This document shows positions 1-64,000 of a stretch of DNA of 64,000 bases, piece after piece (the stretch's first letter is position 1; every line of letters starts with the position of its first letter). The stretch spans positions 1 through 64,000 of the forward strand of contig JAQUVM010000001.1 of NCBI GenBank assembly GCA_028693355.1, in the 5' to 3' direction. Made by a program: the position numbers and the translations under genes. The notes under the pieces were generated by a model. The model did not search any database, was not told the DNA's origin, and saw nothing but the letters and a program-made list of their open reading frames with translations. This DNA comes from Burkholderiales bacterium (GTDB lineage: Bacteria > Pseudomonadota > Gammaproteobacteria > Burkholderiales > UBA11063).

Positions 1-2
1 TA

Positions 3-455
3 TCTAATATAGCTAAAAATCTAACAAATCTAACAAGTCTATATTTTAATGGTAATAAAATTAATCATGACAGTTTAGAGGCTGTAGTTCGATACCTGAC
101 AAATCTTACAGACTTAGCATTAGTAAATGCAGAAATTGGAGACAATGGCTTATTCGCAATAATTAAAAACATGAAAAACATTAAGCATTTAGATTTAAGC
201 TCAAATCAAATTACAAATAATGGTGCTCGCCAAATAAGCTATGGCTTAAAAAATCTTACTTACCTAAATCTAAGTAGCAATATAATTAGCGATTCTGGAG
301 CAAATGATATAATTAGAAATCTAAATAAGCTTACTTATTTAGACTTATCTAACAATAAAATTAGTGATAAAGTTAGAAGAGAAATCGAACTACAATATAA
401 GCCAGCTATGAATTATCGAATATCCGAAAAACCAAAGTATAGCAATACATTGTAA
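3..455 (+). CDS. Leucine-rich repeat protein, 3' part
   Basis: The frame is open from the left edge, so the gene starts outside the window; about 150 residues are visible. They form leucine-rich repeats of the ribonuclease-inhibitor type: units such as LTNLTSLYFNGNKI, IKHLDLSSNQI, LTYLNLSSNII and LTYLDLSNNKI recur about every 24-28 residues. Such repeats form a curved solenoid that binds other proteins. The final unit is followed by a short tail ending at TAA. No signal peptide can be judged because the N-terminus is missing. LRR proteins of this kind in Proteobacteria are sometimes secreted effectors, but nothing visible here shows that. An internal ATG at 171 lies inside a repeat and is unlikely to be the start. 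Confidence 0.85.
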   Translation, partial: SNIAKNLTNLTSLYFNGNKINHDSLEAVVRYLTNLTDLALVNAEIGDNGLFAIIKNMKNIKHLDLSSNQITNNGARQISYGLKNLTYLNLSSNIISDSGANDIIRNLNKLTYLDLSNNKISDKVRREIELQYKPAMNYRISEKPKYSNTL

Positions 456-473
456 CTAATACTTGCACGTTCA

Positions 474-545
474 TAAGATACCATAGTTATAACTTTAGTA
501 AGTATTAATATTTATTAATGCGAAAATTATAACCATGGTATCTTA
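474..545. repeat. Long inverted repeat between convergent genes
   Basis: The arms 474-492 and 527-545 are 19 bp each and match as reverse complements except for one base (core ATACCATAGTTATAA against its partner). The loop is 34 bp. The repeat lies between the ends of the LRR gene and hemB, which converge, so it may act as a terminator for both, but no clean T-tract follows either arm. Confidence 0.6.
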
Positions 546-588
546 CTCATATATGTGATGTAGTAAAAAATCTACTAGAAATATATTA

Positions 589-1581
589 TTACTTTAATAA
601 TCGTAAAATCTCCACTGCTGAATAAGTCCAAATAATGTCAGCACCAGCACGCTTAAACGATAGCATTGTTTCCATTAAAGTATTATCATAGTCAAGCCAA
701 CCATTTTGGCTAGCTGCTTTTAGCATAGCATATTCACCACTTACATGATAAACAGCCACAGGCATTTTTGATGCCTCTTTAACACGGTATACAATATCTA
801 AATACGGTAGCCCGGGTTTAACCATCAAAATATCTGCTCCTTCTGCTATATCTAATACAATCTCACGAATTGCTTCATCACCATTAGCTGGATGCATTTG
901 ATAATTAAACTTATCAGCCTTACCTAAGTTACCAGCAGAACCAACAGCATCACGAAATGGTCCATAGTATTTTGATGCATATTTAGCTGCATATGACATA
1001 ATGCCAACATTATGGTAACCATGAGCTTCTAAAGCCTCACGGATCAATCCTATTCTACCGTCCATCATATCAGATGGGCAAACATAATCCGCACCAGCTG
1101 AGGCATGACATAAAGCTTGCTTAACTAATACCTCATTAGTAATATCATTTAAAACATAACCATTTTCATCAATAATACCATCTTGTCCATGAATAGTATA
1201 TGGATCCAATGCAATATCTGTAAATATACCTAAATCTGGAAACTTAGTTTTTATAGCTTTGATAACACGAGGTACCAAACCGTGTGGATTATAGCACTCA
1301 GTTGCTAAATTATCTTTATTATCTTTAATAACAGGGAAGATACCAACACCCTGAAGGCCTAGTTTCACAGCTTCATCAAGAACATCTAATAATAAATCTA
1401 TACTAAGCCTACTTTGCCCTGGCATAGATAAAATATCTTCTTTAGTATTTGTCCCGTCTAAAACAAATACAGGATAAATTAAATCATTTGCAGTAATATG
1501 ATTTTCTTGAACAAGATTACGGATAAATTTTGCTTGACGATTTCTTCGCATTCTTACAATTGGATATGATAAATTTTGCAT
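589..1581 (-). CDS. hemB: Delta-aminolevulinic acid dehydratase (porphobilinogen synthase)
   Basis: HemB condenses two 5-aminolevulinate molecules to porphobilinogen in cytosolic haem synthesis. The two Schiff-base lysines are visible in SYAAKYASKYYGPFRDA and ILMVKPGLPYLDIV. The metal site reads DIALDPYTIHGQDGI, with Ala and Asp where zinc enzymes carry cysteines, so this is the magnesium-dependent type known from Pseudomonas. The frame could start at 1614 (341 residues). I chose the ATG at 1581 (330 residues) because a purine-rich AAAAAGAAG precedes it and the family usually begins shortly before the RxRRN motif. hemE lies about 6 kb away, so haem genes are nearby but not in one operon. Confidence 0.93.
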   Translation of the reverse strand: MQNLSYPIVRMRRNRQAKFIRNLVQENHITANDLIYPVFVLDGTNTKEDILSMPGQSRLSIDLLLDVLDEAVKLGLQGVGIFPVIKDNKDNLATECYNPHGLVPRVIKAIKTKFPDLGIFTDIALDPYTIHGQDGIIDENGYVLNDITNEVLVKQALCHASAGADYVCPSDMMDGRIGLIREALEAHGYHNVGIMSYAAKYASKYYGPFRDAVGSAGNLGKADKFNYQMHPANGDEAIREIVLDIAEGADILMVKPGLPYLDIVYRVKEASKMPVAVYHVSGEYAMLKAASQNGWLDYDNTLMETMLSFKRAGADIIWTYSAVEILRLLK

Positions 1582-1698
1582 CTTACTTCTTTTTAATAAT
1601 TTAACTCTAGTCATTATTTTACCATTTTTACAAATAACAAAAGTGGTACAAGTTGTACCACTTTAATCATTGCCCAAGTATAATTTGAAGAAGAATAC

Positions 1699-1879
1699 CT
1701 TACTCTAATTATTTGAATTATAGACTAAGAACAATGACTCAAAGCTGATGAGCTTACTTGAAGTATTTGAGGTGTGAGCAAGGAGTAATGATAAAAAATA
1801 TGCCGAAATGTACAAATAGTACATGAGAAGTATTTTTTGAATTACGACAATGCACACGTCTCAAAGACGATAAGTAAAA
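1699..1879 (+). repeat. Dispersed palindromic intergenic repeat, copy A
   Basis: This copy fills most of the gap between phaB and hemB, both on the minus strand. It carries the core inverted repeat ATGTACAAATAGTACAT at 1808-1824, then TGAGAAGTATTTTTTGA, and ends CTCAAAGACGATAAGTAAA directly at the phaB stop. The left side appears to hold two successive left ends (CTTACTCTAATTATTTGAA and CTTACTTGAAGTATTTGAGG), so a second partial unit may be present. Related copies lie at 7418, 11281, 16050 and 30990. Confidence 0.75.
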
Positions 1880-2617
1880 TTACATCATGTGTTGACCACC
1901 ATTAATAGCTAATTCCGCGCCTGTCATAAACCCAGAAAGATCTGAAGCTAGATAAGCAACTAAACCTGCAATTTCTTCTGGCTTACCTAAACGACCAACT
2001 GGAACACCTGCTATAATTTTATTACGAACTTCTTCAGCAATTGCCATAACCATATCAGTACCGATATAACCAGGAGCAATTGTATTAACAGTAACACCTT
2101 TTTTAGCACCTTCTTGAGCTAGGGCCATAGATAAACCATGGATACCTGCTTTAGCAGCTGAGTAATTTGCTTGACCAAATTGACCTTTTTGACCATTAAT
2201 AGAAGATATATTAACTACTCGCCCAAAACCACGCTCACACATACCATCAAATACTTGTTTAGTCATATTAAAAGCACTATTTAAATTTGTATTAATAACT
2301 GCTAACCATTGATCAACTGTCATTTTTTTAAATACTCCATCACGAGTGATACCTGCATTATTTACTAATACATCCACAGGACCGTATTGTTCTGTAACTT
2401 TAGCAACAGCTGTTACTGCATCATCAAAACTTGTAACATCACATTTTACAGCAAATACTTCAAAACCCTCTGATTTCATTTTTGCTGTCCATGCAGTTGC
2501 TGATTCGTCATCACCAACATAAGTAGTTGCTACTTTATGACCACTATTAATAAGTGCTTTACACATTGCAGTTCCTAAACCACCCATACCACCAGTTACT
2601 AATGCAACTCTAGACAT
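1880..2617 (-). CDS. phaB: Acetoacetyl-CoA reductase (short-chain dehydrogenase)
   Basis: PhaB reduces acetoacetyl-CoA to (R)-3-hydroxybutyryl-CoA with NADPH, the second step of polyhydroxybutyrate synthesis. The Rossmann glycine motif TGGMGGLG is at the N-terminus, NNAG follows near residue 86, and the Ser-Tyr-Lys triad appears in NISSINGQKGQFGQANYSAAK. The 246-residue length matches the family. The frame runs up to 2677, but the ATG at 2617 has a strong Shine-Dalgarno (TTGGGAGAATTTT) and begins with MSRVALVTGG, so it is the true start. No phaA or phaC is next to it. FabG, the fatty-acid homologue, is the main alternative, but the sequence around the active site is PhaB-like. Confidence 0.88.
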   Translation of the reverse strand: MSRVALVTGGMGGLGTAMCKALINSGHKVATTYVGDDESATAWTAKMKSEGFEVFAVKCDVTSFDDAVTAVAKVTEQYGPVDVLVNNAGITRDGVFKKMTVDQWLAVINTNLNSAFNMTKQVFDGMCERGFGRVVNISSINGQKGQFGQANYSAAKAGIHGLSMALAQEGAKKGVTVNTIAPGYIGTDMVMAIAEEVRNKIIAGVPVGRLGKPEEIAGLVAYLASDLSGFMTGAELAINGGQHMM

Positions 2618-2676
2618 AAAATTCTCCCAATAAGGTAAAATACCTGTTATATAAATTTTTAATAAAATAAAAGCCA

Positions 2677-3432
2677 ATGACCGTAATATTCATCCATAGA
2701 CTTTTACAAAGTTTTTTACTACCACCACTTAACTCACTAATTATTATATTACTTAGTATGATTTTTTTCAAGAATAAGATAAAAAGAAACTTTGGAGTTG
2801 GTGTTGGTATTGCATTATTATACCTACAATCTACTCCTTACGTTGCATATCATCTAAATACTATGATTGCTCCGCCTCCTATGAAAATTAGTGCACTTTC
2901 AGATGCTAGAGCAATTGTTGTTTTAGGTGGAGGTGTAAATAACAATGCAACAGAGTATGAGATGAATGCAGTTTCAAATGTGGAAACATTTTCAAGAGTC
3001 CGATACACCGCATATTTGGCCCATAAAGCACCACAACTTCCAATATTTGCATCAGGTGGCACAATTGATACAAAAGACTCAGAAGCCAGCCTAATGAGTA
3101 AAGCACTTAAAAATGAGTTTAAAGTAAGTAACAAAATATTTTTAGAGCCAGACTCAAAAACAACCTCTGAAAATGCTAAATACACATCTAAGATACTACT
3201 TGAATACCATATACATAAAATTGCTTTAGTTACATCAGCAAGCCATATGAGAAGAGCCCAGGCACTCTTTGAGCAAAATGGAATTGAAGTAATCGCAGCA
3301 CCAACATCATATTATTATTTAGGGTACTACAACTTAAAAATACTTTGGTTTATTCCAACTTCTATTGCTATGTCTACTACATCCGCCATACTACACGAAT
3401 TAATTGGTTATATTTATGACGTTAATATATAA
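2677..3432 (+). CDS. ElyC/SanA/YdcF-family membrane protein (DUF218)
   Basis: Two hydrophobic N-terminal segments (about residues 5-30 and 38-58) are followed by a DUF218 domain. The domain shows AIVVLGGGV near residue 84, then ASGGTIDT and ENAKYTSKIL, and ends with VTSASHMRRAQALFEQ. This matches ElyC of E. coli, an inner-membrane protein linked to cell-envelope integrity and undecaprenyl-phosphate use; the activity of the family is not settled. The gene diverges from phaB. No clear ribosome-binding site precedes the ATG at 2677, so a start slightly downstream is possible. A strong terminator overlaps the stop codon. Confidence 0.8.
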   Translation: MTVIFIHRLLQSFLLPPLNSLIIILLSMIFFKNKIKRNFGVGVGIALLYLQSTPYVAYHLNTMIAPPPMKISALSDARAIVVLGGGVNNNATEYEMNAVSNVETFSRVRYTAYLAHKAPQLPIFASGGTIDTKDSEASLMSKALKNEFKVSNKIFLEPDSKTTSENAKYTSKILLEYHIHKIALVTSASHMRRAQALFEQNGIEVIAAPTSYYYLGYYNLKILWFIPTSIAMSTTSAILHELIGYIYDVNI

Positions 3433-3468
3433 AAAAATCCCATCACTATATTTGTGATGGGATTTTTT
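3432..3468. terminator. Bidirectional rho-independent terminator
   Basis: Arms 3432-3446 and 3454-3468 form a perfect 15-bp stem (AAAAAATCCCATCAC and its complement) with a 7-base loop. The A and T tracts let it serve both converging genes. Confidence 0.9.
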
Positions 3469-3482
3469 AGTATTACTACTTA

Positions 3483-4670
3483 TTAGTTGAATAAAACACC
3501 AGAACCAGAGTTTTTATCAGTATTTGCTAATGCTGTAGCTTTAGCAGAAGACATTACAAATAATTGGTATACTTGTTCAGGGCTTAATACACCATTTGTG
3601 CGTTTAGCAATATCATCAAAGTTAACTAGTTTGTTTAAGTAAACATTGTTAGCTTTGTTAGATTTGTATAAAGAGTAACTACATACATCGTAATCTTTAT
3701 TGCTATCTGATAATTTTTTACCTGTTAATGAAACATAAGTAATATTTAATGAATCACCAATGATATTTTTCTTATCTGCACCAAAGATATTTAATGCGTT
3801 ACGTACTTTTGAATCAGGTTGTGACGCTAATACTAAAGCTCTTAAAGATACATTGTTTTGTGATGCTGTATTGAATGAATCTCTGAAATCATCCATTGCT
3901 GCATTACAAGTTTTATTATTAATACTTGCATCAATAGCTTTTGCAACAGTTTGTTTAGTATCTGCTTTTTGTGCAGCTACAAATTCATTTACACGAGCAA
4001 CAAATTTGTCACCAGAATAGTAACTAGCATTTGCTAAAAATACGTTTGCAGTTGCAGCTACAGAACCAACAGTTGCAGCATAAATAGTAGCTTTTTTATC
4101 TAGATCTTTACTAGTGTCAGCTTCATGAGATACGATACAATCAGCAGTTTTCTTAACATCTATAATAGCACGAAGCCATTTTTTACCAGTTTTCTCTATC
4201 GTAGCATTTTGGTAAGAACATAAGAATAAATTAGCTTCACGATTAACTACAAAATAACCACCTTTATTAACACCAGCATCATTGAAAACAGCTGTTCTAG
4301 ATGTTTGGTATTGATTAATTTCAGATTTAGCAAGGTTAATAGCTTGATTAATATCAGCAGCACTTGCACCTACTTTTAAGTTTAATACATATTGATTAGC
4401 TTTTACTAAGTGAGGAAGCGCTTTAGCTTCGTATGCATTCATAAATCCAGCCATACCAATGCTACCATTTGTTTTTGCACGGTAAACTAATTGTTTATTA
4501 AATTCAGCATAAGCGTCATTTTCAGCTGATTGTGCATCATTAACTTTTGCAACATCAGATGTAACATTATTTAAAAAATTTGTATACGCTTGTGTTGGAG
4601 CTACAGTTGCAGCAAAAGAACTTGCAGTTAATGTAGTAATAAGTGTACCTATGATCATTTTCAATTTCAT
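3483..4670 (-). CDS. Exported protein of unknown function
   Basis: The 395-residue product begins with a clear signal peptide (MKLKMIIGTLITTLTASSFA), probably cut after Ala20. The mature part is alanine-, asparagine- and lysine-rich, predicted mainly helical, and has five cysteines. I recognise no domain. The ATG at 4670 has a good ribosome-binding site (AAAGGGAAATTATA). The gene converges with the DUF218 gene over a shared terminator and diverges from a lysR gene 151 bp away, so that regulator could control it. The location is likely the periplasm, since no lipobox or C-terminal outer-membrane signature is seen. Confidence 0.75.
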   Translation of the reverse strand: MKLKMIIGTLITTLTASSFAATVAPTQAYTNFLNNVTSDVAKVNDAQSAENDAYAEFNKQLVYRAKTNGSIGMAGFMNAYEAKALPHLVKANQYVLNLKVGASAADINQAINLAKSEINQYQTSRTAVFNDAGVNKGGYFVVNREANLFLCSYQNATIEKTGKKWLRAIIDVKKTADCIVSHEADTSKDLDKKATIYAATVGSVAATANVFLANASYYSGDKFVARVNEFVAAQKADTKQTVAKAIDASINNKTCNAAMDDFRDSFNTASQNNVSLRALVLASQPDSKVRNALNIFGADKKNIIGDSLNITYVSLTGKKLSDSNKDYDVCSYSLYKSNKANNVYLNKLVNFDDIAKRTNGVLSPEQVYQLFVMSSAKATALANTDKNSGSGVLFN

Positions 4671-4749
4671 TATAATTTCCCTTTAAAAGTTATTTCTCAT
4701 CTCAAGTATGCATTATATACATTTATACAAACTTTGTTTTTTAAATTTT

Positions 4750-4787
4750 GGAATAAATGTCTGATAAAAAGGAATAAATGTTATAAT
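4750..4787 (+). promoter_or_regulatory. Direct repeat and -10 box in the lysR upstream region
   Basis: The 11-mer GGAATAAATGT occurs at 4750-4760 and again at 4771-4781, a 21-bp period equal to two helical turns. The second copy abuts TATAAT at 4782-4787, a perfect -10 hexamer reading toward lysR. This spacing suggests a regulator-binding site that could control lysR and the divergent exported-protein gene. No good -35 hexamer is seen. Confidence 0.5.
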
Positions 4788-4821
4788 ATAGTACTAATCA
4801 CAAACATATTGGATTTATATA

Positions 4822-5721
4822 ATGTTTGATAATATCGCTTTATTTACAGAATTGGTAGAAAGAAAAAGCTTTACAGATACAGCTAGACATAATAATATTT
4901 CGCAATCAACTCTAAGCAAAAGAATATCTCAACTAGAACAAAATTTTGGCACAACTCTAATTGTTCACAGTACTAGGAACTTTGAAATAACAAAAGATGG
5001 GTATCTAGTATATAATCAATTTAAATCTCTAAGAAAACAATTAAAGCAGAGCATAGACCTTATTAAAAATGAAGAAGATCTGGACAAAACTCTTAGAGCA
5101 AACATATCCACATCATTTGCTTATGAAGTAATATGTCCTTACCTTCATGAATTTACCAAAAGCCATCCAAAAATATCATTAGATGTATTTTTTCAGCATA
5201 GCTACGAGGAAGATCCTCTAGATGGTTTTGATATTGCAATTACAAATTTCCCGATAGATAACGAGGATTATGCTAATTATCTAATTTTTAAAGAACCAGC
5301 CCAATTATTTTGCTCACCACAATATGTAGAAAAATATGGTTTACCAAAAGCAATAAATGAATTAGAAAATCACCGTTTCATTGGTATTATATCTAATACT
5401 CCAGTAATTCACTCACCACCATATATAACTTTTACCCATCGCTACTCTAAAGAAGAAATTATTTTTAATAATCTTTCTAATAGATTAAAAACTAATTTAC
5501 CATCACATATGAAACAAATCGGTATGCATGGCGATTATATCTTTGGTAGTTGGAAGCGTCTATGTGATAAAGAAATTCAGACAGGTAAAATAATTACTGT
5601 ATTACCTGATTATGAAGTATATACCTCTGAATTTTTCATAACAGTTCGCAAAGAACACAGCACCGCAGAAGATAAATTTGTAGATTTTATCTATCGTTGT
5701 GTTAATAGATTCACAGCATAA
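4822..5721 (+). CDS. LysR-family transcriptional regulator
   Basis: The 299-residue protein has the LysR winged helix at residues 1-60 (FTELVERKSFTDTARHNNIS, then STLSKRISQLE) and a substrate-binding effector domain from about residue 90. It has the normal length for the family. An AEC-type transporter begins 10 bp after its stop in the same direction, so the transporter is the likely target. A direct repeat overlaps the -10 region upstream and may be an autoregulatory site. The ligand cannot be read from the sequence. Confidence 0.88.
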   Translation: MFDNIALFTELVERKSFTDTARHNNISQSTLSKRISQLEQNFGTTLIVHSTRNFEITKDGYLVYNQFKSLRKQLKQSIDLIKNEEDLDKTLRANISTSFAYEVICPYLHEFTKSHPKISLDVFFQHSYEEDPLDGFDIAITNFPIDNEDYANYLIFKEPAQLFCSPQYVEKYGLPKAINELENHRFIGIISNTPVIHSPPYITFTHRYSKEEIIFNNLSNRLKTNLPSHMKQIGMHGDYIFGSWKRLCDKEIQTGKIITVLPDYEVYTSEFFITVRKEHSTAEDKFVDFIYRCVNRFTA

Positions 5722-5731
5722 GCTATTTTAT

Positions 5732-6655
5732 ATGAATTCTTTTATCACCGCCATTCTCTCTGTAGCCATTGTTGTAATTATTGGGTTTATCGCAGGTAAA
5801 ACTAAAATTATTGACAAGCATCATGATGGCGGCTTTAATATATATATATTAAAATTTAGCTTACCTATTTTGCTATTTGACGTAACAGCAAACGCTAAAC
5901 TAGATGAAATTTTAGATTTTAAAATGAATATGGCTTTTTTGGCGGCTTTCATTGGTATATATATTATTATATTTATAATCCACAAACTTCTTTTCAAACG
6001 AAATATTCAACAAAGTGCACAAAGTTCATTTCTTTGCACATACCCCAATACAGCATTCTTAGGAATCCCCCTAATGACCTCTATTGTGGGTTCACAAGCA
6101 ATGATACCTATTACTATTAGTAATATAATAGCTGGGGTTATTATTATTCCAATGACATTAATATTAATTGAGATTGGTTTACAAAAAGGTGAAAAAGTTA
6201 ATTTAAAGCACATTGTAATACGCGTAATAAAAACACCTTTAATGTTTATGTCATTTTTGGGAATATTATTTGCTATTTGTGGAATAAAACTCCCAGAAAT
6301 TATCGATCATAGTTTCAAAACTATTGGGAGCACATCCGCTGGTGTATCACTTTTTACTTTAGGTTTAATTATTTCACGTTTTAGAATAGTGATAACTAAG
6401 ATGGTGTTATTTAATGTATGTTGTAAAAATATACTGCATCCATTTATTATGTTATTTTTTGTGAAGTTGTTGCATATTGATGGGCTAATTGCCAAAGAAT
6501 TAATTATATTGTGCGCTATGCCACCGGCTATAGCAACAACTATTTTTAGTGTAACTTTTGATATTGATGCTAAAGAAAATATAAGTAGCAATATTTTGGC
6601 AACCATTTTATCAATATTTAGCATGTTTGGTTTTATGATATGGTTACAACTATAA
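5732..6655 (+). CDS. AEC-family (auxin efflux carrier type) transporter
   Basis: The 307-residue protein has about ten hydrophobic segments and the family's N-terminal and C-terminal bundles. It resembles AEC permeases, several of which move malonate or other organic acids across the inner membrane. The frame extends to a GTG at 5699 inside lysR, but the ATG at 5732 gives the usual AEC start (MNSFITAILSVAIVVIIGF). The 10-bp gap to lysR suggests co-transcription. The conserved intramembrane charged and proline positions in PNTAFLGIPLM fit the family. The substrate is unknown. Confidence 0.83.
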   Translation: MNSFITAILSVAIVVIIGFIAGKTKIIDKHHDGGFNIYILKFSLPILLFDVTANAKLDEILDFKMNMAFLAAFIGIYIIIFIIHKLLFKRNIQQSAQSSFLCTYPNTAFLGIPLMTSIVGSQAMIPITISNIIAGVIIIPMTLILIEIGLQKGEKVNLKHIVIRVIKTPLMFMSFLGILFAICGIKLPEIIDHSFKTIGSTSAGVSLFTLGLIISRFRIVITKMVLFNVCCKNILHPFIMLFFVKLLHIDGLIAKELIILCAMPPAIATTIFSVTFDIDAKENISSNILATILSIFSMFGFMIWLQL

Positions 6656-6686
6656 CTTACGCTGCATCTTTCAGCTTAAATGTAAA

Positions 6687-7409
6687 CTATTCAGTAGATA
6701 ACCAGTTTATTGGAGTTTGAGAAGTTTTAATTAAGTACTCATTAGTTAATTTGAAATGATCACAACCAAAAAACCCACGGCTAGCAGATAACGGAGAAGG
6801 GTGTACCCCTTCTAGAACTAAATGTTTATTTTTATCAATCAAAGTCTTTTTATTTCTTGCAAAATTACCCCATAATATAAAAACGCAATTTTGGTTATTT
6901 GTACTAATTTGCTTGATAATTTTATCAGTTATTTCTTGCCACCCGATATGGCTTAATGAGTTGGCTTGATCTTTAATAACAGTAAGAGTTGCATTAATTA
7001 GCATAATGCCCTGAGATTCCCATTTATTTAACAAAGTTCCATCGTAATTAGCAAAAACAGGGTTAAATTCATTTACTAACTCTTTAAAAATATTACGTAA
7101 TGACGGTGGAGTTTTTATCCCTGAGTTAACAGCAAAAGCTAAACCATTTGCTTCATTTTCACCATGATATGGGTCTTGCCCAATAATCACAACCTTATAA
7201 AAGTTACAAGGTTTTTCTAAGACACGTAAAGTTTGTTCGCTTGGAGGATAGATAGTTTCTACTTTAGACAACTCAGTTAACTTACCATCTACAAAAGATA
7301 ATTGATCACAGCAGTTATCCTCTAAGAATAACTGCCAGTCTGAAGAAATTTTATTAAATGAATCTGCTAAATAATTTAATTTTCTATTAAGTTTATTTTG
7401 ATACATCAT
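6687..7409 (-). CDS. ung: Uracil-DNA glycosylase
   Basis: Ung removes uracil from DNA to start base-excision repair. The catalytic water-activating motif GQDPYHGE, the uracil-binding stretch ANGLAFAV, the LLINATLTV strand and the DNA-intercalation motif HPSPLSASRGFFG are all intact. At 240 residues it is slightly longer than the usual 220-230, with the excess at the N-terminus. A ribosome-binding site (AAGGCGAG) precedes two adjacent ATG codons at 7409 and 7406. Repeat copy B separates it from hemE upstream. It converges with the AEC transporter gene. Confidence 0.95.
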   Translation of the reverse strand: MMYQNKLNRKLNYLADSFNKISSDWQLFLEDNCCDQLSFVDGKLTELSKVETIYPPSEQTLRVLEKPCNFYKVVIIGQDPYHGENEANGLAFAVNSGIKTPPSLRNIFKELVNEFNPVFANYDGTLLNKWESQGIMLINATLTVIKDQANSLSHIGWQEITDKIIKQISTNNQNCVFILWGNFARNKKTLIDKNKHLVLEGVHPSPLSASRGFFGCDHFKLTNEYLIKTSQTPINWLSTE

Positions 7410-7417
7410 TTTACTCG

Positions 7418-7546
7418 CCTTACTCGAAGTATTTAGGTTTTAGACTAGAAACAACTAAAACAAATGACTTCGACATGTACAAATGGTACATGAGAAGCAT
7501 TTTTTGAGGTGTGACAACGTATAAAACTCAAAGACGAAGAGTAAAT
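7418..7546 (+). repeat. Dispersed palindromic intergenic repeat, copy B
   Basis: This is the clearest copy. It starts CTTACTCGAAGTATTTAGG, has the core ATGTACAAATGGTACAT at 7475-7491, continues TGAGAAGCATTTTTTGAGG, and ends AACTCAAAGACGAAGAGTAA. The two ends are imperfect reverse complements, so the whole unit can fold as one long hairpin. It lies between hemE and ung, both on the minus strand. Confidence 0.8.
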
Positions 7547-7563
7547 ATGACATTGCTCACGAT

Positions 7564-8634
7564 TTAAAGATGCAGAGAATATTCGTGGACAGCATCAACA
7601 AGGCATTCTACATTCTCAGGCTTCGCCGTTGGCAATATACCATGCCCAAGGTTAAAAATATGACCATCTAAGCTGCCATTATTAGCATCTTGATATTTAG
7701 TCAAAATACTTTTAACAGTTGCACGAATAGTATTAAAATCAGCTACAGATAAAATAACAGGATCTAAATTACCTTGTAATACCTTATTGGTCTTACCTCT
7801 TGCTGTTGATAAATCACACGTCCAATCAATTCCTAAAGCATCACAAGATAATGTATTTAATTGATCCAACCAAACTCCGCCACCTTTAGTAAAAACTATG
7901 CTTGGGACATTATACTCAGGTAAACTCAATTTTATTCTTTGTAAGATCTTTTCTAAATACTGTAATGAAAACTCTTTGAATGTAGCAGGAGTTAAAACAC
8001 CTCCCCAACTATCAAATAACATAATCGTATCTACACCAGATTTTATCTGGCAAACAAGATAATCAGCAACTGCAATCGATATCTTATCTAGCAATAAATG
8101 CAATAGTTTTGGCTCACTATAAACCCAAGCTTTAATTTTTTCATAATTTTTACTAGCACCACCTTCAAGCATATAGCATGCCAAGGTCCAAGGAGAACCA
8201 CTAAAACCTATTAGCGGGATATTATTTGGTAACTCCTGCTTTAAATTACGAATAGTACTCATAACATACGCCAAATCTATTTCTGGTATAACAGTTTTTA
8301 GCATATCTATATCAAGACTATTTTTTATTGGATTTGCAAATTTAGGCCCTTCACCATCAGTAAAATATAGATCAAGACCCATAGCTTCAGGAACTACAAG
8401 AATATCACTAAACATAATTGATGCGTCTAATTGAAAGCGTCTAATCGGCTGTAGCGTTACTTCTGTTGCTAATTCTGGGTTTTTACACAAAGAGAGAAAG
8501 CTTCCTGCTTTCTCTCTTGTGTTTCTATACTCTGGTAAATAACGACCAGCTTGACGCATTAACCATATAGGTGTATACGTCGTATTATTTTTGCTTAATA
8601 CATTTAGAAAATTACTATTTTTCAACTTCTGCAA
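7564..8634 (-). CDS. hemE: Uroporphyrinogen decarboxylase
   Basis: HemE decarboxylates the four acetate groups of uroporphyrinogen III to give coproporphyrinogen III in the cytosol. The signature PIWLMRQAGRYLPEYR is at residues 22-37 and IGFSGSPWTLACYMLEGG near residues 142-159. The active-site Asp lies in ASIMFSDIL, and the C-terminus carries GHGILP. The 356-residue length is normal. Its start overlaps the end of rppH by 20 bp, so the two are translationally coupled. With hemB nearby, the region carries two non-adjacent haem genes. Confidence 0.96.
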   Translation of the reverse strand: MQKLKNSNFLNVLSKNNTTYTPIWLMRQAGRYLPEYRNTREKAGSFLSLCKNPELATEVTLQPIRRFQLDASIMFSDILVVPEAMGLDLYFTDGEGPKFANPIKNSLDIDMLKTVIPEIDLAYVMSTIRNLKQELPNNIPLIGFSGSPWTLACYMLEGGASKNYEKIKAWVYSEPKLLHLLLDKISIAVADYLVCQIKSGVDTIMLFDSWGGVLTPATFKEFSLQYLEKILQRIKLSLPEYNVPSIVFTKGGGVWLDQLNTLSCDALGIDWTCDLSTARGKTNKVLQGNLDPVILSVADFNTIRATVKSILTKYQDANNGSLDGHIFNLGHGILPTAKPENVECLVDAVHEYSLHL

Positions 8635-9088
8635 ACTCCGCTAAGAAATCAAGTACTTGGCGATAAACATCTTGTTTAAACTGAACTACATGCTCTATAG
8701 GTTCCCAATAGTTAACCCAGCGCCATGCATCAAACTCCGGCTCATCGAAATGCCTCACATCAATATGGTGTTCTCGTCCAACAAACTTTAATAAATACCA
8801 AATCTGTTTTTGCCCACGATAATTAGAACTACTTTTATTCCATTTACCTGGCACGTCATAATAAATCCAATCTTCTGTTCTAGCTATAATTTCCACATGC
8901 TCAGGATTTAAACCAAGCTCTTCATTAAGCTCTCGGTACATCCCATTATCAAGAGGTTCATCATCAAGCAACCCACCTTGCGGAAATTGCCATGAATATT
9001 CACCCTTACGACGCCCCCAGAAGACCTTCTTATCATGACTAAGAAGTATTATTCCTACGTTTGGACGGTATCCGTTCTCATCCAACAT
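8615..9088 (-). CDS. rppH: RNA 5'-pyrophosphohydrolase (Nudix)
   Basis: RppH removes pyrophosphate from the 5' end of mRNA and so triggers decay. The Nudix box is complete: GGLLDDEPLDNGMYRELNEE followed by LGL. The N-terminus MLDENGYRPNVGIILLS is the form common in betaproteobacteria, and WQFPQGG precedes the box. At 157 residues it is slightly short of the E. coli enzyme. It is the first gene of an rppH-hemE unit and diverges from glyS across 141 bp that must hold promoters for both. Confidence 0.93.
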   Translation of the reverse strand: MLDENGYRPNVGIILLSHDKKVFWGRRKGEYSWQFPQGGLLDDEPLDNGMYRELNEELGLNPEHVEIIARTEDWIYYDVPGKWNKSSSNYRGQKQIWYLLKFVGREHHIDVRHFDEPEFDAWRWVNYWEPIEHVVQFKQDVYRQVLDFLAEFAEVEK

Positions 9089-9229
9089 AAATTCACCGCT
9101 ACCTAAATTTTTATATAATTGTCGTCATTTTATCATACTAATGTAATGTTAACCCTCACAAATTACCTATACCACTCACTAATAGTGTAAAATTATGAAG
9201 ATAAAATTATATTAGTTTAAAGGCCTGTC

Positions 9230-11275
9230 ATGTCATTAGTAGGAAATAGCTTAGTTATTGAGTTTTTAAGTGAAGAATTACCACCAATTAACTTGTTAGA
9301 AAATATTGGAACTCCATTTACTGAATCAATTAAATCTCAGCTACAAGGATATTTCACAGATTCAAGCAAAGTTACTCCATTTATTACACCTCGTCGCTTT
9401 GGCTGCGTAATAAATAATATAAATCATGAACAAAAAGATCAAGAAGTTACACGTAAAGGTCCCGCAGTTGCTACTGGATTAAAAGATGGAAACCCAACAC
9501 CTGCATTATTGGGGTTTGCAAAATCATGTGGCACAGAATGGCAAAACCTTATACAAAATGATGATGGATATTTTTATTTTACAAGCACAGTAAAAGGCAA
9601 ATCCCTAGAGTCTGTGATTGAAAATACCATAAATACAGCATTGAAAAAAGTACATATTGCAAAATCTATGCGTTGGGGTGATACAGATTACCAATTTGTG
9701 CGTCCATTACATAATCTAATTGTAATGCTAAATGACAAAGTTATTCCATGTAATACACTAGGATTAAACTCACAAGGCTCTACTATCGGACATCGTTTCA
9801 TGAGTCATGGTGAGGTTAAAATAAGTAATGCCCAATCATATCTAGATGAAATTCATAATCTAGGTAAGGTAGTTGTAGAGTTTAATGCCAGAAAAGAAAT
9901 AATTTCTAAAACATTAGATAATAAAGCAGCTGAATTAGGTCTAAAAATTAGCCATATGGATGGGCTATTGGAAGAAGTCGTAGCATTGGTGGAATGGCCT
10001 GAGATATTAGTTGGCAGCTTTGATAGCAAATATCTAAAAGTACCACAAGAGTGCTTAATCTTATCAATGGCAAAAAACCAGAAGTATTTTGCATTAGTTG
10101 ATAATAACAATAAATTAAGCAATAAATTTCTTTTTGTATCTAATCTTATTTCAAAAGATCCTGAAGTAATTATTAATGGTAATCAAAAAGTTTTATCAGC
10201 TCGGTTAGCTGATGCTGAGTTCTTCTATAACTTTGATAAACGTACAAAGCTATCTGATTTTGTACCACGGTTGGCAAATGTAGTTTACCATAATAAATTA
10301 GGTAATCAATTAGAACGTATTGAGCGCCTACAAAAAATTGCTGCAACCATAGCACCATTACTAAATGTAGATAGTGAAGTAGCAAAAAAAGCAGCATACC
10401 TATTAAAAGCTGATTTAGTAACCGAAATGGTTGGGGAGTTTCCAGAGCTGCAAGGTATAATGGGTAATTACTATGCGCTTGCTAGTGGAGAAACTAAAGA
10501 AGTTGCTAATGCAATAGAAAAACATTACTACCCACGCTTTAGTGGCGATGAGCTACCCGATTCAGCATTAGCTACTGTTGTATCTTTAGCCGACAAATTA
10601 GAAACATTAACAGGAATTTGGGGTATTGGTCTAATTCCTACAGGTGATAAAGATCCATATGCATTACGACGTAGCGCATTAGGAATAGTTCGTATACTAT
10701 TAGAAAATCATCTAAACCTTAAAACACTATTAGAAAATGCATTTAATTCTTTCGATGGTAAAAATTTATCAGCAAATACAGTGTCTGAGCTAGAACAGTT
10801 TATTGTCCAACGCCTAGCAAACTATCTATCCGCAACTCTTGGCTACTCTAATAAAGTAGTAAGCGCAGTTCTTGCTAATCATAGTTTAGAAATATCTCAA
10901 GCGGAAAGTATTTGTAAAGAATTTAGCGCTTGGGCAAATGATACAGATAATAATGGTTTATTTGAAGCAAACAAACGTATTGAAAATATCTTGAAAAAGA
11001 ATGAAGCTGAAGTTGATATCAATATTACAATAAATCCAGAGTTATTTATTTCATATGAAACAACTTTATTTAATTTAGCTGCATCTATTAACAACGATAG
11101 TAGTTTAGATTTATATTTGCAACAGCTAAGTAAATTATCTGTACCTTTAACTGAGTTTTTTGCTAATGTTATGGTTATGGATGATGATGTAATTATTAGA
11201 AAAAATCGCTTAAAATTATTATCTGATTTATATGCAAAATTTAATATATATGGTAAGCTATCAGAATTAGCTTAA
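9230..11275 (+). CDS. glyS: Glycyl-tRNA synthetase, beta subunit
   Basis: The product is the large subunit of the alpha2-beta2 glycyl-tRNA synthetase, which charges tRNA-Gly. The N-terminus LVIEFLSEELPP is characteristic, and TPRRFG, MRWGDTDYQFVRPLHNLIV and GDKDPYALRR are further signatures. The C-terminal part is the tRNA-binding (DALR-like) region. Its 681 residues match the family. A ribosome-binding site (AAAGG) precedes the ATG. The alpha subunit gene glyQ is not next to it: the upstream neighbour is divergent rppH, so glyQ must lie elsewhere. gmhB follows after repeat copy E. Confidence 0.96.
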   Translation: MSLVGNSLVIEFLSEELPPINLLENIGTPFTESIKSQLQGYFTDSSKVTPFITPRRFGCVINNINHEQKDQEVTRKGPAVATGLKDGNPTPALLGFAKSCGTEWQNLIQNDDGYFYFTSTVKGKSLESVIENTINTALKKVHIAKSMRWGDTDYQFVRPLHNLIVMLNDKVIPCNTLGLNSQGSTIGHRFMSHGEVKISNAQSYLDEIHNLGKVVVEFNARKEIISKTLDNKAAELGLKISHMDGLLEEVVALVEWPEILVGSFDSKYLKVPQECLILSMAKNQKYFALVDNNNKLSNKFLFVSNLISKDPEVIINGNQKVLSARLADAEFFYNFDKRTKLSDFVPRLANVVYHNKLGNQLERIERLQKIAATIAPLLNVDSEVAKKAAYLLKADLVTEMVGEFPELQGIMGNYYALASGETKEVANAIEKHYYPRFSGDELPDSALATVVSLADKLETLTGIWGIGLIPTGDKDPYALRRSALGIVRILLENHLNLKTLLENAFNSFDGKNLSANTVSELEQFIVQRLANYLSATLGYSNKVVSAVLANHSLEISQAESICKEFSAWANDTDNNGLFEANKRIENILKKNEAEVDINITINPELFISYETTLFNLAASINNDSSLDLYLQQLSKLSVPLTEFFANVMVMDDDVIIRKNRLKLLSDLYAKFNIYGKLSELA

Positions 11276-11280
11276 TTACA

Positions 11281-11370
11281 ATAATAAAAATATAACAATA
11301 CTCAATGTGTATGTATTGTGATTGTTTTTGAAGTATGACAACTATAGTAATTGAAAGATAAGTAAATATA
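11281..11370 (+). repeat. Dispersed intergenic repeat, degenerate copy E
   Basis: Only the right half is easily recognised: TTTTTGAAGTATGACAAC, then AATTGAAAGATAAGTAAATA just before the gmhB start. The centre is replaced by another short inverted repeat, CAATAC (11296-11301) and GTATTG (11313-11318). The copy lies between the codirectional genes glyS and gmhB and supplies the region of the gmhB ribosome-binding site. Confidence 0.5.
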
Positions 11371-11940
11371 ATGAAGATAATTATTTTAGATCGAGACGGT
11401 GTTATCAACCAAGATAGTGATAAGTATGTTAAAAGTACTGATGAGTTTCATATAATACCAGGTAGTGTTGATGCTATCGCAAACTTAAGCCAAGCAGGTT
11501 TCAAAGTTATTGTTTGTACAAATCAGTCTGGACTTGGGCGTGGTTTATTTAGCATGGAAGAACTAAATGAAATGCATGAAAAAATGCACCAATCCGTAGA
11601 GCAAGCTGGCGGAGCAATTGATGCTATTATTTTTTGTCCACATACCCCAGATGATAAATGTGAATGTCGTAAACCAAAACCAGGCATGATTTTAGATATT
11701 TGTGAACGGTTTCACGTAGAAAAAGTGTCAAAAGTAGCAATGATTGGTGATAGTTTACGTGATTTAGAAGCAATATATGCAGCAGGTGGTATACCTATAT
11801 TAGTAAAAACTGGTAATGGTAAAAAAACATTAGCTAAAGAAACACTTCCAGAAGGTACAATGATATTTGATGATTTACTTGCCGCTAGTGAATATGTAAT
11901 TGAAGAAGATAGACAAGAAAGATTATACAATGCAGAATAA
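11371..11940 (+). CDS. gmhB: D-glycero-beta-D-manno-heptose-1,7-bisphosphate 7-phosphatase
   Basis: GmhB dephosphorylates heptose bisphosphate on the path to ADP-heptose, the precursor of the LPS inner core. It is a HAD phosphatase: the nucleophile motif is ILDRDGVIN (residues 4-12), motif II is CTNQSG, and motif IV is MIGDSLRDLEA. The zinc-binding segment CPHTPDDKCECRKPKPGM identifies GmhB within the HAD group. Its last 11 bases overlap the start of plsC. The LPS link fits with waaA and waaC later in the window. Confidence 0.95.
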   Translation: MKIIILDRDGVINQDSDKYVKSTDEFHIIPGSVDAIANLSQAGFKVIVCTNQSGLGRGLFSMEELNEMHEKMHQSVEQAGGAIDAIIFCPHTPDDKCECRKPKPGMILDICERFHVEKVSKVAMIGDSLRDLEAIYAAGGIPILVKTGNGKKTLAKETLPEGTMIFDDLLAASEYVIEEDRQERLYNAE

Positions 11941-12658
11941 ATTAACATTTTTAACAATATTTCGCTCAATTCTATTTTGGTTTTCAGCCATTTTATTTTT
12001 ACCTCTTTGTCCATTACTTGCAATAATTATAACCCCATTACCAAGAGTGCCACGTTTTAAAGCAATTGCTCTTTGTGCTCATGTATTTACTTTTTTATTA
12101 AAACATGTTGGTGGCGTAAAATATCGTGTTAAAGGCCTAGAAAACATTCCAAAAGGCTCAAATATTTATGCGGGCAATCATCAATCAGCATGGGAAACAA
12201 TGGCTCTACCATGTATACTACCTGCTTTTGTTTGGGTTATGAAAAAAGAAGTTCTTAATGTGCCTTTATTTGGCTGGGCTGTAAGAGCAGCTTCTGCAAT
12301 ACCGATTGACAGAAGTAAGGGTAAAGATTCTATGACACAAATTATAGAAAAAGGTAAAGAGCGCACAAATATTGGATTTGGTATTACCATCTTTCCTGAG
12401 GGAACTCGTTCAAGACCTAAACAACGTAAAGAATTTAAAGTCGGTGCAGCTAGGCTTGCACTTAGTTTAGAAAAACCTATAGTTCCATTTGCGCACAATT
12501 CTGGTTACTATCTTAGAAAAGGTGGATTCTGGATTTTCCCAGGAATGGTAGATGTAGTTATTGGAAAACCAATATACCCAGATGACGAAGATCCGATCAA
12601 ATTCACAAAAAAACTAGAGGACTGGGTATATGCTGAATTAGAAAAAATGGGATCATAA
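11930..12658 (+). CDS. plsC: 1-acyl-sn-glycerol-3-phosphate acyltransferase
   Basis: PlsC adds the second acyl chain to lysophosphatidate to give phosphatidic acid, at the inner membrane. Motif I reads NHQSAWET, with Glu where most relatives have Asp in the HX4D motif; this variant is common in betaproteobacterial members. Motif III is FPEGTRSRP and motif IV contains IVPFAHNSG. An N-terminal hydrophobic segment anchors the protein. The frame reaches a TTG at 11900, but the ATG at 11930, inside the end of gmhB, gives the normal start (MQNKLTFLTIFRS) and 242 residues. rsmE starts directly at its stop. Confidence 0.93.
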   Translation: MQNKLTFLTIFRSILFWFSAILFLPLCPLLAIIITPLPRVPRFKAIALCAHVFTFLLKHVGGVKYRVKGLENIPKGSNIYAGNHQSAWETMALPCILPAFVWVMKKEVLNVPLFGWAVRAASAIPIDRSKGKDSMTQIIEKGKERTNIGFGITIFPEGTRSRPKQRKEFKVGAARLALSLEKPIVPFAHNSGYYLRKGGFWIFPGMVDVVIGKPIYPDDEDPIKFTKKLEDWVYAELEKMGS

Positions 12659-13378
12659 GTGGCAAGATTTTTTGTTGAATTAGATTTAGAAGTAAATCAA
12701 GAACTAGAACTACCCATAGAGGTAGTTCGCCACATTAATGTCCTTAGAATACGCCTTACAGACACTATTACATTATTTAATAATGATGGTTGTGATTATA
12801 CTGCACAATTATTAGTTCTAGAAAAACGCCAAATTATTTGTAAAATCATTAATAAAATACCTATAGATATTCAAGGTTCGCAGGTAAAAATTCATTTACT
12901 CATGGCTATGATTGCTAATGACAAATTTGACCTAGTATTACAAAAATCTGTAGAATTGGGCGTGGATGAGTTTACACCTTTAATTACTCAAAATACACAA
13001 AGAATTAATAAAGAAAAATTTTCCAGTAAACAAGAGCATTGGCATAGAATTATAATATCAGCCAGTGAGCAGTGTGGTCGTGCAAAATTAATGAAGCTAA
13101 ATACTCCTCAAGAATTTAAACATATAATTAAAGAAAATATTTCTGGCACAAAGTTTATTTTATCACCACATCATTCAGGAAAACTTAATCAATATAAAGA
13201 TATAACGTCAAATACAACGCTAATAATTGGCCCAGAAGGCGGGTTAACAACTGAAGAAGTAGAATTAGCGAATAAAAATGATTATCATTCTATATTACTT
13301 GGTAACCGTATATTAAGAGCAGAAACAGCAGCAATTGCAACAATTAGTATATTGCAATATCAGATAGGGGATTTTTAA
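12659..13378 (+). CDS. rsmE: 16S rRNA (uracil1498-N3)-methyltransferase
   Basis: RsmE methylates N3 of U1498 in 16S rRNA using S-adenosylmethionine. It is a SPOUT-fold enzyme. The knot signature is visible as LIIGPEGGLTTEEVELA and LGNRILRAETAAIA near the C-terminus, and the N-terminal PUA-like domain begins MARFFVELDLEV. The start is a GTG placed immediately after the plsC stop codon (TAA then GTG), which implies translational coupling. The length of 239 residues is normal. Confidence 0.94.
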   Translation: MARFFVELDLEVNQELELPIEVVRHINVLRIRLTDTITLFNNDGCDYTAQLLVLEKRQIICKIINKIPIDIQGSQVKIHLLMAMIANDKFDLVLQKSVELGVDEFTPLITQNTQRINKEKFSSKQEHWHRIIISASEQCGRAKLMKLNTPQEFKHIIKENISGTKFILSPHHSGKLNQYKDITSNTTLIIGPEGGLTTEEVELANKNDYHSILLGNRILRAETAAIATISILQYQIGDF

Positions 13379-13381
13379 CTA

Positions 13382-15073
13382 ATGGATATTCAAAAAAGAA
13401 CACTGATACAATCATTTAAAGATTGTTGGAATTTAGCAAAACCATATTGGGCATCCAATGAAAAATGGCGGGCTATTGCTTTAGTTTCAGTAGTAATCAT
13501 CTTAAATTTACTTACAGTTTATATGAGCGTCCTTCTAAACAAATGGAATAATTCATTTTATGACTCAATACAGCAATATGATAAAGAAAGATTCTTTAGT
13601 TTATTACTTACATTTACATACTATGCTTTCACTTCAATGTTTTTTCAGGTTTGCTCATACTTATGTCAAAAAGTTCTATATATTAGATGGCGTAAATGGT
13701 TAAATACCTATTATCTGGATAAATGGTTTTATAAAGAAGCTTATTATAAATCAAGGTTCATCGGTAATATAGATAATCCAGACCAACGTATTAGCCAAGA
13801 TATTGGTGGGTTCATTAATACGGTATTAAGCCTTACCTTGGGCTTTATAAGTAATGTAGTGACTTTATTTTCATTTGTCTTTATTTTATATAATCTATCT
13901 GGTGCATTATCATTTACCCTATTTAATCATCACATTGTAATCGATGGATATATGGTTTGGGTAGCTATTATCTATGCTTTTGTTGGTACATATATTACTT
14001 TTAAAATTGGTAGACCAATTATAAGATTAAATTTCATTCAAGAAGCAGTTGAGGCAACCTTTCGTTTTGGTTTGATGCGTGTTCGTGAGTATAGTGAAAA
14101 TATTGCTTTCTACCATGGGGAAAAACAAGAGAAACAAAATTTACAAAATAAATTTGGCAATGTTATTGAAAACTTTATGGCTATTATGTATCGCCAAATT
14201 AAGCTTGATATATTTAGCTCAGTCTATGGGCAAATAGCTATTATATTTCCAATATTAGTTGCATCACCTCGCTACTTTGCTAAAATAATAAAGCTTGGTG
14301 ATCTTATGCAAATATCATCAGCATTCGGTAGAGTTCAAGGCGCATTATCATTTTTTATGGATGCATATGGATCTTTAGCTGGGCTTCGTGCAACTATGGA
14401 TCGTTTACAAGGGTTTACATCTATCACTGAAAAAGCAGCAGAACTTCCTCAATTAGAAAAACAAGAAATTAAGCAAAATTATTTATCAGTCGAAAATTTA
14501 AGTATTCATCTACCAAATAATGGACGTCAATTAATAAATAATCTAAGTTTTGCGGCTAATTCTGGTGACAGATTATTTATAAAAGGACGATCAGGTTCAG
14601 GTAAAACCACAATATTTCGCGCATTATCTGGATTATGGCCATATAGTACAGGGCAAATTTATAAAGCATCTGATAAGACAGAGTTATTTGTTGGTCAACA
14701 AACCTATATTCCAAATGTAACTTTACGTGAGGCTATCTCATATCCATTAACTGTCATCCCTGATGATGTTACTATAAACAATATAATGGAAAAATGTTCG
14801 ATATCTCATCTACAAGAATATTTAGATCAAGAATTAGAGTGGCATAAAATTTTATCGTTAGGTGAACAACAAAGGGTTTCTTTTGCCAGAGTATTGCTAA
14901 ATAAACCAGATATTATTTATCTAGATGAAGCTACTAGTGCTATGGATGAGGAAATGGAAGAACAGTTATATTCATTGCTGGTTGAAGAATTGCCAAACAG
15001 CGCTATATTATCGATTGGACATCGTAGTACCTTAGCTAAATTCCATACTCAAGAAATTAACCTTAATTACTAG
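13382..15073 (+). CDS. ABC transporter, fused permease and ATPase (SbmA/BacA-like, YddA family)
   Basis: The N-terminal half (about residues 1-350) is an ABC_membrane_2 / SbmA_BacA-type membrane domain, with the typical WRKWLNTYYLDKW and NPDQRISQDI segments. The C-terminal half is an ATPase: Walker A GRSGSGKTT, signature LSLGEQQRVSFAR, Walker B IIYLDEATSA and the switch His in GHRS. Relatives import peptide antibiotics, bleomycin or cobalamin-like substrates across the inner membrane. The gene starts 4 bp after rsmE, and its stop overlaps the region of the ispB start, so it sits inside a tight operon. The true substrate is unknown. Confidence 0.88.
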   Translation: MDIQKRTLIQSFKDCWNLAKPYWASNEKWRAIALVSVVIILNLLTVYMSVLLNKWNNSFYDSIQQYDKERFFSLLLTFTYYAFTSMFFQVCSYLCQKVLYIRWRKWLNTYYLDKWFYKEAYYKSRFIGNIDNPDQRISQDIGGFINTVLSLTLGFISNVVTLFSFVFILYNLSGALSFTLFNHHIVIDGYMVWVAIIYAFVGTYITFKIGRPIIRLNFIQEAVEATFRFGLMRVREYSENIAFYHGEKQEKQNLQNKFGNVIENFMAIMYRQIKLDIFSSVYGQIAIIFPILVASPRYFAKIIKLGDLMQISSAFGRVQGALSFFMDAYGSLAGLRATMDRLQGFTSITEKAAELPQLEKQEIKQNYLSVENLSIHLPNNGRQLINNLSFAANSGDRLFIKGRSGSGKTTIFRALSGLWPYSTGQIYKASDKTELFVGQQTYIPNVTLREAISYPLTVIPDDVTINNIMEKCSISHLQEYLDQELEWHKILSLGEQQRVSFARVLLNKPDIIYLDEATSAMDEEMEEQLYSLLVEELPNSAILSIGHRSTLAKFHTQEINLNY

Positions 15074-15084
15074 TGAAAAGACAC

Positions 15085-16047
15085 ATGAAAGATATAAATC
15101 AAATAATAAAAGAAGAAATGGCAGCTCTTGATAAAGTGATTAGACAAGACTTAGACTCAAGGATTCCATTAATTAATACCGTTGGGGAATATATTATTTC
15201 TGCGGGTGGCAAACGAATACGTCCATTATTAACTATTTTATACGGTAAGCTCTTAAATAATAATACTGAAGTATTATATAAAATGGCAGCAATGGTTGAA
15301 TATATTCATACAGCCACGCTACTACATGATGATGTAGTAGATGAGTCTGGGCTTCGTAGAGGTCGTGCTACTGCAAATGCCGTTTTTGGTAATGCCGCAA
15401 GTGTTTTGGTGGGTGACTTCATTTATACTCGTGCATTTCAAATGATGGTACAAAGTAATGCATTACGCGTATTACAAATCATGGCAGATAGCACTAATAT
15501 TATTTCAGAAGGCGAAGTACTTCAATTATTAAATATCGGACGCAGTGATTTAAGCGAAAAAGAGTATTTTCAGGTAATTGAAAGTAAAACAGCTAAACTA
15601 TTTGAGGCTGGTGCAAGAGTAAGTAGTATTGTCAGTAATAGTACCGAAAAACAAGAAAATGCGTTAGCAAATTATGCAATATATCTAGGTACTGCATTTC
15701 AAATAGTTGATGATATTTTGGACTATAATAGTGATGCTGATACTATGGGTAAAAATGTTGGCGATGATTTACTTGAAGGTAAGGTTACACTACCTTTGAT
15801 TTATTTATTGACTAATGCAAATGAAGAAATTAAACAAAAAATAGTAAATGCTATTGATAACCCTAAAGATGCTAATATTGCAGAAGTTGTAGCAACCGTA
15901 AAAAATAGCAAAGCCTTGGATTATTGTAAAAAAATGGCAGAGTCTTATGTAAAAAAAGCCGAGTTTGAATTAGATATATTTGAAAATAATGAATACAAAG
16001 AAATATTAGTTCATATTGCTAATGAAAGTCTAAAAAGGATTAACTAA
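15085..16047 (+). CDS. ispB: Polyprenyl diphosphate synthase (octaprenyl type)
   Basis: IspB builds the long prenyl chain used for the ubiquinone side chain. Both aspartate-rich motifs are present: LLHDDVVDESGLRRG and IVDDILDYNSD, the latter followed by GKNVGDDLLEGKVTLPLI. GGKRIRP near residue 43 binds isopentenyl diphosphate. The frame includes a GTG at 15073 overlapping the stop of the ABC gene; I prefer the ATG at 15085 because MKDINQIIKEEM aligns with family starts. Chain length cannot be fixed from the motif alone. Repeat copy C follows. Confidence 0.9.
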   Translation: MKDINQIIKEEMAALDKVIRQDLDSRIPLINTVGEYIISAGGKRIRPLLTILYGKLLNNNTEVLYKMAAMVEYIHTATLLHDDVVDESGLRRGRATANAVFGNAASVLVGDFIYTRAFQMMVQSNALRVLQIMADSTNIISEGEVLQLLNIGRSDLSEKEYFQVIESKTAKLFEAGARVSSIVSNSTEKQENALANYAIYLGTAFQIVDDILDYNSDADTMGKNVGDDLLEGKVTLPLIYLLTNANEEIKQKIVNAIDNPKDANIAEVVATVKNSKALDYCKKMAESYVKKAEFELDIFENNEYKEILVHIANESLKRIN

Positions 16048-16049
16048 TA

Positions 16050-16217
16050 TTTATTTTATGAGATATGATACAGCACACGATTGAAAGATAAAGAATAACA
16101 TTCGAAGTATTTCAATCTTAGATGAGACGCATGAACAAAAAATGTGACGCCGTGTAGATATTCTACATAAGGAATATTTTTTGGAACACAACAAAATATA
16201 AGTTTGAAAGACAAAGA
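16050..16217 (+). repeat. Dispersed palindromic intergenic repeat, copy C (two partial units)
   Basis: A right end (CGATTGAAAGATAAAGAATAA, 16079-16098) is followed at once by a left end (CATTCGAAGTATTTCAATC), so two units are joined. The core reads TGTAGATATTCTACA at 16153-16167. Compared with GTACAAATGGTAC in other copies, both arms have changed together and the inverted repeat is kept. The right end AGTTTGAAAGACAAAGA runs directly into the patB start codon. Confidence 0.7.
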
Positions 16218-17378
16218 ATGAACTTTGATGAAATAGTAGAGCGTAAAATAGCCCATAGCCGCAAATGGTGTAAATATCCAAATAAAGATATCATTCCTTT
16301 ATGGATTGCGGATATGGATTTCAAAGCAGCACCTGAGATTGTGAATGATTTACAGAGTATACTTGATCATCAAATTTATGGTTATAATGATTTTAATAAA
16401 GTTGTCGTACAAAATCTTGTTAAATATGTAGACCGAAAACTTAGTTGGATAACAAGCCACGCAGACTATATGTTTCTACCTGGCATGGTAGCTGGTATTA
16501 ACGTAGCATGTAGGGCATTAACCAATGAAGGGGATGCAATTTTAACAGCTACGCCTATTTACCCGCCTTTTATGAGTTCCGTAAAATTAGCTAGTCGTAA
16601 ATTGGTTAAATTACCACTTGAGATAGTCGATGGACATTACTCATGGAATTTTACTAAACTTGAAGAACTCTTATCTGATACAGCGCTTAAGATAAAACTT
16701 ATTTTATTATGTAATCCACATAATCCTGTAGGGCGTGTTTGGAATAAAGATGAATTAGAAAATATTGCAGCACTAGCCAAAAAATATAATGTATATATCT
16801 GCTCGGATGAAATACACTATGGATTAGTATTAGATAAAAATAAAAAACATATTCCAATTGCTAGTTTAAATGATGACAGTAAAATGCGCACATTAACTTT
16901 GATGGCACAATCAAAAACATTTAATTTAGCTGGACTAGATTGTGCATATATGATTGCGGCAAATCCAGAAATTCGTGCAAAATTAGCTAAAATTACAACT
17001 GGATTATTCTTTAGCCCAAATATCTTTGGTTTAAGTGCTACAAATACAGCAATAACAAAATGTGATGATTGGCATGACGAATTAATAGCATATTTAAATA
17101 ATAATTTAACTGAAATAATTAAATATGTTAGCCAATGGCAAGATATTGAGATGATTCGTCAAGAAGCTACTTATTTAGCATGGCTTGATTGCCGTAAGTT
17201 TGCCAGTAAACACAATATCAACAATATACATAAGTGGTTTGAAGAAAATGGCGTTGGGCTTGGCGATGGCTCTGATTTTGATGCCGATGGTTTTGTTCGA
17301 ATAAATTTTGCCACACAGCGTGCCGTATTAATCGAGGCTTTACAACGTATGAAAGATGCAATCAATCAAGTACAATAA
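16218..17378 (+). CDS. patB: MalY/PatB-family PLP-dependent C-S lyase (cystathionine beta-lyase type)
   Basis: The 386-residue enzyme is a fold-type I PLP protein. IPLWIADMDFKAAPEI at the N-terminus is the MalY/PatB hallmark. PLP contacts include NPHNPVGRVW and CSDEIHYGLV, and the Schiff-base lysine lies in MAQSKTFNLAGL. Relatives cleave cystathionine or cysteine S-conjugates to give a thiol, pyruvate and ammonia. Repeat copy C lies directly before the ATG and forms the leader of this gene. A strong terminator follows. Aminotransferase activity is the alternative but is less likely. Confidence 0.88.
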   Translation: MNFDEIVERKIAHSRKWCKYPNKDIIPLWIADMDFKAAPEIVNDLQSILDHQIYGYNDFNKVVVQNLVKYVDRKLSWITSHADYMFLPGMVAGINVACRALTNEGDAILTATPIYPPFMSSVKLASRKLVKLPLEIVDGHYSWNFTKLEELLSDTALKIKLILLCNPHNPVGRVWNKDELENIAALAKKYNVYICSDEIHYGLVLDKNKKHIPIASLNDDSKMRTLTLMAQSKTFNLAGLDCAYMIAANPEIRAKLAKITTGLFFSPNIFGLSATNTAITKCDDWHDELIAYLNNNLTEIIKYVSQWQDIEMIRQEATYLAWLDCRKFASKHNINNIHKWFEENGVGLGDGSDFDADGFVRINFATQRAVLIEALQRMKDAINQVQ

Positions 17379-17408
17379 AAAATCTGGATTATATCAATCC
17401 AGATTTTT
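17378..17408 (+). terminator. Rho-independent terminator after patB
   Basis: Arms 17378-17390 (AAAAATCTGGATT) and 17396-17408 form a perfect 13-bp stem with a 5-base loop. The A and T tracts allow use from both sides, and marC converges here. Confidence 0.9.
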
Positions 17409-17432
17409 CGCATATGAAATTACATTATTAGA

Positions 17433-18077
17433 TTAGGATACAAAATGTGGTATCAATAAAGGTATCACATCTTTAATACCAGCTATCATCATTTCAAAAG
17501 CAATCGCAGTTAGTAATAAACCAATGCTTTTTGTAATAATTGTAAGCCCAACCTCTCCAATAACGGCTGAAACTTTATCAGATAATACAAAAGTTACAGA
17601 AATAATCACAGCCAAAATAGCAATGATAGCCAAAATAGCTAGCTTATCTATAAATCCTGTTGCATCCTGACCATAAATCATCACTAACACCATACTTGCA
17701 GGCCCAATAACCATTGGTAATGCTAAAGGACTAACCCCCATTACCCTAATTTTATCAGTATTAATTTCGGCATTATTTGGAGTAGCCCTATCACTTGATT
17801 TACTATCTCCTAAAATTATCTTTATACCTAATATTAAAACAATAATCCCGCCACCTAAACGTAATGAGTATGGATGGATACCTAAACCCATCATAAGATA
17901 CTGTCCAACAAAGAGCAATACGCCTAAAATACCAATTACTGCAAGTCCGCAAACTACAGAAATATCTATCTTAGCTTCCTTACTCATTCCTTTAGTCATA
18001 TCAATAAATTGGCCAATCGCCAAAATAGGATTTAACAAGCTTAGTAAGGTAATAAAAATTTGAAAATAATTAGACAT
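17433..18077 (-). CDS. MarC-family membrane protein
   Basis: The 214-residue protein has six predicted membrane segments and the MarC (UPF0056) pattern: LLSLLNPILAIGQFIDMTKGM at the N-terminus, RLGGGIIVLILGIKI in the third segment and PLALPMVIGPASMVLVMIY in the fourth. The family sits in the inner membrane; its function is unproven, and the old link with multiple antibiotic resistance has been withdrawn for the E. coli member. It converges with patB over a shared terminator. The neighbour upstream is the oppA-like gene, separated by that gene's own terminator. Confidence 0.87.
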   Translation of the reverse strand: MSNYFQIFITLLSLLNPILAIGQFIDMTKGMSKEAKIDISVVCGLAVIGILGVLLFVGQYLMMGLGIHPYSLRLGGGIIVLILGIKIILGDSKSSDRATPNNAEINTDKIRVMGVSPLALPMVIGPASMVLVMIYGQDATGFIDKLAILAIIAILAVIISVTFVLSDKVSAVIGEVGLTIITKSIGLLLTAIAFEMMIAGIKDVIPLLIPHFVS

Positions 18078-18179
18078 AATATATCAATAAAACAATCAGT
18101 TAATAAATTTGGATTCAGACTATATCATAAATTAAATTTGAGGTTCATTGTATTATTTTATGATACCATGCAACATAAA

Positions 18180-18211
18180 AAAATAGGTAGTCAAATATTA
18201 CTACCTATTTT
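18180..18211 (-). terminator. Rho-independent terminator after the oppA-like gene
   Basis: Arms 18180-18191 (AAAATAGGTAGT) and 18200-18211 form a perfect 12-bp stem with an 8-base loop. On the minus strand it is followed by a T-run, which fits termination of the oppA-like gene. Confidence 0.85.
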
Positions 18212-18225
18212 AGTTAATAATAAAA

Positions 18226-19842
18226 TTACTTACTTAATGTAAACCATTTACTTTGTACATTATCTAAATAATTAGTATCAATATCATAACCTTGTACACG
18301 TGGTGCAACTAAACGCTGATGCGTTGGCTCATATAATGGAATAATTGGCATATCATTCATCACTATATTTAGCGCTTCCTTATACAATGCTGTTTGTTGA
18401 GCAAAATCAGATGTAGCTTCAGCTTTTGCAACTAAGGCATCATATTTTGGATTACAATAATGTGAACGATTATTACCATTATTACAAATAAACATTGGAA
18501 TATATGTTGTCACTGAATTATAATCAGCACCCCAAGTTCCTTGAGATATATCATAATTAGCATTTTTCCAATCTTGACTCAACATTTTACGTTCTTCATT
18601 TACTAATGTTACTTTTATGCCTAGATTACTTTGCCACATAGAGGTAATAGCAATCATTACTTTTTTATAAAGATCATTTGTTTGATATTTTAGAGTAATT
18701 TCTAACGGTTTATCAGTGCTAAAGCCTGCTTCTTTATATAATTCTTTTGCCTTTGCATTTTTTTGCTCTTGTGATAAATCAGCCCAACTATAACGAATAT
18801 CTTTATAATTACCATTTTCTATGGTCGGAGTTACAACACCATATAATGGAGTCTGACCAGCACCCAATACAACACTTGATAATGTATCACGATCAATAGA
18901 CATTGCTAATGCTTGACGCAATTTGGCATTATTTGCATATTTAGGTAATTTCATATTTAGATTTAAGAACTCAACTCGTTCCCAAGGAAAAGTGTGCAGC
19001 TCGTTAGGATACTGTTTTTTTAAGGTCTGGTATTGATCAATTGGTACATTTTGCCAAGTAGTATCTAGTGCACCAGTTTTATAATTTGAGATTGAAGCAT
19101 TTGCATCTATAAATGGAAAATATTTCACCTGTGGAATACTAACAATACTCTCTTGATAATACAAAGGATTTTTCTCAACTAAAATATAACCATTTACCAC
19201 GTGTTCTTTTAATACATACGCACCTGATGTTACAATATTTTGTGGTTTAGTCCAATCACTACCATATTTTTTGACTGCTGACTCCGACACTACAAAAGCA
19301 TCTGGAGTAGTAATATAATTTAGAAAGGCATTAGTTGGATGAGATAATTTAACTATAAATGTTTTGTCATCTGGAGCTGATATACCTAAAGTATCAATTG
19401 ATGCTTTACCATCAATAATGGCATCAGCTCCTGCTACATCTTTAAGCAAAAATGCATATGAAGAACCTGTTTTAGGATTTACTAAACGCTTCCATGAAAA
19501 TACAAAATCACTTGCTTTAATTTGACTACCATCAGAAAATTTCAAACCATCACGTAAATGAAAAGTATATATTAATCCATCTGAACTAATATCCCAACTA
19601 CTAGCCATACCAGCAATTGGCCTATTTGCTTGATCAAAATCGACCAACCCTGCAAATAAATCATTGATTACTCGATATGTATAGCCATCTTCTGCCAAGA
19701 CTGGATCAAAGGTTGGTATTTCTGTGCCAACATCTACTCGTAATGTACTCTTATCTTCTGCTTTGTCTTTATTTGAACAAGCAATAATACTAGTTCCTAA
19801 TAAAATCATGCTTAATTGCAAAATAATTTTTTTTATTCTCAT
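18226..19842 (-). CDS. Oligopeptide ABC transporter substrate-binding lipoprotein (OppA/MppA-like)
   Basis: The 538-residue protein begins with a lipoprotein signal (LLGTSIIAC, lipidation at Cys22). The rest is an SBP_bac_5 domain: TFDPVLAEDGYTYRVINDLF, VFSWKRLVNPKTGSSYAFLL and MSIDRDTLSSVVLGAGQTP are typical of OppA and MppA. It would capture peptides in the periplasm and pass them to an Opp permease. No permease or ATPase genes are adjacent, so it is an orphan binding protein that must share a transporter encoded elsewhere. It diverges from the lipoprotein cluster across a 660-bp gap. Confidence 0.9.
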   Translation of the reverse strand: MRIKKIILQLSMILLGTSIIACSNKDKAEDKSTLRVDVGTEIPTFDPVLAEDGYTYRVINDLFAGLVDFDQANRPIAGMASSWDISSDGLIYTFHLRDGLKFSDGSQIKASDFVFSWKRLVNPKTGSSYAFLLKDVAGADAIIDGKASIDTLGISAPDDKTFIVKLSHPTNAFLNYITTPDAFVVSESAVKKYGSDWTKPQNIVTSGAYVLKEHVVNGYILVEKNPLYYQESIVSIPQVKYFPFIDANASISNYKTGALDTTWQNVPIDQYQTLKKQYPNELHTFPWERVEFLNLNMKLPKYANNAKLRQALAMSIDRDTLSSVVLGAGQTPLYGVVTPTIENGNYKDIRYSWADLSQEQKNAKAKELYKEAGFSTDKPLEITLKYQTNDLYKKVMIAITSMWQSNLGIKVTLVNEERKMLSQDWKNANYDISQGTWGADYNSVTTYIPMFICNNGNNRSHYCNPKYDALVAKAEATSDFAQQTALYKEALNIVMNDMPIIPLYEPTHQRLVAPRVQGYDIDTNYLDNVQSKWFTLSK

Positions 19843-20503
19843 ATTTTTTCCAAAACTAATTTATTAGCCTCATATTAAATAACCATATATTATATCAGCA
19901 TGATATAAGCATATAAGATGAATATTTAACCTAAAGCCTATTACGTTTAAATTAGCTTATTAGAAAAGTCTAAAATACCTAATGAAAATTGAATAATTAG
20001 GATTTCATTTTTCATACTTCGCAATTGTTTAGTTAGTGTTACTTGTAATAGGACAAAGGATTCTTTCTAACTCTTCAAATCGCACAGTCCTCTTGCTAAA
20101 TAGCGTAATATTAAAAATAACCACTTTCCATTTAATAATTTATATAGTCAACTTAATTTAAAATGATTCATATTTATTCCATATAAATTATTGAGCTATG
20201 CACATATAAAAGTTATTCTATATTCCATTTGATAATAGGTTAACTATATTACATAACACTATTTTTAAAAGTGCTTTAGTAGTAAAAACGCACTACCAAA
20301 AATTTGAGGGGGTAACCATATCGTCGCTATTAAATCCTTGCCATATAACATATTGTAGTGCATTGTAATAAACGATGGACTTATAAAGAATTATTGTTTT
20401 CTACTAATATTCTTTCGTTATTTAACTCAAAGGTACTCTGACAAAACACATGGGATAATTGGCACTGGTATAACATGACAAATATTATTTTATGGGGCAA
20501 ATA
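19843..20503. other. Long AT-rich intergenic region
   Basis: About 660 bp between two divergent genes, with no convincing ORF or RNA gene. It must hold both promoters. At 20292-20317 the string CTACCAAAAATTTGAGGGGG resembles the end of the IS3-type scar at 24364 (CTACCAAAAGTTGGG), so a solo IS end may lie here, but no transposase remnant is seen next to it. A weak hairpin (CCTAAT and ATTAGG) occurs near 19978-20013. Confidence 0.4.
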
Positions 20504-21883
20504 ATGAAAAATGTTTTTAATTTAAAATTGGTATTAATATGTCTTTTTATTGGTGGTGCAGTAGTTGCTTGTTCCGCAGGAAGCGGCGAACCATCGCCAA
20601 GTCCAAGCAGATATCTTGTAGGACATTTACCAAACGGTTCTTCGATATATGCTAATCAGCAAATATTTAATGTTAGTAACACTGAAAGTATCAATGCACA
20701 AATTTGGATAAGCGGAGGTAATGCTGGTGAGTCCTATTTCGTAGGTGTATCCAATACTAGTCCATCTGGTCCTAGTGTTCAAATGAATCCTAGTAAATGT
20801 AAGCTTATAGCAGGTGAGGCTTCAAGTTGTCAAGTTATCTTTAATCCCAATGATAGCTTACTTGGCACCTATGCAGTTACACTTAGTTATATAGATGCTA
20901 GTTTAAGAAGTGCAAAAAACCAGATCCGCTCTGTTAATGCAGTAGGAACCAATTTACCAGGATTGCTGGATTTTATAATTAAGGGGAAAAGCCCTCAATT
21001 TGTATATATTAATAATAGTGCTGAAAGTGGATATTCTCAGTGTATTGTTCGTAGTACAACAGGTGCAATTAAAGATGGTTCTTGCAAGAATATAGTAAAT
21101 CATTCTTTATTTAATGGACCATCTGGAATCGCGCTATATAATAATTTTGCTTATATTTTAAACAGAGACAGTAATAGTTATACTTTATGTAAAATGAATG
21201 AATCAGTTGGCATAGAGTCTGACACGTGTATTAATCCATCTATGTCTTCATCACTTGGTCAACCATGGGGAATTACTTTTCATGGCGGCTCGGCTTACGT
21301 TACAAATGTAAGTACAAATGAAGTGCTTCAATGCAGTATTAATTCTTCCAGTGGATTACTTGACTCGTGTACTTCTTTGTCAATTGATTTGGGCTCTCCT
21401 GCTGGAATTGCTTCCGATAATAAATATTTATATATTACTTCTATATTAAGAAATTCTTATGTCCAATGCCCTATTAGCTTGTCAGGAAATGTTGATACTA
21501 GTAGCTGTAATGAGATTATCCCTACAGGAGCTGGTATGCTACATAATCCAGCTGGAATTAGCGTTGGTGGTGGGCATGTATATTTTATTAATTCTAATTT
21601 AACAGGTGGCTCAACAAACAATAGTGGATATACTCAATGCGAAGTAGGCGAAACAGGCATAAAACCAGAAACTTGTTATACGATAACTGGATTTGGAGCT
21701 AATCCGATAGGCTCAGCTATAAATAATGGCTATATATATATGACTAGTGCCGGAAATAATACATATGCTATGTGTCAATTGGGAGATAATGGTATTAATT
21801 CTGCTTCATGTCTTCCAGACCAAACTACTTATGAGGGATTAAATGCTCCTTCAGGGATAGCCTTTGGCCAAAAAAATTATTAA
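20504..21883 (+). CDS. Lipoprotein with shared N-terminal module and six Cys-paired NHL-like blades
   Basis: A lipoprotein signal ends at AVVAC. An N-terminal module of about 130 residues (HLPNGSSIYANQ to GTNLPGLLDF) is shared with the next gene and with the DUF1554 lipoprotein at 38671. Then come six repeats of about 45-50 residues, each with a Tyr-x-x-Cys strand and a second Cys 10-15 residues later: YSQCIV, YTLCKM, VLQCSI, YVQCPI, YTQCEV and YAMCQL. This suggests a six-bladed propeller stabilised by one disulphide per blade. The frame opens at 20492, but GGGG within codon 2 is a good ribosome-binding site for the ATG at 20504. Probably displayed on the surface; the ligand is unknown. Confidence 0.8.
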   Translation: MKNVFNLKLVLICLFIGGAVVACSAGSGEPSPSPSRYLVGHLPNGSSIYANQQIFNVSNTESINAQIWISGGNAGESYFVGVSNTSPSGPSVQMNPSKCKLIAGEASSCQVIFNPNDSLLGTYAVTLSYIDASLRSAKNQIRSVNAVGTNLPGLLDFIIKGKSPQFVYINNSAESGYSQCIVRSTTGAIKDGSCKNIVNHSLFNGPSGIALYNNFAYILNRDSNSYTLCKMNESVGIESDTCINPSMSSSLGQPWGITFHGGSAYVTNVSTNEVLQCSINSSSGLLDSCTSLSIDLGSPAGIASDNKYLYITSILRNSYVQCPISLSGNVDTSSCNEIIPTGAGMLHNPAGISVGGGHVYFINSNLTGGSTNNSGYTQCEVGETGIKPETCYTITGFGANPIGSAINNGYIYMTSAGNNTYAMCQLGDNGINSASCLPDQTTYEGLNAPSGIAFGQKNY

Positions 21884-21953
21884 GAGATTATAATTAACTA
21901 AACATAGGTTTCTTGTGAAGCCTACGTATTTTATTTAATAAAGAGATCAAAAC

Positions 21954-24047
21954 ATGAAAAAGTTTTTCATTTATACTTTAAGTATTTTTTTGTTATCATG
22001 TAGTAACGCAGGTGGTTCTAATCAAAATAATTCACCTGTAACAGTTGGAACATTACCTAATGGTTCAGTTGTTTATGTCAGCCAAGGGACCTTTAGCGCC
22101 GCAAATGGCTCATCAACATCTGGTTCAATATACATTAATGGTGGAACTCCTGGTTATACTTTTGAAATAAGTACAGCTGTGTCGCCTTCAGGTCCAGAGA
22201 TAACGACTACACCAACGTCATGCCTACTAACTTCTGGAGGAGATGGTGTCTCAAGTTGCCAGATCAACTTTAACCCCAATAATAGCCCACAAGCTTCTTA
22301 CAACGTTACTTTATTTTATCAACAACAGAGCCTTTTATCATTAAGGGCAAATGAAGTGAAAGGGACAGGAACACAATTACCAGGAATTTTACAGTTTTTA
22401 GTAACTTCTACACCAAGTCCTGTCGCGGGGAATTTAGCAATATCTTTGGCGAAATCAAATATATTAATAGGTGAAAGTACTGATGCTACTATTACATTAA
22501 GCGGTAGCTCTGATATTACTACTCCTGTAAATATTGCTATTACAAGTGAGAATCCCTCTGTGGCAGAAATCAAAGATAGCACTTGTAATTTAACTACAGC
22601 GAATAATTTATGCACGATTAAGGTTGTTGGTATATCAGTTGGTAATACAAATATTAAAGCATTAGCTAATGGATATACTTCAGTACAAAATCCTATTAAA
22701 GTAAACAATGATACGGGTAATTTTATCTGGATGTCTGGATCTAAATTACCCAATAGTAATGGAAATTATGGTGTAAAAGGCATTGAAAGTATTGATAATC
22801 TTCCACCTCCGCGTAATCGTGCTAATAGCTGGGTAGATAAAGATGGGAATTTTTGGCTATTTGGTGGCGAAGTAACGGTTGACAATCAATATAATGACCT
22901 ATGGAAATATGATAAAGATAGCCATTTATGGGCTTGGATGTCAGGAGAAAGTATATTAAATCAAAAAGGAATTTATGGAACCAAAGGAGTAGCGGCATCT
23001 GGAAATCAACCAGGAAGTCGAATAGCCGCAGTTACTTGGAGTGATGAAAGTGGTAATTTATGGCTATTTGGCGGCGATGGATACTCGGAGAATGAGCCAT
23101 ATAATGGATATTTAAATGATTTATGGAAATATAACATAAATACCAATCAATGGACATGGGTTGCTGGAGCTAAAATTAAAGATCAAGCTGGAGTTCCTGG
23201 CTTGAAAGGGGCTGTAAGTGCAAACAATTACCCTAGTGCTCGGAGAATGGCAGTTAGCATACAAACGGAGAGTAAAGTATGGATGTTTGGTGGCACAGGT
23301 AGACCAGGGGATGCAAACAACAGTGGTCAACTAAATGATTTATGGAACTATAATATTAATACAGGGGAATGGGTTTGGATAGCTGGAACTGTTTCGCGTA
23401 ATACTCCTGGTGTATATGGAACTAAACGCTCTTCAAATCCTGCAAATCAACCAGGTGCTAGAAATGGCGCTGTTGCTTGGTATGAGCAAAATGGAAATAT
23501 TTGGCTGTTTGGAGGGCAAGGGCTTGGCGAAAATAATGATAATGGGTTTTTAAATGATTTATGGCAATATAATTTAGAGAATAATCAATGGACATGGGTT
23601 TCTGGTGAAAGTACCACTAGTTATAATGCTCCGCCAACAGGAAACTATGGCTCAAAAGGTATTTCAAGTACTTCAAATCAACCAGGTGCAAGGTATGTAG
23701 CTGTGAGTTGGGTTGATAAAAATAACAACCTCTTGATGCTTGGCGGTTATGGTATGGCTATAGAGTCAGGGGCACGGTCTGGTGGATTTTTAAATGATAT
23801 CTGGCAGTTTGATCTAAATTCTTATGAGTGGGTTTGGATGGATGGTGATGATGTTACCAATCAACCAGGTGTATATGGTGTTAAAGGTAAAGCATCATCG
23901 AGTAATATTATTGGAGCTAGATCAGGAAGCGTTATTTTTAAAGGTGCAGGTGGCGGTGATTCTTGGATATTTGGTGGAAATGGATATGCAGAGAGTACTA
24001 CTCCTGGAGTACTAAATGATTTGTGGCAGATAGTAACTCCGGAATAG
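21954..24047 (+). CDS. Kelch-repeat lipoprotein with shared N-terminal modules
   Basis: After a lipoprotein signal (IFLLSC, Cys16) the protein has the module TLPNGSVVYVSQ to GTQLPGILQF, homologous to the previous gene, and a second Ig-like module (about residues 155-245; GNLAISLAKSN to ANGYTSVQNPIKV) shared with the DUF1554 lipoprotein. The rest is six kelch units of about 70 residues, each with W-x-W-x-x-G, then YGxKG, NQPGAR, WLFGG and LNDLW. They should close as a six-bladed propeller. The gene lies 70 bp after its neighbour in the same direction and is probably co-transcribed with it. Likely a surface adhesin or binding protein; partners are unknown. Confidence 0.85.
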   Translation: MKKFFIYTLSIFLLSCSNAGGSNQNNSPVTVGTLPNGSVVYVSQGTFSAANGSSTSGSIYINGGTPGYTFEISTAVSPSGPEITTTPTSCLLTSGGDGVSSCQINFNPNNSPQASYNVTLFYQQQSLLSLRANEVKGTGTQLPGILQFLVTSTPSPVAGNLAISLAKSNILIGESTDATITLSGSSDITTPVNIAITSENPSVAEIKDSTCNLTTANNLCTIKVVGISVGNTNIKALANGYTSVQNPIKVNNDTGNFIWMSGSKLPNSNGNYGVKGIESIDNLPPPRNRANSWVDKDGNFWLFGGEVTVDNQYNDLWKYDKDSHLWAWMSGESILNQKGIYGTKGVAASGNQPGSRIAAVTWSDESGNLWLFGGDGYSENEPYNGYLNDLWKYNINTNQWTWVAGAKIKDQAGVPGLKGAVSANNYPSARRMAVSIQTESKVWMFGGTGRPGDANNSGQLNDLWNYNINTGEWVWIAGTVSRNTPGVYGTKRSSNPANQPGARNGAVAWYEQNGNIWLFGGQGLGENNDNGFLNDLWQYNLENNQWTWVSGESTTSYNAPPTGNYGSKGISSTSNQPGARYVAVSWVDKNNNLLMLGGYGMAIESGARSGGFLNDIWQFDLNSYEWVWMDGDDVTNQPGVYGVKGKASSSNIIGARSGSVIFKGAGGGDSWIFGGNGYAESTTPGVLNDLWQIVTPE

Positions 24048-24066
24048 TTCTTATATTCAGATTTAG

Positions 24067-24102
24067 AGATAGTTGCCTAGACTTGCCCATGGCAACTATT
24101 TC
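24067..24102 (+). terminator. Probable terminator after the kelch lipoprotein gene
   Basis: The stem ATAGTTGCC (24069-24077) pairs with GGCAACTAT (24091-24099) and is followed by TTTCT. The T-tract is weak. Confidence 0.55.
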
Positions 24103-24230
24103 TACATAAAACGCTAATGTTAATTTTATTTCACAAATATAGGGGAATGGTTTGTGTTTATTTTATAAGAAAATTGTTCTTGAGAATTTTAGCAAAGATT
24201 ACTTTATGAAAGTTAATATTCGCGTTTTAG

Positions 24231-24362
24231 GACATAAGCACATTTATAATAATAGTTAAAGATTATATTGATTATTATAATAAGGATAGAATTCAGATTG
24301 GATTAAATAAAATAACGCCAATTGAGTATCGGAGGCCTTATGAAAAAATGGCTTTTTTATAA
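24231..24362 (+). pseudogene. C-terminal remnant of an IS3-family (IS150-group) transposase
   Basis: The frame from 24231 to the TAA at 24360-24362 reads VKDYIDYYNKDRIQIGLNK then ITPIEYRRPYE, the well-known end of IS3-family integrase domains (YIxYYNxxRIQ ... SPxEYR). No start codon or catalytic DDE residues remain. Just after the stop, CCTGTCTACCAAAAGTTGGG looks like the inner part of an IS150-type right terminal repeat. The rest of the element is lost. It lies between the kelch gene and the tandem regulator, marking this as an insertion-prone region. Confidence 0.8.
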
Positions 24363-24436
24363 CCTGTCTACCAAAAGTTGGGAAGATTATATTTGTTGCT
24401 ATATTGTTTTTTAGACCTGAGAAGGAGAATGTTAGC

Positions 24437-25921
24437 TTGATAAATTTTGACGATTATATAAAAAGCTTTGACTTTATTACAAATACGCAGAGTTTAATTG
24501 CTTATATTGTAGATAAAAACTCAACTATGTTAAGGGTAAGTAATGGCTTCTTAGCTGAATTTAATGTTGACAATGAGCTACGCTCTATAATAGGAAGGAA
24601 ATATAAACAAATAAATAATAAAAAAGTAGATTTTTTTTCTAAATATGAAAAAAATCTCTTTGAAGGTGACGAGCTTGTTATCAAATCACACTCTCATCAT
24701 GTATTTTTGCAGGTTATTAATGGTGAGATTTATTCTAAACTTTATATTGTTCATAAATATCCAATTCTTATAGATAATAATATTATTATCTATACTTATA
24801 TGAGGCCATATGGATTTCCTCGCATTCCAGATCTTACTTTTCTAAGTTTTGACGTAAATTTATATGCCCAACCATTGTCTTCAGATTATAAACTTACCGC
24901 TAAACAATTATTAATTCTTTTCTTTCTTATTCGTAATCACTCCTATACAGAAATATCCATATGGATGAGCGCTTTTGGCTATCCAATTTCACCAAATCGA
25001 GTAAATGAGCATATATCTAATTTGAAATCAATTTTTAATGTAAATAGTCGGGAAGAGCTTATAACTAAATCCTTAAATAGCGGCTATTATTCAGAGATTC
25101 CGATAGGTTTGTTAAAAGAAGGGTGTTATTTGATTGATGATTATTTATTTAAGTTAAATATAATAACTGATTTTTCTGTATTAAATAATGAGCCGGAGTT
25201 TATTAACATTGCTTCACAAGTAAAAGAAAATATATTACTTCCTGATAAATTAGCAGAACCAGAAAGTAACTTAAATCATTATTTAAACCTTAGTAGAATG
25301 TTTTATTTGCAGATTGATGAAGCTTTTGCTATTTTTGATTCTTCATGGCAGATAGTTTCGACTTCATTTTATTTTAATCAGCTACAAGTAAGTTTACAAG
25401 AGAATAGTTTATTAAATGCGATTTCTCCTATTCTTCATTCAAACTCAAATAGATTTTTATTAGTCATTGAAGCAGGAGAGCAGAAAAAGATTTTTATTAT
25501 TAATAAATCGTCAATTATCAATTTAGGTAAGGTCATTGGATTTATTGTTTCTATTCGCCCTTACATTATGCCTTCAATTCCCAAAATAATGGAGAATATT
25601 TTTAGAGTTGTCAAGTTACCGCAAATATTAATCAATGAGAAGAAATTGCTTACACAAAAGCAGTATTTCATACTTTATTTTTATATAAGAAACTATTGGA
25701 GCCAGAAAATCAGTGAAGTGCTTACATCTTTGGGGTTTAAAGTTACTACAAATACCGTTAACAAGCACCTTGGAAATATAAAAAAAACGTTAAATGTAAA
25801 TAATAAAAGCCAATTAATGGATAAAGCATTAGTAATTTGTTACCATGGAATTCCTGATGTATTATTGAAAACAGGTGTGTTTGATAGTCAAAATACTCTT
25901 GTAGATAAGTGGATTTGTTAG
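24437..25921 (+). CDS. Regulator with two tandem PAS-like plus LuxR-type HTH modules
   Basis: The protein contains one unit of about 240 residues twice. Each has a sensor-like part (YIVDKNSTMLRVSNGFLAEF; FAIFDSSWQIVSTSFYF), then a linker with RPY and a Pro-x-x-Pro, then a helix-turn-helix: LTAKQLLILFFLIRN ... NRVNEHISNLKSIFNVNSRE in the first and LTQKQYFILYFYIRN ... NTVNKHLGNIKKTLNVNNKS in the second. The helices resemble LuxR/GerE domains. The frame opens at 24404, but GAAGGAG at 24421 points to the TTG at 24437. It could bind two operator half-sites as a monomer. It stands alone between an IS scar and an empty region; targets are unknown, the kelch lipoprotein cluster being one candidate. 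Confidence 0.72.
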   Translation: MINFDDYIKSFDFITNTQSLIAYIVDKNSTMLRVSNGFLAEFNVDNELRSIIGRKYKQINNKKVDFFSKYEKNLFEGDELVIKSHSHHVFLQVINGEIYSKLYIVHKYPILIDNNIIIYTYMRPYGFPRIPDLTFLSFDVNLYAQPLSSDYKLTAKQLLILFFLIRNHSYTEISIWMSAFGYPISPNRVNEHISNLKSIFNVNSREELITKSLNSGYYSEIPIGLLKEGCYLIDDYLFKLNIITDFSVLNNEPEFINIASQVKENILLPDKLAEPESNLNHYLNLSRMFYLQIDEAFAIFDSSWQIVSTSFYFNQLQVSLQENSLLNAISPILHSNSNRFLLVIEAGEQKKIFIINKSSIINLGKVIGFIVSIRPYIMPSIPKIMENIFRVVKLPQILINEKKLLTQKQYFILYFYIRNYWSQKISEVLTSLGFKVTTNTVNKHLGNIKKTLNVNNKSQLMDKALVICYHGIPDVLLKTGVFDSQNTLVDKWIC

Positions 25922-26387
25922 ATTTATTTTAGAGGTTTTATGAAAATTGAAATACTTTTTACGAATAATAAAGCTTGTGTTTAAATACTCTCGACTCCCC
26001 TAAAACTAAAATCAAATTAGAAATTTATGTGATTAGTCATGTGAACACATACAACTCAAGTGATTTCAATATTGGAGCTTGTGTTCACATATTTTCCAAT
26101 AAACCTTCTGTGTTCAAACCCGATTTGAAACAATTACATCTAACTCTTTTTTATTTAATTTAGTTTCGCAGCTTATCTTATAATGGGTGTAATCTAGCTA
26201 AATAATCTAGATTTTTAAATGTAACTATTGAAATGTTAACCCATGTTGATCGCAAATATTTAAACCATCAATATCCAGTTTTTGTATTGGTTGCTACTAA
26301 ATAACTTTATCACAATCATAAAATTCTAAAATTAGAAATATTATAAAATAGTATAATTAAAGTATAATTTTCAAATCGAGGTAAAAA
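25922..26387. other. Intergenic region without a convincing gene
   Basis: About 466 bp. A 62-codon frame at 25975-26163 lacks a ribosome-binding site and any recognisable feature. A long inverted repeat lies at 26039-26090. A small terminator-like hairpin, AATCTAG (26191-26197) with CTAGATT (26207-26213) and a short T-run, follows. Two TATAAT hexamers (26352-26357 and 26363-26368) are likely -10 elements for the SMR gene. Confidence 0.5.
26039..26090. repeat. Perfect inverted repeat, 11-bp arms
   Basis: ATGTGAACACA (26039-26049) and TGTGTTCACAT (26080-26090) are perfect reverse complements with a 30-bp loop. It may be an operator pair or a remnant of a mobile element. Confidence 0.6.
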
Positions 26388-26723
26388 ATGAAAATGAATT
26401 GGATATACTTATTTATCGCTATTATTGGAGAATTAGTAGGAACTTCTGCATTAAAAGCCGCAGAGGGCTTTACTAAAATAGCTCCAAGTATACTATGCAT
26501 ATGTGGCTATCTTGTGGCATTTTACTTTCTTTCTTTAACTTTAAAGAGCATTCCTCTTGGCATTGCTTATGCGATTTGGTCTGGGTTTGGTATTGTATTA
26601 ATTACTATGATAGGATATTTCTACTATAAACAAGCAGTAGATCTACCTGCCATAATTGGTATTTCTTTCATTGTGTTGGGAGTCGTGATAATTAATGTTT
26701 TTTCTAAAACATCAATGCATTAA
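26388..26723 (+). CDS. SMR-family multidrug efflux protein (EmrE-like)
   Basis: The 111-residue protein has four membrane segments. The essential membrane-embedded glutamate is in IIGELVGTSALKAAEGF (equivalent to EmrE Glu14), and the third-segment motif IPLGIAYAIWSGFGIVLI is typical of SMR proteins. These work as antiparallel dimers that exchange protons for cationic drugs or quaternary amines across the inner membrane. A ribosome-binding site (CGAGG) lies six bases before the ATG. No second SMR gene is adjacent, which suggests a homodimer of the EmrE type rather than a paired SugE or YkkCD type. Confidence 0.92.
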   Translation: MKMNWIYLFIAIIGELVGTSALKAAEGFTKIAPSILCICGYLVAFYFLSLTLKSIPLGIAYAIWSGFGIVLITMIGYFYYKQAVDLPAIIGISFIVLGVVIINVFSKTSMH

Positions 26724-26826
26724 TCTAAATATAAAATATAAACTTCCATACTTGTACTACTTATAAATTAAATAAATATTAAAAAACTTAGCATGTCTAT
26801 ATATTGTAATAGGGAAAATAACTCAG

Positions 26827-29304
26827 ATGATTAATACCATAAAATTTAGTAAAGAATTTTTAACCTTATTTATACTTATCATTATGACAGGCTGTAGTGG
26901 CTCTTCTAAAAATAGTAATCCGCCTACAGAAACAGGAACTATTAGTGTAGCACAAAGCGGTACATTAATAACAAATACAAAATCTACTTACTATATACCT
27001 ATAACTTTAACATCAGATACAGCAGCTACAATTGAATCTATATATATTACAGACTTAAATGGTAATGATAACTTAATCTTTAGTTCATCAAAATCTTGTG
27101 TTAATACAACATTAACACCTACTAATCCTACATGTTATATTCCTGTAACCGTTGATGGTGCCAAAGTTAAACAAGATAGTAACTTACAAGCCAAATTGAA
27201 TATAGATTTTATTGGTGGGAATCATATATCAACACCTCTTGCAACATTAATTCAACAAGTACAATCTAATAACGGCACAGTAATTATTTCTTCTCCTAGC
27301 AAAATTATAAACAATGACGGAAATGTAAATATTATGATGACTGCATTTAATAGCAGTAGCACAGAATCTTTTAGCATAGACCCTAAAAGTATAATTCAAA
27401 ATGGAGCATCTAATTTATCTTGGAAATTTACAGTAAATTGCGATGGTGATGGTGGTAATAAAATTAACACAGGTACAAGCTGCTCAATTTATGCAACGGC
27501 TACAACTAATTCAATAAAAAAAATATTAAAGGATACTCTTGATAATAATGTAACGTTTGCAATGCAAGTAGTAAATACCACAAACAATAAAACACAAAAT
27601 ATTTCTGTTAACAGTTCAATTGTAGAAGAATTTTCAAATATTCCGTCTACTATTATTACTAGTCCAGTGTCTGGCGTGACATTAATAGGTGATAATCCAG
27701 CTGAATTTTATATAAAAAACTCTGGCAATGCCACTATAAATGAAATAACTATTAGTGGTTTGCCAAACTTAGTTACATATAATGTTACACCTATGCCTGA
27801 CAACGTATATATAATTACATTAAATAACCCAAATAAAGCACAGATACCACCGACTAGTTCTTTTACCGTAACAGGTAAAAGTGGCACATCATTATCGACC
27901 CTTAATATGACATTATCTGGGCAATCTATGTTCGTAAACCCATTAAATATTGATTACGGCAATATAAATATAAATGATTCTACCTCTAATACTATTACGA
28001 TTGAAAATAATGGTAGTAGTCCATTAACAAACCTTCAACAGAATCTTGTTGGAGCAGGATATGCCATTGAATCAGTTGGCTCTAGTTGTGGAGTAAGCCT
28101 AAATCCGTTTACATCTTGTAATATTGTTATAAAATTTGCTCCAACAACTTCGGCACTTTATACAGGTACGCTTACTGTAACAGCAGATAGTCAAATTAAT
28201 GCAATAGTAGATTTAACTGGAGCAGTTACTATGAATGCATGGTCTACTAATATTATGGCTGACGCGGCAAACTATGGATTTACTACTGGTAATCTTAGTG
28301 AGTCTGTATTTGCAGTTTCAGCATTTGCTAATATAGATAATCAACTATATTTTGGTACTGCTAGAATAAGTGCTTTAAGAGACACAGGGCAAACATGGGC
28401 ATATAATCCAGATGCAGTGAGCAATAAATTTATTGAAAAAGCTTATGGTCCAGATATCTTTGCATCTTATTGTGTAAATGGTCAGATTTCTTGCAGTTCT
28501 CCAAGCGCAATCTTTAGTAAATCTGCGACCGAAGCACTCTATATTGGCACATGGGCAGGAAGATTATGGAAATGTACTAATGATATGACAAATAATTGTG
28601 TGAATATTACACCATATGTATCTGACTCTCCACCAAAACCATGGTTTAGTATTACTAGCATAGTAAATATTGGTAATACAATATATGCGTCAGCTACAGA
28701 TTTTGAGGCTATTAATCCAGATGGTTACGTTCTTAAATATAATATAACATCTGATCCAACAACAAAAACAGAGTCATTTTCTGTTGGTGGTCCTGTAGGT
28801 GATATGGTTGTGGCAAACGACACTGTATATACGCCAATAATGAAATCAGGAGCAGGAGCAACATCTACAATTGCTCGCATAAAAGATGATGCTGTAATTT
28901 CACCAATTCAGGCTCAACTTGAAGAGTCTAATGATTTCTTTAGGACATTAGTAGTTGATAACGGTATTATGTATGGCGCAACTAATAGTGGTTATATATA
29001 TTCTTCATCAGTAATTAATATGTCTAATACTAGCTGGAATAAAATAAGCATAACCAAACTTCCTGGTAGCTTAACTGGAGAAATTCCAGATGTAATTACC
29101 GTATACAAGGGCACAATATATATTGGTACTCATTTTGAAGAATCTCCAGAATATGGTAATTTATATATGTTAAACTCAAGCGGTGAATATAAGGTTCCAA
29201 GTGGTTACACAGCCTATAATCACGCTGTAACAGCCTTAATATCAGTTAAAAATAATTTATATGTTGGTCTTAAAAAAGGAGGTATTTGGACAACTCATAA
29301 CTAA
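26827..29304 (+). CDS. Large lipoprotein with HYDIN/ASPM-type Ig domain and propeller-like C-terminus
   Basis: The 825-residue protein starts with a lipoprotein signal (LIIMTGC). Residues 30 to about 330 are repeated beta-rich domains with Cys pairs, loosely like the modules of the lipoproteins at 20504 and 21954. Around residues 370-470 lies an ASPM/SPD-2/Hydin-like domain (NPLNIDYGNININDSTSN, then SCGVSLNPFTSCNIVIKFAP). The C-terminal part (about residues 480-825) has strands such as LYFGTARISAL, ALYIGTWAGRLWKC, GTIYIGTHFE and NNLYVGLKKGGIW, which suggest a propeller. Probably anchored in the outer membrane. It is separate from the previous cluster and is followed by a long inverted repeat. 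Confidence 0.75.
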   Translation: MINTIKFSKEFLTLFILIIMTGCSGSSKNSNPPTETGTISVAQSGTLITNTKSTYYIPITLTSDTAATIESIYITDLNGNDNLIFSSSKSCVNTTLTPTNPTCYIPVTVDGAKVKQDSNLQAKLNIDFIGGNHISTPLATLIQQVQSNNGTVIISSPSKIINNDGNVNIMMTAFNSSSTESFSIDPKSIIQNGASNLSWKFTVNCDGDGGNKINTGTSCSIYATATTNSIKKILKDTLDNNVTFAMQVVNTTNNKTQNISVNSSIVEEFSNIPSTIITSPVSGVTLIGDNPAEFYIKNSGNATINEITISGLPNLVTYNVTPMPDNVYIITLNNPNKAQIPPTSSFTVTGKSGTSLSTLNMTLSGQSMFVNPLNIDYGNININDSTSNTITIENNGSSPLTNLQQNLVGAGYAIESVGSSCGVSLNPFTSCNIVIKFAPTTSALYTGTLTVTADSQINAIVDLTGAVTMNAWSTNIMADAANYGFTTGNLSESVFAVSAFANIDNQLYFGTARISALRDTGQTWAYNPDAVSNKFIEKAYGPDIFASYCVNGQISCSSPSAIFSKSATEALYIGTWAGRLWKCTNDMTNNCVNITPYVSDSPPKPWFSITSIVNIGNTIYASATDFEAINPDGYVLKYNITSDPTTKTESFSVGGPVGDMVVANDTVYTPIMKSGAGATSTIARIKDDAVISPIQAQLEESNDFFRTLVVDNGIMYGATNSGYIYSSSVINMSNTSWNKISITKLPGSLTGEIPDVITVYKGTIYIGTHFEESPEYGNLYMLNSSGEYKVPSGYTAYNHAVTALISVKNNLYVGLKKGGIWTTHN

Positions 29305-29341
29305 GAAATACTTTAGAGTTTTTCCAAAGCACATCCATACT

Positions 29342-29405
29342 CTAAATTGACTTAAAGATAATCATGCAATATATACAAAATATTTCTATTTTTAAGTCAA
29401 TTTAG
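29342..29405. terminator. Long-loop inverted repeat between convergent genes
   Basis: CTAAATTGACTTAAA (29342-29356) and its perfect complement (29391-29405) form a 15-bp stem with a 34-bp loop. It lies between the converging large lipoprotein gene and gabD, so termination is the likely role, although no strong T-tract follows. Confidence 0.6.
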
Positions 29406-29430
29406 TGGTTGATATAGATAAACCTAAAAG

Positions 29431-30891
29431 TTATATCTGAGTACAAATGTATTTTTCAACTAAATACTCATTTATACCTGTTTTACCACCTTCACGTCCC
29501 AGACCAGACATTTTAATTCCACCAAAAGGAACATTTTCAGCAGAAATGCTACCAGTATTAACCCCTACCATACCAAACTCTAAATCTTCACTAACTCTAT
29601 AGATGCGTGCATTACTCTGTGTAAAAATATAACTTGCTAAACCATACTCTGTATTATTTGCCATAGCTACAGCCTCTTCATCTGTAGTAAAAGTATATAT
29701 AGGCAAAACTGGAGCAAATATTTCTTCTTTAAATAAACGATTTTTAGTGTTTGGGCAATCAATAATTGTAGGTTCAAAGAATCTTTTACCAATATTAGCT
29801 GCAACCTTACCGCCACAAATTAAATTTGCACCATGATCAATCGCATCGGCTACTAAACTATTTACATGCATCACTGCATCATCATTAATCAATGGGCCTA
29901 AACTCACATGAGAATCACGCCCATCTCCTAGCTGTAACTGACTAACCTTATCTAATAATTTATCTATTAGAATATTCTTTATTTTTTTATGTACCAAAAT
30001 CCGATTAGCGCATACACAAGTCTGTCCACTGTTTCTAAATTTGCTGGCTATGATTCCGTCTATAGCTAGATCTAAATTGGCATCATCAAAAACAATTAAT
30101 GGAGCATTTCCACCCAATTCAAGCGATAATTTTTTCATAGTATTTGCTGAGTTTTGGTATAACCATACACCAACTTCAGTTGAGCCAGTAAAGGTTAATT
30201 TACGAATATCTTGATTATGGCATAAGAACTCACCAATTTTACCGCTATGACCATGAATAATATTGAAGCAAGCAGCAGGTATGCCCGCTTCAAGAGCTAA
30301 AACTCCCAAAGCATTTGCCGATAACGGAGTCATGCTTGCTGGCTTTGCTATCATAGTACAGCCTGCGGCTAATGCTGGTGCTAACTTTCTTCCAAGCATA
30401 GCACTTGGAAAATTCCACGGTGTTATCGCTGCGCATACGCCTATTGCTTGCTTAATTACAGAGGATCTTTGATTTATATTATTAGCAGGAATTACATCAC
30501 CATAGGCACGTCTAGCCTCTTCACTAAACCACTCAAAAAAGGATGCACTGTATAAAACTTCGTTTTTAGCCTCAGATAATGGCTTACCTTGCTCGATAGT
30601 TAAAATTAGGGCTAAATCATCAATATTTTCTATAATTAACTCATATAATTTACGAATCAACCGACTTCTTTCAAGTGCAGATTTTTTAGACCAAATAAGA
30701 AAAGCATCTTTACTGCTTTTAACTGAATTATCTAAATCTTCATTTGTTGCTATTGCTATATTAGCTAATAACTCATCATTTACAGGATTAATTACTCTAA
30801 ATGTATCTGGATTATTTATCCATACCCCATCAATTAATAATCCTGTTTGAATTAAATCTGATCTCTTTAAATATTTGGCCCAATTAAACAT
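29431..30891 (-). CDS. gabD: Succinate-semialdehyde dehydrogenase [NAD(P)+]
   Basis: GabD oxidises succinate semialdehyde to succinate, the last step of GABA breakdown. The enzyme has the aldehyde dehydrogenase signatures TPWNFPSAMLGRKLAPALAA (cofactor site), the general-base Glu in LELGGNAPLIVF, and the catalytic Cys in FRNSGQTCVCANR, where the second Cys is typical of SSADH. The end GGIKMSGLGREGGKTGINEY is typical. The length is 486 residues. No GABA aminotransferase is adjacent. Repeat copy D lies just upstream, between it and yraN. Other semialdehyde dehydrogenases are possible, but GabD fits best. Confidence 0.9.
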   Translation of the reverse strand: MFNWAKYLKRSDLIQTGLLIDGVWINNPDTFRVINPVNDELLANIAIATNEDLDNSVKSSKDAFLIWSKKSALERSRLIRKLYELIIENIDDLALILTIEQGKPLSEAKNEVLYSASFFEWFSEEARRAYGDVIPANNINQRSSVIKQAIGVCAAITPWNFPSAMLGRKLAPALAAGCTMIAKPASMTPLSANALGVLALEAGIPAACFNIIHGHSGKIGEFLCHNQDIRKLTFTGSTEVGVWLYQNSANTMKKLSLELGGNAPLIVFDDANLDLAIDGIIASKFRNSGQTCVCANRILVHKKIKNILIDKLLDKVSQLQLGDGRDSHVSLGPLINDDAVMHVNSLVADAIDHGANLICGGKVAANIGKRFFEPTIIDCPNTKNRLFKEEIFAPVLPIYTFTTDEEAVAMANNTEYGLASYIFTQSNARIYRVSEDLEFGMVGVNTGSISAENVPFGGIKMSGLGREGGKTGINEYLVEKYICTQI

Positions 30892-30989
30892 AATTTACTC
30901 CAATATTAATACCAACATTATTCTAGTTACAAAACTCTAGACACAATCTTTAATGTTTTTTTAAAAACCATAAACATAATATGCACACA

Positions 30990-31116
30990 TAGCTCGAAGT
31001 ATTTGGGTTTTAGACTAGGAAGAGTTCAAAAAAATATGACGAAATGTACAAATGGTACATGAGGAAATATTTTTTTGAAATTTGACAACGTATAAAGCCT
31101 AAAAACAAAGAGCTAA
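30990..31116 (+). repeat. Dispersed palindromic intergenic repeat, copy D
   Basis: It starts TAGCTCGAAGTATTTGGG, has the core ATGTACAAATGGTACAT at 31044-31060, continues GAGGAAATATTTTTTTGAA and ends AAACAAAGAGCTAAA over the yraN stop codon. It lies between yraN and gabD, both on the minus strand. Confidence 0.78.
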
Positions 31117-31460
31117 AGTATGATTATATTCTTAAGCCACTCAACATTACCCTCATCATCTAGTATTACCGCATCAAAACGACAATTAACATCTCGTCCT
31201 AATTTCATCATAAAAAACTGTGCGGTTTTAACTAATTTCATTTGTTTAGCACGTGTAATACTCTCAAGTCCAGAACCAATTCCTGCTTTACGGTTTTTTA
31301 CTTCGACAAATATATAACTATCACCATCATGCATAATTAAATCAATTTCACCAAACCGTGAATAAAAATTAGACACAATTAATCGTAATCCATTTTTTTG
31401 GAGAAAAAAAGATGCAGCTGACTCACCAGCTGCACCTTTTTGCTTAGTATTAACCATCAT
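31113..31460 (-). CDS. yraN: UPF0102 protein YraN (nuclease-fold)
   Basis: The 115-residue protein matches the UPF0102 family: KGAAGESAASFFL at the N-terminus, then RFGEIDLIMHDGDSYIFVEV with KNR following, and RFDAVILD. The Glu-Asp-Glu-x-Lys arrangement resembles Holliday-junction-resolvase-type endonucleases, but no activity is firmly established. Its ATG directly follows the stop of the BON lipoprotein gene (TAA then ATG), so the two are coupled. In Neisseria, yraN also lies close to a BON-domain lipoprotein gene, which supports the assignment of the organism. Repeat copy D overlaps its stop codon. Confidence 0.92.
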   Translation of the reverse strand: MMVNTKQKGAAGESAASFFLQKNGLRLIVSNFYSRFGEIDLIMHDGDSYIFVEVKNRKAGIGSGLESITRAKQMKLVKTAQFFMMKLGRDVNCRFDAVILDDEGNVEWLKNIIIL

Positions 31461-32003
31461 TTAATTAGTATAATCAAACAAAGTAACTACTTTTTGTACT
31501 CCACCAATTATAGATGTCATATTAGCCGCTGACTCACCTTGAGCTACAGTTACATCACCTAATAAGTACACTACGCTATTTGTAGTTTCAACTTTTATAT
31601 TTCCACTAGGCATATCTTTAGCTGCAAATAATTTTGATTTAACTGCGGTAGTCAACCCAGCATCAGAGCTCTTGATTGAAAAAGAGACCGGAAGTCTTGT
31701 TTCGGTATAGTCATAAATTTTTGTAACTCCAGGATAACCTCTAGCCACATTTAACATATACTTACGTAAATCTTCATTTAATACCTGACCTGTTAGCAAT
31801 ACTCTACCATTATAAACCAAAGCATATATATTAGAATCTGGGAAATTATCGCTATTACCTAATTTAGCTGATAAATTGCTTTGGATATTGAAGTCACTAG
31901 GACTAACATTAGTATCAGCAGGTCTGCTCGGAGTAAAAACTGAACAACCAGCAAATAATAAACTAAGACCAATAACTGGCAAATATTTAACTACACTTCG
32001 CAT
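31461..32003 (-). CDS. BON-domain lipoprotein (second of two)
   Basis: The 180-residue protein has a lipoprotein signal (LSLLFAGC) and two BON domains: residues about 45-110 with IYALVYNGRVLLTGQVLNED, and about 115-180 with VETTNSVVYLLGDVTVAQGE. It resembles DolP (YraP), an outer-membrane lipoprotein that binds anionic phospholipid and protects outer-membrane integrity. A paralogue of the same layout is encoded 20 bp upstream, so the pair arose by tandem duplication. yraN follows without a gap. Confidence 0.88.
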   Translation of the reverse strand: MRSVVKYLPVIGLSLLFAGCSVFTPSRPADTNVSPSDFNIQSNLSAKLGNSDNFPDSNIYALVYNGRVLLTGQVLNEDLRKYMLNVARGYPGVTKIYDYTETRLPVSFSIKSSDAGLTTAVKSKLFAAKDMPSGNIKVETTNSVVYLLGDVTVAQGESAANMTSIIGGVQKVVTLFDYTN

Positions 32004-32022
32004 CTAACTCTCCAAATTTTTA

Positions 32023-32592
32023 CTATTGAAATAACGGAACTACACGTTTAACATCACTAACTTGGCGAGCCGCTTCTGTCATTTTATTTGCTTGGTATTC
32101 ATCAACCATTCCAAGTAAATATACCACACCATTTGTTGTTACTACTTTTACATCATTACTATCTACATTTTTAGTAAATAATAATTTTGATTTAACTGCA
32201 GAAGTGATATACGCATCTTTACTACTTTGCGTAGCTGATTGATTTTTACCTACTTCTAAATAATTATAAACTGATTTCACACCTGGTACTTGTTTTGCCA
32301 TAGCTTCAGCTTTACTTTTTCCTTCTGCATTAGAAACTTGTCCAGATAACAGAATTCTTGCATTATAACTTGTAACTTCTATATTGCCTGGCACTGTAGC
32401 CGTTACTGCATCAGATACCTTACTACGTAAGCCTTGATCATCAAAAACACCAGATGAGCTACGAGGATCTTCAGCAACTGCAACTCCAGTTGTTGCACCA
32501 GCTGCCACGCCACCAACTACAGCCGCCGCACAACCAAACATACTAGAACTTAGTGCAATAACTGCTGTTAATTTTAATAAATTTTTATTCAT
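32023..32592 (-). CDS. BON-domain lipoprotein (first of two, DolP/YraP-like)
   Basis: The frame extends to 32664, but the ATG at 32592 has a good ribosome-binding site (TCAAGGAA) and opens a lipoprotein signal (MNKNLLKLTAVIALSSSM then FGC). The mature part starts with the glycine-rich AAAVVGGVAAGATTG and has two BON domains ending in VVTTNGVVYLLGMVDEYQA and DVKRVVPLF. This is the same architecture as Neisseria and E. coli YraP/DolP, and it is closer to them than its downstream paralogue. It begins a three-gene unit with the second BON gene and yraN, and diverges from sdaA. Confidence 0.88.
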   Translation of the reverse strand: MNKNLLKLTAVIALSSSMFGCAAAVVGGVAAGATTGVAVAEDPRSSSGVFDDQGLRSKVSDAVTATVPGNIEVTSYNARILLSGQVSNAEGKSKAEAMAKQVPGVKSVYNYLEVGKNQSATQSSKDAYITSAVKSKLLFTKNVDSNDVKVVTTNGVVYLLGMVDEYQANKMTEAARQVSDVKRVVPLFQ

Positions 32593-32750
32593 TTCCTTGA
32601 CCCTCATAAAATATTTTCTTATACGCTTGTAATTATGCCATATTTTAGTTAATTTATCTACCATACTTCTTAGAATAAATCCTTAACACTATGCATATAG
32701 CTATATATAATGAATTATGGCATAATCGGGTTAATTATAAAATAGCATAA

Positions 32751-32802
32751 ATATAGCTAACCTCAAATCAAATGAGATCATTTGAAAGTGAGTTAGCTAT
32801 AT
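32751..32802 (+). promoter_or_regulatory. Hairpin in the sdaA leader
   Basis: ATATAGCTAAC (32751-32761) pairs perfectly with GTTAGCTATAT (32792-32802), and inside it CAAATGA (32769-32775) pairs with TCATTTG (32778-32784). The sdaA ribosome-binding site (AGGAGATA, 32810-32817) lies just beyond. This could be a regulatory RNA hairpin or a palindromic operator. Confidence 0.55.
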
Positions 32803-32821
32803 ATAAATCAGGAGATACGTA

Positions 32822-34201
32822 ATGATAAGCCCATTAAATATGTTTTCTATAGGTATAGGACCTTCTAGCTCTCACACCGTTGGTCCAATGAAAGCAGGAT
32901 TAATCTTTGTTAATAGATTAGTAACCAATAATCTATTAACAAATGTTATAAGAATAGAAATAAAGCTATATGGTTCATTAGCATTAACAGGTGAAGGTCA
33001 TGGCACATTTTTGGCTGTATTAAATGGATTATCAGGTGAACATCCTAAAACAATAGACCCTGATACTATTTCATCTCGAGCAGATGAAATAAAAATAAGT
33101 AAAAAAATTAATCTAGCAAAGAAACAGATTATTGATTTTGATTATGACAAAGATTTATTAATTATAAAAGATGAATTTTTACCAGAACACGCAAATGGAA
33201 TGAGATTTACTGCATTTGATAAAGAACAACAAATTATTTATAGCGAAGAATTTTTCTCAGTAGGTGGTGGATTTATCTTAGATAAAGCACAATTTCATAA
33301 TCCATTAAATGAATCTAAAAAAAATGAAGCTATAATTCCGTACCCGTTCCAAACAGCTCATGAATTATTTAATTTATGCAATAAACATAATTTACGTATT
33401 TACGAGTTAGTATTAGCTAATGAATTGGTTGCTCGTGGGAACAACTCTGCATACGATGAAGCATTAGAGATAGCAGAAGTAATGCGCAGTTCAACTGATA
33501 GAGGTCTAAAGCATGATGGGTTTCTTCCTGGTGGATTAAATGTAAAGCGTCGTGCACCAAATTTATATCGTCAGTTAATAAAAGATAATTTAAAAGACGT
33601 TTCTGAACAAGATCAACGCTTATTGGCAATGACCTATGCAATTGCAGTTAACGAAGAAAATGCTTCTTTTAGCCGAGTAGTAACTGCACCAACTAATGGT
33701 TCGGCAGGAACAATCCCAGGCGTATTAGAATATTACTTAAATTTTTACCCTAATGTATCTAAAGACCAAATTGTTGAATTTATAATAACTGCAGGTGCAA
33801 TTGGCGTATTATATAAGTATAATGCTTCAATATCCGCAGCTGAAGTTGGATGCCAAGGAGAAATTGGCGTTGCTTGCTCTATGGCAGCTGGAGCGTTAAC
33901 AGCTGTACTTGGTGGAACTACATTACAAATTGAAAAATCTGCTGAGATTGCAATGGAACATTGTCTAGGTATGACATGTGATCCGATTGGAGGATTAGTA
34001 CAAATACCATGCATAGAAAGAAACGGCGTTGCCGCAAGTAAAGCAATTGATATAGCTAAATTATCACTACTTGAAAACGAAGCTGGTAAAGTTAGTTTGG
34101 ATGATGTAATTACAACCATGATGCAAACAGGTCGCGATATGAGTAACCGCTACAAAGAAACAGCTTTAGCTGGATTAGCTGTAAATGTAATTGCTTGTTA
34201 G
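32822..34201 (+). CDS. sdaA: L-serine ammonia-lyase (iron-sulfur type)
   Basis: The enzyme deaminates L-serine to pyruvate and ammonia using a labile [4Fe-4S] cluster. The N-terminus [18 protein letters not shown] is a family signature. The cluster cysteines are visible in [18 protein letters not shown] and in [14 protein letters not shown], followed by IPCIERN. The 459 residues match single-chain SdaA/SdaB. A strong ribosome-binding site (AGGAGATACGT) precedes the ATG, and a two-part hairpin lies in the leader. The acetyltransferase gene follows 8 bp after its stop. sdaA and sdaB cannot be told apart from the sequence alone. Confidence 0.94.
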
Positions 34202-34209
34202 GTTATAAC

Positions 34210-34839
34210 GTGATTAATATTTCTGGTAAAAATAATAAAATTATAATTATTTCAGAGTCTGGTGAAAAATCTTTGCTAAACTCTGAAATACCAAATCTAA
34301 ATCTAGAAATAAAAGGCAATAATAACTACTTAGTAATAGAATTGCCAATCAACTTCCTTGATGGAACAACTATAAAAATCTTGAATGATAATACTCATGT
34401 AGAAATTGCTTCATCTCCATATATGAAATTAATGCTTCGTTGTTCTTATGGTGATGGACAAATTTGTAAAATTCAGAAAAATACCGTAATGGTTGATGTT
34501 GCAATTTATCTTGAAGGCAAAACAGAGCTCTATATTGGTCAAGATTGTTTATTTTCATATGGCCCTATTTATATTAGACCTTGTGACGGCCATAGCATTA
34601 TAGATTTACATACAAATGATCTTTTAAATAAACCAAACGCGCCAATTACTATCGGAGATCACTGTTGGATTAGTTGCGGATGTCAGATTATTCGAGGTAC
34701 TTCGTTACCTAATAACACTATCGTTGGCGCAGGCGCAATTGTAAATAAAAAATTTACTGAGGAATATACAGTTATTGCGGGAATACCCGCAAAAATAATA
34801 AATCGTAATAGTAAAATGGGATATAAAAAACCCTTATAA
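34210..34839 (+). CDS. Hexapeptide-repeat acetyltransferase
   Basis: The 209-residue product ends in a left-handed beta-helix acyltransferase region: ITIGDHCWISCGCQIIRGTS, then LPNNTIVGAGAIVNKKF and IAGIPAKIINRN, typical of WbbJ- and NodL-like acetyltransferases. The first 120 residues are beta-rich (EIKGNNNYLVIELPINF) and could be an extra solenoid. Such enzymes often acetylate sugars of LPS or capsule. The frame reaches a TTG at 34195 inside sdaA; the GTG at 34210, with TTAGG before it, is the better start. It follows sdaA closely but is unrelated in function. The acceptor is unknown. Confidence 0.78.
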   Translation: MINISGKNNKIIIISESGEKSLLNSEIPNLNLEIKGNNNYLVIELPINFLDGTTIKILNDNTHVEIASSPYMKLMLRCSYGDGQICKIQKNTVMVDVAIYLEGKTELYIGQDCLFSYGPIYIRPCDGHSIIDLHTNDLLNKPNAPITIGDHCWISCGCQIIRGTSLPNNTIVGAGAIVNKKFTEEYTVIAGIPAKIINRNSKMGYKKPL

Positions 34840-34933
34840 TTATGAAATTTAGCGCTATTTTATAATTTATAAAATATATAAAAATGAAACTGGCATGGGA
34901 AAATTTATACGGTTAGTTTAATATCATTAGTAA

Positions 34934-34949
34934 TGTTTCACATGAAACG
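34934..34949. promoter_or_regulatory. parS: parS-like ParB site, imperfect
   Basis: TGTTTCACATGAAACG differs from the parS consensus TGTTTCACGTGAAACA at two positions. It lies between two convergent genes about 6 kb left of the predicted oriC. Confidence 0.6.
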
Positions 34950-35002
34950 TAGTTAATATATAGCAATTTTTTAAATCTCAAATACATATGCTATCTACGT
35001 TA

Positions 35003-36244
35003 TTACAGCAATTTTTGTTTAATTACAGAGAAAACTTTTTCAGAGGAACCCTGATATTTACTAATAAATTCATTACAGTTACTTTTTAATTTATTATACT
35101 CTTCTACATTGCAAGCTAAATCATTAACACATTGCTTTAATTCACTAATTTTTATTTGTCTAGCACACCCTATTTGTGTACTATTTTTAGCTACATCAGC
35201 AAAATTAAACATAGATTGTCCAAATATAACAGGTATATTCATAAAAATTGCTTCAATAGGGTTCTGCCCTCCACAATCAGTAAAACTCCCCCCTATTACA
35301 GTAAGATAGCTAATAGCGTAGTATGCAAGCATTTCACCCATACTGTCCCCAATAACTACTTTAGTGGTATTTTCTATTTGTTGATTGCTTGAGCGTTTTT
35401 GATAAGATATATTTTTAGATTTTAATAAGTTTTCTAAAACAGAAAACCTCTCTGGGTGGCGTGGAATAATTAAATAACAAACATCTAAATCTAAATCTAT
35501 ATTGTTTAAGATTAGCTCTTCTTCACCATCACGAGTCGAAGCAAAAGTAATTACTCGTCTACTCCCAAACAATTTTTTAAATAATTCAACAAGCTGAACT
35601 GTATCATTATTTACAACTAGATCAAATTTGGTATTACCTATAATACTTAAATCACCCAGATAAGATAATTTTTTGAAATTATTAGCAGTATTTTCATCCT
35701 GACACAATATACCAGAGAATTTATTTATAATAGGCATTAAAGCCCATTTAAAGCGATTATATCCTCTATAAGATCTATCAGATAACCTAGCATTAGCAAG
35801 ATATAAAGGAACTCTATAATCAGCAGCAAAATGAATTAGATTAGGCCAAATTTCAGTTTCCATTATAATACCAATTTTAGGCTTAAAAGTTTTATAAAAA
35901 CTCTTTACACAAAAACTAATATCATAAGGTACATAGTGAACAATCGCCTGAGGATAGAGTGATTTGGCTGTATCACGCCCTGTTGGCGTCATATTAGTAA
36001 TCAAAGTTTGATAATTGGGTAAATTCGTTTCAATTAGTTCAACTAGTTTTTGCATAGCTCGAGTTTCACCAACTGATACCGAATGTAACCAAATGATTGG
36101 CTTAGTACTTGGATTATGTAATTTACACCCAAATCTTTCATGCCAATTTTCTAAATATGCTGAGTTTTTCTTGCCGCGTTTTTTTAGATATAACGGTATT
36201 AATGGTGCTATAACATAAGTTAGTAAGGAATAAAATTTACGCAT
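35003..36244 (-). CDS. waaA: 3-deoxy-D-manno-octulosonic acid (KDO) transferase
   Basis: WaaA attaches KDO from CMP-KDO to lipid A precursor at the inner face of the inner membrane. The N-terminal anchor is followed by WHERFG, then WLHSVSVGETRA with the catalytic Glu, and METEIWPNLI. The C-terminal GT-B domain shows ASTRDGEEELIL, IPRHPERF and GGSFTDCGGQNPIEAI. At 413 residues it is of normal size. Its start overlaps the end of a small helical-protein gene by 8 bp. With gmhB and waaC it covers inner-core LPS assembly. Confidence 0.95.
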   Translation of the reverse strand: MRKFYSLLTYVIAPLIPLYLKKRGKKNSAYLENWHERFGCKLHNPSTKPIIWLHSVSVGETRAMQKLVELIETNLPNYQTLITNMTPTGRDTAKSLYPQAIVHYVPYDISFCVKSFYKTFKPKIGIIMETEIWPNLIHFAADYRVPLYLANARLSDRSYRGYNRFKWALMPIINKFSGILCQDENTANNFKKLSYLGDLSIIGNTKFDLVVNNDTVQLVELFKKLFGSRRVITFASTRDGEEELILNNIDLDLDVCYLIIPRHPERFSVLENLLKSKNISYQKRSSNQQIENTTKVVIGDSMGEMLAYYAISYLTVIGGSFTDCGGQNPIEAIFMNIPVIFGQSMFNFADVAKNSTQIGCARQIKISELKQCVNDLACNVEEYNKLKSNCNEFISKYQGSSEKVFSVIKQKLL

Positions 36245-36524
36245 CTTTTTTTGTTTCAGGCTTTTCTATATCATCAGATTTTGTTTTCTGCATAGATTTA
36301 TTAATCATATCTGTAGAGCTGCTCATTACATCCATAAATTTATTCATCATAGTAAATGGATTTACATCTTTTAGCATTTTTGCTGAATTTGCCATTGTCT
36401 TCATAGTTTCTAGCTGAACTTTATATTGTTCTAAATAAACTATCATATTACTAGCAAAACTAATTTGTTTATCACACTCTTCAATACATTTTTCAGGAGA
36501 TGTGAATATTTCATTATTTATCAT
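36237..36524 (-). CDS. Small helical protein, unknown (possibly phasin-like)
   Basis: The 95-residue product is almost all helix, with Met-, Lys- and Asp-rich stretches (ASNMIVYLEQYKVQLETMKT, MMNKFMDVMSSSTDMINKSM) and a charged C-terminal tail. It has no signal peptide and one Cys pair near the start. The ATG has the ribosome-binding site AGGAACACATC, and its end overlaps waaA by 8 bp, so it is a real coupled gene. The amphipathic pattern recalls phasins, which coat polyhydroxybutyrate granules, and phaB occurs in this window, but the match is weak and I do not assign a function. Confidence 0.65.
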   Translation of the reverse strand: MINNEIFTSPEKCIEECDKQISFASNMIVYLEQYKVQLETMKTMANSAKMLKDVNPFTMMNKFMDVMSSSTDMINKSMQKTKSDDIEKPETKKDA

Positions 36525-36553
36525 GATGTGTTCCTAATTATATTTGTACAAAT

Positions 36554-37153
36554 TTAACCAACTATAAAAATCTGACCGGTTTGTAAACCTTCTACGCTTT
36601 TACTATAAGCCATTGCCGCATCAGCAGCTAAAACAGGTTTAAACCCTCTAAAAAATGGCGCATAGCTACCCAAAGCTTCGGTAATAACTGTAGGGCTAAT
36701 TATATTTATTCTTAATTCTTTTGGTAACTCAATTGCCGCATGCTTAACAAATCCATCTAGAGCGCCATTTACCATAGCTGCACTACTACCAAGCTCAATA
36801 GGTTCACGATTTAAAATACCACTTGTAAGCGTAAACGAACCTTTATTATTAAGATATTTTATACCTTCCAAAACTACATTCACTTGCCCCATTAGTTTAT
36901 TTTGTAAACCAGTTTGATATAAATCATCTGTCATTTCTTCTAATCTACCAAAATGAACTTTTCCAGATGATATAATTACAGCATCAATATTACCTACTGT
37001 TTGATACATCTTTTTAATTGATTCTTTATCTGTTATATCAACTTTAACATCACCACTAGTTCTTCCAGCAATGATAATTTCATGACGAGCAGATAACTCA
37101 TTTACAATTGCTTTACCAATAGTACCAGATCCACCTATTAATAGTATTTTCAT
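36554..37153 (-). CDS. Short-chain dehydrogenase/reductase
   Basis: The 199-residue protein is a compact SDR. The cofactor motif is LIGGSGTIGKAIVNEL at residues 5-20, and AGRTSGDVKVDITD suggests an NADP-type second strand. VIISSGKVHFG replaces the usual NNAG. The usual Tyr-x-x-x-Lys is not present in standard form near SSAAMVNGALDGFVKHAAIE, so the catalytic residues differ from classical SDRs; this matches the short YbbO-like or DUF-type SDRs annotated simply as short-chain dehydrogenases. The gene lies 29 bp upstream of the small helical-protein gene and is probably co-transcribed with it and waaA. Substrate unknown. Confidence 0.8.
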   Translation of the reverse strand: MKILLIGGSGTIGKAIVNELSARHEIIIAGRTSGDVKVDITDKESIKKMYQTVGNIDAVIISSGKVHFGRLEEMTDDLYQTGLQNKLMGQVNVVLEGIKYLNNKGSFTLTSGILNREPIELGSSAAMVNGALDGFVKHAAIELPKELRINIISPTVITEALGSYAPFFRGFKPVLAADAAMAYSKSVEGLQTGQIFIVG

Positions 37154-37330
37154 AGTTTTTATTCCATATAACTAACTTTAAATTAAAAGTAAATTAGCTA
37201 TAAAATTTATAATTTTTAACTTTGTCAATTATAGCATATAGTATTTATAAAAATTTCTCTCGTTAATAATTAATAAACAAGTTTTTTATAAATATCTTTA
37301 TGATAAATAATTAAAACTATACTTTCTGGT

Positions 37331-38301
37331 TTATATATTATTAATAATATTTTTTGCTAATGCATATAATAGAGATATTGATTGATCTGCGAACATAAAT
37401 AATTTTACTTGTATTTTTTTGTTTATTTGCCACCCTCTAAGCCAAGCTCTAAAATGGATACTATAATTATGACCTTTTTTTACTAATTCTTTAGTTTTAA
37501 ATTTGCTTATATAACTTATATATGAGGCTAAACTATATTCTGTTAGTTTATTTTTTGTAAAATTAAACCCTAAAAAATCAAAGCCTGCGATTAGTTTACC
37601 AGTCTTGGTTTTACCACTGTGAGTAACTAATTTTAGTTTATTCAGGATTATATACATTTTGCGAATTAAATCTTTTAACTTTCTTCAGCTATTTGTAAAA
37701 AATACATAATCATCCATAAATCTAATGTAGTTAGTAGTCACCATAAGCTTATCAATTGGCAATAAAAAAACACCAGCTAAAAGTGGTGATAGTGGGCTAC
37801 CAAGAGGAATACCGAGTCGTATAATATTGACATATCCATCTAGGCTTTCTGTTCTACGAATTGTTTGATAAATTAAGCTAAGTAATGCTTTATCGTCTAT
37901 TAAATTAGCTAGCATATTACATAATATATCATGATTGATGCTACTATAAAAACTAGCAATATCTGTTTTAAAAAAGAAGGTATTATTTTGTACAAATTTA
38001 CGAGAAGAAGTGATGGCGGCTTGAATGCCGCCATTACCAGATAAATGCGTACATTGTTTAGATAGTTTTGGCTTTAAATATTCGGTTAACACTAGAGAAA
38101 TAGCTTTTATTACTATCACATCTTCGGCATTCCAAACAGCTCTTGAACCATCATCACAATTAGTACGGTAACGTAACATTGGAGAGAAGCGATAGCTTCC
38201 ATCCAATGTTTCCGAATTAGAGGCTTTATTGAATCCCAGCGCTCACGGAGTAACCAGATATCACTACTATAGCTAACTTCAGATTGAACTGTACAATGCA
38301 A
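37331..38301 (-). pseudogene. Broken reverse transcriptase
   Basis: Reverse-transcriptase motifs are clear: GSYRFSPMLRY, FFFKTDIASFYSSINHD (motif A), IPLGSPLSPLLAGVF and the catalytic RFMDDYVFF. After FFTNS an in-frame TGA (37685-37687) stops the frame, which then continues RKLKDLIRKMYIILNKLKL and AGFDFLGFNF to 37331. The TGA lies where relatives have Trp, so it is probably a TGG to TGA change. The N-terminus is also out of frame: SSDIWLLRERWDSIKPLI is read in another frame up to about 38220. No maturase X or endonuclease domain follows, so it is not a group II intron enzyme. Motif 4 ends in SP, not the SQ of canonical DGR enzymes. It lies downstream of the DUF1554 lipoprotein gene in the same direction. 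Confidence 0.85.
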
Positions 38302-38354
38302 TGAGCGACAACACCTATAAATAATAGGTTAGGAGCGAGTTAAGTAGTACAGTT
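38287..38354. repeat. Nested inverted repeat upstream of the reverse transcriptase
   Basis: The outer arms AACTGTAC (38287-38294) and GTACAGTT (38347-38354) are perfect complements. An inner stem ACCTAT (38313-38318) pairs with ATAGGT (38324-38329). GAGCGA occurs on both sides between them. Confidence 0.6.
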
Positions 38355-38670
38355 TAAAAATGAGTTGAGCTATATCGGGGAAGTTTTCTCGTGATGTGCA
38401 ACACCATAAAAAAGCTTTCTCTAATATTTCGTTACTAGCTACTTGAGTTAAGAGCACTGAACTTTTCAATTTATATTATGCTCCAATGAATTAGACTAGT
38501 TGAGATTAAACGCATCTAAAATAGTACAAAGTACAAATTTTATTTTGATGCGTCTAACCAGATACGATTCAAATTCTATTGACAAATTAACTCTTGCTAA
38601 CTAATACTATATACTATTAGTTAAGTTGAAATTGCAAATTTTTGGTTTGCTCGTATATTCATCAATTTAA
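38302..38670. other. Structured intergenic region between the DUF1554 gene and the reverse transcriptase
   Basis: No ORF of note. I compared it by eye with the 3' end of the DUF1554 gene and found no obvious template repeat. It contains two sizeable inverted repeats (38287-38354 and 38506-38557), each with GTAC near the arms or loop. It is also where a retroelement RNA would be expected. Confidence 0.45.
38506..38557. repeat. Inverted repeat with a GTAC-rich loop
   Basis: TTAAACGCATCTAAAAT (38506-38522) pairs with ATTTTGATGCGTCTAA (38542-38557), with two mismatches. The 19-bp loop contains GTACAAAGTAC, which resembles the core of the dispersed intergenic repeat family. Confidence 0.6.
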
Positions 38671-40044
38671 TTATTGAGATACGCATACCAATCTTAAGGC
38701 AGTAAGAACAGGGGTGTCCTGACGGTCGCACGTTGATAAGTCAGCCATGATTGCGTTTTGGCCTAACACCACGGCTCCGGCCGCCACGGCAATGCCCACT
38801 GAGGTCATATTAAATGTTCCCGCGTCGCCCCAATTATTGCAATCCCCGAAACTAGCGTTATCCCAATTACCATCTAAACCAGTCCAGTACCCTAGTGTAT
38901 TTCCATACGCACTCCAGTTATATCCGTTTCCATAACCCCAAACATTGCTTAAGGGGAATGCAAAAGTAGCATCTGGTTTAGCGGTGCCTATCGTGAGGTT
39001 ACTAATAATATCAATGTAGGTCGTATCTGGGTCGAAGACCCAATCAATCGGTGAAGGTTTTGCGGAGCGGCTTGTACCGGCTATCATTGCTTTCCATGTT
39101 AGCGATCTTGCTAAATCGTTAGGTACCCACCCTGCGCTTTCAGCATCATGTTGACATATTGCATCTGCCTTAGCTATACCATTAGCGCCAGTAGGTTGCC
39201 AAACGGAATTAGCTACAACCATCGCACCATTTGGTGATGATTGTGACACGAAGACCCATTTATTAGCTGGCGGAGGTGCTGGCTGTGGGTTGACGGTAAT
39301 AGCTTTGTTTGCACTTGTATACCCATTTGCACTTGCTACTAGTGTTGTATTACCAGATTCATTTCCAGCAGTAACAGTAACATTGCATGTATTTGAAGCA
39401 GTGCTAAGATTACATGTTGATGCTGATAATGTTATTTTGCTATTATCTGCTACTACTGTTACAGGTAAACTATTTACCCCTGTACTATTACTAAGGGTAA
39501 TTGTTGCTTGTTCTGTGCTTTCAACAGTTAACTGGTTTTCTACAGATATAGACAATGTACCTGCTCTAACTTCTGGAATACTATTACTTGTTGTAACTTG
39601 CATAGTGCCCGGTAGAGATACTAGTGTACTTCCACTTATGGAGTATGCTACAGAATAAGTATATGAGCTCTCAGGTGCATTAGAACCATTAATAACTACA
39701 GCACATGAAGGAGTAGATGCAGTAATAATACATGGAGTAGGATTAAATGATGCTTGTGGAGCAGGTGGTGCAGGATTAGCAAAAGTTAATGTAATAGGTG
39801 ATTCTGAAGTGCTCATACCTGGAATTGCAATTGAACCCACAGGTGCATCTGATCTTGGATTAACTGAGAAATTTCCAGCGCTTAACTGAACTGCATGACC
39901 GTTAATAGTACCGATAGTGTCAGTAGTATTATTTCCGCCATTACTGCTACCACCGCTACATGCGCTAATTGCTAGAGGAACTACAACTAAAGCGCTGGTA
40001 ATGAGTGCGCCATTAGATATAAGTTTTGAGAATTTTTGATGCAT
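38671..40044 (-). CDS. Chimeric lipoprotein: shared N-terminal modules plus DUF1554 domain
   Basis: A lipoprotein signal (VPLAISAC) leads into two modules shared with the lipoproteins at 20504 and 21954: about residues 40-165, and an Ig-like module at about 165-260 (GTLSISVENQL ... STCNLSTASNTCNVTV ... ANGYTSANKAITV). From about residue 268 comes a DUF1554-like domain: FVSQSSPNGAMV, GIAKADAICQHDAESAGW, WKAMIAGTSRSA, GYWTGLDGNWDNASFGDCNN and a final LRLVCVSQ. DUF1554 is best known in Leptospira lipoproteins. The DNA for this domain (about 38690-39240) is visibly richer in G+C than the rest of the gene, which suggests separate acquisition. A broken reverse transcriptase lies downstream. Confidence 0.82.
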   Translation of the reverse strand: MHQKFSKLISNGALITSALVVVPLAISACSGGSSNGGNNTTDTIGTINGHAVQLSAGNFSVNPRSDAPVGSIAIPGMSTSESPITLTFANPAPPAPQASFNPTPCIITASTPSCAVVINGSNAPESSYTYSVAYSISGSTLVSLPGTMQVTTSNSIPEVRAGTLSISVENQLTVESTEQATITLSNSTGVNSLPVTVVADNSKITLSASTCNLSTASNTCNVTVTAGNESGNTTLVASANGYTSANKAITVNPQPAPPPANKWVFVSQSSPNGAMVVANSVWQPTGANGIAKADAICQHDAESAGWVPNDLARSLTWKAMIAGTSRSAKPSPIDWVFDPDTTYIDIISNLTIGTAKPDATFAFPLSNVWGYGNGYNWSAYGNTLGYWTGLDGNWDNASFGDCNNWGDAGTFNMTSVGIAVAAGAVVLGQNAIMADLSTCDRQDTPVLTALRLVCVSQ

Positions 40045-40266
40045 AAATACAGTCCTATTTAAAAAATTTACTTATGAAATAATCTAGGCGTAAATGTATC
40101 ATATAAAAAATAAGCACCATGTCTGCTTTTAGCCTACAAAGCGTGTTTAATTCTTATAAATAAAGGATTTTATTTTTAAAAACTAGATATCTGTGTTGTA
40201 TAAATGCTAATTTGGGATATTTTTATTTAATATTTATATAAATATTTTAAAAAATTCTTTAACTAT

Positions 40267-41226
40267 TTAATTGAGAACTATACTTTTTATAGTATTAATA
40301 ACATCACTAACAAGCACTTCCATTCCTTTACCTCCAAGATTTTTAGCTATATCAGATTCTAATATACCTACATACCCTGGATCACTCGCCAAATATATAG
40401 CTATAGTTGGTGTATGTGTTAAATTAGCAAAATGAGTAAATCCTGTATCTACACCTATTACTACATCAGATTTAACTATTAGATCCGCTAGTTTAGTAAA
40501 AGATAACTTTTCAATAAGAGTAATTCGTTCGCTATTTAAATTACTAATTAAACTTATAGCAAATTCATATTCAGCTTGATTACTATAAGTTATAACTATT
40601 TGTTTATTGCTATTATTAATCACCCAATTAGACAATTCAGTCCAATTTTCTAAAGACCATTTTTTATTTTCTTTAGACGTACCATGTAAAAATAATATAT
40701 AACCATTTACAAAATTTATTCCACAATCTTCAGATTTATATTGAAAATCAATTTTACGTAAATCATGCTTTAGATTAAATATTTTGGCTATAAGACCACG
40801 TAATCTTGGTACTGCAATATTATTTTGATTTACATTATAAGTAAAATCATAAAATAAACTAGCTATAGGCTCACGAGCCGACTTTCTATCCAATCCGAAC
40901 ACATAACCATCAAAAAGGTATTTGGATAGCATAGCGGACTTAATAAGACCCTGTGTATCGATTATATAGTCGTATTTGGTATTAGATAATGTCTTTTTAA
41001 AATTAGCTAGTTTATTAAACCAAGTAAATTTATTTTTTTTCCATTTTCTAAGTGGAATAGGAATTACATTATCAATAAGTGGAGATAAATTAGCAACTCC
41101 AGTAAAATTTTCATCAACTAACCAATCAATAGTTACATTGGGATTGGTTTTTTTAATATCAGGTAATACAGTGAATGTGTGAAAAATATCACCAATTGAC
41201 GACAATCTTATTATTAATATACGCAC
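40267..41226 (-). CDS. waaC: LPS heptosyltransferase I
   Basis: WaaC transfers the first heptose to KDO2-lipid A from ADP-heptose. The GT9-family N-terminus ILIIRLSSIGDIFHTFTVLP is characteristic. YDYIIDTQGLIKSA, FLHGTSKENKKWSLENW (nucleotide-sugar binding) and VIGVDTGFTHFANLTHTPTI are all present. At 319 residues it has the usual length. Its start lies at the left edge of the predicted oriC and it is transcribed away from it. With gmhB and waaA it completes a core-LPS set scattered over the window. Confidence 0.93.
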   Translation of the reverse strand: MRILIIRLSSIGDIFHTFTVLPDIKKTNPNVTIDWLVDENFTGVANLSPLIDNVIPIPLRKWKKNKFTWFNKLANFKKTLSNTKYDYIIDTQGLIKSAMLSKYLFDGYVFGLDRKSAREPIASLFYDFTYNVNQNNIAVPRLRGLIAKIFNLKHDLRKIDFQYKSEDCGINFVNGYILFLHGTSKENKKWSLENWTELSNWVINNSNKQIVITYSNQAEYEFAISLISNLNSERITLIEKLSFTKLADLIVKSDVVIGVDTGFTHFANLTHTPTIAIYLASDPGYVGILESDIAKNLGGKGMEVLVSDVINTIKSIVLN

Positions 41227-41235
41227 AAATATTCC

Positions 41236-41414
41236 TTATCCACAGTTTATTGTTAATAACTTCATTTTATCTTGTTATGAATTATAAGTTATCCACAGAT
41301 TTTATATTTTTCATTTTTTTATTTACAATCATTTTTATAAAAATACCTACATTTTATACAAAGTAAATACTTATATAACTATCTATTATATTTATCTAAT
41401 TTAAGTTATCCACA
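41236..41414 (+). promoter_or_regulatory. Left group of three DnaA boxes
   Basis: Perfect TTATCCACA at 41236-41244, 41289-41297 and 41406-41414, all in the same orientation. Confidence 0.88.
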
Positions 41415-41586
41415 TAAAAACTAGTATATAATAACAATAATAAAATATATTTTATATAAATAATTAATATATTGCAAATAAATTAAAAGATAAAACTTAT
41501 TTTTTAAAAATGAGTATTTAAAAATATTTTAGAACATTTTTTTATCTTGTATAAATATATACTATTAATTAGTTAATAAAGTTTAG

Positions 41587-41625
41587 TTATCCACAGGTTT
41601 ATAAAAAGATTAAAACTTATCCACA
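41587..41625 (+). promoter_or_regulatory. Right group of two DnaA boxes
   Basis: Perfect TTATCCACA at 41587-41595 and 41617-41625, 30 bp apart (nearly three helical turns) and in the same orientation as the left group. Confidence 0.88.
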
Positions 41626-41807
41626 AATAGTCAACTGTAAATAGTCTAGAAATATACAAAGTAATTCAATGATTAATACTTTGATTTATATATTTTTTTT
41701 TAGATATAAACAGAAAAAATGTAAGCTAATAATAACAATAAATTATATGATATTATATATATAATAAATAAATGTTAAAATTACGTTCTGCAAAAAGGAG
41801 TTTATAA

Positions 41808-42581
41808 ATGGCAAAAGAAGGTAAATATACCGTTGAAAAGATTACATATTTAAAACAATGGACAGATCATTTATTTAGTTTTAAGATTACTAGAGATTCT
41901 GCTTATAAATTTATTCCAGGTCAATTTGCACGTTTAGGTGTAAAAAAAGAAGATGATACTATTGTTTGGAGACCTTACTCTATAGTATCTGCTGATTATG
42001 ATGAAGAATTAGAGTTTTATTCGATAGTAGTTCCAGATGGCGAATTCACACAAAAGCTTAAAGACCTTAAATGTGGTGATGATATATATATAGATAAAAC
42101 AAATTATGGATTATTAACTACCGATAGATTTGAAAATGGTAAAGATTTATGGTTTTTATCAACTGGTACTGGGTTAGCTCCATTTATTTCTATAATGTAT
42201 GATTTCTCTATTTGGGAACAATATGATAAAGTAATATTAGTGCACGGTGTACGTGAAGAGAACGAACTAACTTATCAAGAAGAAATAAATTCTTTCTTTA
42301 CTCATGAATATTATGGTGAACTAGTAAAAGATAAACTACAATATATAAAAGTTGTTTCACGTGAAACAACAGGTGATTTAAATGGAAGAATTACAACTTT
42401 AATAGAAAATGGTGAATTAGAAAAATTTGCTAATACTCCTATTACTATTGAAAGTAGTCGTATAATGATTTGTGGTAATCCACAAATGGTAGATGATACA
42501 CGTAAAATATTAGCTGCACGTGGGTTAACTATATCTAAAAGAGCTAATCCTGGTAATATGGCTGTTGAAAATCTATGGTAA
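41808..42581 (+). CDS. fpr: Ferredoxin/flavodoxin--NADP+ reductase
   Basis: Fpr is an FAD enzyme that moves electrons between NADPH and ferredoxin or flavodoxin. The FAD-binding motif is WRPYSIVSA, the NADP-binding region starts with FLSTGTGLAPFISIMYD, and MICGNPQMVDDTRKIL follows. The end GNMAVENLW has the C-terminal aromatic residue typical of bacterial Fpr. It has 257 residues. A strong ribosome-binding site (AAAAGGAG) precedes the ATG. It is the first gene right of the predicted oriC and carries a perfect parS site in its coding sequence. Confidence 0.94.
   Translation: MAKEGKYTVEKITYLKQWTDHLFSFKITRDSAYKFIPGQFARLGVKKEDDTIVWRPYSIVSADYDEELEFYSIVVPDGEFTQKLKDLKCGDDIYIDKTNYGLLTTDRFENGKDLWFLSTGTGLAPFISIMYDFSIWEQYDKVILVHGVREENELTYQEEINSFFTHEYYGELVKDKLQYIKVVSRETTGDLNGRITTLIENGELEKFANTPITIESSRIMICGNPQMVDDTRKILAARGLTISKRANPGNMAVENLW
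42353..42368. promoter_or_regulatory. parS: parS centromere site, perfect
   Basis: TGTTTCACGTGAAACA is a perfect 16-bp palindrome and an exact match to the chromosomal parS consensus bound by ParB. It lies inside fpr, about 0.7 kb right of the predicted oriC. Confidence 0.93.
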
Positions 42582-42642
42582 TAATATAAATTAAACCTTT
42601 AGGGCTAGTATATTGTAAAATATATCTTTAACATACGTATGA

Positions 42643-42694
42643 ACATAATTAATGTATTTTAAAAATAAATAATTTTATTTACATTAGATTATGT
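42643..42694 (+). terminator. Probable terminator after fpr
   Basis: ACATAATTAATGTA (42643-42656) pairs with TACATTAGATTATGT (42680-42694) with a one-base bulge. TTTTATTTT follows. Confidence 0.65.
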
Positions 42695-42716
42695 TTTTAT
42701 TTTAAAAGGTTTTTAT

Positions 42717-43388
42717 ATGTCAAATATTAAATTTTCAATTTCAGTATTGTTAGGATTTATTATTTTATCTGGTAGTTTAGTGTATATTAATAAAAATAAA
42801 GATACATTAGTTCAAGCTAAAGGTGTAGCAGAAGTTAAAGTTAAATCAGATTTAGCTACTTGGCAAATATCACTTAATCAATCTGGATATAATTTAGCTT
42901 CAGCATATAATCAAATGGAGAGTGATCAAAGTAATGTAATTGCAATATTAAAAGATCAAGGTATTCAAGAAAGTGATATTCAATCTAATAATATTTCTAT
43001 TTCAAATATGTTGATTGATAATAAAACTCAGTATCAAATATATAATACTATTACTGTTTCTAGTAAAAATGTTGATTCAATATATAAAATTAATCAAAAT
43101 CAAAAGCTTTTTATAGATAAAGGTATTTTTATTTCTGGTAGTTATGTAAATTATTATTTTACTGCAATTAATAATATTAAAGAACCTCTTTTAAAAGATT
43201 CTGTTCTTAATACTAAAATATCAGCTGGTAAAATAGCTGGAAATCTTAACAAAGAAATTGCTGAAGTTAGAAACATTAATCAAGGTGTTATCTCAGTTAA
43301 TTCAGCAGATGGTAGTCAATACAATGATATTAATTCATTATATAAAACAGTTAGAGTTGTAACAACTGCGACTTACTTAATGAAATAA
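42717..43388 (+). CDS. SIMPL-domain (DUF541) protein
   Basis: The 223-residue protein has an N-terminal signal anchor (ISVLLGFIILSGSLVYI) and a SIMPL/DUF541 domain: VQAKGVAEVKVKSDLATWQI, then ILKDQGIQESDIQSNNISIS and a C-terminal TVRVVTTATYLM. Bacterial relatives are periplasmic or outer-membrane-linked proteins of uncertain role, linked to oxidative stress and to ring-shaped oligomers (BP26). The ATG follows AAAAGG. It sits between fpr and rsmB with its own hairpin terminator, so it is probably a single-gene unit. Confidence 0.85.
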   Translation: MSNIKFSISVLLGFIILSGSLVYINKNKDTLVQAKGVAEVKVKSDLATWQISLNQSGYNLASAYNQMESDQSNVIAILKDQGIQESDIQSNNISISNMLIDNKTQYQIYNTITVSSKNVDSIYKINQNQKLFIDKGIFISGSYVNYYFTAINNIKEPLLKDSVLNTKISAGKIAGNLNKEIAEVRNINQGVISVNSADGSQYNDINSLYKTVRVVTTATYLMK

Positions 43389-43419
43389 AATATAAATAAT
43401 TATTAAAAATTTTAATAAT

Positions 43420-43448
43420 AATACCTCTACAAATTAAGTAGGGGTATT
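43420..43448 (+). terminator. Hairpin after the SIMPL gene
   Basis: AATACCTCTAC (43420-43430) pairs with GTAGGGGTATT (43438-43448) with one G-T pair. A parS-like site begins three bases later. Confidence 0.6.
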
Positions 43449-43450
43449 GT

Positions 43451-43466
43451 TGTTTCATGTGGAACA
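43451..43466. promoter_or_regulatory. parS: parS-like ParB site, near-perfect
   Basis: TGTTTCATGTGGAACA, read on the other strand, is TGTTCCACATGAAACA, one base from the TGTTCCACGTGAAACA form of parS. It lies in the rsmB leader just before the start codon. Confidence 0.72.
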
Positions 43467-43468
43467 TT

Positions 43469-44695
43469 ATGAGCGAATATAAAATAATAAAAAGAATTAT
43501 AGATTTAGTTTATTATGAAAATAAAAATTTAAATGATTTAATTAATCAGTATAAAGAAGATGAAAATATAGTAAAAATAAGATATATTGTTTATGATTTA
43601 CTACGTTATAGTACATCTATTGATTATATATTGAGTAAACTAGTAAGAAATATTGATTATGATGTAATGGGTATTCTTAGAATAGGTATATATGAGCTTT
43701 GGTTAAGTAAAAAACCTGAATATGCAATTATTAATGATTTAGTTAATTTAACTAAAGAATTTGATGAAAAAAAGAAATCATTTGTAAATGCAGTATTGCG
43801 TAGTTTTCAAAGAAGTAAAGAAAAATTTATAAAAGATATAGATAATGAATACTCGTATAAATATAATATTCCATCATGGTTATTAAACTATTTAAAAAAA
43901 GAATATAAAAATAATTATCTAGAAATAATAAAAAGTTTTATGTATAAACCATCTTTTGGTTTAAGAGTTAATAGTAAAAAGAACTCATATAATGAATATT
44001 TGAAATTATTAATAGAAAATAATATTGAATATAAAGAAATTGATAGCAAAATAGTTTTAGATAAAGCTATTAATGTTAGTGGAATACCGGGCTTTTATGA
44101 GGGCTTGGTGAGTGTCCAAGATGTAGCGGCACAGTATATGCTAGATATATTAAAAAAACATAATATTGAAATAAAAAATGCTCTAGATATATGTAGTGCA
44201 CCAGGTGGCAAAACTTGCCAGTTATTAGAAAATTATGATTGTAATTTAACGTCTGTAGATATAGATGAAAATCGTTTAAAAAAAGTAAAGCAAAATTTAG
44301 ACAGATTAGAACTTAATTGCAATACTATACTAGGCGATGCTAATAATAAACGTTGGTGGAATGGTGACAAGTATGATTTTATTATTGCTGATGTACCTTG
44401 TTCAGCTCTTGGAACTATTAAAAGAAATCCAGATATAAAAATAACACGACGTTTAGAGGAAATTAGTAATTTTGTACAAACGCAAAGAAGTATTATTAAT
44501 AATATTTGGGAATTATTAAATTTAAATTGTTACATGATATATATAACTTGTTCTATTATGAAAGAAGAAAATCAATTAAATGTAGAATGGTTATCTAATA
44601 ATTTAAATGGATTTAAGATTATAGATGAGCTACAAATTTACCCATCTGAAAATAACGATGGTTTGTATTATGCTTTAATTAAAAAAGTAGGATGA
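43469..44695 (+). CDS. rsmB: 16S rRNA (cytosine967-C5)-methyltransferase
   Basis: RsmB methylates C967 of 16S rRNA. The N-terminal NusB-like domain (about residues 1-130; IVYDLLRYSTSIDYIL, FVNAVLRSF) precedes the methyltransferase domain: the SAM motif is ALDICSAPGGKTCQLLE, and the two catalytic cysteines are in ADVPCSALGTIKRNPD and IYITCSIMKEEN. The frame opens at 43457, inside the parS-like site; the ATG at 43469 (MSEYKIIKRI) is the likely start. Codon use is extremely AT-rich even for this genome. Its stop overlaps the first bases of ntrY, so the two are coupled, as in other betaproteobacteria. Confidence 0.93.
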   Translation: MSEYKIIKRIIDLVYYENKNLNDLINQYKEDENIVKIRYIVYDLLRYSTSIDYILSKLVRNIDYDVMGILRIGIYELWLSKKPEYAIINDLVNLTKEFDEKKKSFVNAVLRSFQRSKEKFIKDIDNEYSYKYNIPSWLLNYLKKEYKNNYLEIIKSFMYKPSFGLRVNSKKNSYNEYLKLLIENNIEYKEIDSKIVLDKAINVSGIPGFYEGLVSVQDVAAQYMLDILKKHNIEIKNALDICSAPGGKTCQLLENYDCNLTSVDIDENRLKKVKQNLDRLELNCNTILGDANNKRWWNGDKYDFIIADVPCSALGTIKRNPDIKITRRLEEISNFVQTQRSIINNIWELLNLNCYMIYITCSIMKEENQLNVEWLSNNLNGFKIIDELQIYPSENNDGLYYALIKKVG

Positions 44696-44697
44696 TT

Positions 44698-46824
44698 ATG
44701 AAAAAAATAAATATAATATTTTTTACAGTAATTTTAACATTAATAATGTTTAGTTATTTTTATGTAACTATATATTCAAAATACGATGTTATGCTTTATT
44801 TGAATGATTATAGAAAAATTATTCAATTAAATAAAGTAATAGAAGCAATTTTATTATTTATTATTTTTGGGTTCGTGTATAGATTATTTTTTAGAAAAAA
44901 TAATGCCTTTGGATCTATTCTTACAAAAAAACTATTTATACTATTATCAATAGTGATACTAATACCATCATTAATAAATATAAAAATAGCTAATTACTTT
45001 ATTGATAATACGGTTAATAGATTATTTAATCCTCAAATAGAACAACTTTTAGATAATAGCTTTAATATAGCAGAAGAAAGTATAAAATATTTCTCTAAAG
45101 AATTACGTAAGAAGTCAGTAATTGCAGGTGAATATTTAAAGCTAACTGATAAAGATGAAAGTAAATCAGAAATAGCCAAAGTTAGAAAAATGCTTGATGT
45201 TGATGGGATTAGTATTTATAACAATAAAGGAAATTTATTAGTTCAAGATAACGATAAGAAATATTTAAACGATGAGTTAGAAGATTTTATTGTAGCCAAA
45301 ATAAAAAAAGTTGGTTATTTTTATGAAATAAATAAAAGCAAAGGTGGAGATTATATATTTAATTATTATCAATATTATAATGATGGAAAAATAGTTGCTT
45401 TAAGTCAAATTGCTCCAGAATTTATAAAAATTGATAATAATAATATATTGCATAATAAAGAACTTTATCAAGGATTATTAAATAATAAAGATAATTTAAA
45501 AGATGTATACACGAGTACTCTGATTATAAGTGTTTTATTATCTATAACTATTGCTGTGTTATTAACGTTATTCTTTGCACAATTTTTGATAAAACGTATT
45601 TCTAGTTTAATTGAAAATATAGAGTCTATAAAAAAAGGTTCTTATAGTAATCAAAATATATTTAAAGGTAATGATGAATTATCTCAATTAATTCACTCTT
45701 TTAATGATATGGGACATAGCTTGGAAGAATCTCAAAAAATAGAGAAAAAGCAAAAATTAGAATTAACGGAATACAAAAATTATCTTGAAAATATTATAAA
45801 TAATCTAAGCCTTAGTGTGATAGTTTATGATGATAAATATGTTATAAAAAATGTTAATTTAATAACACAAGATATTTTAAATATAGAAATAAATGATATA
45901 TTAAATATAAATATTGATAAATGGGATAATTCATATAAACATTTAGAAGGTTTAATTAAACTAATTAAAACAAAACTAGAATATGAATTAAATGAATGGG
46001 AAGAAAATATAGTATTTAGATATAAACATTATATAAAAAATTTATATGTAAAAACTATTCGTTATGAAATAAATGGCAGTATTGAATATATTACATTAAT
46101 AAGTGATGTAACTAATCTAATTATAGCTAGGCAAAATCAAGCTTGGGCTGATATTGCAAAACGATTAGCTCATGAAATAAAAAACCCATTAACGCCAATA
46201 GTTCTATCAGCTGAACGTATTCAAATGAAATTAGTTCCGAAGTTGATAGAAAAAGATCAGGAATTTTTAAATAGATTAGTTAATCAAATTATTTTACAAG
46301 TTGATGATTTAAAAGAGCTTGTTAATAAGTTTAGAGATTTTGCTAACATAAGTAAACCGCATTTAGTTAGACTTAATTTGGTAGAGTTTTTTAATCAATT
46401 TATGATACTTTATGAAAATATGAGCTTTATAAAACTTATCCATAATTTACCAGAAAATAAGAGTTTTGTTTTAGGTGATCAAAGTTTATTAAGACAAGTT
46501 TTTCATAACTTAGTAAAAAATTCTATAGAAAGTGTTGAAAATAATGAAAATAAAGATGTAAAAATTACCTTAACATGTACAGAAAATGTTATGAATATTT
46601 TGGTTAGTGATAATGGGCATGGTTTTAGTGAAAACATTATGAATAACCTGTTTGAGCCTTATCAGACAACGAAAGGAGTTAAAGGAAGTGGCCTAGGCAT
46701 GGCAATAGTTAAGAAAATTATTGATGAGCATCATGGAAAAATTGAAGTATTTAATGACGATGGAGCTAATATTGTAGTAAAATTACCACTAACCGTTTCC
46801 AATGTAGAATTTGATAGGTTATAA
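44698..46824 (+). CDS. ntrY: NtrY-type membrane sensor histidine kinase
   Basis: NtrY phosphorylates NtrX. The N-terminus has membrane segments (about residues 4-25, 45-65 and 80-100), an extracytoplasmic stretch, and another segment near 280-300. Then come a HAMP domain (ISSLIENIESIKKGSYS ... DELSQLIHSFNDMG), a PAS-like region, a HisKA motif RLAHEIKNPLTPIVLS with the phosphorylated His, and an ATPase domain with VKNSIES, VSDNGHGFS and GSGLGMAIVKKIIDEH. The ATG at 44698 has TAGG at a suitable distance; the one at 44692 does not. At about 709 residues it is complete. In Neisseria this system affects nitrogen and respiratory genes; the signal is unknown here. Confidence 0.92.
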   Translation: MKKINIIFFTVILTLIMFSYFYVTIYSKYDVMLYLNDYRKIIQLNKVIEAILLFIIFGFVYRLFFRKNNAFGSILTKKLFILLSIVILIPSLINIKIANYFIDNTVNRLFNPQIEQLLDNSFNIAEESIKYFSKELRKKSVIAGEYLKLTDKDESKSEIAKVRKMLDVDGISIYNNKGNLLVQDNDKKYLNDELEDFIVAKIKKVGYFYEINKSKGGDYIFNYYQYYNDGKIVALSQIAPEFIKIDNNNILHNKELYQGLLNNKDNLKDVYTSTLIISVLLSITIAVLLTLFFAQFLIKRISSLIENIESIKKGSYSNQNIFKGNDELSQLIHSFNDMGHSLEESQKIEKKQKLELTEYKNYLENIINNLSLSVIVYDDKYVIKNVNLITQDILNIEINDILNINIDKWDNSYKHLEGLIKLIKTKLEYELNEWEENIVFRYKHYIKNLYVKTIRYEINGSIEYITLISDVTNLIIARQNQAWADIAKRLAHEIKNPLTPIVLSAERIQMKLVPKLIEKDQEFLNRLVNQIILQVDDLKELVNKFRDFANISKPHLVRLNLVEFFNQFMILYENMSFIKLIHNLPENKSFVLGDQSLLRQVFHNLVKNSIESVENNENKDVKITLTCTENVMNILVSDNGHGFSENIMNNLFEPYQTTKGVKGSGLGMAIVKKIIDEHHGKIEVFNDDGANIVVKLPLTVSNVEFDRL

Positions 46825-46891
46825 TTAATAAATTAATAAAAATTGATAAGGCATTATACTGTCTTATCAACGTATAAATTTGGAGGACAAA

Positions 46892-47473
46892 TTGAGTAAA
46901 ACAATTTTAATAGTTGATGATGAATTAGGAATTCGCGAGCTATTGAGAGAATGTCTGGAAGATGAAGGATATTCTGTTAAGTTAGCGGAAAATGCACTAG
47001 AGGCAGATAAATTAGTAAAAGATAATAGATTTGATTTAATTTTGATGGATGTTTGGTTACCTGATATGGATGGAGTTTCTTTATTTAAGAGATTTTTATC
47101 TAACGGTGTAGTTACACCTGTTATCATGATGTCAGGTCATGCTTCAATTACAAGTGCGTTAGAAGCAATTAGAATTGGTGCAAGAGATTTCTTAGAAAAA
47201 CCACTTTCTTTAAGTAAGTTGCTTCCATTAGTGGATAAGCATATATTAAAGGAAATCGGTGGTAATGATGGATTATTAGAAGATATTTCTGAAATCATTA
47301 CCTTAGATTTAAATAATCCTTTAAAGGGTATTAAAGAAAATCTAGAAAGAAGATATTTCCTATATCATATGAATAAATACCGTGGTAATATTACTAAGAT
47401 AGCAGAAGTATCTGGAGTGGATAGAGCTCATTTATACCGTAAGTTTAAAACGCTTGGTATAAAAATAAAATAA
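46892..47473 (+). CDS. ntrX: NtrX-type response regulator lacking the AAA+ domain
   Basis: The 193-residue protein has a receiver domain (ILIVDDELGIRELLRE, phosphoacceptor Asp53 in LILMDVWLPDMDG, and the conserved Lys in DFLEKPLSL). After a short linker comes a Fis-type helix-turn-helix: HMNKYRGNITKIAEVSGVDR then AHLYRKFKTLGI. Typical NtrX has about 450 residues with a sigma-54-activating AAA+ domain between these parts; here it is absent. The start is a TTG at 46892 with GGAGG five bases before it (an earlier TTG at 46880 would put the GGAGG inside the gene). It pairs with ntrY upstream and ends with a strong terminator. Confidence 0.9.
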   Translation: MSKTILIVDDELGIRELLRECLEDEGYSVKLAENALEADKLVKDNRFDLILMDVWLPDMDGVSLFKRFLSNGVVTPVIMMSGHASITSALEAIRIGARDFLEKPLSLSKLLPLVDKHILKEIGGNDGLLEDISEIITLDLNNPLKGIKENLERRYFLYHMNKYRGNITKIAEVSGVDRAHLYRKFKTLGIKIK

Positions 47474-47490
47474 CTAAAAAAGTAATCAAA

Positions 47491-47514
47491 AATTCCGGAG
47501 CAATCTCCGGAATT
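47491..47514 (+). terminator. Rho-independent terminator after ntrX
   Basis: AATTCCGGAG (47491-47500) and CTCCGGAATT (47505-47514) form a perfect 10-bp GC-containing stem with a 4-base loop, followed by TATTTTATT. Confidence 0.92.
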
Positions 47515-47536
47515 TATTTTATTGTGTGACAAAATA

Positions 47537-48904
47537 ATGCAAATATTTAATACTTTAAACAAAATAAAAGAACCATTAGTAACAATTCAAGCAAATAAAT
47601 TAAAAATGTATGTTTGTGGTCAAACTGTATATGACTATTGTCATCTTGGGCATGCTCGTAAAGCGGTTGTATTTGATATGATACGACGTTGGTTTATAGC
47701 AAGCGGTTATGAAGTTACTTTTGTAGAAAATATTACAGATATTGATGACAAAATTATTACGCGTGCTAGTGAAAATAATGAAACGATTTATCAGTTAACA
47801 GAGCGTTTTACTAAGTATATGCATGAAGATTTTGATAGACTTGGTGTAATGCGTCCAGATATTCAACCTCGTGCAACTGATTATATTCCGCAGATGCTAA
47901 ATATTGTACAAGGTTTAATTGATAAGGGATTTGCTTATCAAGCTTTAAATGGTGATGTATATTACCGTGTACGTAAATTTGATGGGTATGGTAAGTTATC
48001 AGGAAAGCATTTAGATGACCTATGTGCTGGTGAACGTGTAGATGTTGATGAAAATAAAGAAGATCCATTAGATTTTGTATTATGGAAGTCTGCAAAAGCA
48101 GATGAACCACATTGGGATTCACAATTTGGTAAAGGACGTCCAGGTTGGCATATTGAATGTTCAGCTATGTCAGAAGATATATTAGGCAAGCATTTTGATA
48201 TACATGGTGGTGGTCAAGATTTGCAATTTCCACATCATGAAAATGAGATTGCGCAAAGTGAAGCTCATAATGGCTGTACTTTTGCTAAATATTGGATGCA
48301 TAATGGGTTTCTAAATATAAATGATGAAAAAATGTCTAAATCATTAGGTAATTTTTTTACATTACGTGATGTGTTAGATGAGTATCAAGCAGAAGTAGTT
48401 AGATTTTTTATGCTAAGAAGTCATTATCGTAGCCCATTAAATTTTAGTCATGATAATTTAGTTGATGCAAAAAATACGTTAACTAAAATGTATCAAAGTT
48501 TACGTGTTTATAATAATTTACAATTAGATAAAGCAAAGATAGATTGGTCAAATGAATTTGCTTATAAATTTAAATCAGCAATGGATGATGATTTTAATAC
48601 TTCGCTTGCAATTAGTGTTTTATTTGAATTATTATCTGAAATAAATCGTGCTAAAAACGAAGAGTTGGCAAATTTATTATTTAATTTAGCTAATTTAATT
48701 GGTATTTTAACAAGTAATCCAGAAGATTTTTTACAATCTGGATCTAATGTAGATGCTAATTATGTTAATCAAATGATAGAAAAGCGTAAGCAAGCTCGTC
48801 TTGATAAAAATTTTGCTTTATCTGATGAAATTCGCGATAAATTATTATCCGAAGGAATTTTACTTGAAGATAGTAAAGATGGTACGATTTGGCGTAAAAT
48901 TTAG
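47537..48904 (+). CDS. cysS: Cysteinyl-tRNA synthetase
   Basis: CysS charges tRNA-Cys. It is a class I enzyme: zinc-binding MYVCGQTVYD, the HIGH-type motif CHLGHAR, GWHIECSAMSEDILG, FPHHENEIAQSEA and the KMSKS motif DEKMSKSLGNFF are all intact. The frame opens at a TTG at 47522; the ATG at 47537 begins MQIFNTLNKIKEP, the usual start, and gives 455 residues. No clear ribosome-binding site is seen, and the gene follows the ntrX terminator closely, so its promoter must be short. It ends in a strong bidirectional terminator. Confidence 0.96.
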   Translation: MQIFNTLNKIKEPLVTIQANKLKMYVCGQTVYDYCHLGHARKAVVFDMIRRWFIASGYEVTFVENITDIDDKIITRASENNETIYQLTERFTKYMHEDFDRLGVMRPDIQPRATDYIPQMLNIVQGLIDKGFAYQALNGDVYYRVRKFDGYGKLSGKHLDDLCAGERVDVDENKEDPLDFVLWKSAKADEPHWDSQFGKGRPGWHIECSAMSEDILGKHFDIHGGGQDLQFPHHENEIAQSEAHNGCTFAKYWMHNGFLNINDEKMSKSLGNFFTLRDVLDEYQAEVVRFFMLRSHYRSPLNFSHDNLVDAKNTLTKMYQSLRVYNNLQLDKAKIDWSNEFAYKFKSAMDDDFNTSLAISVLFELLSEINRAKNEELANLLFNLANLIGILTSNPEDFLQSGSNVDANYVNQMIEKRKQARLDKNFALSDEIRDKLLSEGILLEDSKDGTIWRKI

Positions 48905-48926
48905 CTGATTGTATTCATAATCATAT

Positions 48927-48966
48927 AAAAATCAACCTAGATAATTATTATCTAGGTTGATTTTTT
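48927..48966. terminator. Strong bidirectional terminator
   Basis: AAAAATCAACCTAGATAA (48927-48944) pairs with its complement (48948-48965) over 18 bp with a 3-base loop. It separates the convergent genes cysS and the prolyl oligopeptidase. Confidence 0.95.
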
Positions 48967-48971
48967 AGTAA

Positions 48972-51164
48972 TTAATTACTATTTATTTTTGTATTAGTTT
49001 GATTAAAAAATAGTGTCCACATATCAATTTGAGCTTCAGTTGTATTATATGGACCATGACCTTGACCTGCGTATGCTTTTAATAAATATGGATTAGTGCC
49101 ACCAGCAGAATTTTGCATAGTTGCTGCAAATTTATAACTATGTGATGGTACAACTCTACCATCTTCCATACCTGCCATGATTAACATAGATGGGTATGAT
49201 ATATTTCTTACATTTTGCAACGGAGAAATAGTCATTATATTATTAAACTGATCTTGGATTGAGCTATAACCAAAATCAGAATACCAAGTAAATCCATTTG
49301 TAAATAATTGATAACGTAATAGATCATGTACACCAACCATTGGGAATACGACTTTAAACAAATTAGGATTTTGTAATGCTGTAATAGCGGTTGTTATCCC
49401 ACCATTAGATGCACCCCATAATGCTAATTTAGATGGGTTAGTATAGCCATTATTAATTATATAATTGGCAACTGTAGCAACATCGTTATAAGTATTTTGT
49501 TTATTGAATAATCTTCCACTATTATACCAAGAGGTTCCATATTCGCCACCTCCACGAACTTGAGCTACAACAGAAACACCACCACTTTTTAATAAAAGTA
49601 TATTATTTTGATCAAAGAATGGTTTTACTGCAGTATCAAATCCACCGTAAACATAAATTAGAGCTGGGTTACTATTATCAAGTTTTATACCTTTTTTATG
49701 AGCTATAAATATTGAAATTTCTGCTCCATCAGTAGATGGTACAAAAAACTCTTTCATTTCGTAATCATTAGAATTAAATCCAAGGATTGAATCATTACCT
49801 ATTTTGTTGCTAATTTGTGTATTAGGATTATAATTATATGCTCTCCATGGAGTAATCATGTTTGAATATTGATATTGAAATTCTGATGTTGATTCATTAC
49901 AATCAAAAGCTTCATCATTTAGTCCACCTATACCTGGTAATTCAATATTTATAGGAGTAGAGTTATCACTCTCATAGCGATAAAGTTTACTTGCTCCGTT
50001 TACTAATACTTCTGCATAATAATAGTTCCCACAGATAGAAATTGCATTTACAATATCATTGTTATTTGCAGGGAGAATATTGTGCCAATTAGATGACTCT
50101 GTATTATTTGGGTTAACCGAAATAAGACGTTTTTGGGCAGCTCCTTGAGTAGTTTGAATTAATAAATTATTATTAGATTCTATATTAGCAATTGAAAATT
50201 CAGATTTATAATTATCTCCCAAAATCATAGTTGGTGGAACATTCATATTTGTGGGATCTAAGCTATAAATTTGACTATTTGTATCAATGTTAGTTTGGAA
50301 ATAGAATATATCACTACTTAAGTTAGGATATAAATTTATGGATAAAATTTCTCCGCCACTAAATATTAATTTATCTGTAGATTGTGATGTGCCAATTTGG
50401 TGATAATAAAGATCTTGGTGATTATAATTAGAAGTATGAACATCGGTGATATTTTTTGGTTTTACATAGAAGAAACCATCATTATAAATAGTAAAAAAAC
50501 TTGTTGAATATTTAATTTCATCATTTGGCATTAATTCTTTTGTATCATTGTTTATGACTGAGATTATTCCTGCATCAAGATTAGGATCTTGAGTTTTAGT
50601 AATTGTATATGCATTATCTGATGTAACACCAGTTTGAACAACACTTTCATCTTCGTTTATTATACCAAGTTTATTTAAATCAAGAAATAGAGTACCAACG
50701 TTATTAATATTATTCGTAACATATATCTTATTATCCACAGAAACGTGTTCAAAATTACTGCGATGATTTGGTTTAGTATTAAAGTTAATTTTTTTATCTT
50801 TGGTGTAATAATATTTATCATTTACTTTAATAAAATGACGATTTATTATATGATCATTTTTTAATGATTTAAGCGTTGAGTATTGCGTTAAAAGATTTTC
50901 TACTATAGTATATTCTGGTAACTTACTAATGTAACTATTACTAAAATAATTTTGATTATCTACCCATTCTAATGTTTGATCGCTATTAATACTCTCCATC
51001 CATTGATACGGGTCAGCAACTATATTACCAAAATAATTATTTGTAGTATCTGTAGCTAGAGATGCAGGATAGTTTAATTTTTTAGGTCCATTATTTGGGC
51101 TACTTCCACCACTGCAAGATATAATTCCCGAGGCTGATAACAAACAAATTAATATTTTTTTCAC
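48972..51164 (-). CDS. Prolyl oligopeptidase-family lipoprotein (S9A)
   Basis: The 730-residue protein has an N-terminal lipoprotein signal (SASGIISC). Residues about 35-95 match the S9A start (NIVADPYQWMESINSDQTLE). A divergent seven-bladed propeller region follows, and the C-terminal hydrolase domain holds the triad: Ser in LWGASNGGITTA, Asp in MEDGRVVPSHSYK and His in GQGHGPYN. VAQVRGGGEYGTSWY is also typical of the family. Prolyl oligopeptidases cut short peptides after proline. Most are cytosolic or periplasmic; here the lipobox indicates anchoring in an envelope membrane. A single DnaA box falls in its coding sequence at 50731 and is probably chance. Confidence 0.9.
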   Translation of the reverse strand: MKKILICLLSASGIISCSGGSSPNNGPKKLNYPASLATDTTNNYFGNIVADPYQWMESINSDQTLEWVDNQNYFSNSYISKLPEYTIVENLLTQYSTLKSLKNDHIINRHFIKVNDKYYYTKDKKINFNTKPNHRSNFEHVSVDNKIYVTNNINNVGTLFLDLNKLGIINEDESVVQTGVTSDNAYTITKTQDPNLDAGIISVINNDTKELMPNDEIKYSTSFFTIYNDGFFYVKPKNITDVHTSNYNHQDLYYHQIGTSQSTDKLIFSGGEILSINLYPNLSSDIFYFQTNIDTNSQIYSLDPTNMNVPPTMILGDNYKSEFSIANIESNNNLLIQTTQGAAQKRLISVNPNNTESSNWHNILPANNNDIVNAISICGNYYYAEVLVNGASKLYRYESDNSTPINIELPGIGGLNDEAFDCNESTSEFQYQYSNMITPWRAYNYNPNTQISNKIGNDSILGFNSNDYEMKEFFVPSTDGAEISIFIAHKKGIKLDNSNPALIYVYGGFDTAVKPFFDQNNILLLKSGGVSVVAQVRGGGEYGTSWYNSGRLFNKQNTYNDVATVANYIINNGYTNPSKLALWGASNGGITTAITALQNPNLFKVVFPMVGVHDLLRYQLFTNGFTWYSDFGYSSIQDQFNNIMTISPLQNVRNISYPSMLIMAGMEDGRVVPSHSYKFAATMQNSAGGTNPYLLKAYAGQGHGPYNTTEAQIDMWTLFFNQTNTKINSN

Positions 51165-51344
51165 AATATTTTCTTCTTTTATAGATATATTACAACTTTT
51201 TATGGATAATTATAACATTGGTGTTTTATTAAATCTATCCAAGATTAGGAATTTATAAAATATAGGTTTTATTATTGATTATAGTATATTGTTTTATAAA
51301 TTATGTAATAATAGTCAAGTAAAAGGATTTTTATAGGTGATATT

Positions 51345-53039
51345 ATGAACTATTGTAATGGTAAAAAAATCTATAATACTGTATCTAAAGCAAATAATAC
51401 TGCAGAATATGTAGTGGCTCGTTTAGCTGATTTGGGTATATCTCATGCATTCACAATTCCTGGTGATTTTGCTTTTCCTATTGATCATGCTCTTGTATCA
51501 AATAATAAATTAAAAAATATCATTAATGCTAATGAATTAAACGCTAGCTATGCTGCGGATGGTTATGCTCGTATTAGTGGTGCTGCTATTTTGTGTACTA
51601 CATATGCGGTAGGCGAATTAAGCGCACTTAATGGCGTTATGGGAGCTAAAGCTGAGAACTTAGTAGTCTTTCATCTAGTTGGTACACCAAATGATGCAGC
51701 TATAGCTAAACGTCGTCAAATTCATCATACATTAGGTGATGGTGTATTTGGAAATTTTGCTGATTTATCAGCTGCAGCTACTTGTGTATCTGCGGTAATT
51801 ACACCAGATAATGCTAGATCTGAAATGAACCGTGTTATAAAAGAAGCATTTAAGCATCGTAAACCTGCATATATACAAATTTCTTTTGATGATGGTAATC
51901 GTCCAGTTACTGATACTACTTCTGAGGATGATAATTGTCACGAAATAGTAAGTAATCCACAGCAATTAACACAAGCAGTTAAATTGATTACTGAAGCATT
52001 AAATGATAATAAAAAAATAGTAGCAATACCATCAATTAAATTAGATAGATTTGGCATTACAGAGCAAGCTTTAAAATTAGTTGAGAAGTTAAATATTCCG
52101 TTTGTGATTATGCCACATGATAAAAGTGTATTTTCGGAACATCATCCACAATATGCTGGGTTTTATGCCGGATTATTATCTGATGATGGAGTATCTGAAT
52201 TAGTTGAAAGTGCGGATTTAATCTTAAATATTGGTGATGTTTTTTGGTCTGATTTTAATACATCAGGGTTTACAAATAATTTAGACTTAAGTAAAGTTTT
52301 AAATTTAGCACCACATTATGTAGAAAACCAAAAAGAACGAATTACAAACGTTTATTTATCAGAATTACTTGATATTTTACTTGAGGATGTAGAGAGTATT
52401 AATTATGTGCATATACATAAGCACCCACAATTAAAACAATTACCAATAAATAAAGATAAGTTAACTTTAAAATCTTTTTATAATCAATTATTACATTTTT
52501 TAAAACCAAATGATAATTTAGTTGTTGAAACTGGATCTTCTTCCCTAAACCTACCTAAATTTAAAATCCCAGATGGCACAAAATATTTTAATCAAACCTT
52601 ATGGGGATCAATTGGTTGGGCAACTCCTGCTACGCTTGGAGTATCATTAGCTGATACAAATTCACGAGCAATCTTAGTAACAGGTGAAGGATCACATCAA
52701 TTAACCTTAAATGAGTTAGGAGTAATGGGACGTTATAAAATTAATCCAATAATATTTTGTATTAATAATGATGGCTATATGGTTGAGAGAGCTTTAGAAC
52801 TTAATCCTGATTATAGTTATGATGATGTGGCTAGATTAAATTATACTAAGTTACCAGAGGCATTTGCTTGTAACAATTGGCTAGTATTTAAGGTAAAAAC
52901 TGAAAAAGAGTTATCTGATGCAATTAAAGAAGCAAGAAATCATCCATACGGGGTTTATATTGAAGTAATCACAGGTAAGTATGATTATGGTGATACGCTA
53001 AACTTCTTTAATAGTCATTTAAAAGATATGTATGGCTAA
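51345..53039 (+). CDS. Thiamine-diphosphate-dependent 2-keto acid decarboxylase (indolepyruvate/pyruvate decarboxylase type)
   Basis: The 564-residue enzyme has the three-domain thiamine-diphosphate fold. The catalytic Glu lies in ANELNASYAADGYAR, the active-site His pair in RQIHHTLGDG, and the cofactor motif runs from GEGSHQLTLNELG to FCINNDGYMVERAL. The His pair is found in pyruvate and indolepyruvate decarboxylases but not in acetolactate synthase. It would release an aldehyde and CO2 from pyruvate, indolepyruvate or phenylpyruvate. It stands alone; an aminotransferase 800 bp downstream could supply 2-keto acids, but there is no direct link. Substrate preference cannot be decided by eye. 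Confidence 0.88.
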   Translation: MNYCNGKKIYNTVSKANNTAEYVVARLADLGISHAFTIPGDFAFPIDHALVSNNKLKNIINANELNASYAADGYARISGAAILCTTYAVGELSALNGVMGAKAENLVVFHLVGTPNDAAIAKRRQIHHTLGDGVFGNFADLSAAATCVSAVITPDNARSEMNRVIKEAFKHRKPAYIQISFDDGNRPVTDTTSEDDNCHEIVSNPQQLTQAVKLITEALNDNKKIVAIPSIKLDRFGITEQALKLVEKLNIPFVIMPHDKSVFSEHHPQYAGFYAGLLSDDGVSELVESADLILNIGDVFWSDFNTSGFTNNLDLSKVLNLAPHYVENQKERITNVYLSELLDILLEDVESINYVHIHKHPQLKQLPINKDKLTLKSFYNQLLHFLKPNDNLVVETGSSSLNLPKFKIPDGTKYFNQTLWGSIGWATPATLGVSLADTNSRAILVTGEGSHQLTLNELGVMGRYKINPIIFCINNDGYMVERALELNPDYSYDDVARLNYTKLPEAFACNNWLVFKVKTEKELSDAIKEARNHPYGVYIEVITGKYDYGDTLNFFNSHLKDMYG

Positions 53040-53056
53040 TATTTTACAGATTTAAT

Positions 53057-53506
53057 TTATTTAGCTTGTGTAGTAAGCCATTTATTAATAGCATTAGCAA
53101 AATTAGCTTTATCTTGCGTAGAAAATGGTTTGCTATGACTAGTTACCTGTAAATTATCTCTTAGATGCGCTATTAGATCACGTACGGCAAGTTGTTGTTG
53201 GATATTTTGCGCTGTATATAATTTACCAGATGTAGTTAATGTCTCAGCACCTTTAGCAATTACTTGGCTTGCCAGAGGGATATCGTTACTAATTACTAAA
53301 TCACCTGTATCCACAAGTTTGACAATTTCATCATCAGCTACATCAAAGCCACGCGCTACTTGGAGTAAGCGTAAATTTGGCAAAATGGGTAGTGTTAAAA
53401 ATTGATTAGTTACAAAAATTATTTCATGTTTTAAGTTTTTAGCAAGATTAAAAAGAACTTCTTTGACAGGTTTTGGACAGGCATCTGCATCTATATATAT
53501 TTTCAT
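53057..53506 (-). CDS. UPF0178 family protein (YaiI/YqxD)
   Basis: The 149-residue protein matches UPF0178: it starts MKIYIDADACPKPVKEVLFN, followed by IIFVTNQFLTLP, GFDVADDEIVKLVDTGDLVI and SNDIPLASQVIAKGAE. The aspartates at DADACP and DIPLA recall a PIN/NYN nuclease-like site. The fold is nuclease-like but the function is unproven. It converges with the decarboxylase gene 17 bp away. It is single-standing, followed upstream by a 327-bp gap. Confidence 0.88.
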   Translation of the reverse strand: MKIYIDADACPKPVKEVLFNLAKNLKHEIIFVTNQFLTLPILPNLRLLQVARGFDVADDEIVKLVDTGDLVISNDIPLASQVIAKGAETLTTSGKLYTAQNIQQQLAVRDLIAHLRDNLQVTSHSKPFSTQDKANFANAINKWLTTQAK

Positions 53507-53833
53507 TAATTTTTCTTGTAATTTATACGTTATAAAGTTGTTTATTATAGTTACGGATTATAGCTCACTTCACATTAAATTACTATATTTGGCAAAGAGC
53601 AGAACTTATAATTAATAAGTAAGGAACTGCATCAGGTGTAGTAATTTAAGAGCTTAATGGGCTATATAATAGCTTTTGAATTTATGATATAATTGGTGTT
53701 TAAAAACGTTATAGCTAACTCACTATAAACTGCATTGCTTGATTTGTTCCTAAATATTCATAGGTCCCGTTACTCATCGTGTTGTACATTTTAGTTTGAG
53801 GTTATGCGATATATATTAAGGCATTAGAGTATT
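53507..53833. other. AT-rich intergenic region upstream of the aminotransferase
   Basis: No gene seen. Two TATAAT hexamers (53665-53670 and 53688-53693) may be -10 boxes for the aminotransferase. The end (TTTGAGG at about 53795, then AGAGTATTA before the ATG) weakly resembles the right half of the dispersed repeat, but too little matches to call a copy. Confidence 0.35.
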
Positions 53834-55021
53834 ATGCAATTTCAACTATCAGACCGTGCTGGCACATTAAAAGCATCAGAAATTCGTGAGTTATTAAAGA
53901 TAACCGAACAACCAGATATTATTTCATTTGCAGGTGGATTGCCTGCACCAGAATTTTTCCCCGCTAAAGAATTAGCACAATTAACACAAGAGATTTTAGC
54001 AACAGATGGCAAGGTTGCATTGCAGTATAGCCCCACAGAGGGATACGCTTTATTAAGAGAAATAATTGCTACTAAATCAATGGCAAAAGCTCAGGTAAAT
54101 ACTGTTAAAGATGAAATTTTAATTACTGCTGGTTCTCAGCAAGGTTTAGATTTTTGTGCAAAGTTATTTTTAAATGATGGCGATTATTTAATTTGTGAAG
54201 ATCCAAGTTATCTTGGAGCTATTAATGTTTTTAATGCTTGTCATGCTAAATATTTGACTATACCAATGGATGATAATGGTATGATTGTTGATGAATTAGA
54301 AAAGCTTTTGCAATCAGGAAAAAGAGCTAAATTTATTTATACTATTCCAGATTTTCAAAACCCGACAGGTGTTACGATGTCTGTAGAGCGTCGTAAAAAA
54401 TTAGTTGAATTAGCTAATCAATATCAAATACCTGTTATTGAAGATAACCCATATGGTGATGTGGTTTTTGATGGTGAGCGCTTACCATCTATCAAGAGCT
54501 TTGATAAAAATGGCTGGGTAATTTATCTAGGTTCATTTTCAAAAACATTATGTCCTGGTTTACGTATAGGTTGGGTTTGTGCCTTACCTGAGTTATTGCA
54601 AAAGTTTATTTTATTAAAGCAAATTAGTGATTTACAATGTAATACGTTGACTCAAAGAGAGGTTGCTCATTACATGCGTGATTATGATTTAGATAAACAT
54701 GTAAATCAAGTTATCACGGTTTATCGCAATCGTCGTGATCTAATGATAAATACAATGAAAGAATATTTCCCTACAAATATTAAATATACCTATCCAAATG
54801 GTGGTTTATTTACTTGGGTAACCTTACCTGATCATATTAATGCGGCTGAACTTTTAGAGGAAGCTTTAAAAGATAAAGTAGCCTTTGTACCTGGTGCGCC
54901 ATTTTTTCCAAATGGTGGTCATAAAAACTACTTACGTCTGAATTATTCTAATATGTCTGAAGACAAAATTGTGGAAGGTATAAAAAGACTAGCTAATGTT
55001 CTGATTAGATTTATTTCATAA
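53834..55021 (+). CDS. PLP-dependent aminotransferase (2-aminoadipate/LysN type)
   Basis: The 395-residue enzyme is a class I aminotransferase of the MocR/LysN-like group. It starts with ASEIRELLKITEQPDIISFA and GGLPAPEFFP, then LQYSPTEGYALLREIIA; the cofactor contacts are TIPDFQNPTGVTMS and EDNPYGDVVF, and the Schiff-base Lys is in LGSFSKTLCPGLRIGW. Relatives convert 2-aminoadipate, aromatic or branched amino acids to keto acids. There is no DNA-binding domain, so it is not a MocR regulator. It ends in a bidirectional terminator and shares no operon. Substrate is uncertain. Confidence 0.87.
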   Translation: MQFQLSDRAGTLKASEIRELLKITEQPDIISFAGGLPAPEFFPAKELAQLTQEILATDGKVALQYSPTEGYALLREIIATKSMAKAQVNTVKDEILITAGSQQGLDFCAKLFLNDGDYLICEDPSYLGAINVFNACHAKYLTIPMDDNGMIVDELEKLLQSGKRAKFIYTIPDFQNPTGVTMSVERRKKLVELANQYQIPVIEDNPYGDVVFDGERLPSIKSFDKNGWVIYLGSFSKTLCPGLRIGWVCALPELLQKFILLKQISDLQCNTLTQREVAHYMRDYDLDKHVNQVITVYRNRRDLMINTMKEYFPTNIKYTYPNGGLFTWVTLPDHINAAELLEEALKDKVAFVPGAPFFPNGGHKNYLRLNYSNMSEDKIVEGIKRLANVLIRFIS

Positions 55022-55040
55022 ACTATCATATTCTTGCTGT

Positions 55041-55076
55041 AAAAAAGCTTCTCATTTAATGATGAGAAGCTTTTTT
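55041..55076. terminator. Bidirectional rho-independent terminator
   Basis: AAAAAAGCTTCTCAT (55041-55055) and its perfect complement (55062-55076) form a 15-bp stem with a 6-base loop. It serves the converging aminotransferase and MFS genes. Confidence 0.93.
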
Positions 55077-55108
55077 AATAATGGCAATAAATAATCAGCT
55101 AGTTGAAG

Positions 55109-56311
55109 TTATGTTGATTTTTGTGGTTTATATAAATAAAAATATACAATAGTAATAGCAGACATCAATAAGACATATACCCATATAATTGTAGTTAGAT
55201 TATTTATATGCGTAAGACTAACTATAAATGAAATCGTGGCATTCAATCCACCATTTATCAAATACATTATAGCAGTCGCTGTACCTATAATATGTCCGAA
55301 CATTGCTAATCCAGAACCTAGGGATAGCAGAAAAATAAAACCAGAAGCGATGAACATCATTAGACTTATAATAACCAACAATGTAACACTATTTGGATAA
55401 AAATAGCTAAGAATTAGACCGATAATTGCAGCAGCTAGAAAAAATATTATAGATATGCTTAATATTTGTGAGGCTAAAAAATGACGTAATAATTTTTTAA
55501 CTACTATAGTTGTTATTACATATCCAACACCCAATAATAGTGCTATTTTTCCAAAAAATACAGGAGAATGATGCAGCATTTCTTGGATAAAAAAAGGTGC
55601 CATAGTATGAAAGGATAGTATTAATGAGTATGACATACCCATCATTATTGGTAATGCAATAAAAGTACGAGATTTTAAAACTTCGAGCATGTTTCTCTGT
55701 ATAGTTTTAAATTTTAATGGTTGTCGATTAAAATGAGTTTCTGGAACTATAAAAAATACACTAATAAAATTAAGTAAACTAACTATGCTAAAGAAATAAA
55801 AACAAGACTGCCAACCAAAATTCTCTTGTAAATAACTACCAATAAGTGGTCCAATTACAGGTCCTAAACCCCACATCATACCGATTACAGCTCCAAGATG
55901 AACTAACTTATCCTTTGGCACTATATCAGAAAAAGCAGCTCTAACTACTATTGCAGACATACCCATAGTTATGCCTTGTATAAAACGAGATGCTAAAAGG
56001 ACATTTATTTCTGGAAATAAGACAGGTACAATACTAATCACAGAAAATAAAAATAAACCTATCCGTAGTATATTTCGTCTCCCATAAGCATCAGATATAA
56101 ATCCTGCAAAGAAGTTACCAAAAGCAAATCCAAATAAGAATGTAGTGAATGTTTCTTTTGCTAGGCTATCTGAGATATTTAATTGGCTTGATATTGCTGG
56201 TAATGATGGTGCAATTAAATCAATAGTCATACCTAATAAAGGCATAACCATTAGTAATGTCCAGATAATGGTAGTTGATTGTTTATTGCTTAAATTTAGC
56301 TTGTTTTCCAT
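55109..56311 (-). CDS. MFS drug efflux transporter (Bcr/CflA family)
   Basis: The 400-residue protein has 12 membrane segments. The first holds PLLGMTIDLIAPSLPAI, the Asp-containing start of Bcr/CflA pumps, and the loop motif is GFISDAYGRRNILRIG. Segment 5 has GMMWGLGPVIGPLIGSYL, motif C of drug-proton antiporters. It would export drugs such as bicyclomycin or chloramphenicol, or related metabolites. The frame opens at a GTG at 56362, but the ATG at 56311 has a good ribosome-binding site (AGAGGTTAT) and a standard N-terminus. The hipA remnant ends 64 bp upstream. Confidence 0.88.
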   Translation of the reverse strand: MENKLNLSNKQSTTIIWTLLMVMPLLGMTIDLIAPSLPAISSQLNISDSLAKETFTTFLFGFAFGNFFAGFISDAYGRRNILRIGLFLFSVISIVPVLFPEINVLLASRFIQGITMGMSAIVVRAAFSDIVPKDKLVHLGAVIGMMWGLGPVIGPLIGSYLQENFGWQSCFYFFSIVSLLNFISVFFIVPETHFNRQPLKFKTIQRNMLEVLKSRTFIALPIMMGMSYSLILSFHTMAPFFIQEMLHHSPVFFGKIALLLGVGYVITTIVVKKLLRHFLASQILSISIIFFLAAAIIGLILSYFYPNSVTLLVIISLMMFIASGFIFLLSLGSGLAMFGHIIGTATAIMYLINGGLNATISFIVSLTHINNLTTIIWVYVLLMSAITIVYFYLYKPQKST

Positions 56312-56374
56312 ATAACCTCTGTAATAGATATTGATTTTATTTTTAGGGAGTAATAATAGCACTTTTGATATAGT

Positions 56375-56799
56375 TTAGAAGTTTTCCATCGCATTATCCC
56401 ATGTCTTTATCATTTCTTTGCCAATCTCTTGAAATTTAGAGTTTTTCTCAATCTCAATTAATAGCTCTTGCTTGACTTTATTATGTGTGTGATGTCTTTG
56501 TAAGTTAATCTATCAATATGGCTTAGTTTTGGATTAGAATTATCACTAGTATCAAGGATCATTACTTTTGCTTGTACTCCTGCTATTCCAGAGTTTGCAC
56601 CATATTTATTTAATAAAGATTCTAATAACTCTTCTGTTCCTTCATAAGTTTTAAACTGTTGTAAATTTAATCCAATAGTATCTATAACGTTATCCTTATT
56701 ATTTTCACTATTAAATGTAATTAAAATAAACTTATTATTATTTTGTTCTGAAGTAAAAAGATTTCCAATATAATTAGCAGAAGTAAAAACATCAATCAT
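56375..56799 (-). pseudogene. HipA-type toxin kinase remnant
   Basis: The visible frame (113 codons from 56799) has the HipA substrate-loop sequence YGANSGIAGVQAKVMILD, then DRLTYKDITHIIK, and stops at 56458. After a frameshift near 56475 a further stretch reads KQELLIEIEKNSKFQEIGKE and WDNAMENF up to a TAA at 56375-56377, like a HipA C-terminus. HipA kinases have about 430 residues with ATP-binding and catalytic loops in the middle; these are missing. So the gene has a large internal deletion plus a frameshift and cannot make an active kinase. It overlaps the hipB end by 8 bp, the usual hipBA layout. Confidence 0.75.
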
Positions 56800-57046
56800 G
56801 ATTATTTCTTTCTTTTATTAAATCTTGTAATGTTGGTCTTATATTTTTGGGTTTTGCTATTATTTCCAAACCAAGTAACTCACATAATAATATAATTTTA
56901 TTAATACCAATTTCATTAACAGAAGCATTTTCAATTTGTGATAATGTTACTCGGCTAATGCCTGTATTTTGTGCTAATTCTAATTGTGTAATTTTTAGCT
57001 TTTTTCTGTTTTGAGCAATTATTTGCCCTAATTCGGATAGATTCAT
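56792..57046 (-). CDS. HipB-like antitoxin (XRE-family HTH)
   Basis: The 84-residue protein is a helix-turn-helix regulator: LGQIIAQNRKKLKITQLELA, then GISRVTLSQIENASVNEIGI. The C-terminal part is a short helix. It lies just upstream of the hipA remnant with an 8-bp overlap, which identifies it as the antitoxin/repressor of a former hipBA module. It looks intact. Freed of its toxin it may still bind its own operator in the AT-rich region just upstream (57047-57150), where TATATTTTACAAATT occurs twice (57078 and 57115). Confidence 0.82.
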   Translation of the reverse strand: MNLSELGQIIAQNRKKLKITQLELAQNTGISRVTLSQIENASVNEIGINKIILLCELLGLEIIAKPKNIRPTLQDLIKERNNHD

Positions 57047-57077
57047 TTTTGTTTATTTCTTATGTAGATGTAATATA

Positions 57078-57129
57078 TATTTTACAAATTTGTAATAATT
57101 ATAACAAATATAAAGTATATTTTACAAAT
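57078..57129. promoter_or_regulatory. Direct repeat upstream of hipB
   Basis: TATATTTTACAAATT occurs at about 57078-57092 and again at 57115-57129. Spaced repeats of this kind upstream of hipB are typical operator sites for autoregulation. Confidence 0.5.
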
Positions 57130-57216
57130 TGGTGCAATGTAGTTTTGTATTATGCTTTATATGCAATATAGGAAAGAAAGGTTTTTGACAGCTGTAAAAT
57201 GGTAGTAAATGGATTA

Positions 57217-57447
57217 TTACCAAGCTCTGAGGAGGTTACAAGCTAATGTAAATTGGTTAGTTTTTTGATTTAATTTATTGATATGTGATTCAACAGTTGA
57301 TATCTTTAATCCAAGGGCATCTACTGTTTGCTTATTATTAACATAAATTACAAAGTAAATTAATGAACCTGATGAGAATTGATCACAAAATATATCACAA
57401 GTAATAATAGACAAGATTATGCAAATCGATAAACAAAAATCTAACAA
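57217..57447 (-). pseudogene. Remnant of a LuxR-type regulator
   Basis: The second half of this 76-codon frame reads NKQTVDALGLKISTVESHIN then KLNQKTN, the recognition part of a LuxR/GerE helix-turn-helix (xVxxHxxxLxxKxxxxN). The part before it is out of register with any sensor domain and looks like random hydrophobic translation (MLDFCLSICIILSIITCDIF). No ribosome-binding site is seen. I read it as the decayed end of a larger regulator, perhaps of the same kind as the tandem regulator at 24437. Confidence 0.55.
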
Positions 57448-57759
57448 ATAATTGGTAGTATAACTAAAAACAAATATCAGATATTGAGGCTATATTATTA
57501 GCTGTATTAGGGAAAATTAAAATGCCACATAAAATAATTAAGTTATCAATAGTATTATTAACAACATTAATTTTATTATACCGTGTAGTGTAAGTACTGA
57601 TTTGTACTTCGCTTTGCCAGATGAGTATAATTATAATTTAGATGCTGCACACTATTAATTACTCTAACAGTAATAAATAAAATATCATACGTTATTATGA
57701 ATTAAAATACTGTTCTAATAAATAATTAGTTCGATGTAAAGTCTGGATATGTGTAAAAA
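57448..57759. other. Degraded intergenic stretch
   Basis: About 310 bp upstream of the deaminase gene. It holds the frameshifted exported-protein remnant at 57522-57658 and no other feature. No strong promoter stands out by eye. Confidence 0.4.
57522..57658 (+). pseudogene. Frameshifted small exported-protein remnant
   Basis: The ATG at 57522 has GGGAAAATTA before it and starts a signal-peptide-like sequence (MPHKIIKLSIVLLTTLILL). It then meets a TAA. In the next frame the sequence continues PCSVSTDLYFALPDEYNYN to a stop at 57656, as if one base had been lost or gained. It is too short to assign to a family. Confidence 0.35.
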
Positions 57760-59976
57760 ATGAGTTTAATAAATAAAGTAGTATTAGAAGATATTTTAAA
57801 TAAAGTTATATCATCAGAAAATAGCGGTGAGATATGCAATAATGATGCTATAAGAGTAAAACTTACAACAGATACCAAATACTATAATATTATTTTTAAT
57901 AATATTCATTTTACTGATATGGGTTTGAGTGATTTATTATCTGGTATTAGCTATAACATTATAGCTAAATTAGACTTTGTAAATTCATACCGTTCGATTA
58001 TTATTAATGAAATTAATGGTAATAAGTTAGACACTGATAAATCCTTAAAAATTCAGGCTAGTTATTGTCATCATTTACAATTAAATTGCCGTAATTTATC
58101 TTTAGAAGAATTAAACTTTATAATTGAGATAATTGATAATCATTTCAATAAAAATATTCAAGATAAATTGTTAGCAAATGTTTATAATTTATTGGTAAAG
58201 CAATTCTCTGGGGCGGATTTCACTTGGTCACATAATGATGAGTCGCGCTGGAGTATTAACTCCCCAAAAGGCGTTAAAATTACATATTTTGCAAATCCTC
58301 AAAAGGGTATTTGCTATTTAAATTTACAAGGTATTTATATTGCTGAAGACTACAAAGAGTTTAGTAAAGAATTACAAAGTTTAAATATATTTTCATCAGA
58401 AATTATAGAAATAAGTTCCGCATATAATATTCATAATTCAGATATTTCACATATTATTACATTAAAGTTTTTTGTTGAAAACGAGTGGGAAGAAATTAGC
58501 ATTAATTGGAATAACTCGGGTTTTATCAGCTTAATTTTATCCAACTTGGTAGATGATCTTTCAAATAATGTTAAAGCCTTAATTACGTATCTTTTATCAA
58601 AACACATTAAAACACATCAAAAAATAACTAAACCATTACCGCTTAAGTTTGCATTAATTTGTGAACTTGGTTTTCCTAGTACATATTTAGCAAGTATTAT
58701 AGATGATAAATTAGTTAGTTATGGATATGATTCTAACGATATAGTTACCCATAATAATGTTTCATATGAAGCAATTATTGATAAAACAGAGATTTTTTGT
58801 AATTTATCATCGAATGATGATATTTATAAATTACAAAAACTATATGGTGATAAACTTATTTTGATCGGGTGTGGATTAACTCGCGGGCTTAGCTCTATTT
58901 GTAAGACTAGATTAATTCAAGGATTTAATTCTAGGATAAAAAATAGTCAAGATAAGCTTACGCAATCACAATATGAAAAAATTTCGCAAGAGTTAGCTAG
59001 TTTACAAGGTGAAAATGAAAGTAAACTAGGTGAATTTGAAATGTCATTAAATAAATGTTTTCATAAAGCTGATTTTTTTATTAATTATGATAGCGACCAA
59101 GATGTTATGCTTAGCTGCAAAAAAATGCATAATTCAATCGGGAGGTTTATAGATTTATTATTTAATCATAAATTTATAACACCAACTAAAGATGAGTTTG
59201 CCATGTATATGGCATTTACTGCGGCTATGCGTTCTGCAGACTTATCTCGTCAAGTGGGGGCTGTAATCACGGCTTCATCTGGTGATATTATTGCAACAGG
59301 TGCAAATGATATTCCTCGGGCTGGTGGTGGTCTTTATTATTCAGAAGTTGATATAAATAATGCTATTTATGATAAGCCTCTTGGGCGTGATTATATGCGT
59401 GGTTTTGATTCAAATGCAGTTGAGAAATTAAAGATTTTTGATAATATTTATCAAGTATTAAAAGATAAGTTTAAAGACGGAGTTGATGATAGTGATATTA
59501 GGGAGCATTTATTAAAAAGTAAAAATAATGTCCTAAATGATATTACTGAATATGGGCGTGTGGTTCATGCTGAGATGGAAGCTTTGATGGCATGTGCGCG
59601 TAATCAAAGTAGCACTATTGGTGCTAGTTTATACTGTACTACGTATCCATGTCATAACTGTGCAAAACATATTATTGCTGCTGGAATTAAACGAGTATTG
59701 TATATTGAGCCCTATACTAAGAGTAAATCATTACAATTTCACTTTGAAGCAATTAGTAAAGATGCGGTAAACTCAATTGAAAATAAACTTATGTTAGAAT
59801 TTTATGATAGTATAGAAGCATCTGGGAAAGTGATATTTGAGAGATTTATTGGCGTTGGCCCTCGTTTATTCCGTGACTTCTTTTCACGTGATAGTGGTGA
59901 TAAAAAGCTTAAAGATAAATCTGGTTTTGCTTTAAATAATTGGCAACCACAAGTGATTAATTTGTTATGTAAATAG
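57760..59976 (+). CDS. Zinc-dependent deaminase resembling anti-phage dCTP deaminase, with a long N-terminal extension
   Basis: Residues about 480-738 form a cytidine/deoxycytidylate deaminase domain: AMRSADLSRQVGAVI, the catalytic HAE motif (His603, Glu605 in VVHAEMEALM) and the zinc ligands Cys631 and Cys634 in YPCHNCAKHI. Residues about 290-470 resemble the nucleotide-kinase-like domain of the anti-phage dCTP deaminases, but the P-loop position reads CELGFPSTYLAS, without the usual glycines and lysine. The first 285 residues match nothing I know. Such enzymes destroy dCTP during phage infection. The gene follows a region of broken genes and precedes a YbjQ gene. Housekeeping dCMP deaminase is unlikely, as those have about 150 residues. 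Confidence 0.75.
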   Translation: MSLINKVVLEDILNKVISSENSGEICNNDAIRVKLTTDTKYYNIIFNNIHFTDMGLSDLLSGISYNIIAKLDFVNSYRSIIINEINGNKLDTDKSLKIQASYCHHLQLNCRNLSLEELNFIIEIIDNHFNKNIQDKLLANVYNLLVKQFSGADFTWSHNDESRWSINSPKGVKITYFANPQKGICYLNLQGIYIAEDYKEFSKELQSLNIFSSEIIEISSAYNIHNSDISHIITLKFFVENEWEEISINWNNSGFISLILSNLVDDLSNNVKALITYLLSKHIKTHQKITKPLPLKFALICELGFPSTYLASIIDDKLVSYGYDSNDIVTHNNVSYEAIIDKTEIFCNLSSNDDIYKLQKLYGDKLILIGCGLTRGLSSICKTRLIQGFNSRIKNSQDKLTQSQYEKISQELASLQGENESKLGEFEMSLNKCFHKADFFINYDSDQDVMLSCKKMHNSIGRFIDLLFNHKFITPTKDEFAMYMAFTAAMRSADLSRQVGAVITASSGDIIATGANDIPRAGGGLYYSEVDINNAIYDKPLGRDYMRGFDSNAVEKLKIFDNIYQVLKDKFKDGVDDSDIREHLLKSKNNVLNDITEYGRVVHAEMEALMACARNQSSTIGASLYCTTYPCHNCAKHIIAAGIKRVLYIEPYTKSKSLQFHFEAISKDAVNSIENKLMLEFYDSIEASGKVIFERFIGVGPRLFRDFFSRDSGDKKLKDKSGFALNNWQPQVINLLCK

Positions 59977-60026
59977 TTCTCATAAAGAAATTACTCTTTG
60001 TGAATTATAAAAAATGGAGAAATAAG

Positions 60027-60350
60027 ATGTTAGTTACTACTATGAATGATGTTCCTGGTAAGCAAATTGTTGAAGTTTTGGGTGTAGTGCATGGGATTAT
60101 AGTTCGTACGCCAACTATTACACAGGGCTTTATCGGTAATTTAAAAAATATTTTAGGTGGGCATAACCAAGCATTTACAGATATGTGTGAGCAAACGCGT
60201 AATCATGCCTATGAAAAAATGATTGAACATGCAAACTCATTAGGTGCTAATGCAATTATTGCTATGCGTTATGATTCTGATAGCGTTGGTGGTGATCAGA
60301 CGCGTGCTAATGAGGTATTTTGTTATGGCACTGCTGTAATAATTAAATAG
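60027..60350 (+). CDS. YbjQ family protein (UPF0145, heavy-metal-binding domain)
   Basis: The 107-residue protein matches UPF0145/YbjQ: MLVTTMNDVPGKQIVEVLGV at the N-terminus, GHNQAFTDMCEQTRNHAYEK in the middle, and ANAIIAMRYDSDSVG with EVFCYGTAVII at the end. The family forms pentameric barrels; a metal role has been proposed but not shown. The frame opens at a GTG at 60000, but the ATG at 60027 has the ribosome-binding site GGAGAAATAAG and fits the family start. It has a Cys at the site common in the family. A small exported protein starts one base after its stop. Confidence 0.9.
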   Translation: MLVTTMNDVPGKQIVEVLGVVHGIIVRTPTITQGFIGNLKNILGGHNQAFTDMCEQTRNHAYEKMIEHANSLGANAIIAMRYDSDSVGGDQTRANEVFCYGTAVIIK

Positions 60351-60351
60351 C

Positions 60352-60840
60352 ATGAAAAAGATTATATTTGTAGTAAGCATCTGCTTATCTATCTCAGGGA
60401 ATGCTACTGAGCTTGGGAATACGTTTAAGAATTATTCTAAAGAGCCTTTTCCTATTGAGTCATCACAAATTGGTTCAGTAACTTTGGATAAATCTGCTAA
60501 AAATTATATAGTTATTAAAGTGTCTGATAAAGATAACAAGTGTAGTATTTATCAATATGCGCCTAAATTGAAGAAAAAACAAAATTTAGCGAAGATATTT
60601 GCAGTAAAATGGCAATGTAATATGATACCAAATTTACGAAATATGCTTGGTGATAACTTTGCTGTTTTTAAAACAACAAAGCCAGAGATAAATACTTTGA
60701 CATATAAGAAATATGTAAACCCAAATATAGTTGTAGAACTCTCTGGTTATCAGGGTGATAGTCATGGTATTGCATATATTCCAAATCTTATTCCAAAAAA
60801 CATCAATTTACAAGAATTACTAAAAAATGAAAAAAACTAA
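60352..60840 (+). CDS. Small exported protein, unknown
   Basis: The 162-residue product has a signal peptide (MKKIIFVVSICLSISGNA, cut near residue 18). The mature part contains two cysteines and a KNYIVIKVSDKDNKCSIYQY strand region. It matches no family I recognise. It starts one base after the YbjQ stop and its end overlaps the DUF3443 lipoprotein gene by 14 bp, so all three are probably co-transcribed. The overlap with DUF3443, and the shared export, suggest a partner role in the envelope. Confidence 0.72.
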   Translation: MKKIIFVVSICLSISGNATELGNTFKNYSKEPFPIESSQIGSVTLDKSAKNYIVIKVSDKDNKCSIYQYAPKLKKKQNLAKIFAVKWQCNMIPNLRNMLGDNFAVFKTTKPEINTLTYKKYVNPNIVVELSGYQGDSHGIAYIPNLIPKNINLQELLKNEKN

Positions 60841-62053
60841 ATCTATTATAAAATTATTATCACTTTCAACATTGGGAATGTCTATTTTTACAGCATGTTC
60901 TAGTGGAACTACGACTAGTAATCCACCAGTGCAGATTCCAATTAGTATCGGCGCTGGGTTAAATGGTGATGGAATTAATACTATGTATGTAAGTATTACC
61001 TTATGTACAAATAGTGCTGGTACTAATTGCCAAACTATTGATAATATTATTTTAGATACTGGTTCATTTGGTTTAAAGATTAATAAATCAGCCTTACCTG
61101 AGAGTTTTGTTTTACAAATGCCAAGAGTTACAACTACTGATGATCAGATGGTTTATGCTTGTAATACTTTTGGTAGTGGTTATGTTTTTGCTGAAGAACA
61201 CTATGGGATTTTAAAACTTGCAAATACTATGACAAATAATGTGATCGTGCAAATAATTGAAAATAGTCCAAGCGCTGAGATTCCAGATGATTGTATTGCT
61301 AAAGGTCCATTTGATGATTTTGCAAATTTTGGGGCTAATGGTATTATTGGGGTGAATCCTGCCATAGGTTTGGATAATAGTAGTATTTTATTGTATAAAA
61401 AAGATATTAATGGCAACTATGTGGCATTGTCATCAGGTGAATCAGCTATAGTTCCTATGCTGAATAAAAATCCATTACCTAATCTATCTAGTAATAATAA
61501 TGGTTTTGTAATTTCTATTCCTCCTGTAACACAAAACACTAATACTAATGTATCTGGAACTATGATTTTAGGCGTTAATACTTCGTCTATGAATCAAGTA
61601 ACTAATAAAACTAACTTAGTTGTTGCTTCAGAGTCTGATTTAAGTAGTGTGTGTAATTCGGCTTGTTTTTATAGTAAGATAAATAATCCTGAAAGTACTA
61701 TTCCTGCGGTTTTTGATTCTGGGACAAATAGCTGGGTATTTATGAATGATGAGCTACAGTCATCTGCATGTAGTTATGGATATTGCCCAGAATCTCCATT
61801 TACATGGGTTTCAAGCGTTTATAGTTATGATTTTGCTGCGAATGAATCATATGTAATTACGGGAGTAATTACTAAAGATGAAACTAACCCAAGTGGTGAT
61901 ACAGTTTCATTTAGCGTAATGCCAGGTTGGGGATATTATAATTATAATAATGAGACATTATATGGTTCGCCATTTTTCTTTGGCAAAAATGTATATGTAA
62001 TTTTTCCATCTAATAAAAATAAAAATCCAATTTGGGGTTTTGAAAGTTATTAA
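60827..62053 (+). CDS. DUF3443 lipoprotein with pepsin-like motifs
   Basis: The 408-residue protein has a lipoprotein signal (SIFTAC) and the DUF3443 pattern: NTMYVSITLCTNSAGTNCQT, then IDNIILDTGSFGLKINKSAL. It also has a second motif, PAVFDSGTNSWVFM, about 200 residues later. The two Asp-Thr/Ser-Gly triads sit in the arrangement of two-lobed pepsin-type aspartic proteases, so an aspartic-protease fold is plausible, though activity for DUF3443 is unproven. The C-terminus has the flap-like region SPFFFGKNVYVIF. Its start overlaps the preceding gene. The location is an envelope membrane. Confidence 0.78.
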   Translation: MKKTKSIIKLLSLSTLGMSIFTACSSGTTTSNPPVQIPISIGAGLNGDGINTMYVSITLCTNSAGTNCQTIDNIILDTGSFGLKINKSALPESFVLQMPRVTTTDDQMVYACNTFGSGYVFAEEHYGILKLANTMTNNVIVQIIENSPSAEIPDDCIAKGPFDDFANFGANGIIGVNPAIGLDNSSILLYKKDINGNYVALSSGESAIVPMLNKNPLPNLSSNNNGFVISIPPVTQNTNTNVSGTMILGVNTSSMNQVTNKTNLVVASESDLSSVCNSACFYSKINNPESTIPAVFDSGTNSWVFMNDELQSSACSYGYCPESPFTWVSSVYSYDFAANESYVITGVITKDETNPSGDTVSFSVMPGWGYYNYNNETLYGSPFFFGKNVYVIFPSNKNKNPIWGFESY

Positions 62054-62083
62054 TTAAAATAGTGTAACAAAAATATTAGAATG

Positions 62084-62120
62084 ATTTATGCTGGTTTTAG
62101 ATAATAAAATCAGCATAAAT
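62084..62120 (+). terminator. Terminator after the DUF3443 gene
   Basis: ATTTATGCTG (62084-62093) and CAGCATAAAT (62111-62120) pair perfectly, and the internal part also pairs with few mismatches. A second small hairpin GGGATT/AATCCC and a T-run follow within 40 bp. Confidence 0.75.
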
Positions 62121-62295
62121 GGGATTTGAGTATTAATCCCATATTGAAGGATTTTTTTGTTTCATTAGTATCATTATCTGCTTCTGTCAAAGTTCCAATT
62201 AACGTATTATTCTGAATAACACATAATTAAGATTGATAGAACACCTATCATTAAATATATGCTTAATGTAATAATTAAAATTGAAAGATAAACAA

Positions 62296-62889
62296 ATGTG
62301 GATAAAAGAAGTTGAATTAATTGGTGAACATGTAAAGCTAGTGCCATTAGATTATAGCCGTGTTGATGAGTTAGAAGCTGCACTAGTGGATGGTGATGTT
62401 TATAAAATATGGTACACATCTATGCCACAGCCAAAACAAATCGCCGTAGAAATTGATAAACGCTTACAGTGGAAAGCTGAAGGATTTATGCAGCCATTTA
62501 TGGTAATTAATACAAAAACAAATCAAGCAGTTGGCATGACTGCATTTTGCCGAATAGATGAAGCTAATCGTCGGGTGGAAATTGGTTATACATGGTATGG
62601 TAAAAGTGTCCAAAAAACATCATTAAATACTGAGGCTAAATTATTATTACTTAGTCATGCTTTTGAGAATCTAAATGCGGTAGCTGTAGAATTTAGAACT
62701 AATCAATACAATTTTCAAAGTCGTCAGGCAATAGAACGATTAGGTGCTAAATTAGATGGTGTGCTTCGTAGTGCTAGAGTATACTCAGATGGTACAACAT
62801 GTGATGGTTATGTCTATAGTATATTACATAATGAATGGTCGGGAGTTAAGAAGAATCTACTCTATAAATTAAATGATTGTTATAAATAA
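62296..62889 (+). CDS. GNAT-family N-acetyltransferase (RimJ/RimL-like)
   Basis: The 197-residue protein is a GNAT acetyltransferase. EHVKLVPLDYSRVDEL opens the fold, GMTAFCRIDEANRRVEIGYT precedes the acyl-CoA site, and AVAVEFRTNQYNFQSRQAIE with RLGAKLDG is the RimJ/RimL-type C-terminus. These enzymes acetylate amino groups of proteins, amino acids or drugs. The frame opens at a TTG at 62281; the ATG at 62296 is preferred. A second GNAT gene follows after 26 bp, likely in one operon. Substrate unknown. Confidence 0.85.
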   Translation: MWIKEVELIGEHVKLVPLDYSRVDELEAALVDGDVYKIWYTSMPQPKQIAVEIDKRLQWKAEGFMQPFMVINTKTNQAVGMTAFCRIDEANRRVEIGYTWYGKSVQKTSLNTEAKLLLLSHAFENLNAVAVEFRTNQYNFQSRQAIERLGAKLDGVLRSARVYSDGTTCDGYVYSILHNEWSGVKKNLLYKLNDCYK

Positions 62890-62915
62890 TTAGCTTCAAT
62901 ATAAGGTGGTAGATA

Positions 62916-63422
62916 ATGGGTATAGAGATTGCAAAAATATTGTCTGAAGCAGAAATTACAGAGTGTATAAATCTAACTAAACAAGCTGTGGGTTATATGG
63001 CATCAATTGGTTTTATGCTTGATTCTACTACTCAGGATTATTTAGATTATTGGGTAAATATATCTAATAATCTAAATGATAACAATATTTTATTTTTATA
63101 CAAGATTAATAATAAAATAGTTGGAACAGTTCAATTAATAATCTCTTGTAAATTAAATGGTAAGCATCGTGCCCAAGTGGCAAAATTGATTGTTGATAGA
63201 AGTTATCAAAATCAAGGGATCGCATCTAAATTAATGCTTGAGTTAGAGAAATTTGCTTTTTTAAAAGATATAACTTTATTAGTTCTAGATACTCAAACTG
63301 ATTCATATGCTGAAAAATTTTATTTAAAACATAATTGGATGTTATCAGGACTTATTCCTAATTATGCCAAAATGCCAAATGGCGATTTATCTAGTACCAG
63401 TGTTTTTCATAAAATATTATAA
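62916..63422 (+). CDS. GNAT-family N-acetyltransferase
   Basis: The 168-residue protein has the GNAT core: ILFLYKINNKIVGTVQLI, then AQVAKLIVDRSYQNQGIASK with LMLELEKFA, the pyrophosphate-binding loop being QNQGIAS. It is more distant from RimJ/RimL and lies 26 bp after the first GNAT gene, so it was perhaps acquired or duplicated separately. The start codon has the ribosome-binding site AAGGTGG. It converges with the potD-like gene. Substrate unknown; toxin or drug acetylation are both possible. Confidence 0.82.
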   Translation: MGIEIAKILSEAEITECINLTKQAVGYMASIGFMLDSTTQDYLDYWVNISNNLNDNNILFLYKINNKIVGTVQLIISCKLNGKHRAQVAKLIVDRSYQNQGIASKLMLELEKFAFLKDITLLVLDTQTDSYAEKFYLKHNWMLSGLIPNYAKMPNGDLSSTSVFHKIL

Positions 63423-63427
63423 CCTAT

Positions 63428-64000
63428 TTAATGACAGCTACCATTTAATTGAATTTCAAGCCAAGTTTCGTTTAACCATATTCTAATTTTTGGACTATAT
63501 GCCTTAAAGGTGTGCATTTTACTCATATCTTTAGGGTATATCCAATCCATTGCTTTTATTTCTGGGCTAACGCTTTTTAGTGCTTCGGTATTCATGATAC
63601 TAGCACCTGTATCTGTAGTTAGCTCTAGAGCACTTTTTGGTAATAATGCATAGTTAATGAATTTGTAGGCTGCATCAGTATTTTTAACAGAAGCTGGTAT
63701 AACAAGATTATCTAATTCGTATAAGTTACCTTCTTTTTGCATCATTGTGCCAATATTAATCTCTTGCTTACTATCTTTCATATCTTCTAGTGTTTTAAAA
63801 ATATCTACAGAGTAACTCATTGCAACGTAGATACCGCCATTTGCTAAGTTTCTTGTGTATGAATCACTATCAAATCTTTTCCAATATGGAGCTGCTTTTA
63901 AAATCGTATCTCGCGCTTGAATCAAATCTTTCATATCACTAGAGTTCGGATCTTTACCTAGATATAATAGCGCAGCTGCAAACACGTTACGTGGAGAATC
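63428..64000 (-). CDS. Spermidine/putrescine-binding protein, C-terminal part (PotD/PotF-like)
   Basis: The gene begins outside the right edge; the frame stays open to 64000 and reads DSPRNVFAAALLYLGKDPNS at the edge, a sequence typical of PotD/PotF. The following NLANGGIYVAMSYSVDIFKT, IPASVKNTDAAYKFINYALL and DWIYPKDM fit the polyamine-binding ABC component. These proteins bind spermidine or putrescine in the periplasm for the PotABC permease. Codon 63985 is an internal GTG and not the true start. It converges with the second GNAT gene, 5 bp away. Confidence 0.85.
   Translation of the reverse strand, partial: DSPRNVFAAALLYLGKDPNSSDMKDLIQARDTILKAAPYWKRFDSDSYTRNLANGGIYVAMSYSVDIFKTLEDMKDSKQEINIGTMMQKEGNLYELDNLVIPASVKNTDAAYKFINYALLPKSALELTTDTGASIMNTEALKSVSPEIKAMDWIYPKDMSKMHTFKAYSPKIRIWLNETWLEIQLNGSCH

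Follow-up and report, generated by a model that had tools for sequence, protein, structure and literature searches.

Three 16-bp palindromes that flank the predicted replication origin of a bacterium from the order Burkholderiales are very probably parS sites belonging to the chromosomal ParABS system of a species of Aquella, the genus of water bacteria to which we infer the source organism belongs. They lie within a window of 64,000 nucleotides, which is the whole stretch of DNA that was analysed, and are referred to here as site A, the fpr site and site B (Table 1). As judged from their sequence and setting, they are almost certainly genuine parS sites and ordinary in kind; the apparent departures of Aquella from other systems are a par operon uncoupled from the origin and a relaxed centre of the parS motif.

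Table 1. Features of the window that bear on the parS sites and the origin
Feature	Position	Strand	Remarks
Candidate weak parS TATTTCATATGAAACA	11047..11062	none	Inside ORF 9230-11275; 1 mismatch to genus consensus
parS site A TGTTTCACATGAAACG	34934..34949	none	2 mismatches; intergenic, between convergent genes, just 3' of kdtA
kdtA (waaA), Kdo transferase	35003..36244	-	Pfam PF04413; neighbour of site A
GC trough	40001..47000	none	22-25% GC around oriC; conserved in genus
waaC-like heptosyltransferase	40267..41226	-	Pfam PF01075; left of oriC
oriC (predicted), waaC-fpr intergenic gap	41227..41807	none	Five exact DnaA boxes TTATCCACA, skew switch, synteny
fpr-like ferredoxin/flavodoxin-NADP reductase	41808..42581	+	Pfam PF00175/PF00970, conserved synteny; right of oriC
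Perfect parS (fpr site) TGTTTCACGTGAAACA	42353..42368	none	Inside fpr, codons V-S-R-E-T
SIMPL-domain gene	42717..43388	+	Pfam PF04402; between fpr and rsmB
Terminator-like RNA hairpin	43420..43448	+	Directly before site B; fold z = -3.6 for 43420-43475
parS site B TGTTTCATGTGGAACA	43451..43466	none	2 mismatches; between terminator-like hairpin and rsmB start
rsmB	43457..44695	+	Pfam PF01189, NusB; likely start ATG 43469
ntrY sensor kinase	44692..46824	+	Domain match; synteny
ntrX-like response regulator	46880..47473	+	Domain match; synteny
Candidate weak parS TGTTTCATATGAAGCA	58758..58773	none	Inside ORF 57760-59976; 1 mismatch to genus consensus

Identity and rarity of the sites

A search of the whole genome (2,308,498 bp in 169 contigs) for canonical parS with up to two mismatches returned only the sites at 34934, 42353 and 43451, and the reversed motif gave 0 matches in the same search. 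On an order-2 Markov background taken from this genome, 0.59 such sites would be expected over the whole genome and 0.002 within 8.5 kb, against the three seen. A sequence-only reading of the same DNA had already picked out these sites and considered three in 8.5 kb to be far above chance, with which the expectation agrees. Its coordinates were correct for all three, and 42353 is indeed a perfect palindrome within fpr and 34934 a two-base variant; 43451, described there as a one-base variant, in fact has two mismatches to canonical parS. The same reading had named an even spread over the chromosome and a lack of parB as the observations that would speak against parS, and neither was seen, as the genome-wide matches all fall in the window and a parB with parS-type specificity residues is present.

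Site A occupies the gap between a gene ending at 34839 and the convergent kdtA. Site B had been placed at the start region of rsmB, and it does lie directly 5' of that gene and includes its first in-frame ATG (43457), although 43469 is the likelier start codon.

The consensus of the genus is TGTTTCAYRTGAAACA, in which YR is allowed at the centre. Five sites within one mismatch of this consensus occur in the genome and all are inside the 64-kb window (34934, 42353, 43451, 11047 and 58758), where the Markov background gives an expectation of 0.22 per genome and 0.006 per 64 kb. The earlier list of three therefore held real matches throughout and was incomplete, having missed the weaker sites at 11047 and 58758. 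No counterpart of either was recognised among the sites found in genus relatives, and for this reason we regard both as candidates only. The ORF that holds the 58758 candidate encodes a protein of 738 aa whose C-terminal part contains a cytidine-deaminase-type domain (PF00383, MafB19-like).

The predicted replication origin

The position predicted for the origin in the sequence-only reading is borne out by DnaA boxes, a switch in GC skew and synteny. The DnaA boxes start at 41236, 41289, 41406, 41587 and 41617 (span 41236-41625), and GC skew changes sign at the waaC-fpr gap in the window. In the complete genome of A. oligotrophica (G016; 2,820,660 bp) the cumulative skew minimum is at ~160 kb, the opposite switch lies between ~1.44 and 1.56 Mb (sampled skew), and the 150 kb read there contain a single cluster of DnaA boxes (161475-161566), which lies in the waaC-fpr gap orthologous to that of the window. 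This genome has exactly two sites within one mismatch of the genus consensus, at 160434 and 164228, which flank the DnaA-box cluster at the skew minimum. The dnaA-dnaN genes are located away from oriC: the window's genome has them on another contig, and in A. oligotrophica they are at the 208 kb position (~47 kb off).

The low GC content of about 22-26% extends over ~6 kb of mostly coding DNA (waaC, fpr and rsmB), compared with roughly 30-38% 10 kb off, and third-position GC in the trough is 0.08-0.14. Nearly all of the genus members that were examined, L129 among other loci, have a trough at oriC, and G026, from another family, also has one at its DnaA-box cluster.

Conservation across the genus

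Most members of the genus keep the gene order waaC-[oriC]-fpr-rsmB with ntrYX and/or cysS after it. Sites A and B hold their positions across the genus although the flanking sequence differs, and the two lie on opposite sides of oriC. Thirteen genus loci have a site just 3' of kdtA, the exceptions being G009 and the C237 copy of G008. Of the 14 genus loci where fpr and rsmB are consecutive, 12 have a site in the gap between them, and G020 and G017 do not. In the draft of G008 (L175, L185, L186) the rsmB/fpr/kdtA region occurs as two differing copies, probably through bin contamination. Spacing between A and B is about 3.5-4 kb in most relatives; site A is farther from oriC in the window because SDR, reverse-transcriptase and lipoprotein-like genes sit between kdtA and waaC. 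The reverse-transcriptase ORF fragments (37331-38206, PF00078), between the SDR and lipoprotein-like genes, are possibly a broken group II intron. The SIMPL-domain gene was not detected between fpr and rsmB in the relatives compared.

As a point against the parS reading, no site within two mismatches of canonical parS was found in 5 of the 23 genus genomes, and none within one mismatch of the genus consensus in 4 of the 23; such genomes are mostly incomplete drafts, but one of them (G021) is 90% complete.

The perfect fpr site has a narrower distribution: besides this genome (G000) only G006 and G020 have it, and it covers the same codons in all three. The peptide there is VSRET in these three and mostly (I/L/V)TRE(N/D/E/K) in relatives, and since the site came with amino-acid changes it looks like a later gain. 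On this comparison A and B appear to be the ancestral pair of the genus, to which the perfect site was added later in one species group. Conservation by itself is not used here to judge how strong the fpr site is, because 13 of the 759 16-nt windows of fpr are equally invariant in the three species and its invariance by itself is thus weak support.

The central bases of parS

Among the 31 genus sites that match TGTTTCAYRTGAAACA perfectly, the centre is CG in 8, CA/TG in 18 and TA in 5, so that 23 of 31 lack the central CG, against 3 of 75 among the matches listed in the rest of the order (counted by hand). Fisher p for the difference is ~1e-13 among the matches listed, a value that ignores shared ancestry. 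At sites A and B of this genome, too, the centre departs from canonical parS. In Burkholderia cenocepacia, symmetric central changes abolished the binding of ParBc1 to its parS (PMC5450999); this weighs against the parS reading, as the non-CG sites would need a tolerant ParB. The Aquella protein has H at position 162, where Caulobacter ParB and Noc have Q162. This residue was considered as a single cause of the loss of CG and rejected, as H is common to most of the order and so does not explain a genus-specific change. Other differences are seen in the recognition helix, for example N at 175.

The ParABS machinery and its distance from the origin

The window's genome carries rsmG-parA-parB on contig C89, a different contig from that of the parS sites, and also encodes SMC. 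ParA, a deviant Walker A ATPase (ORF 7743-8522 of C89, adjoining parB), contains KGGVGKTT, and ParB contains the CTPase motifs GERRxRA and ENxQR. The Aquella ParB has the specificity residues R173 and G201 of a parS-type HTH, which have been called absolutely conserved in ParB (PMC7383237). The proposal that the palindromes next to oriC are parS is supported by their rarity elsewhere, their conserved positions and this matching ParB.

The par operon is said to lie within the 20% ori domain (PMC7022226), a usual though not strictly defining feature of ParABS; that of A. oligotrophica is outside it, with parB (2309588-2310124) and oriC (~161.4 kb) ~672 kb apart, or 24% of the chromosome. The separation of parB from oriC/parS is at least ~153 kb in G022 and at least ~63 kb in G015, both bounds being set by contig extents. 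In other families of the order rsmG-parA-parB adjoins parS, often with dnaA close by. Of the 27 listed relatives that have parB and parS (up to one mismatch) on one contig, 26 have them 2-5 kb apart, measured to the nearest parS (counted by hand; G032 and G054, with the two on different contigs, were left out). Only G026 departs from this, its parB being ~117 kb from the closest site. Two loci of one family carry parS arrays: thirteen perfect copies in a tandem array of 220-bp units in L227 (8564-11286; G106:C61:134634-137277), and three copies in 389-bp units in L228 (8561-9869), with no parAB in the 20 kb read around either. Our literature search found no paper on parS in Neisseriaceae.

Proposed function and alternative explanations

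The observed sequence, uniqueness, position and conservation of the sites, and the presence of parA, parB and smc, can be set into a scheme of binding, spreading, segregation and SMC loading that follows established ParABS biology. ParB produced from the distant operon would load at the parS sites that flank oriC, in the form of a CTP-dependent clamp, and slide to cover the origin region; newly copied origins would then be drawn apart by ParA, and SMC would probably be loaded at the origin region by ParB.

Site B might in addition do double duty, with ParB bound there, and its spreading, repressing or tuning rsmB and ntrYX, whose transcription the sequence-only reading held that ParB could affect; we consider this role unlikely. 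The placement of site B, with a terminator-like hairpin before it and the start of rsmB after it, here and in several relatives (a similar hairpin precedes it in G016, G002, G006 and G008, as read from their sequences), would permit such an effect, and in Pseudomonas aeruginosa ParB lowered the expression of adjacent genes when parS was set upstream of a test promoter (PMC7022226). However, ParB has been shown to act as a regulator for few species and few genes, according to the same review (PMC7022226). The site is moreover absent from the fpr-rsmB gap in G020 and G017, and where it is present it stands anywhere between 2 and about 100 bp from the start of rsmB, a pattern more in keeping with a centromere than with an operator. 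This suggests that closeness to oriC is what has been conserved. No Rfam family was found in the window, and the idea of a structured RNA in the rsmB leader was rejected.

It is far less probable that the palindromes bind a regulator other than ParB, such as a dimeric repressor of fpr/rsmB. Palindromes are common as operators and site B is in the rsmB leader, but such a regulator would have to account for an exact match to chromosomal parS, for one site within a gene and another in a gap between convergent genes, for their bracketing of oriC in the genus, for the same 16-mer beside parAB across the order and for an encoded ParB with the right specificity residues. Chance can be dismissed for 34934, 42353 and 43451, since even though a low-GC region favours AT-rich words and about 0.6 sites within two mismatches are expected per genome, the 0.002 expected in 8.5 kb, the empty reversed control and the positions conserved in relatives refute it.

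Returning to parS sites of a ParABS system, we tentatively propose, at somewhat less than even chances, that Aquella has kept oriC and parS together with parAB a quarter-chromosome off and that its ParB no longer needs the central CG. The genus would then offer a natural experiment, in that parS remained beside oriC, rather than beside parAB, when the two parted, in agreement with the finding that in P. aeruginosa parS must be near oriC (PMC5098823). It is also a genus where tightly constrained parS bases appear relaxed, and ParB-parS co-evolution could therefore be tested on a cultured species. The uncoupled operon and the relaxed centre, both drawn from sequence comparison only, are what should interest specialists.

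Comparison with known systems

Noc and its binding site (NBS) belong to a related protein family, and the A. oligotrophica ParB matches the Noc model below cut-off; the Noc/NBS reading was rejected on the specificity residues, which are Q173/K179/K184/R201 in Noc as opposed to R173 and G201 in the Aquella ParB. The parSc1 site of B. cenocepacia chromosome 1 (PMC5450999) shares TGTTTCACGTGAAACA as its perfect site, and differs in that symmetric central changes abolished binding there whereas 23 of 31 perfect-consensus Aquella sites have a CA/TG or TA centre. With the chromosomal ParABS systems of Burkholderiales and P. aeruginosa, Aquella shares the type of 16-bp palindrome, the few sites clustered at oriC, a ParB with R173/G201, ParA and SMC. 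It differs from them in that rsmG-parA-parB is far from parS and oriC (~672 kb in A. oligotrophica), dnaA-dnaN is ~47 kb from oriC and most sites are without the central CG.

Follow-up and report, generated by a model that had tools for sequence, protein, structure and literature searches.

The window analysed here, a 64,000-nucleotide stretch of a Burkholderiales bacterium genome, carries what we read, at a probability of roughly 60%, as a dead copy of a UG4 reverse transcriptase (RT) locus that diversified the gene for an adjacent exported protein. The reading draws on a target gene whose variable core ends abruptly within nearly identical surroundings, on the recurrence of a conserved RT beside a divergent exported protein in other UG4 groups, and on substitutions between near-identical plasmids that fall in the gene next to the RT.

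The RT pseudogene occupies 37331..38469 on the reverse strand, downstream of its target and on the same strand, with a TTG start at about 38469 that we inferred from a sister copy which the genome carries on contig C155. Compared with that copy it has three lesions: an inserted dispersed repeat of 108-112 bp occupies 38265-38376, 4 bp are missing near 38212, and a TGA in frame at 37685..37687 (reverse strand) interrupts the coding sequence. It is plainly dead. The inserted repeat (about 110 bp, absent from the C155 copy) is MITE-like and recurs in some 15 further copies elsewhere in the genome; its ends form imperfect terminal inverted repeats, TATAGCT...AGCTATA. Because the RT begins at about 38469, the 369-bp gap between target and RT in which the earlier note found no template is mostly the RT 5' end, and the intergenic distance is really about 200 bp; that no template repeat lies there held up, as did the note's description of a broken RT downstream of, and in the same direction as, a DUF1554 lipoprotein.

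PADLOC assigns the enzyme to RT_UG4 at 6.9e-63, with the next best profile at 7.7e-35, and a tree of 54 rows places it within the UG4 clade, which is split from other RTs at 99% support. Judged by profile and tree, the window RT thus belongs to the UG4 class and not to the enzymes of diversity-generating retroelements (DGRs), whose SQ motif it lacks: motif 4 reads LGSPLSP, as the earlier note had claimed. That note had named placement in an unrelated clade that never has targets as the outcome that would speak against a diversity system; the clade is indeed UG4 and not that of the DGRs, but UG4 enzymes do have targets. Domain search recovers RVT_1 alone in the first piece of the RT and no significant domain in the second, no maturase/X or endonuclease domain is present in the pieces, and an Rfam search for RNA families, intron RNA included, gave no match; the solved structures closest by sequence are those of group II intron RTs and a group II-like 4 RT. 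UG4 relatives were absent from viral contigs, and the phage records searched returned weak RT matches only. No function is known for the UG4 class, which has fimbrial genes in 66% of its neighbourhoods (myRT, PMC8934634). The neighbour in the window is a DUF1554 lipoprotein and not a fimbrial gene, a fimbrial neighbour being frequent for UG4, not defining.

The target gene (38671..40044, reverse strand) encodes a protein of 457 amino acids with a lipoprotein-type start (ISACSGG) and a C-terminal DUF1554 domain, which a profile search recovers at 53.9 bits (E 2.5e-14) and which hmmscan with the complete protein missed, listing no domain. Modelled with AlphaFold2 (pLDDT 85, pTM 0.86), the domain is predicted to adopt the endostatin fold, with VIA-align Z scores of 14-15 over 154-158 residues. 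Endostatin is a member of the C-type-lectin-like superfamily in structural classifications. The C-type-lectin-like fold is the typical fold of DGR targets (PMC5006420, PMC6328139). A likeness of the domain to Mtd was also considered and set aside, a Foldseek E of 7.4 being no evidence. DUF1554 is expanded in this genome, with 12 matches (contigs C123, C54, C157, C155, C92, C97, C96 and C142 among their locations) and one protein that carries the domain in tandem; other species of the genus likewise have up to 12 matches.

Alignment with the C155 copy shows a sharply delimited variable core, dividing the gene into a constant part (amino acids 1-306, 39127..40044, reverse strand, GC3 0.18) and the core itself (amino acids 307-457, 38674..39126, reverse strand, GC3 0.43). 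The comparable 5' stretch, amino acids 183-306, is 97.6% identical with a dS of 0.034, and the flanks of the two loci are about 98% identical; from about amino acid 306 to the stop codon, the last 450 bp or so, identity falls to 56% in nucleotides and 46% in amino acids (dS 1.42, dN 0.54), and it returns to about 95% or more right past the stop codon. The cores of the window and C155 copies have GC3 values of 0.43 and 0.47, whereas the constant parts reach 0.18-0.22, a DUF1554 gene without an RT 0.17-0.21 and the remaining window genes that were tested 0.11-0.21; genome-wide, third-codon GC is about 0.15. The differences between the cores affect every codon position and every pair of bases, 80 of 198 involving no A, and therefore do not look like DGR-type adenine mutagenesis from one shared template.

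Divergence over whole domains, as in other UG4 groups, and a core that is GC-richer than its surroundings also suit the main rival explanation, in which ordinary recombination and selection lead surface genes to swap alleles between strains with breakpoints in conserved flanks, the RT rides along as a passenger or serves as a conserved anchor, and the window core is a horizontal allele from a GC-richer donor. We regard this as rather unlikely. Against it, a search of 399 genomes of the order and 331 of the class found protein relatives of the core only inside its own genome, and plasmids held none; a donor, if any, is therefore unsampled. We instead suggest that the window core diverged by the UG4 route before its RT died, so that this dead locus would be a relic of that mechanism.

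Four other relatives of the window locus, all more decayed, lie in the same genome, on contigs C155, C92, C142 and C126; the one on C155 is the best preserved, and every RT copy found in the genome is broken. For 3 of the 12 DUF1554 genes (window, C155 and C92), a UG4 remnant follows on the same strand at a distance of a few hundred bp, and this pairing of RT and DUF1554 exceeds chance expectation. Directly past the target stop codon is an inverted-repeat element beginning with CAAACCAAAAATTTG (38582..38650, reverse strand), recognised by recurrence of this 15-mer, which occurs five times in the genome: four times right past DUF1554 reading frames (window, C155, C92 and C142) and once, on C126, at a decayed UG4 remnant without a target. 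The outer arms of the repeat that CAAACCAAAAATTTG opens, CAAACCAAAA and TTTTGGTTTG, are perfect only in C142, near-perfect in C126 and partly lost in the window copy; the hairpin consensus has slight covariation support, and the 15-mer with its flank was absent from viral contigs. Parts of a heptosyltransferase-like gene with its 3' flank (40202..41226, reverse strand) recur in front of the C126 and C142 copies, and the locus was therefore duplicated segmentally and eroded later. In C126 and C142 (loci L046 and L013) the duplicated segment appears internally deleted afterwards. Another genome of the genus, G019, has on its contig C33 (L039/L018) a second UG4 pseudogene that stands apart; it has no DUF1554 gene beside it and adjoins an asparagine-synthetase-like gene.

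Genome scans and plasmid searches yielded about 50 UG4 loci for comparison; the genome scan used a smaller UG4 alignment, a nine-protein UG4 alignment being too divergent. By a crude predictor applied to mechanically called reading frames, a signal-peptide-like start marks the gene bordering the RT 3' end at 31 of 48 loci, compared with 76 of 222 other genes (Fisher p 1.5e-4). Among the neighbours are PEP-CTERM, fimbrial and Ig-domain proteins, Lcl_C proteins, of which one has collagen repeats, plasmid-borne inverse autotransporters in Salmonella and, on plasmids of Escherichia, Salmonella, Serratia and Burkholderia, the last gene of fimbrial operons. Orientation tracks the RT clade, being convergent in the PEP-CTERM and autotransporter clades and same-strand in the fimbrial clades, and the position of the target likewise varies by clade (convergent, downstream or upstream of the RT), the window group having it upstream. 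The GC3 shift is weak at other UG4 loci, with the target closer to 0.5 in 19 of 31 (p 0.043). DsbA-family genes recur in UG4-bearing fimbrial operons (L115, L198, L201, L207 and L251), where they perhaps serve cysteine-rich variable adhesins. At L129, L130 and L134 (Cedecea and Klebsiella) the frames of the RT and the fimbrial tip protein are continuous, giving reading frames of about 700 amino acids that are possible RT-adhesin fusions. Our literature search found no paper linking UG4 to variability of its neighbour, to DUF1554 or to PEP-CTERM.

Such neighbourhoods might also arise if UG4 were a defence RT that gathers near surface genes, themselves phage receptors; PADLOC files UG4 under DRT, which is a label only, and UG4 does occur near other plasmid and island cargo. 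This alternative appears very unlikely, for the immediate neighbour is exported and comes from several unrelated families, and it is in this neighbour that substitutions cluster. Some observations suit recombination with a passenger RT better: in E. coli, L117 shares the RT alone with L115 and has an unrelated context, which indicates that a UG4 RT is able to sit by itself, and Alteromonadales UG4 units (L142, L146 and L125) end, on our reading, at tRNA-Thr-like remnants, which suggests island-like mobility of RT and target together.

Comparison of related loci shows that a conserved RT and flanks with a divergent target recur in other UG4 groups. In Salmonella (L205 and L206) the RT is 95% identical in DNA, and the autotransporter declines from 71-98 identical residues per 100 in its N-terminal part to about 16-24 beside the RT, so that amino-acid identity drops from 98% at its highest to under 20%. 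The E. albertii loci L198 and L201 have an RT that is about 98% identical in amino acids, FedE at 94% and the usher at 86%, with the gene after the RT at about 40% in its N-terminal half and about 75% in its C-terminal part. Among four Alteromonadales the RT retains 75-86% amino-acid identity and the target body about 30%, the last 25 or so residues of the target (PEP-CTERM, adjacent to the RT) being conserved; between Cedecea and Klebsiella, 79% DNA identity over operon and RT breaks over the adhesin and then resumes. The bodies of the PEP-CTERM targets cannot be aligned, a pattern closer to replacement than to point mutation and one that counts against a UG4-driven reading. That other exported subunits of the same operons are conserved tells against ordinary recombination and selection.

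The shortest time scale is given by near-identical plasmids, whose alignments, all of UG4-bearing loci, show substitutions that cluster in the target. The E. albertii plasmids NZ_CP043259 and NZ_CP030785 are identical over 14.8 kb save small indels and 12 substitutions, and the substitutions are confined to a 198-bp stretch of the exported gene that immediately follows the RT, an arrangement with a chance probability of about 2e-16 were substitutions even. The several changes could have been brought at once by one conversion tract, and to that extent this cluster is compatible with recombination. Six E. coli goat plasmids are harder to accommodate: their only three substituted sites all lie within 74 bp of the gene after the RT and define four haplotypes, and one site has T, A and G (codons ATT, AAT and AGT), three alleles that are hard to obtain via recombination among otherwise identical plasmids and that point to recurrent mutation. 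A, by our count, is involved at 10 of the 15 variable plasmid sites, which is not significant. Only 1 of 6 substitutions between L201 and L202 is in the target, and three further plasmid pairs have no differences anywhere. Tip adhesins, moreover, vary through ordinary selection and recombination too, which counts against a UG4-driven reading.

We found no template from which such changes might be copied. The window locus has no internal template-like repeat, and its draft genome has no second copy of the core, so that the near-copy of the variable region that the earlier note proposed to look for did not appear. Self-comparison of the roughly 50 UG4 loci by BLAST gave no consistent template/variable pair; the complete E. 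coli STEC719 genome has no second copy of the goat-plasmid target gene, nor do E. albertii plasmids of the E. albertii target gene, and a separate template repeat is therefore unlikely. No template was seen in the conserved non-coding flank of the Alteromonadales units, checked as a possible ncRNA. The Avd profile PF05635 had no match in the genome of the window, yet control genomes were equally silent. A canonical DGR that decayed and lost its template repeat and Avd would account for the target-then-RT order, the lectin fold and the inverted repeat past the variable region; it is nonetheless extremely improbable and disfavoured by the phylogeny, as the enzyme is a UG4 RT with LGSPLSP in place of the SQ motif, intact UG4 loci also have no template repeat, and the divergence is not restricted to adenine. 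The earlier note's decayed diversity system accordingly survives in a different form, as a decayed system probably tied to diversification of a lectin-fold surface protein; its identification with a DGR does not, given the UG4 profile and clade, the absence of a template/variable repeat pair and divergence that extends beyond adenines.

Under the reading we prefer, a UG4 RT would make error-prone cDNA of the adjacent surface-protein gene, and because a separate template repeat is absent, the source would most likely be the target gene's own transcript. The cDNA would then replace the resident segment, with substitutions gathering in the ligand-binding part and the flanks and RT left untouched; in the window group, priming or recognition could take place at the inverted repeat that follows the target stop codon. 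We infer both that the RT causes the changes and that it is self-templating with priming by the hairpin. More broadly, we see an even chance that UG4 RTs are a second bacterial hypermutation family, free of template repeats, which uses the transcript of an adjacent surface-protein gene to rewrite that gene and occurs both in environmental bacteria and on conjugative plasmids of Escherichia, Salmonella and Serratia. If true, an uncharacterised class of RTs would gain a function, reverse transcription would have come to serve programmed protein diversification outside the DGRs and without a dedicated template, and the variation of a single exported protein at each locus beside an otherwise constant operon would be explained.

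Among known systems, group II intron RTs and the group II-like 4 RT are the closest solved relatives by sequence, but the window RT has no visible intron-type domain and an exported-protein neighbour is no intron feature. The UG4 RTs (PMC8934634) include the window enzyme by profile and tree and have relatives in fimbrial operons; the targets found here extend that range to DUF1554, Lcl_C, PEP-CTERM and inverse autotransporter proteins. With DGRs of the Bordetella BPP-1 and Legionella LdtA types, the window system shares an RT that adjoins a displayed lectin-fold protein, variability limited to part of the target and, in the window group, a hairpin-like element past the variable part. Unlike them, its RT sits in another clade and is without the SQ motif and a template repeat, the Avd search gave no match (nor did it in the control genomes), and its variability does not look limited to the adenine positions of a short repeat. 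Our verdict is that the window system would have worked like a DGR and is not a member of the DGRs.
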